This document shows, piece after piece, positions 1 through 64,000 of a stretch of 64,000 nucleotides of DNA. Every line of letters starts with the position of its first letter. Positions within the stretch are counted from its first letter, which is position 1. A model generated the notes under the pieces. It ran no database searches, was not told the DNA's origin, and saw only the letters and a list, made by a program, of their open reading frames with translations. This DNA is from Amia ocellicauda (lineage: Eukaryota; Chordata; Actinopteri; Amiiformes; Amiidae): assembly GCF_036373705.1 (NCBI RefSeq), contig NC_089867.1, positions 16,418,001 through 16,482,000 on the forward strand, read 5' to 3'. The translations under genes were made by a program, and so were the position numbers.

Positions 1-1145
1 AAAAACTGTTTTGATCACTACTCCAAAACTGCTTTAAGGCTGCTACACCCTCATGGTCACACCCTGCCCTCTCTCCCAGCTTTTTTTGTTCATTTTTTTA
101 AACCTCTTAAATACAAAACAGGTTTGACAACGAAATAAGGGGGAAAAGTTAAATTACAATAAAAACAAAACCGTATAATAAAGCAATGAAACTGTACATT
201 AAACAGACACCTCCCCCCACTCCACCCCAACCCCCAAATAAAAAAATAAAAAAAATCATGACCAATGGCTGACAAGACAAAAAACCAAAAACACAAAGAC
301 ATCAACCAGGACTAATAAAGCAGTAAGCTGGTTCAGAGAGGAGATGCAGTGAGTATTGTCACCAAGAGTAGAATTACATTATAGTTATTATTGCTGGGGA
401 GAGCTGGCACCCTTCCTTTGCATTTTAGAATTCTCCCTGCCCCACCTCCCCCATCTCTGTCAGCAAGTCTCCCTCACTATCATACACTCACACAATCACT
501 CTCTCAGTCACACACACTCCTTCCACCTGTCTGTCTCTCTCACATTCCCTCCGCCTGTCACTCCCTCCCACCATCCATGCAACCGTCTCTCTCTTTCACT
601 CAGTCTAATTTATTCTCCCCATCTGTCTCTCTCTCTTGGGTCTGTGGGCACCGGGTCTCAGTTCTGTAGTGACCCGGCCAGCCCAGTCAGGGTGCCAGTC
701 ACAGTGGGCCAGGCGAGGTGATGGGGGTAGCGGGTGGGGGTGGGGGTTTAGGTAGGTCAGGGAGGGGTCAGGTCACAGTGAGCAGAGTCCTGAAGAGAAA
801 ACCTCTTCATCACAGTGTCAATCAGAATGGGGATGAACCCCTAATGCCACCCCCCCCCTCTGTCTATCTGCCCTGGGAGGGGTAGCTAGAAGGGGTATGG
901 GGAGGATTGTGTGTCGGGGGGGGGGGGCAGGGGGGCAGTGGAGAGGGGGGGGGCAGTAAGTCCTTTTTAACCTCCTATTCATCACCCTCTATTTTATCTC
1001 TCTCTCTGGGACCTGCCCGGACCTGCCCACCCCCCCCTTCCAGGGCAAAGGGGGGCTGTGTTGACAGACATACCCGCTCCCGCTCCCTCTCCCCCACCCC
1101 CCCACCTCCTCCCTCCCTCTCTCGGTGTGTCTGCCGTCACTCTGT
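1..1145 (-). other. SZRD1: SZRD1 3' UTR and downstream flank
   Basis: This stretch lies downstream of the SZRD1 stop codon on the minus strand. A minus-strand AATAAA (TTTATT at 609-614) is a candidate poly(A) signal, giving a 3' UTR of about 0.5 kb. The rest is low-complexity: pyrimidine-rich at about 420-650 and G-rich at about 720-960. Near 235-250 there are plus-strand AATAAA-like motifs that could end a gene lying upstream of the window. I see no exon here. Confidence 0.5.
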
Positions 1146-4100
1146 TTATCTGCGCTGGCGGAAGCCATGAGAGCCATCCGGCCCTGCTGGCTGGCGGATC
1201 ACATGGTTGTTCGACCGAGACTCCTCCGGTGGGGGGATGCTCACTCGCACCGGCCTAGGGTAGGGGGAGAGAGAGAGAGAGATTTTTTTATTTTTAGGAA
1301 ACATTTTACAGAACAGAAAGTCCAAATAATATCACAAAAGAAAATCAAACAAGAACTGAGTGAGTGAAGCAGACTGAGCAAGTAGGCCCTGCCTGGTGGT
1401 GCAGATCACTTCATCAATACAGCCAAGTCTGGTGAGCATCTCGTATCTAAAACCGGTCAGCACTCCAGTCTTTACCAGTGCTGTACACTTCAGCACTCTG
1501 TTCTGTAATGTGCTCTTCATTTTAGAAAGACTAATTTAAATTAAAAAAAAAAAAAAAAAAAAAAGCTTTGGAATCAATATATATATATTTTTTTTCTCCT
1601 CGTACGTTTTGGAATCACCAATTGTGCCAATGCATCTCGACTTGTACCCACGTCCCCCACCACTACACTTGGGGAGGGTGAGGAAGCACAACTGGGATCC
1701 TACAATCCCAGCCACCCTCTAGCCACCCGTCATTTTACAAACTGCAGGATATGCAACCCGCACTTGAGGTTCAGCGCCGATTGGAGGAGAGGCACATCCC
1801 TATTGGTGGTGCTGCAAACCTGCAGGTGCCCAGGTAGCCAGTTAGCAACGAGCCGAGAGAAAACCAGCCCATTTAGCCCTCCCTATCCCGGACGGCGCCG
1901 AGCAATTGTGCGCTGCAGCCGAGTACTCCGGGTCACAATTAGCAAATTACATGAGCTGAGATCAAACTGGTAAACCATAGCTCATAGAAACTGACATTTT
2001 TGCCTGACCCCACACAAATGTGCCCAGACTCTCTTACAATTCCTTACTGAAGTGCACAAACAGAACAGTTCAAAAGAAGGCTAAAACCTTTAAAGAAAAT
2101 TCCTGCAGCATCCAAGGGAGGCTGTAGTGGAGTGCAGTATAAAGAGTCTCTCACTCTCTCTCTGCACAGCAGGGTTAGCAACAGGCAGGGATGAGTGGAG
2201 GGCAGTGCTGGCATGCAGCTCTCTCCATTGCAGGGCAATGAGAGAACAGAGAAAGGGACAGTTAGACATGTTACCTGTCTGTGTGCGCAGGGGTGGTGGT
2301 GGTGGAGGGCAGCGCCTTCTCTGGCTCGTCTTCAGGACTGGCGCTTCCCAGGATGCGCCTCCGGGCCTCTGCGTACTCCGCTTCGCGCTGCGCCAGCGAC
2401 TTCACCTGAGGGTGGGGCCGCTGCGAAGGCAGTTGAGAGCCCAATGAGCCGTTACTGGACGGCCGCTTTAGGATGCGGATCTGTGGTGGGGGGGCAGCGG
2501 GGAGAGAGTCGTCCTGGATCACGATGCCGGTCTTCAAAGGAGAGCGGCTCGGCTTTCTTCAGGGGGAGAGAGACAGGGCCGGGGGGGAGAGAGAGAGACG
2601 GGGGAAGAGACAGTAATCACATTGCATGAAATTTATATACATTTGTCACGCCAAGAAAGGCAGTTTGAATCTTGTGTCTTGTGAGGAGTGCTGAGGTAGA
2701 AAGAGAGGAAAGGAGGACAGGAGAGAGAGGGAGAGGCATATGAAGCCAGAGTTAGCCAGCTTGTTAGTTGTTCAAACAGATCTGTTGAGGGACAGAGAGG
2801 GGATGGAGGGATGGAGGAGGTGAGAACTACAGAAGGGGGGGAGAAAGAGAGGAAGGGAGAGGCACAGAGTGGGAGTGTTAGACGGTAAGACAGCATTGGT
2901 GTTATTCTACTCACTTCTCCTTCTGGCTGATCCTCAGCTTCTCCTCCAGTCGTCTGTCTATCTCCTACAGAGGAGGAGAAAAGAAGGACTGTGAGAAAGA
3001 GAAGAGAGAGAGGGGACAGAGAAACAGGAGAAAAATTTCCAGGAAACACAGGGAGGCTGAAAAAGAGAGAGGGGAGAGGGCTATCTTGATTACATGGGGT
3101 TATTTGTGTCCATGGAACAGCAGTCAAATACAGAGAAGGCATAAAGGCTGGCACTGTCTCTCTCTCACAGAGAAAGAGACAGACAGTATAGGGACAGCAG
3201 GGCTCTAAGAACAACAACTCTACACCCTCACTGACTGCTTTGTCACCACACCTGCCTGCACAAATTCACTCCTAATGGCTCAATTTCTTATCCAGGGCAA
3301 TGTTACAGTTTAAACAGAAAACATTTAAAGCATTACAAAAGTGCAGTTATACAGTCAGTACAAAATACAATACACACACATCCTAGTACAATGAGCTAAT
3401 AAGTGCAGACATAATATAGTCCCAGGTAAGTGCTAAAGGGAGGGGTAGGCATAGAAGTCACAGTTACACAATAGAAGTGTGAACAATACATAAGTATGTA
3501 GGAGCATACGGAAGTGCAAAATAATGCCAAGCAGCCCAGGAGATTAGGCTGGTGTATAACACTGGGAGGCATCCATACTACCAGTGTCATCTGGTGTTGA
3601 ATATTGGACATTATAATACATCCTCAGTGGATAAGCCTGCTGTGCACCAGGAGTGGCCGACCCTCACAACCTCTTCTCTGTGCAATCGACCCTGAAAAAC
3701 TGCCAAACAGCTTACTGACTGACAGACTGACTGACTGACAAGCACACTGATGCTCTCACTGCTTCACATGAACGGCAAGCTCCCTAAATGCAATCTCCCT
3801 CCCTGCTTGTTGCCATGGATTGAACAGTTTACACTAAAATCACTTGTCATTTTTCCACAGCCTATTTCTTTCTCTATTTCACTTGTTGACTGTAAGACAA
3901 CGAAAGTACCGGGACAGCGCCGAGCTCACTAACGCACCCAACACATCGGCCAGGTACCACTTTATGGTTGTGAAATTAAACGTGAGACGAGATCAAATAC
4001 ATTCGATAGTCGATAATTTCAATTTTCCGGGTCAATAGTCGTAAATAAGTAAATATCTGAACGACTGCACTGTGCTGGTAAACGGGCCAGTCTATATGTA

Positions 4101-4823
4101 CAGTAGTTGGGGCGCTACTGTGTGTAGAAACAAGACACACACAAACTACAGGACTACCAACCAGGGAAACACAATTCAAGTCGACCAGCGGTCTCGCGTG
4201 AGAAAAAGTTTATAAGTTCAGGCGGCCTGGCGGCCGAGCCCGGCAGTGTTTCAGTGTGGAGCCCGGGCCGCGGAGATGAACGCGGGCCTGTGCGATCGTG
4301 TGTACCCGCGGAGGAGTTTCCCGTTTCCACTCGCGTCGCTGCAGTTGCTGTCACGATCGCCGTCTGTGTGTTTTTATGGCCCTTCGATTTCATTTCAAAG
4401 TCCCGGAGGAGCCGTCCAGCGCTCGTCCCCCAGCCTGCCTGCTCCCTCTCAGCGTGGTCCCACTAGTATCGCCGTGCCTCCTACTGCCCCCTCTACCTCC
4501 ACCACCACGTTTGCCAAACTACCCCAGTACCCCCTCTCTCTTTCTCCCTCTTTCTCCTTCACTCTTTATCACTCTCTCCCGAAATAAACCACAGCTCGCC
4601 TGTCCCTTTAAGCTGTGGCCTACTTCCCGCACGGCACCCCGGTGTACACCACGGGCTGCGCTCCACCGCTACATGCACCCCTTCCCCGCCACCACAACGA
4701 CTCCCCCACCCGGCTCTGGGGCCTCCTCCCGCGCCTTAAGTGCTCCCGACCCCCGGCAGATTGGCCTCTCACCCCGCTGTCCGCTGCTTCTTCCCAACTC
4801 TCAGCAACCTCTTCATCTTCCAT
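1146..4823 (-). CDS. SZRD1: SZRD1, SUZ RNA-binding domain-containing protein 1
   Basis: Four coding exons on the minus strand: 4773-4823, 2915-2964, 2275-2556 and 1146-1254. They join in frame with GT-AG introns to 163 residues (human about 152). The start reads [17 protein letters not shown], followed across the splice by [17 protein letters not shown]. The SUZ region contains [20 protein letters not shown] and [19 protein letters not shown], and the protein ends in a SUZ-C-like [12 protein letters not shown] tail. The SUZ domain is a short conserved segment linked to RNA binding; the cellular role of SZRD1 is poorly defined. A Thr-rich insert ([11 protein letters not shown]) just before the last splice is longer than in human. 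The gene is divergent from FBXO42, the same head-to-head arrangement as in human. Intron 1 carries a LINE tail and intron 3 an unclassified repeat. Confidence 0.95.
1570..1990. repeat. Unclassified interspersed repeat in SZRD1 intron 3
   Basis: This block has a different composition from the surrounding intron and reads like an interspersed repeat I have seen in fish DNA (a CGGCGCCGAGCAATTGTG box at about 1893-1910). It contains no coherent coding sequence. The class is unknown and the boundaries are approximate. Confidence 0.3.
3283..3600 (-). repeat. 3' tail of a LINE-type repeat in SZRD1 intron 1
   Basis: The segment begins with a TTATCCAGGGCAATGTTACA-like box and continues with GCATTACAAAAGTGCAGTTA and AATAAGTGCAGACATAATAT. 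The same boxes in the same order occur at 5510-5700, where they form the 3' end of a recognisable LINE. It is therefore a second, shorter, 5'-truncated copy in the same orientation. Confidence 0.6.
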
Positions 4824-5030
4824 GTTCCAGCCTCCCCGGACACACACTCTCACACACACATACACACACACTAGGGGGAAGAGCCTCGGCTTCTGCGCAA
4901 GCGCAGGCGCACTCGCGACGTCTACCTCATCATCGCTGACAGAAGGAGGGAGGGGCGCGCACGTCTCTGCACGCACTCAGCCATTTGACCAGCATGCACG
5001 TCGAAGAAGAAGAAGCGTGTGGGTTAAATG
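4824..5030 (-). promoter_or_regulatory. SZRD1: SZRD1 promoter and 5' UTR
   Basis: This is GC- and CpG-containing sequence directly upstream of the SZRD1 ATG. It includes TGCGCAAGCGCAGGCGCA at about 4894-4911, which resembles tandem NRF1 half-sites. No TATA box was seen at a usual distance. The exact transcription start cannot be set from sequence. Confidence 0.5.
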
Positions 5031-5064
5031 AGTGGATATTAATGAATTATTACTTACTTTCTTC

Positions 5065-5104
<40 letters not shown>
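5065..5104. repeat. (ATA)n microsatellite
   Basis: A perfect AAT/ATA trinucleotide run of about 13 units, in the gap between the SZRD1 and FBXO42 promoters. Confidence 0.9.
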
Positions 5105-5106
<2 letters not shown>

Positions 5107-5404
5107 CCTTAGACTCCAGACAGACACGCTTATTAAAATTCAAATACAAAATAGCTTTTGACATGACAAATGTACACATGTTGCCAAAGCATTTGCAAAT
5201 ACAGTAAAGATAATGTAATAAATGCAATAACCAACTAAAAGTAAGAAAACTCTCACACACACCGTTCTCAGGCTCTTTCTGTCCTACAGGGGAGTGGGTC
5301 ACAGTGCCCTCATGGCAGTGTTTGTTTGTGGTGGTGAAGGAGGGGGTGCAGTGGCGAGGCACATAGTCACGTCATTGCAAATGAGGCGCTGGGGTGTTAC
5401 AGGG

Positions 5405-5413
5405 GACTGATTA

Positions 5414-5507
<94 letters not shown>

Positions 5508-6200
5508 CAGACACCCTTATCCAAGGTGACTTACAAAATATAAGAGCATTACAAAAGTGCAATAATACAGTACAGTTTAAAGCATAATAGTTACAAGTTT
5601 ATAGGGAAATATACAGTAAATACAAAATATAAGTCCTGCATCCTAGATTGTAATAGTTAATAAGTGTAGACAAGGTGTGAAGTCATAGTTAAGAACTTTG
5701 GGGAGCGGGGCATAGGGGAAGTCTAAATAAACAACACGAGTACAAGTAATGTAAAAGCAAGACATATGGTGAAAATGTTATGTAAGTGCAAATTTACAGG
5801 AGAGTTGAGTCACACAGGGGAATAAACTACTAAATTACAGGTACAGTCTGAAAATGTGTCGAGTAATTGCTGGAAAGTGGTCAGGGAGTTTTCTATCTTG
5901 ATTTCAGTGGGAAGGCTGTTCCACCACTTAGGGGCCAGGGATGAACAGGAGCGGCTCTGGAGGAAGGGTGTAGGAAGACTGTAGCGGTCAGTGGAGGGAG
6001 TGGAGCAGTGGACTAGCGTGTGCAAATTGGGACACCAAACGAGCTGCAGTGTTCAGGATGACCTGGAGCGGGAGGGTAGTAGTTGCAGGCAGACCGTCCA
6101 GGATGGAGTTGCAGTAGTCCAGGTGGGAGAGGACCAGTGACTGGACGAGCAGCTGACTTCCAGGGATACCTGATGCCCTGAGGACAATGTATACCCCATC
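5405..6200 (-). mobile_element. 5'-truncated LINE remnant (L2/CR1-like), reverse-transcriptase C-terminus
   Basis: On the minus strand, broken frames read SHLDYCNSILDGLPA, LQVILNTAARLV and then SLAPKWWNSLPTEI. These are the conserved C-terminal blocks of L2/CR1-like non-LTR reverse transcriptases. They lie in two different frames (about 5810-6025 and 5988-6203), so the copy is dead. Downstream comes an untranslated tail with the TTATCCAAGGTGACTTAC box and then an (ATT)n run at about 5411-5507, the usual position for a 3' terminal microsatellite. The catalytic core is missing, so it was 5'-truncated on insertion or later deleted. Confidence 0.75.
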
Positions 6201-6383
6201 CACTCTGTGCCTCCCTGCTTGAGTCTGTATGGAGACTCACCCTCACCACACTGTACTGTAATACAATATATTGCACTCCACTGTGCCCTACTGCATTGCA
6301 TAATGCATTGCATGTTCTTGTAATTATCTGTGCTGATCTGCAGTATACTATACTGCAATGTACTGTGCTAATCTGACTGTGTA

Positions 6384-6816
6384 CTATAATGGGAGTCTAT
6401 AGTACAGGACCCCCAGAGGGGATATCCTTCTGCTCTGTGCAACACGCAGAATCACAGCAGCGTCTCTGACCGCTGTCACTGTGAACGTTGTCTCACCCCT
6501 GACTGGACATAGACTGGGTATGTCGTATGAGTCCACATACACTCTTAGGTCTTTCTCATGCATCACTTCTCCCAGTTATATTCCTCCCATAGTGTAATTA
6601 TAGTGGGCATTTTTATACCTTGCACTTGTCCACATAGAATTTAATCTGCCAGGTGTCAGCCCACAACTGAATTTAATCCAAGTCCCTTTGAATAACCTTT
6701 GCTTCTGAGATTATATCTGCTGGGCTACCTATTGGTGTATCATTTGCAAATCTGACAAGTTTGCTAACTATCCCAGAGTCCAGATCATTGCTATAGATTA
6801 GAAAAAGCAGTAACAT
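6384..6816 (-). mobile_element. Second LINE reverse-transcriptase fragment
   Basis: On the minus strand the stretch near 6816-6720 translates as LLFLIYSNDLDSGIVSKLV then RFANDTPIG. This matches the FxIYINDL...FADDT core of CR1-like reverse transcriptases, but the second catalytic aspartate box reads FAND. Further on (about 6566-6530) the frame gives EKDLRVYVDS, another conserved RT block. It is a short inactive remnant of a different LINE from the 5.4-6.2 kb copy. Confidence 0.65.
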
Positions 6817-6969
6817 TCATAAATAAATAGACACCGTTAAACTGGGCAGTTCACACTAGAGCAGTTTCCATTAACCCGACTCTATGGCATAGCCACAGGC
6901 TTAAGGCGCAGGAAGGTAGAACGCAGCACTATTGCTTAAATATATGAGAGTGCTGACATAATTCAGGAG

Positions 6970-7453
6970 CGCATAATCAAACAGTCGCCTGTGCGCGTCC
7001 ACGCCACCCTGTCCCTCGGCGGGCTCGCCCCCCGCTTCCCCGTGACCGCGTACGTGTCCGAGGCGTGCGCGCCCCCGCCCGTGCGGAATGGTGATGGTGC
7101 TGAGGAGGAAGATGGCGCGCGAGGGGAGCGAGAGCCGCTGCGGGCACTGAGGAGCGACAGAGAGAGAGAGAGAGAGAGAGAAAGAGGGGATTCAGCAGAG
7201 TGGGGCTACCGGGCGATCACTCTTACTCCACAGCCTACCCCCCCACAAAAATCCATTATAGCCGGCATCACGAATTGCTCTTGGCCCCGCTGCTGCGTCG
7301 GGGGGTCGTGGAGGAGCCGGGGCGGCGAGACGGCGCTCCACAGAAACGGAGCCCCCGGTCTAGACGCATCGCAGGCGGCAAGGGACTCGCCGGGCGGCCG
7401 GGGAGCGGGCAGTGAGCAGCGGGCAGAGCGCCGAGCCGGGCCCCGGAGAGTAG
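6970..7453 (+). promoter_or_regulatory. FBXO42: FBXO42 CpG-rich promoter and noncoding first exon
   Basis: A CpG-rich block runs from about 6985 to 7455 and ends in a good splice donor (GAGAGTAG|GTAAGCG; exon end 7453). The first coding exon of FBXO42 starts just after an acceptor at about 10661, so a noncoding 5' exon is expected upstream, and this is the only CpG-rich candidate between SZRD1 and the coding sequence. A (GA)n run sits at 7160-7182. The long open frame across the block is probably a composition effect. Confidence 0.6.
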
Positions 7454-7533
7454 GTAAGCGAGGCGCTGGGAGTGTTTGGCTGTTACTTTTTTTGGGGGGT
7501 GGTGGGTACACAGATTCATACCCCACCTCCTCC

Positions 7534-7562
7534 CCTTCCCTTCCCTTCCCTTCCCTTCCCTT

Positions 7563-7601
<39 letters not shown>
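7534..7601. repeat. (CCCTT)n followed by (CT)n microsatellite
   Basis: Repeated TTCCC units run into an uninterrupted CT run, just inside FBXO42 intron 1 and next to its CpG-rich promoter. Confidence 0.85.
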
Positions 7602-7605
<4 letters not shown>

Positions 7606-8693
7606 GGCCGAACCTCAACGGCGGGGTTATATGGGAACAGTGTAGGGAGAAAGTGGGAACAAGAGAGACAGAGAGGTTTGCCAGACCGTTTCTTTCCCGT
7701 TTATTTATTTCTATACCATTTAGGCTCGGATCACACAGTGCAGTTTTCATATCAGAAACACATAACGAGTCGGTATTGTAGAAGGTATTGGTATTGTTCC
7801 CAATCACTAACCGTTAGTATTAATAATAATATAAATATTATGACGAATGGCTGTGCTGTGGTATTTGGAAAATGTCGTCTTTGTTAATTATAACCCTGCA
7901 AACACACACACTAATCATATGTGGAGTTCGGTCGGGCCAATACGACTTTAATAGACATCTGTCGCTCATCATTGTTCGACCGGAGAATAAGCTAAAAAAC
8001 CTGATTTAATCATCTGCCCCCCAGGCGTTTCCCCTCCGTCTCTGTTAAGTGGTGATTTTAAACGGAGCGCTGTACTAGTATTGGTATTATTGTTAATATT
8101 ATGGCTGATCAGCTCGTACACGTGATATTAATGTGGTTGATTTTCAGAGAGATGGGGAAATATCCTGCAGATGTTGGCATTTTAAGAATACACGTTGGTA
8201 CCTTCTAACAAGCGGGCTCAGCGGCATAGCTGCATTTGAAAACTGCCCTTTTTATCAGGGAGTAGCTGCACGATTTCACCATCAACAGTCGCCTGTTAGT
8301 ATTAGTGTTAGTATGGTAGCTTTCCTTTTCTTCACTGTACTGAAGTTCAGTGTTTATAATGTAGCTGCCCTCTGCTGTCACGTACTGTACTATACTGTTC
8401 TGTGTGTGTATTGTAGTGTACTATCAAGAGCTGCACTGTACTGTGGTGAGGCAGTGTGCTCTACTTTTTATACTCTAGTTCAGTTTATGGACGGCTGAGA
8501 GAGGCAGAAGTTAAGACACTGACAGACAGACACTTTCATAAATTGATGTTTTGAAAGATGGACACACTGACAGACGGACGTTTGGACCTGGCCTACAGTT
8601 CACCTTTACCTCTTAGTCACCTCGTTTGATGTCACCTGTGGTCCAGCCAGTATCGACTTGCCACCGCTGGCCCAGGGCACACTGAGGCTGTAC

Positions 8694-9470
8694 ATATAGT
8701 GCGTATAGAAGGTCTACATCCTATTTCAAAATGTTCACCTTTCGTTGCATTGTAGCCTGGAATTAAAATATAAATCAGGGTTTCCCACAGTCTGGTTGTT
8801 GTTGTTGTTTGGTTTATTTTGGGCCATTCACACAGTTGTTTAGCCAGGCGGCATCGATTTTTGGCCAGGTGGGTCACGCTGGATAGCGCTGCAGGACACC
8901 CAGTATATAATTATGTATATTCATCCCTCTTGAAGCAATCCTAAATTACTAAATGATCTCAGGTGTACCCAGTCGTCTTCAAAATCACACACCAAGTTAA
9001 CCAGCCTCCTCCTGTGTTAAATTGTAGTGATTCACATGTTTAAGGATACATTCATCAGTTCCTTTAGGTTCCCTCTGCTGGGTAGTGCATTTCTAAACAT
9101 ACACTTAACCATGAGCACCAAGAAGCTTTCAAAAGACTTCCCAGACAAAATTGTTGAACGGCACAGGTCAGGGGATGGGAGCACAGTCAAGACGATTATT
9201 TAAAAGTGGAAGGTGTATGGCAGCAGCAAGACCCTGCCTAGATAAGGCTGTCCCTCCAAATTGGATGACCAAGCAAGAAGGAGACTGATCACAGAGGCTA
9301 TCAGGAGGCCAATGGCAACTTTGCAAGAGCTACGGGCTTTTATTGTTAAGACTGGGTATGGGAAAATATCCGAAACACTAAACAAATCTGGCATTCGTGG
9401 TAGGGTGGCAAGAAACCCAACCAAGCACTCTGTAGCCTGGTGGCAAAAAGTTTTGTTGTCTAACTAAACA
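8694..9470 (+). mobile_element. Truncated Tc1/mariner element
   Basis: The left end (AGTGCGTATAGAAGGTCTAC and TTGCATTGTAGCCTGGAATT) resembles the inverted repeat of a common fish Tc1 family. A decayed transposase starts at 9112 with MSTKKLSKDFPDKIVERHRS and continues after two in-frame stops as DDQARRRLITEAIRRPM and TLQELRAFIV, the two helix-turn-helix segments of the N-terminal paired-like domain. The sequence stops matching near 9450, before the DDE catalytic domain, and no right-hand inverted repeat was seen. Confidence 0.75.
9112..9440 (+). pseudogene. Tc1 transposase remnant (N-terminal DNA-binding part)
   Basis: Translation from 9112 gives a Tc1-type N-terminus with in-frame stops after STVKTII and after KTLPR. 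The catalytic domain is absent. It is a dead copy sitting in FBXO42 intron 1. Confidence 0.75.
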
Positions 9471-10669
9471 AAAATGTAAAGCATTATTATTATCATTGAT
9501 ATTATTGTTAATACTAATACTGAATTTAAGTCCAAAGCTGTCTCCTTCAGATACAGATATTCAGTGAAGCAGGAGGGTGTTCTGTGTTTAAATGATCTGG
9601 CAGAATCCACAGAGCAGGGCAGCCTCTCAGACCGGACAGGCTCCAGTTTCCTCTCCCTGAGACAAAACTGTATTGATCAGCTGAAACACAGCGCCAGGGA
9701 GGAGTGGAGTCATGATATCTTTTTTGGTTGCATTTTCCTAACCTTGTGCAGCTGTTGTGGCACCCCTCCTTTTCAGAATCAGTCAAAATAGCCACATCAA
9801 CAACAAAATAGCCACATCAACAACAAAACAGCCACACCAATGTGACACTGCCTGTCCTGGCTTCTCTCCCACACCACCTCCATGCTGTGTCATCCCCCTC
9901 TCCCTCCCTCCTTCCCTTCCCTTCCTAAATTGGTCTGGTTTGTTGCAGATGTTTAGTTTCTTGTCTCTAATCCAACCTTTCCTTACCCCTCCTGTTTGTA
10001 CTGTCATTCCTTTATGTCCTCGCCCCACCTTCTCTCTCCCACCGTCTTCCCCATCTCCCTCCCTTCTTCTGTGGTATCTCTCCTTTCCTCCCTCTCCCTC
10101 ACAACCTCCCCATCATAACCCCTCTTCCCCCCCTTACCCCTCGCTTTCTCTCTTCCTCCTTCTACACCTCTCCCTCCCGCTCCTGCCCTCAGTCAATAAT
10201 TCAGTCACAGTTACTGCTGTTGCAGCACTCTGAGCATCACTTGCATTGCACACTAGGATTATATTACTTCTACTGGGTGTGTATCTAGACTTTTCTATGC
10301 TTCAAATATATACATTAATTAATATCTGATAATGCTTCTCAGACCTGAGAGGAAGTGAACGGGGAAGTGTTTCAGTGTTGCACCGTCTCCCTCCTAGTTT
10401 ATTTCAGTTAATTTTTAACACTACAGCACTACAGTCTGTAGCAATGACAAAACACTAACTCACATTTTGTCATGATTGTAGTTCTACTGTTAGTTTGCAT
10501 GAAACTAATGTTATTTATCTGTCTCTCTCTCTCTTCCCCCTCACCTGCCTCTTTCCTTCACACCCCCTCTGTCACCATCTCCCTCTGTTCTGTCCATCTC
10601 TCCTTTTGCCCCTACCATTCCCTCCCTCCCTCCTTTCTTTTTTCTCTCTCACCTTTTGCAGCAGCTGCC

Positions 10670-17019
<6,350 letters not shown>

Positions 17020-17885
17020 TAGCGCCAAGAGGCCTGGAGGGAGGGAGAGGAAGGACGAGATGGACAGGCAGACTTGACCGAGGCACACTCACTGCCTCAC
17101 TACACACATGGAGAGAGAGATGGGGAGAGAGAGAGAGAGAGAAGCAGGGGGAAGGGGAGGGTTTGAATGGAAGACCTATATTGTGGTTTACTGATCCCCC
17201 CTCCCACCCTTTTGCCCTTTTAAGCATACCTTAAATAAAATGGAGTGAATTTAAACAGACATTTTTAAAACTATGAAAAATGAACTGAAACGCTGGTGAC
17301 GCTTTCAAGCTTCCTCCACCCCCCCCCCCCACACCCTGCACACCCACAAACCCCCATCGAGAGGAGAGGAGACCAGAGGGTCAAAGATGGTGGAGAGGAG
17401 GAAGAGAAAAGGTTGGATGACTCCTCACTCTCTTCCTCCCCCCCCCACCCCTGTCCTTCAGAAAAGAGAAAAGGGGCCTGGTGGAAAAGAAGGGATGAGG
17501 ACAGGGTGCCAAGGGAAGCTTGTCTCTTTCTCTCTCTCTGTCACTCTTTTTCTGGACTCCGAGTACTAGAGAAGGGGAGGCAGGAGAGGGAGTGCAGAGG
17601 AGAGAGAGACCAATTTGTTTTTTGGTTTCGTTTTTTCAAGGAGAAACACTTCAGCAGTGCATTGTTTACAGCGCCGTGTGTGTGTATGCGTGTGTGCGAC
17701 TGCTGTGTGTGTGTGCGAGTGTGAGTGTGTGACAGTGTCCTTATTGACACAGCTTTGATCTTTCCTGGGGATGATTGATATGGGGAGGGGGTTTGGGGGT
17801 AGGGGGAGGCGGTATTAATGAGGGGGGGTTGTTGGGGAGGGATGGGTGGAGAGGAAGGTGAGATTTTGGAAAATAAATAAAAATG
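17020..17885 (+). terminator. FBXO42: FBXO42 3' UTR with two poly(A) signal sites
   Basis: AATAAA occurs at 17234-17239 and again as overlapping copies at about 17872-17881. Short and long 3' UTRs of about 0.25 and 0.9 kb are both possible. The segment between them is rich in GAGA and GTGT runs. Confidence 0.6.
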
Positions 17886-18014
17886 AAAAAAAATTAAACC
17901 TGTTAAAACTGTTTTTTGTGTGAGCTGGTGTTCTGTGCCGTCTATACTACAGATATGCAGTGTGTACAGAACATAATTGTTTTGGAGAGTCGTGTGTGTT
18001 TGTCAGCCTCTCTG

Positions 18015-18105
18015 CAGGGTTATAATTTTAACCCAATCATTGGGTTATGTGTACATTTGATGGGTTATTTACTGTTCTGAGATTTTAACCCAGCACCTCG
18101 TTATT
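18015..18105. repeat. MITE-like inverted AACCCA/TGGGTT cluster
   Basis: AACCCAATCATTGGGTT, TGGGTTATT and AACCCAGC occur within 90 bases with inverted symmetry, resembling short fish MITEs. It may be part of a longer unrecognised repeat. Confidence 0.35.
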
Positions 18106-18449
18106 TTTTCCAATCACTGTCACCTCAGTCATAACTGGTTCCTAGACCGGCGACGTAAGTACATTTGTGAACCCACCGTGAAAATTTGTAGGAGACAGTA
18201 AATGGTTAAGTGTGCTGTCTGCATAATGAAGCTCTGGGGCCCATCCCACACTCCTGCTCAGTCCAATGTTGCAGACGTAATGGTGGAACGACAAGTTGGG
18301 GGATGAATTTATATACATTGTTTATTTTCTCTATCAATTGTATATTCAATAACTTTTCAGTTGGGCTGTATTAGATTAAATGTTAATATATTAACAATAA
18401 ATAGTATTAACTGTTTTAGCCTAAAATAAGTGTGCTATGTGTCCCATAC

Positions 18450-19790
18450 GTACAGTGGCTCTCAAAAGTATTCACCCCACACATTTCATTGTGAAATCTG
18501 AATGGATTTAATCAGGAGTTTTTGCCACTGATCAACACCATCCATATTGTCAAAGTGAAAAATATAATCTGCAAATTGTTCTAAATTAATTACAAATACA
18601 AAACAGAAAATACTTGAATGCCTAAGTATTGAATGGAGTCCACCTCTGTACAATGAAGGTGTGTCACATGATTTCAGGTTAAATACACCTGTCTGGGAGG
18701 TCCCACAGTTGGTTAGTACAATTCCTGAAAAAAACTACATCATGAAGACAAAGGAACATTCAAAGCAAATCCGGAATATGGTTCTTCAAAAGCACCAATC
18801 AGGAATAGGATATAAGAACATTTCCAAGGCATTGAATATCCCCCAGAGCACAGTAAAGTCCTGTATTAAGAAATGGAGAGAATATAGCACAACTGAATCT
18901 GCATAGATCAGGCCATCATCAAAAACTGAGTATCTGGGTGAGAAGGGCACTAGTCAGGGAGGCCACCAAGAGGCCTATGGCAACTCTAAAAGAGTTAGTC
19001 TTCCACAGCTGAGCTGGGAGACACTGTGTAGATAGCCCGGGTGCTTCACAAAAGTGCCCTTTATGGGAGAGTGGCAAAACTAAAGCCATTGTTGAAAAAC
19101 ACATGCCCAAAGGCAAGTGGAGGAAGCTTCTATGGTCTGATGAGACCAAAACAGAAATTTTTGGTCTCAACGCTAACACTGCACACCATCCTGAGAACAC
19201 CATCCCTATCGTGAAGCATGGTGGTGGCAGCATCATGCTATGGGGATGACTCTCTAGGTCAGGCCTGGAAACCTTGTACAGATAGAGGGCAAGATGGATG
19301 CAGCAAAGTACAGATAAATCCTGGAAAAAATCATGCTGAAGTCTGCAAGAGACCTGGGACTTGGGAGAAGATTAATCTTCCAGCAGGGCAATGACCCCAA
19401 ACATACAGCCAAAGCCACACTGCAGTGGCAAAAAAACAAAAAGGTCAATGTCCTGGAGTGGCCCAGTCAAAGCCCGGACCTCAACCCAATTGAGAATATG
19501 TGGAAAAAGTTGAAAATTGCTGTTCACCAAAGGTCCCCATCCAACTTGATGGAGCTTGAGCAATTGTGCAAAGAAGAAGAGTGTCCAGATGTGCAAAGCT
19601 GGTAGAGACTTATCCACATAGACTAATGGCTGTAATTGTTGCCAAAGGTGTCTCTACCAAATATAGGGGATGATCATTTATGCATTTAATTATTTTCTGT
19701 TTTGTATTTGTAATTAATTTAGAACAATTTGCAGATTATATTTTTCAGTTTGACATTGACATTTTATTATGTAAATTTTTATGTAATTAT
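18450..19790 (+). mobile_element. Decayed Tc1/mariner element between FBXO42 and SLC25A34
   Basis: The left terminal repeat starts at about 18451 (TACAGTGGCTCTCAAAAGTA). Internal inverted repeats match: the left arm at about 18545-18612 and the right arm at about 19685-19760 share AACAATTTGCAGATTATA and TTGTAATTAATTTAGAAC in opposite orientation. The outer part of the right end is missing or too diverged to see. The transposase inside is broken. Confidence 0.85.
18661..19605 (+). pseudogene. Broken Tc1 transposase
   Basis: The N-terminal frame at 18661-18906 contains KEHSKQIRNMVLQKHQSGIG and IPQSTVKSCIKKW (helix-turn-helix). Around 19130-19165 another frame gives [12 protein letters not shown] (first catalytic D). 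The frame at 19333-19605 has [15 protein letters not shown] (second D) and [14 protein letters not shown] (final E). Stops and shifts separate them, so no functional protein is possible. Confidence 0.8.
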
Positions 19791-19930
19791 GTAAATCGTT
19801 TTGTTTTTTAATATCAGTTATGACTACTAATACTAATCAAGCCTGACTAAGTGTTTTGATCTATTTTAAAATCTGAGAATATGAATACATACCTACAGCA
19901 CTGCAACCGAACGCACATTCTCTGTGTCTG

Positions 19931-21506
19931 GAGTAGTGGTTTCCAAACCTGGTCCTGGAGGGAGAACCCCCTACCCTGATGGGTTTTGTTCCAACTGTGC
20001 TCTTAATTACTTAATTTAACCTTTAATTTAACTAATAATTTGCGAGCCGTTCATGCAGGTGATCCGCCGGGACGTCCGGGAGACAGGTTTCCATCTCCCG
20101 GGTTCCGGCGGAGAGCAACTGAAAGCCCTGGCCTATATGGACGATGTGGCCGTGGTCTGCACGGACGCGCCGTCCCTGGCCAGGGTTGAGGAACTGCTGG
20201 ACGGCTTCTGCAGGGCGATGGGGGCCGCTGTCAATAGGGCCAAGAGCGAGGTCTACCTCTCCAGAGCATGGCCTGTCGGCCGGGGCCCACCGACCGTGTT
20301 CCCTGTGAAGCCGTCCATCAAGGTTCTGGGGATCACGATCGACGGGACCAACACGGGCACCCGGAGCTGGGAGGAGGCTTTATCTAAAGTCCAAAGAAAG
20401 ATCCACGGCTGGAGCACAAGGACCTTGACGATGGCCGGTAAGGTGCTGGTCGTAGAGGTCATCCTCTTCCCGATACTCCTCTATGTAGGAATGATCTTCC
20501 CCCCAGACAAGGTCGTCGCAAAACTAGTGACCAGAATTATATTTCGGTTTGTCTGGGGGAGCAAAATGGAGAGGCTGAAAAGAGTGCAAATGGTGAAGGG
20601 TACCCTGGATGGAGGCAGGGGGGTCCCGGATGTTGTGCGGCTGATAAAGGCGCAGGGGCTGGCCTACGTGGTCAAGAACATCCAGTTTTATGGCATGGTA
20701 CTTATAAGGGACTATGTCAATCTGGAGGTCCATCAGAGGGGCAAGGAGGAAGCCTTTAAGAACTGGCAGATACAAGATCTGGGGGAGTTCAGGATCCCAT
20801 GATGGGACCCACCTCCGGGGACGGTCATCCCCCCCGCTGGAGCCCGAGTCCAAGATCTTTTAACCCTTTTATGAATGATTGTTTTTTAAAATGACTTTTA
20901 AAAATGAATTTTAACTGTTTTTAAAGATTTAGTTGTTTTTAAAGCACTAGTTGTTTGTTTTTTTTTGGTTAGTTTTGTTCTATTTTTTTTTGTCAAATAC
21001 ATTGACCGTTTGGAATTAATTTTAAATGCATCGGACCGTTTTGGTTTGTTTTTTATTTTATCATTTTAATTGTTTTTTTATTTGTCCGGTGAATTTTCAG
21101 TTATTTTCAATGTATTTGACTCTTTTGTTGGTAACATTTTACTTTAATCACGTTTGTTTTGTTTAAGCACATGTTTATTGAAGTTCAGTATTTATTTTAC
21201 GTTAATCACTAAGATTTTAAGAATTGATTAAAAAAAATAATAATCATGAGTATTACAATTTGAATGAATGTTTTTATTTTTGAAATGTAAAATACTTTTA
21301 CCAATAAAATAGTAATAATTTGCTTCCATTTGACTTCTTAAATTGTGTAACTGATAAAAGTTAGCTCCTTAATAAGTTCCTTATACAAGTTTATACTGAA
21401 AAGCCCTACTGTTTAAAATAAATAATAACAATAATTAAGGTTCAATTAAGTAATTTAGAGCTTGGTTGGAACAAAAAACAGCAGGGTAGAGGAACCACTG
21501 GTCTAT
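19931..21506. repeat. Inverted repeat pair bracketing a LINE fragment
   Basis: The left arm (about 19931-20042) carries GTGGTTTCCAAACCTGGTCC, TTTTGTTCCAACTGTGCTC and TTACTTAATTTAACC. The right arm (about 21431-21506) carries the reverse complement of the same boxes (TTCAATTAAGTAATTTAGAG, CTTGGTTGGAACAAAAAACA, GGAACCACTGG). Between them are a LINE reverse-transcriptase fragment and about 0.55 kb of AT-rich sequence. I do not know the family; it could be one fold-back element invaded by a LINE, or two copies of one SINE/MITE in opposite orientation. Confidence 0.6.
20053..20802 (+). pseudogene. LINE reverse-transcriptase fragment with a long open frame
   Basis: An uninterrupted 249-codon frame contains LKALAYMDDVAVVC, where YMDD is the RT catalytic box, then KVLGITI and the downstream segment WSTRTLTMAGKVLVVEVILF with a later GGRGVPDVVRLIKAQGLAYV block. 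This order is typical of L1/Tx1-like non-LTR elements. The endonuclease and N-terminal RT blocks are missing, so the copy is truncated and not autonomous. Its GC-rich, stop-free state suggests it is younger than the Tc1 elements nearby. Confidence 0.75.
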
Positions 21507-26089
<4,583 letters not shown>

Positions 26090-26940
26090 GCACTTGATAC
26101 AGACTGGAGATGGTGTTGGGGGGAGGAGCCACATAGTGCAAATGCCCAGGGATTGGCCTAGAGACTCAAGGGTGGGGGGTGTTGAAACAAATAGGTGGGG
26201 TTTGATGTTCATGTAATTGGGAGTATGGGGTTTTACAGCAATGGAAAGGGTGTGATTAATCTCTGTAGAGGGATTGGTCGAGGGGAGGGGCAATGTTTAT
26301 GAGTGGCATGGTTTGTGATAGTGGTAAGGGAGTTGGAGATGGAACAGAGGAGAGTGTGTGGTTAACCATTGCCAGGGAAGGGGCGTGGTTTACACAGGCG
26401 TGGTTTACCAGAGCGGTCATCGGGGCTCAGAGACACTGTACGAGTGGAGGATGCTCAGGGTTGGCAATCATTACTGTTGTTCTTCCTTAACAATATAGAG
26501 CAGGGGTCAGAGGTCACACCTTAATTCTTCCCTTGATATTGACTGGGAAGAAGATATAGTGTAGAGCAGTGCATCAGACTGTAGTGTAGTGCACTGAACA
26601 CAACACAACACACCACCACCAGCTGAATAATACTTATAATTCATAATAATAATAACCAGGGATCAGAAAGAAGCTTTTCCTAGTCTTTACAGAGCGGTGC
26701 TGTAAAGGGTGACCTATGACCCTATAACCTATGACACACAAACACAAACAGATATACAGACAGACACACTAGTGGACTGCGGCGGGGGGGGGGGGGGGTT
26801 TAAGACTCTGCAAAATACTGAGTTAACACTGGGCTTTAATAAGCTTTTTTGGTTTATTACATTTATGTTGGAAAATAATGATAACTATATTTATATATGT
26901 GTATATGTCATTTTTTTATAAATAAAAAAGAGTAACTAGA
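26090..26940 (+). terminator. SLC25A34: SLC25A34 3' UTR and poly(A) signal
   Basis: Noncoding sequence after the stop codon, with AATAAA at 26921-26926 as the first good poly(A) signal. It includes a G run at about 26782-26797. Confidence 0.55.
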
Positions 26941-27185
26941 ATGTAAAGTACCTGAAGATATATTATCTGCAGTACTATTTTCATGCTATATTACTGGATA
27001 TGTATAATTGTATGGTAGTAAGCAGGTTAATATCAGTGATAATTTGTAATCGAAGTACAGTAGTAGTCTAATTTAGGTTAGGAGTGGTGTGCATCAGGAA
27101 TAGTGTGTAAAAGTATATCGGTTAGTATCTGTAGTATAATAGCAGATATGTTAATGAGAGTATGAAGTAGTATTATTATTGTTAT
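26930..27185 (+). repeat. Fold-back repeat family copy (downstream of SLC25A34)
   Basis: Shares GTAACTAGAATGTAAAGTA, TATGGTAGTAAGCAGGTTAA, TATCAGTGATAATTTGTAAT and TAATTTAGGTTAGGAGTGGT in order with the left arm at 36797-37040. It ends in an ATT run. Confidence 0.7.
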
Positions 27186-28650
27186 TATTATATCAAATCT
27201 AAGTTCTGGGATTCTCAGATAAAACAACACACTGTGAAAAACAAACGACTGTCATTAGAACAACAAATTTCACACAGGACCATGGGCAAAACGGGACACT
27301 TTTGTCCCCTGCAAGAGTAAAGGTTAGTGTGGTGTACTGTGGTAAAAACACAGTAAAGTGTAGTGTTCTGTGGCATGTTAAAACATGGCAAAATCATGGT
27401 AATAATATGGTGGTGAAGTACAGTCTACCACATCTTCAAATATAATAAGGTGTAATGCTGTGTAGCATGGTAAAATATGGTAAAGTATACTATACACATG
27501 AACACACTGACCATATGGGTCAAAGACTGCACTCTTGTCCCCTTGGACCCTTATAACACTTTAATGAATAACAGACTGATATCTAGTATCTCACATGTAA
27601 TACATTGTAGCCTACATTGTGTTTATTATTATTATTATTATGATGATGATGATTATTATTATTATTAACTAAAAAGTTTACGGAATATAGGATGAGGTCA
27701 ATTACAGGGAATGGACAAAGGTAGGTTTCTAACTAAGTTTCGTATGGCAAAAGCTGTAATATTTCTAGTAAATAAATACATGCATTAATAAATACATAAA
27801 TAATAAAGATCTTGAAAGAGAACAAGAGTCTGCATGTTCCCACAACAGTGTCTTTAAAAAAAAACTGGTTCATGTCACACTGAATCATACTGAATTACAG
27901 ACAAACTGACACTGACACAGAGATAGACAAGGAAATAACCAGCCGCTCTTCGACGTGGTAGTGCATCCCTTCGTCCACACGGGGGCGATGATACTACACT
28001 AGCATCATGTACATAGCAGAAGAAAAGATGCAGAACTCATAAACTCTACGTATTAATGAGACGGAGAGAGAGCGCCACATGTTTAGCCATTGCTGTGTAT
28101 GTGCCTATAAGCCAATACTATATTCCACGTCTCTGTCCCTGGTTGTTAAAGGGATACAAATCAGCTGGCACGGTTCAAAGCTCGCACAGTACTGCCATCG
28201 CTGACACGCCCCTCCGCCCCCACACCCCCGGCTCTCTCCGCGCAATGCACGCTTTCCTCGGTCCCTCGACCCTGTCTCAGACCAGCAGCTGGGCAGGGAC
28301 GACCAGCGATGCATGAATCCAGCACGAAAGACCACAACTGTCCCCACATGCACGCTGTCTGTCCATATATGTCCAACTGCCCCCCCCCCCCAACCGCGCC
28401 TGTCTCTCGCACAGTCTCTCTCCCGACCTTTGGACCTCCAGCAGACAGGGAGAGGCAGAGAGAGACGCACACAGAGACCAGGGCCGGCTTTGCACTTAAA
28501 ACAGCGTATACCTGTGTGACACCAATTGGGTGGTTGTTGTAAAGTTGTCTGCAGTTTATGCTCTCACTCTGATATCTGTTTAGTTGTATATATCTTGGGG
28601 GGGGGGACGACGCTGAAACGCCTGTGTTTTGCTCATCCCCAAACCCCGGC
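27186..28650. other. Intergenic SLC25A34-TMEM82
   Basis: AT-rich sequence with a TTA/TGA microsatellite at about 27619-27667. From about 28180 the composition becomes more GC-rich with a C run (28380-28390). This is the probable TMEM82 promoter region, but no TATA box or start signal is clear. Confidence 0.4.
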
Positions 28651-31193
<2,543 letters not shown>

Positions 31194-31285
31194 CCCCGCC
31201 CCCTCACACACTGTGATGTCACACCGGAGAGGAGACTGTGTAACCCTGCTGGCTCCCACACTGACCATATAGACACCCAATCTTT

Positions 31286-31322
<37 letters not shown>

Positions 31323-32290
31323 AGACACTCACTGACACTAGGACATGGCCGAATCGGTTGGCGAGAGGAGTTGGGCTGCATGGCTGGAGACTCGGCCTGC
31401 TTTTTTCTAATGGGTGACACTTGATTCTGTGTTAAGATCTTCCAGCTCCTGTCACTCCAACTGTAACCTCAACACAGAGAGAGAGAGAGGGGGGGGGGCA
31501 GAGCGATAGATAGAGTGAAAGTGTAAAGGGGAGAGAAAGTGAAGGAGGGAGAAGACAGGACTCCACTCCAGAATGATGACAGTTCACAGGGCTGTATGGT
31601 TTTGCAGTCCCGGTCTTGGCCAGCCGGGGGCTCCAGATCCCCATGTCCTCGGGGAAGCACTGTGTGGCTCTAGGGACTTGGCTGGATCTCAGGGGCTGGT
31701 CTTGGTTGCTTTTGTTTTGTGGTTGTTTTTTTTTATTATATGAGTATTATTTTCTCCCACTGTGTTGTGTATTATTGTGTCAGTGTTTGTGTGTGTGTCG
31801 GTACTTTGTGTCAGTGTGTCTGCATTGCCTCAGGCCTGTAACACTGTGTCTTTACAGTCAGTGTCAGTGTGCGCACAGTGTGTACATATATTCTGGCAGT
31901 GTGTCTATACAGCACATAGATGTCTCTATAGTGTGTCTGTAAGATGTTAGTGTGTCCATACAGTGCATCAATGTGTCTGAACACAGCACGTGTACGTACA
32001 ATGTGTCAATATGTCTGTAAAGTGTGTCTGTCAAGTGTGTTAGAACTACTACGTGCTGTTGCTTCTCCTGCTATTGCGATGGAGTGCAGTGTGTCAGTGT
32101 GGCACTCCGCTTGTACAGATTTGGAGACTGAAAGAGAAAGAGAGTGTAGAGGAATGAGGAAGAGGGGGAGGGAACCAGGGGATGATCGAGAAAGAGAACC
32201 CAACAAAACAACAACACTAACAAAACTGACACGCAACAGACAGCTGCAAACATACAGGACGTATTCACACACTGCAAATAAAAAACAAAC
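31194..32290 (+). terminator. TMEM82: TMEM82 3' UTR and candidate poly(A) signal
   Basis: Noncoding sequence with a (CA)n run at 31287-31320. AATAAA at 32277-32282 is the first clear poly(A) signal after the stop, implying a 3' UTR of about 1.1 kb. Confidence 0.45.
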
Positions 32291-32604
32291 GCACTGGACT
32301 GTCATATAGGAGTTTGCATGTACAGTTTTGCCTCTGCATCTCCTACTTGCTCCCTCTCTCTTCATCTCCCTTTCCATCTCTCCCTCTTTCCATCCCTCAC
32401 ACGGCTCCTGGCAGTGTGGCCCCTCCTCTTAGCTCTATGATTGAGAGACGAGGTGACCTTCTGACCCCCTGGCTGGGGAGAGGGTGATGTCATCATGGGC
32501 AAGCTCCATCTCGCTACGGCACATTCCAACACAGCGCTGAGAACACACCCCCCCCATTGCAGTGTGTGTGTGTGTGATGTCTCTGTCTAGACTGGAGTAT
32601 ATGA

Positions 32605-32778
32605 ACTACACACTGCACACCTGTAGTATACAGACTACACACTGCACACCTGGAATATAAAGACTACACACTGCACACCTGGAACATACAGACTACACAC
32701 TGCACACCTGGAGTATAAAGACTACACACTGCACACCTGGAACATACAGACTACACACTGCACACCTGGAGTATACAG
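32605..32778 (+). repeat. 29-bp minisatellite downstream of TMEM82
   Basis: Six units start at 32605, 32634, 32663, 32692, 32721 and 32750, an exact 29-base period. Consensus ACTACACACTGCACACCTGG plus a variable A(G/A/C)TATA-A-G end. Unit ends alternate between GGAACATACAG and GGAGTATAAAG in the middle copies, which suggests duplication of a pair of units. Each unit carries CACCTG, an E-box. Confidence 0.9.
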
Positions 32779-32821
32779 ATGTACACATTGTGTGTGTGTG
32801 CAGGTGAAGTCTCTCATTTTT

Positions 32822-32990
32822 AGATTAGATTAGATCAACTTTATTATCCCAGAGGGGAAAGTGTTTCTGCAGAAAGTGTGCCTACATAAAAACACATACT
32901 GACATAGTACACAAGACAAATAGAAGTATTACAATACATACAAAAATATAAAGTGACATGTCAGTCTCATTTTAGTCATGTAAACAATAG
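32822..32990 (+). repeat. LINE-type tail fragment
   Basis: Begins TAGATTAGATCAACTTTATT and ATCCCAGAGGGGAAAGTGT, resembling the ACTTTATTGATCCC..GGGAAAT tails of fish LINEs. No coding part is present. Confidence 0.4.
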
Positions 32991-33649
32991 CAAAATAATA
33001 TAGTTAAAACAGTTGTCAGTGTGTGTGTGTGTAGCTGAAGTTGTCTCTTTGCTGTAAGTGTGCCGTGCCAGGAGAGAGTTTGTCACTACCCCACTCAGCT
33101 CTATAATCTATAATTCACAGTGCACCTCTCCTGCTATTGTCAAGGGCCATGAAATAACAATACCACAAGCACCACTACTACTAATAATAATGCTGTTGAG
33201 CTTTTTCCACATTAACTGAGACACAACAGAGACCAGAGAGAGCTGACAGCAGGGCTGCCCAGGGGGGTGGGGGAGGGGAGAGAGAGGGGAGGCTGCAAAG
33301 TGAGAGAAAGAGAAGGAGGGAATAGGTGAGGGGGGGCTGGGCTTGGGGAGTTTGGGAAAGAGAGAGAGGGAAGAAGCCAGAGAGGGAGGGAGAGAGAGGT
33401 GGGGGCAGGTATTGGAGTCACATCCTGTTGCATTGCTCAGAGAGAGGGAGGAGATGGGGGGCAGGGGCTGTCTGGACATGTGAGAGTGAGTGTGGGTGTG
33501 TGTGTGTTTGTGAGTGAGTGAGTAAGTGTGTGTCAGTGTGAGAGAGTGAGTGTGTGTGTGTTGTGTGAGAGGGAGTGAGTGTGTGTGTCAGTCTTTTGCA
33601 GCACACAGCCTGAGCCACTAACTGTTCACCTTTTACGGTTGAGAAAAAG

Positions 33650-33919
33650 CTGGTGTCACTGGGGGGGAGGGAGAGAGAGAAAGGGAGGAGGAGAAGAGGG
33701 GAGATGGGGGAGGGTGGGAGGGACAGAGTGAAGTGTTGCAGGAAAAGGAGTGGCCTTTCCAGCGAGCTGATAGTGTTCTCGGTCTCGGCAGCGGCTCTCT
33801 GGGACAGAGGAACACTGAGGAACAGCTGCTGCACAGACACCACAGACTCCAGGGGACCGAGAGAGAGAGAGAGACAGAGAGAGAGCGGCAGAGCAGCGAT
33901 TCTCACACCTTGTCCTCAG
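33650..33919 (+). other. FBLIM1: Candidate noncoding first exon of FBLIM1
   Basis: The coding sequence of FBLIM1 begins 3 bases into an exon (acceptor at 36063), so a noncoding 5' exon must lie upstream. A purine-rich stretch ending at a good donor (TTGTCCTCAG|GTGAGC, exon end 33919) is the best candidate I see. It is not proven. Confidence 0.35.
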
Positions 33920-34217
33920 GTGAGCTCTGCCGAGTCCCGGTGGAAGCAATTTGTCCAGGAGAAGATTTTAAAGAGCAGAGCATCTGATACCAAACAAAAG
34001 ACATAAACCCCACACAACACACACACACAGACCATTGCTCTTAGTTATAGCTCTTCTTCCACCTCTATGAAGCTCCAGGGCTGGTCCAGGGCACTGTGGG
34101 GCAGTGCTGAGGCGAGCCTCTGTACAGAGAGATGACCAGGCAGCTTCACAGCACGAGCGGCATGAGTTATACAGACAGCAGAGTACAGAGCAGGGCAGCT
34201 GTGTAGTGAAAGGTGGG

Positions 34218-34274
34218 CAGGATTCTGTGTGTGTGTTGTGCAGTATATACAGTCTGTGTGAGTTGTACAGTGTA

Positions 34275-34306
<32 letters not shown>

Positions 34307-34915
34307 TGTACAGTGTATGCAGTCTGTGTGTGTGTGTTTGTGAGGTATACAGTGTGTGTATGTGTGTTGTACAGTGTATACAATGTGTGTGTTGTGCATT
34401 GTATACTGTCTGTGTGAGTTGTACAGTGTATACAGTGTGTGTGTGTTGTACAGTGTATGCAGGGTGTTTGTGAGGTATACAGTGTGTGCGTGTTATACAG
34501 TGTATACAGTGTGTGTGTGTTGTACAGTGTATGCAGTGTGTGTGTGTGTTGTACAGTGTATGCAGTGTGTGTGCGTTGTACAGTGTATACAGTCTGTGTG
34601 TGTGTGTGTTTGTGAGGTATAGTGTGTGTGTGTGCGTTGTACAGTGTATACAGTGTGTGTGTTTGTGAGGTATACAGTGTGTGTGTGTGTGTGTTGTACA
34701 GTGTATGCAGTGCGTGTTTGTGAGGTATAGTGTGTGTGTGTGCGTTGTACAGTGTATGCAGTGCGTGTTTGTGAGGTATAGTGTGTGTGTGCGTTGTACA
34801 GTGTATATGGTGTGTGTGTTGTACAGTGTATACAGTGTGTGTGTTTGTGAGGTATACAGTGTGTGTGTGTTGTACAGTGTGTACAGTGTGTGTGTGTTAG
34901 AGAGAGAGAGAGTGA
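34218..34915 (+). repeat. Complex GT-rich minisatellite
   Basis: About 700 bases made of GTGTGT runs of varying length separated by TTGTACAGTGTATACAGT or TTTGTGAGGTATACAGT boxes. There are more than 20 boxes, with a higher-order pattern. It lies in the presumed first intron of FBLIM1. Confidence 0.9.
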
Positions 34916-36065
34916 GTGACTGTGTGTGAGTGTCAGTGTGTGAGTGTCGGAGTGTCTCAGGACGTGAACTGGCATCTGGCTCTCTGCCTGTTCACTGTCT
35001 GCAGCCCAGGGTCAGACTGTCAGACACAACTATATCTGCTGCACACTGCTGCACGGTACAGGCCTGTTCCTGGAGAGCTGCAGTACAAGAGCTGTACCAC
35101 ATTGTATGACACTGTACCACACTGAATGACACTATATTACACTGTACTGCACTGTATGACACTGTACCACTGTACTGTGAGTGTGTGTGTGTGAGTGTGA
35201 GAGTTTGGCTTATCTACAGACACACAGTGAGTTTGCAGGGAGTTGCTGCTCAGTATTGACTGACTGGGAGTTCCCCATTGCAGCGGAACTCCTATCAGTG
35301 TGTATACGTACACACACATATATATTTTACAACTGTAAAACAATGCACTTTTTTCTGGTGTCTTTTTTCACAGATTTAACTTAAATCTTGTCTGTTTTTC
35401 CAGATTTAGTAAATATTTAAGCCATTTTTCTACATTTATAAACATTTCAAATTTTAAAATAAATACTTAAAGAAATCTCCGTTTATATAAATATTTGCTG
35501 TTTGAAGTTGACGTACACCAGACTCATTTGCATAACCCCCTAGATTAAACTTTTAGATTTAACATTCAGATTTAGATTTTACATTTAGATTTAATTGAAA
35601 CATTTATTAAAAAGTTAAATATGTATGTTTGTGGGTCACAGGATTTAAGTTGAATATTTATTTCAAAGTTACATGTTTAATTTAATTAAGCCCAGATTTA
35701 GGATTTATTTAAATATTTAGTCAAACAGCAAATATTTATTTTTCAACATGCAGATTGAAATTTAAACACTCATGTACACACACACACTGATATTGTATCA
35801 TTCAGCTCTGACATCATTGTGTGAATGTGTGTGAATGTGTATGTGTGAGTATGGAGTGTATTTTGTGAAATATGGGTGAGAACACGCCAAAACACACAGA
35901 GCAGTGTACTGTAACAGGGGTGTGTCATGTTGGTTGTCTGCAGGCAGGGCTGAGCTATTGTGTTGTAGTTGTTGTTGTTGTTATTGTGTGTGCGATACTT
36001 TCAGTACTGTGTGTTCGTGGTGTTGATAATGAGGTTTTAATTGTGTGTCCGTGTGTGTTGCAGTA
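34916..36065 (+). other. FBLIM1: Presumed FBLIM1 intron 1, 3' part
   Basis: Contains an ACTGTAC-rich low-complexity patch (about 35085-35180) and an AT-rich segment with repeated AGATTTA/ATTTAGATTT words (about 35360-35760). It ends at the acceptor GTTGCAG (36063). No coding signal. Confidence 0.5.
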
Positions 36066-39000
36066 ATGATGGCAGCCCAGACGCCCCAGAAGAGGATGGT
36101 GTCATCTGTGTTCATCACACTGGCGACTCCCTCCCGTGCCACGCCCCGCACACCCACTGGCACACAGCCTGGCAAACCAGTAGGCACACTGACTGGCACA
36201 CAGACTGGCCAACCAGCAGGCACACTGACTGGCACACAGACTGGCCAACCAGCAGGCAAACTGACTGGCACACAGACTGGCCAACCAGTAGGCACACTGA
36301 CTGGCACACAGACTGGCCAACCAGCAGGCACACTGACTGGCACACAGACTGGCCAACCAGCAGGCACACTGACTGGCACACAGACTGGCCAACCAGCAGG
36401 CACACTGACTGGCACACAGACGGGCAAACAAGCAGGCACACTGACTGGCATCAATTCCAAGTACACCAGACTCAATGCCACCACGCCCTCCAGCCCTGGT
36501 GCAGTGCCCCAGCCTCCCCCCATCACCACTGGCCTCACCAGGAAACTACCACCCCCACCCCCCTCTGCCAATGGACAGCCAACAGCAGGAGATAACTGCA
36601 CTGATGGTGAGTGGGGTGTGTTAGGGAGGTGGAGTAGTGAGGCTCTGTATTGCTGTGTTTGTGCATGCTCTGTTTTATGCGTGGTTTTGTGTAGGTAAAG
36701 GTTAATTGAGATGCTTCTAAAGTGCAGGAAAACACAAAATATAAGCAGCAGGACAACCTATCACTGACTGACTACAATCACTATCATCATCATTATCATA
36801 ATAACTAGAATTTAAAGTATCTGTAGATACTTTGCATGGGACAGTAATTTGTTTGCTATTTTACTGGAAATGTATTATTTTAATGGTAGCATGCAGGTTA
36901 ATATCAGTGATAGTTTGTTATTTAAATAGTAGTATAATTTAGGTTAGGAGTCGTGTGCATTATAAACAGCGTGTAAAGGTAAGTAGGTTCGTAGATGTAG
37001 AATAATTGCAGGTGTGTTCATGTTCATGATAGTATGTAAGTTGGTATAAGAATGTATAATTATTATTAATAAGATAATAGTTTTTAATAATAATGATGGA
37101 CATACTATTCCTGATGCATATAACTCCTAATCTAAATTTTACAGTACTACTACTACTTTGATTGAAACTATCACCTGCTCATACTACCACACAATAATGC
37201 ATATCCCACTATATATCATGCAGAAAATATTTTCACATGCAGACAGAGTATCTGCAGAGACTTTCAATTCTAGTTGTTTAATAATACAGGAATGTGCTTG
37301 AATACCTGTAAATCCTTACTGTTAATTGGCTTTTGAACATAATACATCACAATTCGCTCTGCTTGTTGTCAATGGCATGTTTGCATTTATAATTGATAGA
37401 TTATAAATCAATAATTATTGATCATATAGTGTCACAGTATTAGAGTGTAACACTGATTGACAAAGCAGCGTATTATATAGAATGTGAATCACAATATGAA
37501 GTTTGGTATGTGTAGCGCAAGAACGGAAGAGGAGTTAGTGATTCTCATATCATAATAATAATCATAATACTAATTATAAAGGCACTTGCAAGGGAACAAA
37601 ACTATGTTGTCATATAATAATAGTAATAACTGACATATCTCCCCATCTCCACCTTTCCCTCTCTTTCTCCTTACTCTCCCTGTCTATTTCTTCTCTACTA
37701 CCTCTCCCGCTCTCTCTAACCCTCCCCTCTTGCTTTTTGCCCTCTCTCCTCTCTCCTCCCTCCTCTCCCTCTCTGGTCTCTCCTCCCTCCTCTCTCCTCT
37801 CTTTTCCTCACTGCTCTCTGCTGTCAGACCTGCCACCCCCGCCCCCTCCTGAGGAAGCAACCCTGACCCAGCACTCCACACCACCCCCGCCCCCGCCTTC
37901 CCTGTACACCCCAGTGCCTCCTGTCTCCAGCGCAGAGATGCTGCACAGTCCACCGGCCCCCCAACTGCAGGTAGGAGAACAGAGAAACGGAACACTGACA
38001 CTGAATGGAGTCTCTGTAAACATTTAGGTGGACCTGCTGTTGCAGCCCTCTGTTTTAAGGTTTGTACTTTGTCTAATATGTATTTGTATATCAATGCTGC
38101 CCTCTTGTGGCCATTGCAGGGTGGTGTGGTCGGGAGTCAGCATGGACAGGGAGCTCCCCCTGGTGGTGACAAGCAGGTGTTGCAAGGCCAGCAGCACATC
38201 CAATCAGAACTGCTGGACTGTGAGAGCAAAGGTACAGAAAGAGAGAGAAAGGGGGAAGAACAGAGGGATGGGGGTGAACGAGGAATATACACTCTACACA
38301 CTGCACACCTGGAGTATATAGAGGGCAGAGTGGAAGAAAAATGAACAAGAGAATGATGGTGAAAGAGTGAGAGGTTCAACAATTCTCTGTGATATATTGT
38401 AATAATTGGATAAGGGTGTCTGCTAAGAAATCGAGTCATAAAAAGACATCCTGAAATTGAACTGACAATAAAACAGTTCAAAACAAAACACAACACACAC
38501 TCACAGACACATGACCATATATCCATGTAAGTATATGTATTTTGTTGTGCATCTCTCACTGTTTCCCTCTCTCTCTTGCTTCCAGAGCTCTGTGGTTTTT
38601 GCCGTAAGTCAGTGCCGCTTGCTTCCCCAGCGATCGAGGCGATGAACAGGACGTACCACCCTGCCTGCTTCCTGTGCCGCCAATGTCGCCACCCGCTGGC
38701 TGGGGAGCTGTACTACAACAAGGCCGGGACCCCACTGTGCGAGCCCTGCTACCAGGTACACTGACACACTGACATAATGGGACACTGTAAAACGGTGACA
38801 TTGACACACTGCGTTTGTATGTGTATGTGTTTGTGCATTTGTGTGTGCGTTTGTATGTGTGTGATTGTGGGGCTCAGGCTGCCCTGCTGTGTCTCAGTGC
38901 TCTCTTGCTCCCCCTGCAGGCCACGCTGGAGCAGTGCGGGCGCTGTGGGCAGGTGATCCAGGACCAAGTGATCAGGGCCCTGGACAAGGCCTTCCACCCT

Positions 39001-39791
39001 GCTTGCTTCACCTGTGTTGTGTGCAGCCAGCCAATCGGAGCCGAGCGATTCGCAGTGGACGACAACAACGAACTTCACTGCTTGCTTGACTACTACAGGT
39101 ACCAAACCCCCCCTAAACACCACACACCCGGATATACATCACATCCCATATGAACATACTGTACACTGTTACTGTGCTGCACAGTCGGCCAGGCACCTGC
39201 TTATTGCCTCCCTCATCTCTCTCTCTCTGTGCAGGAGGTTTGCATCTCGCTGCTGTGTGTGTGAACAGCTGATCATCCCAGCACCGGATGGCCGGGACTT
39301 GTACACTGTGGAGTGTCTGGGCCGCAGCTTCCATGAGGCCTGCTACTGCTGCCAGGTACCGCAGAGCCCTTTCGCTGTGCACTGCACTGCATACTGCACA
39401 CACTGCACTACATATTGCACACTGCTACCACTACCATGTTCCACAGAGCCCACTCATTGCAAACTACACTGTTGACATTGTACAACCTCATTGTACACTC
39501 ATTTACTGCACTGCACACACCCCACTGCACGGTACACACTCCACTGCACTGTACACACTGCCCTGCACACACACCCCACTACAATGCATACACCCACTGC
39601 ACACACTGCACTGTACTCACCCCGCTCAACACATGATACACCCATTGATTAATTTCCTCTGCCTGTCTGTGTCTCAGGTGTGTGGCGTGCAATTGTCTCC
39701 GGAGCCGACTGATCAGGGCTGCTTCCCCCTGGACGACCGCATCCTCTGCAAGCCCTGCCACATCAACCTGGCCCAGCAGAGCACCCCCTGA
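36066..39791 (+). CDS. FBLIM1: FBLIM1 (migfilin), filamin-binding LIM protein
   Basis: Seven coding exons: 36066-36606, 37828-37970, 38120-38231, 38586-38755, 38920-39098, 39235-39355 and 39678-39791, joining in frame to 459 residues (human 373). The N-terminus has the filamin-binding segment KRMVSSVFITLATPSR. Next comes a tandem-repeat insert absent from the human protein (residues about 40-123). Proline-rich runs follow (LPPPPPPEEA, PPPPPPSL-like), typical of the VASP-binding region. Three LIM domains end the protein: LIM1 from CGFCRKSV to EPCY, LIM2 from CGRCGQVI to DYY, LIM3 from CCVCEQLI to KPCH, with the Cys/His zinc ligands present. Migfilin links filamin and kindlin/integrin sites to actin at cell-matrix adhesions. 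The two ATGs at 36066 and 36069 are adjacent and either may be used. Confidence 0.95.
36183..36434 (+). repeat. FBLIM1: 36-bp coding minisatellite in FBLIM1
   Basis: Exactly seven 36-base units encode GTLTGTQTGQPA with few substitutions (unit 3 GKLT...QPV, unit 7 ends GKQA), with partial units on both sides. Each unit is itself three related 12-mers (GGCACACTGACT, GGCACACAGACT, GGCCAACCAGCA), giving a Gly-x-x-x tetrapeptide pattern. Because 36 is a multiple of three, the frame is kept at any copy number. Confidence 0.95.
36797..37275. repeat. Long inverted repeat in FBLIM1 intron after the first coding exon
   Basis: The left arm (36797-37040) and the reverse complement of the right arm (37085-37275) share AACTAGAATT, the GTATCTG/GATACT box, TGGTAG..ATG.AGGT, TGATAGTTT and TTAG.TTAGGAGT...GCAT in order. 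The left arm starts with AAAGTATCTGTAGATACTTT, itself a 9-bp hairpin. It is a diverged fold-back element or two copies head to head. Confidence 0.75.
38284..38320 (+). repeat. Single unit of the 29-bp minisatellite (FBLIM1 intron 3)
   Basis: CTACACACTGCACACCTGGA followed by GTATATA matches the unit of the array at 32605-32778 over essentially its whole length. It lies about 50 bases after the donor at 38232. Confidence 0.7.
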
Positions 39792-40115
39792 CCCCTGTGT
39801 GACCCCACTTGTGACCTGACCCCTGTACGACCTCTCCCTGACCTGACAGCCACACTCCAGTACCCCCACTGCACTGCCCTTTGACCTCTGACCCCTCCGC
39901 CCCTGACCTTCTTCTTGGGCTTTGCTATTATTATTTTTTATTTCTCAGATTTATAATTAATAAGGGACCACTGAATGTTCTCAGTCATTGGAGCACCTGG
40001 GTGTTTTATTGTAACTGACCTTTTTTATATTGTATACATATCCTTCTCTCTCTGTCTGTTTGTTTCTCATCTTTATTTATTCTCATTAATCAATAAAATA
40101 TTTTCAAACACACAC
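39792..40115 (+). terminator. FBLIM1: FBLIM1 3' UTR and poly(A) signal
   Basis: Short 3' UTR with AATAAA at 40092-40097, followed by a GT-rich element. It converges with the minus-strand gene, whose poly(A) signal is about 200 bases further on. Confidence 0.7.
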
Positions 40116-40308
40116 TTGGTTCTGTGTCTTTTTCACTACACGTTTCCTCACAAAACAAATCAAGGTCCAGATGTATTCATTCAGAAAGGGAGATCAGACC
40201 TGAGAGAGTGAGGGGGAGAGAGGAGAGAGACAGAGATAGAGATAGAGATAGAGAAGAAAGGACGAGGACAGGAACGCTCCACACTGTTCTGCCTTTGTGT
40301 TTTGCAGG

Positions 40309-40318
40309 TTTATTTATT
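40309..40318 (-). terminator. Poly(A) signal of the minus-strand HTH gene
   Basis: TTTATTTATT on the plus strand reads AATAAATAAA on the minus strand, 240 bases after the stop at 40557. It is placed correctly for the convergent gene. Confidence 0.55.
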
Positions 40319-40556
40319 GATCCTCCTCACAGTACTTCCTAATGATCAATGAATGACCAATCCCACAACGATGAGGTTGGGTGCAGTTCCCATCACAGTC
40401 CCCAGACGGAGCCATTTACCCACATTTTACACCTCTTGTTCCTGTAGTTTTTAAGGCAGGATCTGTGTTCATTCATGTGAGGAGGAGTATGAATTGATAA
40501 CACAAATGTTATGATGTAGTACTGCAGTAGTGCTCTCGTAAACATTAAAGCTCAGC

Positions 40557-41090
40557 TCAGTCTCCACAATCACAGCCCCCTCCTCTTCTTTTCACTCCTG
40601 TTAGTTTGTGAGTCTTAGTGTCAGTCCTCTGTCTCCTAGGTGTGTCTGAGGGTCGCGACTTTCTGTCTGCCTCCTCCCTTGCCACGCCGCGCCTCTTCTG
40701 CAGAGCCCTGGTCGTCGCCGCCCCCTTGTCCCCTCCCGCCGCCGTCCACATCATCCCGGCCTCGCGCAGCCGCCGCTTCACCGTCTCCTTAGAGATGCAC
40801 ACGGCGGCGGTGGCGTTGAATTGGGCGGCCAGTTGCGTGCTGGTCTGCCAACGGTCGGCCACACAGCGCCGCACGATCTGCCGGTCCTGCTGCCGGCTGG
40901 TCTTCCTCTTGCGCCCGCGCCCCCGCTTGTTGACGCAGCTGCCTGTCTGACGGTAGCGGCTCAAGGTGGTCTGCACGCCGTTGTGCGACACGTTGACCTG
41001 CCGTGCGATGGCCCGGCCCGACAGGCCCTGCTGGTGCAGAGACACGATCGCCAGCCGGTCCTCGTACTTGATCTCCTTCCTAGGAGCCAT
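40557..41090 (-). CDS. Tc1-type paired helix-turn-helix protein without catalytic domain (likely domesticated)
   Basis: An open frame of 177 residues from an ATG at 41090 on the minus strand. Residues 1-50 read MAPRKEIKYEDRLAIVSLHQ, then GLSGRAIARQVNVSHNGVQT, the first HTH of a Tc1 transposase. A basic AT-hook-like KRGRGRKRK links it to a second HTH (RRCVADRWQTSTQLAAQFN, then ISKETVKRRLREAGM). After residue 110 the protein is basic and low-complexity and ends GGGCDCGD; the WxDE and DDE blocks are absent both here and downstream. The sequence is strongly GC-rich, unlike the AT-rich dead Tc1 copies in this window, and has no stop or shift. A spliced 5' UTR (acceptor at 41272) and a poly(A) signal at 40309-40318 fit a real gene. 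I do not recognise a named orthologue. Function is unknown; DNA binding is inferred. It could also be a recently truncated transposon. Confidence 0.6.
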   Translation of the reverse strand: MAPRKEIKYEDRLAIVSLHQQGLSGRAIARQVNVSHNGVQTTLSRYRQTGSCVNKRGRGRKRKTSRQQDRQIVRRCVADRWQTSTQLAAQFNATAAVCISKETVKRRLREAGMMWTAAGGDKGAATTRALQKRRGVAREEADRKSRPSDTPRRQRTDTKTHKLTGVKRRGGGCDCGD

Positions 41091-41271
41091 CTGTAAGACC
41101 CCAGTCCCTCCTCCTCTCCCTGCACCAGGACAACACTCCAACGCTTGTGGTCCAGGGGCTCTAAGATAGGGGTGCCAGTTGAGTCTTGAGTCTTTGCTGT
41201 GCTATAGTTGTTGTTTCTGTGGCGTTGCTGTTGAATTATGATTCCTCAATCAGGCTGAACTCACTGCATCA
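41091..41271 (-). other. 5' UTR part of the HTH gene's coding exon
   Basis: The minus-strand sequence TTCTCTCCTGCAG|TGATGCAG gives a good acceptor with a pyrimidine tract; the exon would start at 41271. The 181 bases to the ATG contain one tiny upstream frame (ATGCAGTGA). Confidence 0.45.
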
Positions 41272-41555
41272 CTGCAGGAGAGAACACAAACACAGAACAG
41301 CAGTCAGCCCTTCTGGCCCCCATGCCCACCCCATACCCCACTACTCACACTACCCAGTCTGGCTGCTTCCCAGAAACCTGGTGGCACAAGAACAAACACT
41401 GGAGGGCAGCTTTAAGTGCCTTTAAGCACCAGCGAGTGTCCCGATGTACTGGTCACTCTGGTACTCTCCACAAAACATACTGAAGATCAGCACAGGAGTC
41501 CCCTGACCAGACTTTAGAGTAGAACCACCTTGGGCCGGTTTCAAAACATATACTA

Positions 41556-41745
41556 AGGGTGGGATTAAATCAAAACTTTGACCCACCCGCTAATAGAAAA
41601 CTAAAGAACTATACTCAATTGCGGCTTCATTTTTAGTAAGATGACACTTTCTTCTAATCATAAATGTAACAACATAAATGATGAACAAGTTTGTAGTTTG
41701 CTATTAGTGGGTGGGTCAAAGTTTTTATTTAATCTGGCCCTAAGT
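41556..41745. repeat. MITE with about 40-bp inverted ends
   Basis: The left arm GGTGGGATTAAATCAAAACT then TTGACCCACCCGCTAATAG is matched in reverse at about 41705-41745 (CTATTAGTGGGTGGGTCAAA then GTTTTTATTTAATCTGGCCC). It is a short nonautonomous DNA element. It lies in the putative intron of the HTH gene. Confidence 0.75.
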
Positions 41746-42833
41746 CTCCATCTCAATATCATTATAACAATAATACTAACAACAGACACTCAGTTAAAAC
41801 CATTGCAGTCCACCCTTAGACTGGTCTTACTTAGTCAATCACGCAATGCATTCTGGGACTTTTAAGACACCGGAAGAAAGACAAAACGATCACAAGAACT
41901 GAAACTATATACTAGTTTCTGAAATATAGTGCAGAAAGATATACACTTTGGAATAGATACTATCATTTTCGGGAACTTGCACTAATGCATTCAGTAACAC
42001 TCCCCTTTATAAAAGCTGAAGCTCATTGTGATCCTGTGCCTCTGAGATACCAGATTATTTCAGTCGTTAGTCATTACAGTCCAGTACAGCAGCGTCTGCA
42101 GCCCTGGATTTGGAGAGACACGGTACCTATAACAATATTGTACATATATACACACACATTGTTTTCAAATTGTTTCAAAATTAATAATTTATATTCTTAC
42201 AGCATTTTTAATCACCCATTCCTGTTTGTACGTTACACCATTATGAAAATGTAGCTGTAGTTTTTACACTGGACTGCTTTGAAACGCAAAAAAAAGAAAA
42301 GAAAACGTATTACTTTAGAAAATGCAAGGTCCCAGTTATTGAAATCGTTCATAGAAGACTATTAATTATATATCGACACTCTTTAAACTTTCAATTCGGT
42401 GTAGTCTCGCTTGATCTGTTTACATGATTTGTAGGCCTACTGTTGTGAAACTCAGTCTTACTGTACCTACATGGATTTATTATTTCATTATTTATTTGGG
42501 GGGGTGAGGGGGGCGCTTAAGTTTTGATACAATTTTGAATATAAAACAAAGACTGGCTAGTTTATTTCATATTTGTTTCACTGGTTGAATAAATAAATAG
42601 AGCTGGATGAAATGAAACCATCTACCTCCTCTTCAGTCAGCCAGACTGAGACCATGAGACAAAATGGCCGACCAATCATGTTTAACAGTAAAACGAACCG
42701 CTAAAAATACCCACATCAATCGATAATCTTATATTTACGACGCTGAAAGGAAAATGGTACAGAAGTACTAGCCTCTTTTTTCTTGTAATATATTATTACC
42801 ACTCTGTGATTACATTTCCGACTAGCAGCATCC

Positions 42834-42930
42834 CTAGCTGTCCCTCACACAACAGTCAACAATTGGTTAATTAGGTAATTGGGTCTTAATTGGGAACATT
42901 GGTTGTGTCACAGGGGACAGTCACAGCTAG
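42834..42930. repeat. Short hairpin MITE-like element
   Basis: CTAGCTGTCCCTCACACAAC at the left and GTTGTGTCACAGGGGACAGT then CACAGCTAG at the right are imperfect inverted copies enclosing TTGGTTAATTAGGTAATTGG. Confidence 0.6.
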
Positions 42931-44930
42931 GACAGGACTTTCTTCAGCACTAATCAAACACTCAGTGACCTGATGATTGTATTCCTGCTGCACAGACCAC
43001 ACAGAGGACAAGATGAGTTATTTAGCCGTGTTTGATATCAGAACACCTGTAATATTGAAATACCAGCCAAATAAATTGTGTCTTGTGGGACAGAAAATGT
43101 GTCCCATGCGACACCTTCGACTGTCACTAATATTCCAGTTGCTCATTTATTTATATTTTAAATATTTTAAATCTGCAACAAAAATGTATCCATATTTGTT
43201 TTGTAATGCTTCATTGTTATACATCATTAGTTTCATTGGGTTTGTTTGCAAATCTCCAGTTGACTTTAACAGCCCACGGATCCCTTGGACAGAGATGGTC
43301 TGGGCTGTGTTTTACTAGGCTAATAACATTCAAATACCACAAGGCTGTCATTCGTGATTGCGGCTGCTCTGCAACTGAGGTGTTTCTGTTTGTAACGACT
43401 TGAACTAACTCGATATTAATCTTACATTAAAAATCAGAAGAAAAGAAGCACATATATATACAGGATGTTAATTGTAATAGCCTAAATGTACAATTACATT
43501 TCAAAATAGTTCCTCAAGCAATTGTATAAAAATAGATGGATGGATTCTGTGACTATTTATATCAGAGCCCCAAAATAACCCACTGTCCAGAGCAAGAGGT
43601 GCAACTGAACAGCAGTGTCCTTGTCATGGAATCGACCTTCAGTCCAGGCTTCATACCCAGATACCTCCCAGCCCGGCAGAGGTCCCTGTAACCTCTCTGA
43701 TCTGAAACACGGCTGGGCTACAGATACTTTAATGGCAGTCGGGTTTCACTCTGCGATACTATATTTACTCAGTCACTTAAGAGATAGTACGGTAGATAGT
43801 TAAGATCATTGCATGACAACTGCTTGTTTATTCCAATAGCGTGATGCACTGGATACCGGGCCTAATCAAATCTGCCAAATGATCTTCAAAACCAGACCAG
43901 AACTAAAACCGGATTTTGATTTGGGCGTTTGAACTGGCTGGACTCCAGTGGCGAGAGATGGCGGACTGCAGCCCGAGTTTCCCAAGCGGCTCGACATCCT
44001 TCACTGAGCTGCACGATTTCACACGCTGGGGTCGCATTGTAGCGCAGACGCCCGCAGTTCTGCGCAGACCAATTATATGACAAGCGATCCCAACGTCTGC
44101 TTCCATTTATTATGCTTTCCTTTTTTAATAAGGACTCATTACCATCTCCCCAGTTTGTTATTCCTCGGGTGTGAGCTGGCTGGCAGTAATTGCTGCTGCA
44201 GCCCTGGAGGCCTTTTCTCATGTATTTTAGACCAAACACATGTTGTTGTTGCAACACAGGGGGGCATTTTCCTCGCTGTGTCTGATTGGCTGTCATTCTA
44301 GGCTGATTTTAATCGGAAAGGTGTTGTTTGAAATATAAATAACCGCATATAGTTACACACCTCCGTGCACCGCAGCTCACATTAAGTGGGGGTAACTGAG
44401 GTCAAAACACCCAGTCAAACACACCCATTTATTTTCTCTTTTAATGACGGGCTATGGCTTCACACATGTATTTAAAACACAGGTCTTATATTCATTGAAC
44501 TTATTTTGATCCGTGTTACAAATGTAACAAATTACACAATTCCCAATCTGTCATCCGATCTGGCAACAAAATGACAGGTTTATTTTTAACTAAGCAGGGA
44601 GTGGCAAACTTTTACTTCAAGTTAGGAGTATATACATTTATATATAGGCCGATTGTGGCCTAAACTTCATTAATAAACATTAGATGGTTGTGTTTTGCTC
44701 TATTCACAGTAAACCTCCAACTGGTTATTTTCTTCGGCGGAGACTAACAGACTGATCACATTAGCTAGGGGCGTCGTCTAAAACGTATACACATAAACTA
44801 TAGACGATTAAAGGGGTGAGGACGTTTTTCTTCTCGTTTTCACCACTTCTCTATTCAGATGTGTCTGCGGGGCTCACGTAGCCCTGGCTGCTGCCTGTGT
44901 TGAAACGCTTTGTGTACTCGATGACTAATC
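42931..44930. other. Intergenic or putative intron, no gene seen
   Basis: AT-rich unique-looking sequence. Several short open frames (for example 43886-44296 minus) show no recognisable domain. If the proposed 5' exon of the HTH gene is right, this is its intron. Confidence 0.4.
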
Positions 44931-44934
44931 TTAC

Positions 44935-45010
44935 CGCTCGCACACAAAATGGCGGACGCAAGTCATCCCGGCAGCTCAGACACCCACAAAATGGCGCCCG
45001 ATGGAGGACA
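44935..45010 (-). promoter_or_regulatory. Candidate promoter and first exon of the HTH gene with two YY1-like sites
   Basis: AAAATGGCGGAC (44947-44958) and AAAATGGCGCCC (44988-44999) resemble YY1 core sites. On the minus strand they are followed by TGTGCGAGCG|GTAAGATT, a strong splice donor (exon end 44935). Joined to the acceptor at 41271 this would make a noncoding first exon. The link is inferred; a plus-strand start here is equally possible. Confidence 0.3.
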
Positions 45011-45779
45011 AAAAAAACAAGTTATCCATCCAAACACGATAAAAACGCTCCTCTTTAACAAACAACCCCACATTCCCCGCACAAAACACCACATATTACC
45101 TTATCTTCGCCATACCTTCACTTTATACAGTGTGAAAACATCATTTTTTTAAACCACACGTAGTTCTTTCCTGACAAAAAATACCAGCTGCTTTTTTACA
45201 TCTCCCATTACTAGTGCATACATTGTGTCTGCACATTAATCCAGTTAATTCCCCGGGAAGTTGCTTTGTTTTGTTACTAATTCTTTCAGTGTTTTTAAAA
45301 GGTGATGTAAATCGGGGTTTAACAATACATCCACTGATTTTATTCACTTTTTTAATTCCTTCCAAGGATAATTCCAAGACACAAAGGGAAAAGGGACAAG
45401 GCAGACGAAGCTGTGAATTCAATAGATCCCAATCAGACCAGAGCCCACAATTCGTGTGTAAGTAAACTGGGTTTTATTCTCTTTGTAAAGATTACAGATC
45501 TGAGCCAGTTTGTAGCTCCGTGTGTGTTTTTTTAAATAAAGCCAGGCTGAGATATGGTTCGTTTCCACCATAATTATATTCCCCAAAAAGAACCAAGTTA
45601 ATATTTTTAATGACTCCCTTCAAGTTTTATTTTAAACCAGCGGATGTTTGTAGGCTGCAGGGCAAAGCTTATTCGTGGGTGAAAGCGGGTAACTCCAAGT
45701 ATTTTCCTGTTTGATAAGGCTTTGTTTGGTGGTGTTGGCAGTTGTATATAGCTATAATTTTGTTTAGTATTTCCTCGGT

Positions 45780-45975
45780 GGGTGAAAGTTTCTCTCTCCT
45801 CTCTCAGCGTCTTTTCCAGAAGTTTCTGCCGAGCCGAGCGCCGATCCGCTTCTCCAGCCCGCAGAAAAGGGGGCGTGGAGCGCATGCGCACACGGCACAC
45901 TGCGGCTCCCCCTCCCCCCGCTTTTTGCCGCATACCGACGCATGCGCGGTGCACACATGCCGCAGCTGCAACAGC
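45780..45975. promoter_or_regulatory. CpG-rich block with two NRF1-like palindromes
   Basis: GCGCATGCGCA at about 45880-45890 and ACGCATGCGC at 45939-45948 lie in a local CpG-rich block 3.5 kb before the SPEN start codon. It looks like a housekeeping-type promoter, but no transcript can be assigned: an alternative SPEN start or the 5' end of the minus-strand gene are both possible. Confidence 0.4.
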
Positions 45976-45999
45976 AACACTGGAACGCAGGTCAAACCG

Positions 46000-46001
<2 letters not shown>

Positions 46002-46043
<42 letters not shown>
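46002..46043. repeat. (GT)n microsatellite
   Basis: About 21 uninterrupted GT units just downstream of the NRF1-bearing CpG block. Confidence 0.9.
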
Positions 46044-46044
<1 letters not shown>

Positions 46045-48162
46045 TAGCACAGTGCATTGGACAAGGCCATTGACGCAGGGATCACAATATATATATATTT
46101 TTTTTACTTTATGATATTTTTTTCTTCTTCTTCAGAGTAGCAGCATTAAGGCTCCAGCAGTGTGCCTCTGCCCCCGGCTCTTCTTCCATTCCCTGTTCTG
46201 ATTTAAAATACAGCAGGATAGGAGACACTTGCATCCTGTCCCTTGAAGAGAATATGCAAGTGCCTGGGGAGGTCCCGCCTGCTCCATCTTTGGGGGTGTG
46301 GGGGGTTCTGGGTGCTGACACAACAAGGTGTCATGCCCCCCTTTGTATTGTTAATTTTACCATTTGGAAACGTCACTAAACACCCCCCCCCCTTCCCATT
46401 CTGCTCTTGTTCCAGCTGAGCTCCAATTTACCAGATCAACGCACTCCTTAATAGAACTGTAATTGTTTAATTGGAGCATTTTAATCACTGTCAGATGGTA
46501 AGCAGTTGAAGTCGTTCAGTTAGGGGGGACTGGGATTGTCAGGGCAGTCTATGGCTGTCAGTTGTGCCTGGCCAGTTTGCCCTGTAGTTTTCCCGCACTT
46601 TTATTCTAATTTTTATTCTTAATTTTTATTCTAGCAGGGACCTGCACTTGAACAACTCCCAGTGCCTGTGTGACCTGCACAGCCTCACCAGCACAGCAAC
46701 AAACCTGTTATCCTGCACTGCGCCAACAGACCAGGGCCCTAACAAAAGGGGTGGGGGTGGGGGGGTGAAATGCTCCACCCAGCTCAACTCAGAGAGGGAT
46801 CATATCACTGTGACAAGCACACACACTGAGCCCTGATACACCTACACCTCCTCCCCATGCCTTTCCCTGATTTTGCTCTGCTTTGCTGTGCACCAGTGCT
46901 GGGGGGTCTGCTGGAGGGGCCACAGTGTCTTCTTGTGTTAGCACCTCCTCAGACTCTTAGTGCCTTAATCAAGCCCTTTCCTTGTCTATGCTGAGCTGAT
47001 GAAACTCTGTCTGCAGTGTGTGTGCAGGGCACAATGGGAGGGACACACACCCTGCAGGACTGACTTGACCTACTGACCGTCTGAGGCTCTCAGGGACCAG
47101 ACCCCCAACTAACAGGCGAGTGGTCACAACGCTTGTGTTCGTCGGCTTCAGCCTGCATCCAGTAACTCAAGTTTAAGCCAAAGTGTTTTTTCAATCCCCC
47201 CACCCCCAATTTTTGGGCTAACACCAAACATGTTGGCTGCTTATTCTGCCTAATGGTTGCGTTGACCTTGGTTGAAACCAAAAGCAGGACAGACAGGGCT
47301 GCTGTGGGACCAGGCCTTAGTAGGACAGTGTCACAGATCCTTCTTACTTGTCGAACTGTCGCTCGAAAAATCACAGAGATTCAACTTTACTAGCATGACG
47401 GCACACTAACAGCAGTGCCTTCTCTTCTCTGTGCAGCCTGCGGGATATGTATTAGGCTGAAACATTATTTATTTATACGTTTATTTATTAGCAGATGCTC
47501 TTACCCAGGGAGAATTACAGCTCTCACAAAATAGATTTGTTTCTGAAATAATAATACAGTAAGAGCAAAGAAAATACAATATACAGACGCAGTGTGAATT
47601 GTGAGATAAAGATCTGTACTCCCCTTTCTGTCCCAGCAGCTGCTCTAGCCCACATGTCACAGAACATACACATTTCAAGAAATTAAGTACAGTATGCACA
47701 AGAAAGCACACTATACTATCGCAGTCCTCATGGGAGTGATTTGTGATATTTATTATAGTGGCATTATTTGTGAGGTGGATGTGGGACAGGCCTGGCTCAG
47801 ATGTCATGCTGTGTGAACAGAGAGGACAGGCCTTTATGTCACTACATGACTGTGCTGCCTGTCTTGACCCCCAAGTCCCAGTAAAAACCACACACACTTC
47901 TCATCCCTCATTTGTGTTGTGTTTGTGGCGTTGTGTGTCTACACTGTCTCCCATCTGCAATGTCTCTCTCGCTCTCCCTCCCTCCTTCCCGCTGCAGTCA
48001 CTGGCTGACCTTCAGACTGTCACTCTATCCCTGAGCACTCCCTTCTAAATAAAAGTCCCCCCTGTACACACCTCACAGTGCATTGCACAGCCATGATACA
48101 AGGAGACATGGCAATGCAACACAGCACAGTACAGCACAATGTAATAAAATACATGTTGCAAC

Positions 48163-48210
<48 letters not shown>

Positions 48211-49079
48211 TACAGTACAAAAGAACACAGCAGCAAAGTAAAACAGGACAGCAGAAAATATAATACAATAAAACAGGACAACACAAAGCGTGGTTTTGTC
48301 ACAAAGTCTGCCATTCACAGAAGCCCACCTTTCAATCACTCTAATTACGAAATTAAATGAGGTGCCCAGGTTTTAATCAGAAGCTGATTAACATGCACCT
48401 CAGACCTTCAGGACTGGGTCTATTGCATTTCTGAATCTGCAAAAATGATTTATCTAGCCACTATTATGATTAATAATTAATAATGTTATGTTGGCAGGCA
48501 AGAAAGCTCTGGCTGAGCTGCAGCCTGTCTCGTTTGGTAAATCACACGTTGCACTAAACATGTACCGTCCCGCGTCTGACCGCCCCACCATGAGCCCAGT
48601 CCCACGCCTGAGCCCCGGGACACCTCTGCGCTCAGAGCAGGAATCGGCACCTCCAGCCGCCCCTCCGCCGCACACACGTGTATGTTGCGTCTCAGTGCGT
48701 GTTCGTGGATGTCCCCGTGTTTCCCGTGCCCAGGTGGAGCAGCCCGTCGGGTCGGTGTACGTGGCCGGTTTGACCTTTCATCAGTATGAGCCCGAGCTCG
48801 ACGCCTGCGCCGTCTCTCTTTGCCCTGTCCAGTTTTGCATTGAGATCACCCTTCAAAACACCGACAGTATAGGGTTTAACTATACATCTGAATGCGCACC
48901 GGGAAATATGGCGATATGATATTGATGGGAACCAGACGGGACTGGGTGCGATCCTGCTGTCCTTTACTCTGTATGCCGCTCACCTCGCCATTCAGCCCGT
49001 TAAAAAGGGGGACGAAAAAAAAAAACCATATTGCGCAATAATAAATGTCATTTCACAAGATTAAAACCGATCCCAGCCC
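46044..49079. other. Intergenic region upstream of SPEN
   Basis: No gene recognised. It contains a LINE-tail-like box (TTTATTTATTAGCAGATGCT, about 47480-47500), a (TA)n run at 48168-48206 and a CAGTACAGCA-rich patch around 48115-48140 and 48215-48280. Confidence 0.5.
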
Positions 49080-49454
49080 TCCAGCGCTTCCTCTCCCCTC
49101 CCCCACCAACACACTTCCACGCCTGCGCACAGCGGCGGGTGATTTCATTAGCGCCGCAGAAAGAGTCATTGTTATTTTTTTTTTTTTCCCCTCGCCCCTC
49201 CGCGCCTGCGCAGTCCCCCGCGCTCCTAGGGGGAGGGCCCGGCGGGGGCGCGCCCGGGCGCGGGCACGGGGAGCGGCGCGCGCCCCCGCCGGAGCAGGGA
49301 GCGCGCCCCGGGGATTCTCACACACAGTCGGCGCGAGGGCTCATGGTGGATCCGCGCGGAGCGAGGCGCTGCACTCTGCAACACGGATACCGAACCGGCG
49401 CGGATTAAACTGCACCAAAACACTCTGTATGAACGGGGGACACGGGCACACAGT
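49080..49454 (+). promoter_or_regulatory. SPEN: SPEN CpG-island promoter and 5' UTR
   Basis: Very CpG-rich sequence, densest at 49200-49420, directly before the SPEN ATG. It contains CCTGCGCA boxes (49121-49130 and 49204-49212) that resemble NRF1 half-sites. Confidence 0.65.
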
Positions 49455-50596
49455 ATGGTCCGGGAAACCAGACACCTCTGGGTGGGGAATTTGCCCGAAA
49501 ATGTACGAGAGGAGAAAATTATCGAACATTTCAAACGGTGAGTTATAAAAAAAAAAAGAGAGAGAGGGGGTAATACCGACATACGGCACCATGGATTCCG
49601 TCCTATCTTTCTCTCTGTGTTCGCTGTGGATGGATACGTTGCCTTGAGAGTTTATGTATAACATGCCGTCTGGATTATAAACCGCCTGTTCCGCTGGGAA
49701 TATATGCTTGCACTAAAAATTAAAAACAAAAGAAAAAGAAACGGAGAGCCCAAGCTAAGTAAAGAGATGGGGTTTACAGGATGGTGTGCATGTTTCTCTG
49801 TTTCAATGCTCTCTGCGAGCCCAGGCGCATAGGATATCGAGGACTGGCTGAGGATTCCGAGAGAGCAGGCATCGCGGTAACGACGCTGCGATTAACTATA
49901 TTATCTGCATGTGTTTGCTTTCAAACGTCTGTCCCTCTTGTGTTGGTCAAATGCAAAACAAACAAACAAGAAACGCGAGCCACCGTTATTACAGTTGTGT
50001 TGCTGAAATACAGTTGCAGAATTATAGATCTGAAGGTTTTGTGTTAATAAAAAAAGAAAGAAAGAAACGGAACCTCTCGGACGAAAACAACCCCAGAAAC
50101 GAGAGAGCAGGCTTTTTGAGATGCACTACTTTGATTGTTTAAGAGTTGTTGTTGTTTTTTTGGTACAATCCAGATTCAGGAATACGGCATACGATGGTTG
50201 TGTATGTATGTGAGAGTGAGGGAGGGAGAGAGTTGAACAGCCAGAGGACCTTGTGTGTTTTATTATCACGCTAAAAAGACTTGGACTTTAGTACTCTGTC
50301 AATGTCTGTTATTTCTCTCGATTGCCTTAAAAATGCAGTTTATTGCTGGGGGTGTGTTTTGATGTGACTGTGTTTTTTTTTTTAATACATTCCCTCTATT
50401 TGTTGCGAGAAACAGAGAGAGGAATAGGAGGAGGGTAAAATATCTTAGCGGTTACTGTGTATCCAGTATTGGATTGCGAACTGGCAATGTAGAAGGTTGT
50501 AAAATTGTATCGAATTCGAGCAAATCAGTGTTACACGATGCTGAATTGTGTGTATAATATATACATTCAGTGTATATGTGTGTGTGTGTGTGTGTG

Positions 50597-50631
<35 letters not shown>

Positions 50632-50863
50632 GCCCCCCCTTCCTGATCGTTTTTCTACCAGTTTAAAGGGTACATGTAGCTGGTGGCTTTTGCTTTGCTA
50701 GTTTCCTAATCTGTAATTTAGAGATATAATGATACTGTGGCATTGTGTGCTACTAAAGGTGAGATCCCAGTCAAGAGTGAGATCTCCCTCCTTATTGATA
50801 ATATTCTTTGATATTAGCAGCCTAGTAATGATTGCCCTATCGTTTTTTTTATCATGAAGCGTA

Positions 50864-50939
<76 letters not shown>

Positions 50940-53900
50940 TATATATATATGTGTGTGTGTGTATATATAATGCTACACGTGGGTTGTGGAGATGTATACC
51001 ATACCTTTCATGGTGTATTCCAGGGCACTTATAACGAGCTGGAACATACTGTGCAGTAAATCGCCCTGCCTAAAAAATGTTTTACAAAAAAGAAAGGGGG
51101 GAATAAATAGCGCCAGTGAACATCACGTGTGTGTCGTTTTCATGCTTTCATTTTTAATAATAATAATGCTACTGTGCCATCCAGACTTGAGATAGCAGGG
51201 ATTTAGGGGGTTAAGCGCAGAGCAGAGCTGGTTGCAGGCGTGCAGAATTGAGGGCATGTAGCTTTTGACTTTTGAAGGGTTTCAATGATATTAAACATGC
51301 CCCTTGTATTATTAATATGTAATAATAGTAGTTATTATTGCTGCTGCTCTGTTTTTGCTGGTTGGTGGTTTGCCTCCTGTTTGCGTGAGATGATGTGTGA
51401 ATGGCACAAACACGTATATGTGGACGCACTGATGATAATTGCAGAGGAAAATGAAAGAGAAGCACGTTGACTATTTGTGCGGGCGCCAGTGTGTTATTCT
51501 GGGGCAGATTTGTGTAGGTCAGGTGAGGTTTTTCTGGACATTTTTGTTTCGTTTTCATGGTGAAAGGCTGATGCATAACTTTGGTAGTAGGCAGTTATTG
51601 GGCCCTTCGTGAAAGTGCAATGATTTGGACAGTGCTGAAGACAGAGTATACTGGGTGTATGATTGGCTGAGAGATTATGGATTGAAAGCAGACTGGAGAC
51701 GCGTGTGCGTTCATTGCTTCTCCGATTCAGGGTGAATTAGATGGTAAAACACTGCAGATACAGAGAATGTAGTCTGTGTGTGACTGAAAGATAAGGCATG
51801 TGAAATTACAACCATTTTTACATTTCTATTTTTGACAATTGATACGTTTAACGGAGCGTGGAATGGCCCAGTGTTGAGGAAGCATATCAGGAAGGATAAC
51901 TAAAATTATGATTAGTAGTAGTATTGTTATGATTATTAAACACGAATATAGTTTCGAAGCGCTTGTTGGTGTTTATGCCCTCACAGTGAGGCAGTCGCAG
52001 CAGTATAGCGTGTCAGCAGATTGCGGGACAGAGAGAGAGAGAGAGAGAGAGGGAGGGAGGATTGGGGGATGGGATAGTGAGTAAGCAGTGTGAATGGGTT
52101 TGTAAAATGGCGTCCACGACTCGATAGTGTGGGAACCGTCTAGGCATCTGGCCTTAAAGACGACTGTCCTTTAAAAATACAGAATTTAATAAACACACGT
52201 CTGTACACTCTTACATCATTCCCCTGTTTCAAATATATCGCTTAAAAACAAATATATATATATATATATATATATAATCAAATTAAATACTCGTTGCTCC
52301 ATAACCCCTCCCCTTAAAACACAGCCTAGCATGCATATTGTATATAAGTGTGCTTAGTGCTGCACTGCACTCTACACGACGCACTTCCAGTGCTGTCAGA
52401 ACAGTCAGCTGAGCTCGGTGTGCACCCGAAGCATGGCTGCATTACGACAGCCTTTCTGGTGTTTTTGTGACATTGTTTTGTAGCGGGTTGCATTTGAATA
52501 CGTCTGTATCTATAATACAACGCCGGGGGTGATCTGTTCCAGTTGCTACTTGTAAGGTACATGACAGCGCATTCAGCTTGACAGGGAAATATTCTGAGTT
52601 TGTTTACAGTTCAGGGAATGGGGCCCTTAACAATACTGCAGTCCTGCCCTCTTGTGCTTTTATTTGTGTTATTTGTACGAGGGCTGATGTTGGGGGGGTA
52701 AATGCCTCGGGGTACAGTGAAAAGGGGGGAGAGGAGGTAAAACCCCACCTCGATGCAGCTCCCGAGCACTGACAGCCACGCGGGGCGGCTCGGCGCTCGC
52801 GCTCACCGGGCTGGCTCGGGAGGGGGGGGCTTGTTGTCAAGGTAACCTTAAGTGATCGGAAGGTAGCGTTGTGACGTGGAGCGGCGGGATACGTGGCTAT
52901 TGATCATTTCTGCAATGCTCCGGCAATACTGTTGCCATGCCAAAAACGCGTTTTTTTTTTTTTTTTTTTTTGATAGACACAAAAATGGAAAATGCATTGG
53001 AAAGTAAACACAATACACAAAGCAACGGCACAGGAGCCTGGTTCTGCCTGTGTCTGTTGCGTGTGTTTACTCCTGCAATCTTATTGATTATCATTGCCCC
53101 CCCCCCCCCCCATACACACGAGACAGCTTTCTCGGTTTTTTTTATATTATTATTATTATAAGTTACTTAAACACGGGAAGTTATACAGGAATTAAACATA
53201 ATATTGTCCAAATTGAGTTCATTATATCAATTTGTCACTCTATATATCTTTCCATTTCTTTCTCTCCCCCTATTTCCACCCATTCCCCTCTCTCTATCAG
53301 TTGATCGACATGTTGTCCTTTTCTTACACTTGTCCTTGCGCTTTTATGTGCCGAATAGAATTGTGTCGCGTTTCTGCTGGAGTTGCTTAGTTACTGTTGC
53401 TTGGTGCATGCTGGAGATGGATTATAAGACAGAGACCGCCGTGCACCTACACACGTGTCAATATCTGCATACAGCCATGTTATACACGCACTTCTGTGTG
53501 TGCTTTGTGTTGGGTTAGTTTATTCTGTGACACTAGCTTAGAGATGGCTTGGCACTGTGTTGCATTCCTCCCCCGTGACGTTTCTTTTGAATCTTAATTT
53601 GTAATGTCCTCTGGAGGTGTAATTAACAGAGAGATTCTTGCTGAAACCTGTATTTGCGTTATGCTAGAAGTTTCTCCTCTAATTTTTATTTGCAGCCGAG
53701 GTTCCAGATCGTGTTTAAAACCTCGCTCTCCTGATAGCTATGAGAGATTAATATTTGTTTGCATTATGGGGAACATGCTTCATGTGGCGAGGGCAGGGGG
53801 GACAGTTGTCTGTGAAGTTGTTTATCGGTTGATGTTAATATTGTCAGGGAGGACTGGTCAGTGACTTCTGCTCGGTATTTGCTGGGTTAATGGACTGGGG

Positions 53901-54552
53901 TATCAGAGTTTATTTTATTACAGTGAAATCATTGCAAAATGAACAAAACCGGGAGATGATTGTATTATAAAGATCACTATTTCCACACAGTGAAATCGTG
54001 CCATTTAAACGCATCAACGTTAAAATGCAATGTGCAATTCAGCGCGTGTATTTAACGAAGTTCATTCGTGAATAAAACATGATTTCCACATGCAGTGCAT
54101 CATTTTGTTGATTTAGTTGTTGTTGTTGTTGTTGTGAAGTGTGGGAATGTGGGTCCAGCTATGTCTCTTCCGCTCCAGCGGCGGTGTACTTTAGGATGTA
54201 AATACGCCACCCCCCCGACAGATTGCCTGGATGCAAAACGAGTATGTCAGCGAGCCTCCCGGGCCAAACGGGGCCAGCAGCACTTTTCACACAAACCAGG
54301 GCCTACCTGGCAAAGGCAACAAGCCCGCCAGACGAGTAAAAACATATTTATGTATTTAGTTTATAAATAATCCAGTAAATAAATACTACAAGGGCTACTC
54401 CCTCCCCCCAGCCGCTGGTTCGGCCTGTGTCGTTATTTAGATACCGCTGTAAATGGTTTCTGACTCATTTTAGCCAGCTAAAGCTCCCAGGCCTGTTTGC
54501 ACATTCCTCTCCTGTCTTGGTGTAAGATTTCTCTCATGTGACTCTCACCCCC

Positions 54553-54596
<44 letters not shown>

Positions 54597-57500
54597 TTCA
54601 GCTTGCGAAAACGCGTACTCCCTTTTTATGTTTGAACTTTTTTTCCCCCCGACGTGCGGGAAAAATACGACGCTCTTCTGTACCCCTGGGAAATATTATA
54701 TTCAATTGTTCTTGTATACGTGAACCTATATACAACTAAAACTAAAATAACAGTGCATCGCAAAAACAATTAGTCTGCGATCTTCAACAAATCTAGACGT
54801 ATGTAGGCCTTTAAAGAAGGTGTTGTGGTTAAATAATCCCCCCCACACACACACACACACAAGATACGTTTATTGAAATTAATTAATTCGGCGGATACAG
54901 CGACTTGGTCAACATTGCATCTAAGGCGTTAACGTCAGCAAGACACAATGCATACTTTTTTTTTTTTTGTCAACTGGAAGCGAATTTAACCCCCTTACAA
55001 AATTAGTTTTACTTCTGTATTCAGTATTCGTGACCTTTCTGGAGGCCTGAATAGGATGACGTGTTATACAGTGCGCCTGGCAACTGTTTCCAATTAAATC
55101 CCACAGTTGTCGGAATGGCGGCTGCTCTACACCAGTTTCCCCTACTGTTTTTCAGCAAAACAATATAGCCCTAATACCTGTGTGTGTGTGTGTGTGTATA
55201 ATATATATATATATGATACTATTTAATCACCATGCACGTAATTCATCCTATTTGCATTGTTTCACTAAAATTAAAAATAATCCCTATTCAAGATCATCCT
55301 TTAGGAGTTTTTATTTTTTTGTTTATATTTATCTGTATATACATGCACCCCTCCAAAATTATTGGCACCCTTGACAACGATTAGCAATAAAGGCTGTATA
55401 AAGTAAATACAGGTAATGAGCTATATACATGTATATATTGTACTTTATTAATGATTCAAGACAACTAACGAAAATCACAAATTTCGCAAATGAAGTTATT
55501 TCCCAATTCCCAATTATTGGCACCCTTGTTTTCAGTACCGTGCCTTTTTTTGTATTTTATTATGAGATTAGAGAACACATTTGAAGGGATATTAGACAAT
55601 TGCTCCATTCGGGATGTTTTCAGATCATTGATATCCTTCAGTCTGTGCTTATTGATTGTCCTCTTCAATGCAAATCCACAAGTTTTCAATGGGATTCATG
55701 TTCAGAGACTGAGATGGTCATTGCAAAATGTTGATTTTGTGGTCACTTAACCATTTCTTTGTGAATTTTGTTGTGTGCTTGGGGGTCATTGTCTTGCTGG
55801 AAGATCCACTTGTGGCCGAGTTTCAGACTCGGAGGCAAAAAAGTATTTGTCTAAAATATCTTGGTAATTGATGGTTCATAATGGTGTTGACCTTAACCCT
55901 TTCTGTTTACAAAAGAGCATGAGTTTTCACAGCCAGCAGGTCATTATGAAGTGTTTTTATGGAATTCTTCAGTCAGTCAGCAATAATTGAAGGCTGATTT
56001 CAAGGCAGCCAGAATCAAATTTACAAGCTACCATCCTGAGGCTCAAAAAGCAAAAATGGCTCCTAAGTGGAGAAAGGCTTAATGAGTCCTAGGACCAGTG
56101 GAAACAAATCAGACCGATAACATCAAGATCCATCACCATATTTTACAGTATAGAGGTTCTTTTCTGCATGTGTATCCTTCTTTCGACACTTAAACCCACT
56201 GCTGGTGTGTGTGGCCAAAGAGTTCTATTTTAGTCTCATCTGACCAGTTCCAATCCAAGTGCCAATGCCATTTAAGCAAACTCCAGGTGCATACATTGGT
56301 TGCTCTCAATAAAGGTTTATTTTTTTCTGGCAACCCTTCCAAATAGGCTATTGGCATGGAAGTGGTGTCTAATTGTAGATTTGGAGAATTGTAAACCTCA
56401 AGATGCAACCAAGTTCTGTAATTCGTCTTTGCCTCCCAAACCACCTTCCTCACTGTTTTGCCCTAATAGTCGTAAGTGCTAGATTTAGGTTTTTAGCCAT
56501 TGCATGTTTTACGAAGGTCAGCAACTATTGTTCTCCATTTGAGTTCTTTTCTGTTCCTAATGGTGATGGATGTCGAATGAATTTTACATGTATATTGCTA
56601 AATTTTTACCATGGGAGGCCACAATACAAGTAATACTGAGATGTACTTAAAAAAATAGAATGGTAATGCAGATTTATTTATAAGAATCTTTTGCAGTGGC
56701 AATAATTTAGTTTGACACCTATCTTCCTGAGAAAAGAACAATTTATTTGAGCAAAATGCATTAGTTTAAAATAAGTTTACCCATAATTTTGAGGATAAAA
56801 TATAGCTCATTACCTGTGTTGCTTATTTTATACAAGATGCCAATACTTTTTCAGGTGACTGTGTGTTTGTATGAGTCCTTGTACCATTTCTAAGAAAGTG
56901 TTACTGACCTATACAATAGTAATAATGGAAAGATAATGCATATGTAAATGCCTGCCTTGCTCTCTTTTGTGCCTGAGGGGTTGACTGACTGTGTTCAGTG
57001 TATTTGTGTGATAGTTGTTTCTGTGCCAGAGGTTGGTTCCTCAATGGCTAAAAATGAAACCACCTGAATAAATCTGTGTCATTACAGTGTAACATTTGCA
57101 CACAGGTGTTTTTAAATTAGCCAGTTCTGTCCCTATATCTCTCTGATTCTGTCTCTGTGATGGCTCCCCCCATCTCTTTATAGACAAGGAGAGGTTTTGA
57201 TCTGTTTGGTGGATGGTGATCCTTTTGTAAGAGACTTTTTAAGGTTGGGAGGCTAGAGGAGGGAACACCCTGTCAACACAAATCTACAATAGACAGGGGA
57301 GGGAGAAAAGTGGCATAATGGTGGTGTGGAAATACTCGTCCCGCGAGTTGAGCCAACTGCAGCCTGCTCGGCACCAATTTTCCCGGCAGCCTGTTTTTAT
57401 TTTTGTCTTTACAACTGAAGTAAATCACCTCTGCAGAGAAGTGAGGGCGGAAAGTTCAGGAACAGGGAGATGATAGTGAGGGAGGAATAAGGCATCCATG

Positions 57501-60500
57501 GGAATCAGTGTGGGAATTCTCCCACAGATATGGGAGAGAGGGCAGGGGTGTGAGCAGCCTGTGAGGGCCTGACTTAGACATTCCTGTTCCTTTTTTTGTT
57601 TTGTTTTTCTTGTTTTTCTATGGCATAGCAGGTAGCATTGGCAATGTAGAGTTATCTTTGTTAAAACATTTTTTTGAATTTACAATACTCCACTGCGCAA
57701 GACCTCCACTCAGGTGTTCTTTCTGCTGATTGAGTGGTTTTCAACTATGGTTTCAGCTGGAAAATGGATACTTTTTTTAACCAAAGTCTCTCCAGAGTCA
57801 GGAAGACACCTTTTATATACTGAAAATAAATTGCATTCTCTACAGGGCTCAGTTCATTAGCACACAAAAACTGTTGCTTCAGTGTTTATATTGTTTTTTG
57901 CTGACACCCTGTCTGTGAGTGCTCTGGGTTCAGGACATCCTTGAAGAATGGCCTTATTAGTCCTCCACTCACAGCCTCTCTATCATTCATTTGTTTTCTG
58001 TACATTTTCAGCACAGTGCAGTTGTCACATGTACAGCAACTGGTGTTCTGTGTACTCTGGTCCCTCTTCCTCCGACAGACAGAGAGCTGCTGCACAGCAC
58101 ACTACAAAGAGAGGTCTGTTCAGAGTAGCTGTGTGTGAGAGCGTGAGCCAGGTCTAACTTATGGAGTTTATTTACTTTTAAAGCTGGACTAATTTTAAGC
58201 TCTTTTGCTGTTTTTTTTGTCTGATTTAAGACCATTTTCCAAGATGTTGAATGAAAACATAAAAAGAAAAAAGAATGCTGTCCTTCATTCACATGAATTA
58301 GGTTTGTAGCAGTGCAGGGGCTTTGTGGCTGTGTGGGATTGCATTATTGTGCAACTTGTTCCTAAGTTTGAGTGTTTCAGTGGGAATGTTGGGTAGGCCG
58401 TTGTATTTTCTCACGCTGGCTGCAGGCGCGGTGGGGGTGTGTGCTCGGCCATTTTGTCTCTGGGGTAGGAACAGTGTGCCAAAGCTCAGAGCGAAAAGAC
58501 CAGTACGGGGGGACACAGTGAAAATAGGGGGAATTCATAAGAGACACAACCTTTCTCATCACGATTCCAATCAAGAACTCTGTGACCTGATCAGTGTTCC
58601 TTCTGTAGCTTCATGCCTTTAATATGTAAATTTGAGGACAATAAGGGAAGGATGTTGTGTGAGACAGCCAGGGAACTGTTGTACAAGAGGAACGCTTAAA
58701 TGTCCTTCAGTTTGATTCAGTAACTCATAACAGCATTTGCAGCTACAGTGGTTTGGTGTGTAGTGACCTGAAGTGAGAGAATGCAAAAATCAGATGAAGC
58801 TGGCTTCAGTGCTGACAGCAGACCGAAAATGTTGATCTCTGTGCGTGTCATTACAGGACAGCCGCCTTCACTGATGCTTATTTAACTGCTTAGATTTCCA
58901 AGCACTCCCTTATGTCTGTAATGCAAGCTATGCTGTGCAGTCTGAATACAGCACTCCAACACCTCTGTGTCATTATGAGCTGAGGTTCACTGCTTTTCTC
59001 CATAATAATGGCCTACACAATAAAACAATGAACATAAGTGATGCGCAGGAGAACACTGAATTGTAATGTTATTTGATTTATTACAGCAACACAATAGTTA
59101 GCGAGTGTGTATTGGTGTGAGTGCATTTGTTGGTTCGAGTGTCTGTGTCTTGCACATTCGCACGCGCACAGACTTGCAAGTGCACACACTCATTCATGTG
59201 CACAGACATTTGTGCACAAAGGGGAGTGCCTGTGTGTGGACTGTCTCACTTTTGCACACACAGACTCGCAGGCACACAGAGATTCTCACGCACAGGGGTG
59301 CTCGAGCTGACGCAGACTTGCGCACGCACAAAGACTCTCATTCGTGTACACAGGTGCTCGAACAGGTACTCACAAGTGCAAGGCACTCATAAGTCGACAC
59401 TGTTTCCACAGAAGAGGGAAGTGGGAGATGTTCATCTGGTCACAGAACTGTTAGAGGGCTATGGTACACTGGGTACTTTCCTGTGCTGTTCTAACAAACC
59501 ACAAAACCCCATATTTCTCAATCTCCCAACCCCCCCCCCCCCTTTTAAATATATATTTAAATATATAATTTTATTTTTTTTCATCAATAGAATCCAGCCA
59601 AAGGCAGTGCATCTTGACAGTTGCCCATTTGTTCTATTGTTATTCTCTGTGAGCAGTAAGTCAGTAACTCTAGCTTCCCTAACTATGCTTATCCCTCTCT
59701 CACTGTATAATACGCCCCTTCTTAAATTGAGTTCACATTTGTAAAGTGAATCCTAGTAATAATTGCAGGAGCTTATTTGTGTGTGTGTGTGTGTGTTGTA
59801 ATAAACAGAAAGTGGTGAGCCCAGTGGGGTCTGCGTGATATTGTGCTGTGGCTGTTTAGACGGACACCAGTGATGGGTACAGAGCAGCTGCCGCTGCTGA
59901 CGGACTGTGATTCAGTGCCTGCTGTCCAGAGGCCTACCCCAAATTGAGGCAGCCTGCACTGCTGGAGCAGCTGCCTGTCTGCCTATGTCTCCCTCTCCCT
60001 CTCCCTCTGCCTGTCTGAGGAGGTGATCAAAGCATAGTGTGTCCAGCTGCATTGACTGCTCCTTTTCTTTCTTCCTTTTTTCTGTTGTTCACTGACAGGA
60101 ACAGTGTCTGACTGGACAGTGCGAATGTGTGTATTTGTATTGGTATGAGTGTCTCTGTGCATGCCTGCCTGTGTGTGTATTTTAATTTATTTAGATTTAA
60201 TTATTTATTATGACACGCAATTATAACAAAAGTAATATGATGGCAGAAGCTTTGTGTATTAAATTTAGTCAGTACACTGTTTTCTGTTCATAATCCATTG
60301 CTATGTTGTGTGTGTGAGAGATTATTTTGTGGCTGCGTTGAGACAGCGAGTGTGTAGTTTCTGTCTTAAGCAGACAGACGGATGGGCGTGGGGGCGTCTT
60401 AAGAACAGATGCAAGGTGCAAACAAACAGGGACAGGGCAGCACTCTGCCTACCAACCCAAACACAGACAGGGCAGAGGGATACTCACTGAATTGATACAT

Positions 60501-61149
60501 TTGCTGTCATGCTGGTGTTGTCCTTCACGTGGTACTCTAGCCACTTCCTACACCCCAGCCATGATTACCCGGGCATACGGGGTCTGACAAGCGTATCGGG
60601 TTGGGGGTCTTGTGCTCCCATGCAGTGGCACTCTGGGTCTGGCGTGCTGCTCGGTGGCCAATCAGACCGTGCTCTAGTTATATCATAAGAGCTCAGTTAG
60701 AAGAGTGTACAGGGGAGACTGCGATTGGTCCTGTGACTGTTAATGAAAAGCTCTGTACAGCAGTTCTCTGCTTTGCACTGATATTTTTCTTGTTCCTCTC
60801 CCTCTCTCTTCCCCCTTGCCTGCTGCAGATATGGCCGTGTGGAGAGTGTCAAGATCCTGCCCAAGCGTGGCTCAGAGGGCGGGGTGGCGGCCTTTGTGGA
60901 TTTTGTGGACATTAAGAGCGCGCAGAAGGCGCACAATTCCGTCAACAAAATGGGGGATCGCGACCTGAGGACCGATTACAATGAGCCGGGGACCATCCCC
61001 AGCGCGGCGCGCGGGCTGGACGACACGCTGTCCATAGGCTCGCGCGGCCGTGAGGTCCCGGGCTTCCGTGGAGGCCCGGGGGGGGCGGTGTACGGACCCC
61101 CCACCTCGCTGCACAGCAGGGAGGGCCGCTATGAGCGAAGACTGGACGG
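49455..61149 (+). CDS. SPEN: SPEN (SHARP/MINT), 5' end only: first two coding exons
   Basis: Exon 1 is 49455-49537 and exon 2 is 60829-61149; they join in frame as R|Y and give about 134 residues before the donor GACGG|GTAAGT. The protein starts MVRETRHLWVGNLPENVREE, where LWVGNL is RNP2 of RRM1, and continues GGVAAFVDFVDIKSAQKA, which includes RNP1. The region after the RRM (DRDLRTDYNEPGTIPSAARG, GRYERRLDG) closely follows the human protein. SPEN is a very large nuclear corepressor (about 3,660 residues in human) with four N-terminal RRMs and a C-terminal SPOC domain. It represses Notch targets with RBPJ and recruits HDAC complexes. The rest lies beyond the window. Intron 1 is 11.3 kb, far longer than any other intron here. 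Confidence 0.96.
49538..55340 (+). other. SPEN: SPEN intron 1, 5' half
   Basis: Mostly AT-rich sequence without exons. It has a (GT)n(AT)n run at 50577-50630 and a palindromic (GT)n-(AT)n-(AC)n block at 50861-50970 that could form a cruciform. It also has (GA)n at about 52030-52050, (TA)n at 52253-52275, a poly-T at 52951-52971 and (CT)n at about 54555-54592. Confidence 0.6.
55341..56862 (-). mobile_element. Tc1/mariner element in SPEN intron 1
   Basis: Left end CTCCAAAATTATTGGCACCC at 55351. Internal inverted repeats share CAGGTAATGAGCTA (about 55411-55424) with its reverse complement at about 56801-56816, and CCAATACTTTTTCAGGTGAC lies at the right end. The transposase inside runs antisense to SPEN and is broken. 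Confidence 0.85.
55640..56460 (-). pseudogene. Broken Tc1 transposase
   Basis: On the minus strand the three catalytic blocks appear in order but in different frames: WNWSDETKIELFG near 56245-56205 (first D), a QQDNDPK block near 55800-55780 (second D), and an NPIEN block near 55700-55680 (E). Stops and shifts separate them. Confidence 0.75.
56863..60828 (+). other. SPEN: SPEN intron 1, 3' half
   Basis: No exon or gene seen. It contains a low-complexity stretch rich in GCACAC/ACACAG words (about 59140-59370), a C run (59530-59541) and a GT run near 59780. It ends in a normal pyrimidine tract and acceptor (CTGCTGCAG, 60828). Confidence 0.6.
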
Positions 61150-61575
61150 GTAAGTGGAAAGATTTCTCTACGGCAGGGTGATTAGTAATATTAATTTTAT
61201 TTTTTGTTTTTCATTTTTTTTTTTTTTTGGTGTGATTTTATAAACTCAAAAACAGAACAAAACAACAAAACATGCACAGAAACCGATAACTCTAGGAATC
61301 CCCCTGATGGATATATTCACAAAATCTAAATTTTACATATTTGTATGTATTTTTTTATTTTGATATACCGAACGCAATTTTAATGATCCGCTGGTGTATG
61401 ATTGGGAGTTACTGTGGGAGCTGTGTCCTGTACGGGTTGGATAACAGATTCCCAGGGAATACCGAGTGTTGGATAATTTCTGCGGATTTGGACACGGGAG
61501 TTGTTCTGTCCTGCTGCGCCTGTGGGCTTTCCTGGATTGGGAGTACAGTACTGCACATGCTGGAATTATTCCAAA

Positions 61576-61638
<63 letters not shown>

Positions 61639-64000
61639 CAAATTATATATATTTTAACTAAGGGCTTCCGATCATTTCTTTCGCTATTATTATAAGTACG
61701 TAATTCTGATGATTGTTAGGATTACGGGTGTGGATTCCGGAGTTTGTGGATATTCCCAGGAATGTACCCCTTGGATATAAGCATAAGTGTGTGGATTGTG
61801 CCAGTGGGTCTCGGGCATTCCTGTGGGATTATGTGTTATGGGCGTCAGTCCTGGTCGACTGCTCCACCCTGCCACGTGGATGGACAGACAGACACAAACG
61901 CACTCTGAGCAAACAAACACTTTTTTCCTTTTCCTTTATTTTTCCTTTTCATCTTTTTTTTTTTGTAAGTGATTGATTTTTAGTTTTGTTTTTCTGATCG
62001 GAGAGGGGGATGTTCTGTGAAGATGAGGACTATCGTGCTAACCCCCTGGAGACTATGGATCTATACAACCAAAGGCAAGCTGCAACAAACTCAGTGGAAA
62101 TATGACCTTAGCTGCAGAAGACTCCAGCAGAAATACAATACAGTACAATACAAAAAAAATGTTCTACTTCCCTTCTCCGCTCTTTCTTGGATGTATATGG
62201 GGTCCTCTCTCTCGTTCCCTCCCTTCCTCCATCTCTCTCTCTCTCTCTCTCTCTCTGTCTTGGATTAAAATCATATTATCACCAGTCGAGGATATGACCG
62301 TGCATTTCAGTCCTGATCTGTGGGCTGGGATTGTGGATGCATCACAGTGGAGAAGCTGCAGCCTCAACAGACACCTACATAAAAGCCTTTGCCAGAGAGA
62401 TCTTGGGTCTCTCTCTCTCTCTCTCTCTCCACCTGCCTGCCTGCTGATGGATGGATGGATAGATGCAAGACTGGTCTGTACAAAAAAAAACCAAATGGAA
62501 TAACATAGTGGATTGTCCCTGGGGATTGTAATCTGTCAAGACCACCTCATGCCATTGCGAAGACTTGTTTGGATTTATTGATATGATTATCATCATCATC
62601 ATCATCATCAACATTATTATTATTATTAATACGATTGTGTGATGAGCAATGGCTAGACTCTGTGAACGCTACACACTGTGGATTGAGGCCTGCTTCAGTA
62701 GACGAGGCATCGCTCTCCTGCTGCATGCCAGGGCTGAGGCATTTAGAGTCCGGGGTGGCGGAGGCAGCTGCTCTGAAGACGGGTCAGAGCCAGGGGGCAC
62801 TGTGGAGAGGGACTGCAGTGGAAGACCAGTTGTGTGAAGACGAGGGGAGCTGTGGACCGCCCGTCCTGGGATTGTATGGGACACTGAGTTGCGTTTGTGT
62901 TGGGGAAACGTAGACCGAGCTGTACTGCGCTGTCAGGGGATCTAACTCCATATGGATCTATGTTTTATTCATTTTCTTCTATTTTTTTTTTTTTTTTTCT
63001 GCAAAGACTCTTGGCTTTTTTGTTTTGTTTTTTTAACCTCATGACTGGAGATTTTTGTTTTTTTTCCTTTCTGGTTACTTTCTTTTCTTTTTGTTTTTTT
63101 GAGAAAAACTAACCATCAAATGGAAAAGGGGACTCTTGGGATCTGTGCAAGTATGTTTGGATTATACCCTCCACTCTCCTGCCTGGCTGAGTGGCGGCCC
63201 AGAGGATTACTGCTGCTACTACCAGTGCTACTACTTCTGCTTTTTCTCATTTTTCCATTTTTAATTTTTTCCATTTTTTTTTTTTTTTTTTTTCCTTTTT
63301 GCTCACAAAATTCTGTCTCCCTAGATTTTAAATGGGATTTTAGGTCGGGTTCCCACAGTCTGAAAAGGTTGGTATGTCCTGCCCTGTGTATTTTAGCCCT
63401 TCTTTCTAACCCCAGTCCAACCCCTGTCTCTTTCCACTAACTCCAGTAGCTTGTAGAGAAAACGGCGGCGACAGAAGAGCTGTTGCCTCCAGTCCTGTAG
63501 ACTACACTGCAGTCTCAGTCTCTCTGGCTTCTCTTTGTAGTCCTCTCTCTCTGACCTCTCTCTCTCTCTCTGACATGTGTGTATCAGAGCTTCTCTGCAT
63601 ACTCCTGGCACACATTGATATTTTTCCTCAGTGCACAACCGATACAAACGGTAGTCGTGAGAGTGTGTGTGTGTGAGAGAGACAGAGGTTGCCTTCACAC
63701 TGTGTAATGCACTGTGGAGGAGAGCACCTATGAAATCTAACCTCGCAAGACAGTGCAGTGCATTAAGCTTAAGTGTAGCACAACGCACTGTGAAAGTTCA
63801 GTACAATAAAGTTGATCTATAGGTCTAAAACTGTACAGTGCAATACAGTCATTGTAGTACAGTACAAAACATAGCAGCATAAACCAGTGCAATACAGTTC
63901 AGAACTGTCCAGCACAGTGCTCTAGTGCTATATAACACAGTGTAATAGTAGTGGCATAATATGCAATATATAGTACAAAATCACAGTATAGCACAGTGCA
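61150..64000 (+). other. SPEN: Start of SPEN intron 2
   Basis: Sequence after the exon 2 donor. No third exon was recognised. It contains poly-A/(AT)n at 61573-61634, (CT)n at about 62232-62257 and 62410-62429, several long T runs (62981-62999, 63277-63294) and a CAGTACA-rich degenerate patch at 63790-64000. Confidence 0.6.
61573..61634. repeat. Poly-A followed by (AT)n
   Basis: About 20 A residues run directly into about 20 AT units. This could be the tail of an old retroposon, but no body was recognised. Confidence 0.85.

Follow-up and report, generated by a model that had tools for sequence, protein, structure and literature searches.

Domesticated transposase DNA-binding domains are known. 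SETMAR and KRABINER are described, in the available part of one account, as host-transposase fusions in which the transposase DNA-binding domain is in host use (PMC12062965). In the wider IS630-Tc1-mariner group, CENPB, JRK, TIGD, POGZ and POGK are domesticated genes derived from pogo, which is handled as a separate superfamily; as far as the accessible text of this 2020 report goes, only SETMAR and CENPB were named as earlier Tc1/mariner-derived cases (PMC7386202). A free-standing DNA-binding domain from Tc1 proper in fish would add a new member to them. In a literature search of partial coverage, the matches listed had no title dealing with a Tc1-derived DNA-binding gene in fish, nor any report of the locus described here, and within the same partial coverage no paper was found on fblim1/spen synteny in zebrafish.

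We analyzed a stretch of 64,000 nucleotides from Amia ocellicauda (the window). In one intact GC-rich frame, the ORF, it contains the DNA-binding region of a Tc1 transposase, from the start methionine through both helix-turn-helix units, followed by an unrelated basic tail. The ORF is probably a domesticated fragment of this kind. Its parts are as follows.

40557..41090, minus strand: the ORF, a Tc1-type DNA-binding protein with no catalytic domain detected (Pfam; unique in its own genome by DNA)
40935..41090, minus strand: first helix-turn-helix (PAI-like), residues 1-52 (HTH_23, PAX, HTH_SB below cut-off; 2m8e)
40887..40934, minus strand: basic AT-hook-like linker (RGRGRKRK), residues 53-68 (reading of the translation)
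40746..40886, minus strand: second helix-turn-helix (RED-like), residues 69-115 (HTH_Tnp_Tc3_2, 8e-9)
40560..40739, minus strand: basic tail, residues 118-177, without significant Tc1 similarity (shuffles; sliding GC3)
40309..40318, minus strand: two overlapping AATAAA poly(A) signals (reading of the sequence)

The stop-free frame of 177 codons noticed in a first-pass annotation is indeed open from an ATG at 41090, which has a C at -3, to the stop at 40557. From stop to stop it measures 214 codons, and when 40001-41500 was shuffled 500 times with dinucleotides preserved, three shuffles had an open frame at least as long; length by itself is only modestly unusual. The poly(A) signal placed by the same annotation about 240 bases downstream was found 239 bases past the stop (40318-40309). 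A plus-strand AATAAA lies behind the end of FBLIM1 at 40092-40097, slightly more than 200 bases beyond that of the ORF, and with signals on opposite strands behind each, the ORF and FBLIM1 would be convergent, as had been proposed. What we take to be exon 1 of SPEN, on the basis of a motif, is found on the plus strand at 49455. The window also contains a 36-base tandem repeat (36148-36450; 8.4 copies, 95% alike), located upstream of the FBLIM1 LIM exons within frames open for more than 200 codons on both strands, and a GT-rich, degenerate minisatellite in which periods of 27, 51 and 61 bases overlap (34226-34898).

Analysis with Pfam detected HTH_Tnp_Tc3_2 at residues 69-115 (E 8e-9), and HTH_32 (4e-8), HTH_23 (9e-7) and PAX (3e-6) were also above cut-off, whereas HTH_SB (2e-6) was below its own. 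The PAX match covered profile positions 23-75 of 125 on residues 12-64 only, and a full paired domain with both subdomains is absent. When PDB sequences were searched with the ORF protein, six matches were obtained up to E 10; the top one was the Sleeping Beauty PAI subdomain (2m8e, 7.6e-4), followed by Drosophila Prd and Pax5, and Pax8 was also among the six. By both searches, the bipartite N-terminal helix-turn-helix of a Tc1-type transposase (PAI plus RED) is present in the ORF and, judged from the sequence, its homology to Tc1-type DNA-binding domains is not chance. Both helix-turn-helix segments of the first-pass annotation were recovered, through HTH_23 and HTH_Tnp_Tc3_2, and by eye the linker between them, NKRGRGRKRKTS, is AT-hook-like as that annotation had said. 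At the linker position, both Tc1 families of the genome have GRPR, whereas the ORF has GRKR. Beside these domains, Pfam gave no clear host domain and no homeobox, pogo or CENPB model in the 177 residues.

Occurrence of related sequences was assessed in the own genome (988 Mb, 385 contigs). Among 33177 candidates in the protein search, 150 were scored; the ORF itself was recovered at 100%, and other matches listed showed 30-43% identity, the next having an E value of 3.0e-17. DNA of the region 40250-41540 was searched in three pieces: the ORF matched nothing but itself in the 988 Mb, and the flanks (40250-40556 and 41091-41540) likewise had no further matches. Scored candidates represent a lower bound for repeats, and near-identical copies should rank first. 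The many near-identical copies that the first-pass annotation had set against domestication were looked for in the whole 988-Mb assembly, and none was found by protein or DNA. The intact frame is present at single copy, and the dispersed copies expected of a Tc1 element were not found. IMG/VR and GTDB contigs gave no confirmed relative, which is unsurprising for a sequence of vertebrate origin.

We compared the ORF with 27 other Tc1-like loci (7 plus 20 picked from the genome protein-match list), one of which, L023, had no ORF match in local tblastn and was left out of the tree. In this genome the remaining 26 represent two Tc1-type transposase families, A (MARNKELSSETRQ...) and B (...RHKVVILHQQGLSQ...). 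Identity of the ORF was 36-41% to 16 family A copies (four more A-type copies with a late start being excluded from this count) and 31-33% to six family B copies; for comparison, one family A copy, L029, was 30-35% identical to those six family B copies. The ORF is somewhat nearer family A than A is to B, and in the tree with 26 Tc1 copies it stands by itself on a branch 0.66 substitutions per site long. The alignment is colinear for 114 residues from the start methionine, and similarity stops near residue 114-118. Among the 39 positions conserved between families A and B, the ORF keeps 22 and has lost 17, several conservatively; with 22 kept, the DNA site of its product may have shifted from that of the Tc1 families.

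Within the window, tblastn with Tc1 pieces (E <= 1e-4) detected three other Tc1 copies or remnants, at 12.1-13.2, 19.0-19.6 and 55.7-55.8 kb (GC 0.45, 0.46 and 0.39), rather than the four counted in the first-pass annotation. Elsewhere in the genome, two Tc1 copies, L003 and L004 (C29, 18.85 and 18.77 Mb), are 99.4% identical over 342 bases, with one in-frame TGA each; they are oppositely oriented and separated by about 73 kb, which suggests a local duplication or recent hop. In addition, a stretch that resembles reverse transcriptase by eye is open for 256 codons at 20032-20802 in the window and partly overlaps a CpG-rich stretch (20011-20520, GC 0.58).

The absence of DDE blocks behind the frame, as first described, was borne out. 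With Tc1 catalytic pieces from a window copy and from L007, no significant DDE match was obtained in 39.0-45.5 kb, a search that would miss a very divergent catalytic domain. The L007 piece matched 26 of the 27 other Tc1-like loci examined, its source included; it was unmatched in the examined stretch of L017 and at the ORF locus. We considered whether the tail is a degenerate catalytic N-terminus, since tblastn extended the alignment to the region of the first catalytic Asp. Shuffles did not support this: with three Tc1 pieces as targets, residues 118-177 and 131-177 gave p of 0.34-0.97, and residues 112-150 gave a borderline 0.058 against the catalytic piece. In a sliding analysis, GC3 of the tail drops to a UTR-like level from around codon 140 onward, no position bias was detected in codons 131-177 (p 0.56), and codons from about 140 to 177 look non-coding or UTR-like.

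Composition of the preceding part is very different. GC by codon position in codons 1-130 was 0.61/0.54/0.90, a position bias reached by none of 20000 base shuffles. All 26 Tc1 copies had GC3 of 0.41-0.52 (versus 0.90), whereas six host exon segments nearby had 0.57-0.93 (putative gene names; seven sought, one not found); in this respect the ORF is like host exons and distinct from the transposon copies. The GC3 signal climbs near the ATG and weakens past roughly codon 140. When aligned with L007, the ORF matched at codon positions 1, 2 and 3 in fractions of 0.46, 0.65 and 0.30, and third-position matching to five other Tc1 copies was 0.31-0.33. Of 47 residues shared with L007, 32 differ in the third base, with 23 changes from AT to GC and two from GC to AT. 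Because a neutral simulation gave equal matching at all three positions, the best match at position 2 and the worst at position 3 point to protein-level constraint on the path between the ORF and Tc1. At the sequence level, the pattern shows such constraint along that whole path, the transposase phase included, without isolating selection after capture. CpG observed/expected was 0.98 in codons 1-130, versus 0.38-0.59 in exons of four neighbors; SPEN exon 1 had 1.09. Such undepleted CpG is compatible with an island as well as with a recent insertion, and 40551-41170 satisfies the CpG-island criteria used, which 27 further stretches in the window also satisfy.

Several features around the ORF bear on its origin.

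40284..40301, no strand: left arm of an 18-base inverted repeat, without TA flanks (borderline versus shuffles)
41283..41300, no strand: right arm of the same repeat, without TA flanks (borderline versus shuffles)
41272..41291, minus strand: possible 3′ splice site (GTTTGTGTTCTCTCCTGCAG/TGA), predicted about 180 bases before the ATG (third-ranked acceptor)
41543..41750, no strand: short inverted-repeat element (MITE-like), widely repeated (at least 40 matches, self included, from 3020 candidates)
41750..41886, no strand: adjoining dispersed repeat with a ZNF143/SBS-like site at 41844-41857 (at least 40 matches, self included, from 276 candidates)

The imperfect inverted repeat (16 of 18 bases paired) flanks the ORF on both sides and was matched in 1 of 400 shuffles under one measure and in 10 of 400 under the other. 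Given that its arms resemble the pyrimidine tracts of splice acceptors and have no TA flanks, we lean toward chance; it could also be a remnant of element ends, which keeps the reading of the ORF as a stray element alive. The ZNF143/SBS-like site agrees by our own reading with 17 of 18 consensus places (consensus as given in the part of the source available, PMC5006282) and adjoins a CTTCCGG. A 14-base SBS form has one exact match in the window and occurred in 0 of 100 shuffles, or in 27 of 100 with one mismatch allowed. As a gene promoter the site was rejected: it lies within a dispersed repeat with at least 39 other scored places, including a copy on C4 (L039) whose motif region is alignable and slightly altered, and therefore provides no evidence of a promoter. 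Of the two adjoining repeats (41543-41886), the outer one may spread promoter-like sites.

Domestication, proposed in the first-pass annotation, is favored by the single copy, the missing catalytic half, GC3 like that of neighboring exons and unlike that of Tc1 copies, and the codon-position pattern; this part of the proposal is likely to hold. Its weak points are the 17 of 39 lost positions, the undepleted CpG, the UTR-like codons after about 140, the bracketing repeat, the borderline p for residues 112-150, the C at -3 and the placement of the promoter-like motif in a repeat. Some of these would also fit a non-functional, 3′-truncated insertion whose source was a GC-rich Tc1 element, either rare or acquired horizontally, and which owing to its youth is still open and rich in CpG. 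This explanation, which we consider unlikely, could account for the CpG content and for the repeat at 40284-40301/41283-41300, and under drift a GC-rich frame remains open more readily (with an equilibrium GC of 0.9, the fraction free of stops was as high as 0.58). However, no second copy was found in 988 Mb, the repeat arms have no adjacent TA, no catalytic remnant was detected, and GC3 shifts near the ATG and codon 140, inside the bracketed stretch and not at its edges.

Loss of the coding signature past codon 140 and the plausible acceptor 5′ of the ATG would also be consistent with a formerly domesticated gene or a longer host-transposase fusion, of which the ORF would be the sole intact exon in a larger or decaying gene. 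We regard this as improbable, as GC3 climbs near the ATG, the ORF has poly(A) signals close behind it and, in an ad hoc splice-site scan, donors near the candidate acceptor were weak and a single, weak donor among the 14 best listed fell within the ORF. A Pax-like host gene, that is, an old paired-domain relative with no recent transposon link, appears more improbable still: the PAX model passes its cut-off on residues 12-64 and Prd, Pax5 and Pax8 are among the six PDB matches, yet the second half matches HTH_Tnp_Tc3_2 and not PAX, and from its start methionine on the protein aligns colinearly with Tc1 copies for 114 residues.

Under domestication, the fragment would have been captured from a Tc1 lineage without a close representative found in the own genome, would then have shed the catalytic half along with the terminal repeats, and selection would have retained it in the form of a small nuclear protein. 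Its product would most likely be a small nuclear regulator. With a DNA-binding anatomy and no catalytic domain, the predicted product should bind DNA and not cut it, the paired-like bipartite domain and basic linker presumably recognizing a specific site. It might regulate transcription, or it might compete for Tc1-type ends, occupying them and so damping transposition. Because many Tc1 copies are still present in the genome, competition for their ends is a plausible role, as is sequence-specific control of transcription. Capture of this kind has often been proposed as the source of the paired domain in Pax proteins. More tentatively, and with somewhat less than even confidence, the ORF may represent a vertebrate gene made of the Tc1 bipartite DNA-binding domain alone, an independent, later Pax-like capture that is possibly a repressor of resident Tc1 families. 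If true, the short list of such cases would gain a gene from Tc1 proper that has only the DNA-binding half, and this gene would provide either a small testable case of a paired-like transcription factor arising from a transposon or a case of a host turning a transposase fragment against its relatives.

Known systems close to the ORF include the Tc1 transposases of its own genome, with which it shares a colinear bipartite helix-turn-helix and, in family A, the place of the start methionine; it differs from them in having no detected DDE domain, a single copy, GC3 of 0.90 versus 0.41-0.52 and its own branch of 0.66. Its first helix-turn-helix is recognizably paired-like, as in the Pax/Prd paired domain, whereas the second is Tc1-type and no homeobox model was listed by Pfam. 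Unlike the pogo-derived genes, it matches Tc3- and SB-type models and no pogo/CENPB model. Although SETMAR and KRABINER are fused with host domains and the ORF has no clear host domain by Pfam, the proposed gene would be like both, as they are described in the available part of the source, in that a transposase DNA-binding domain has been put to host use (PMC12062965).
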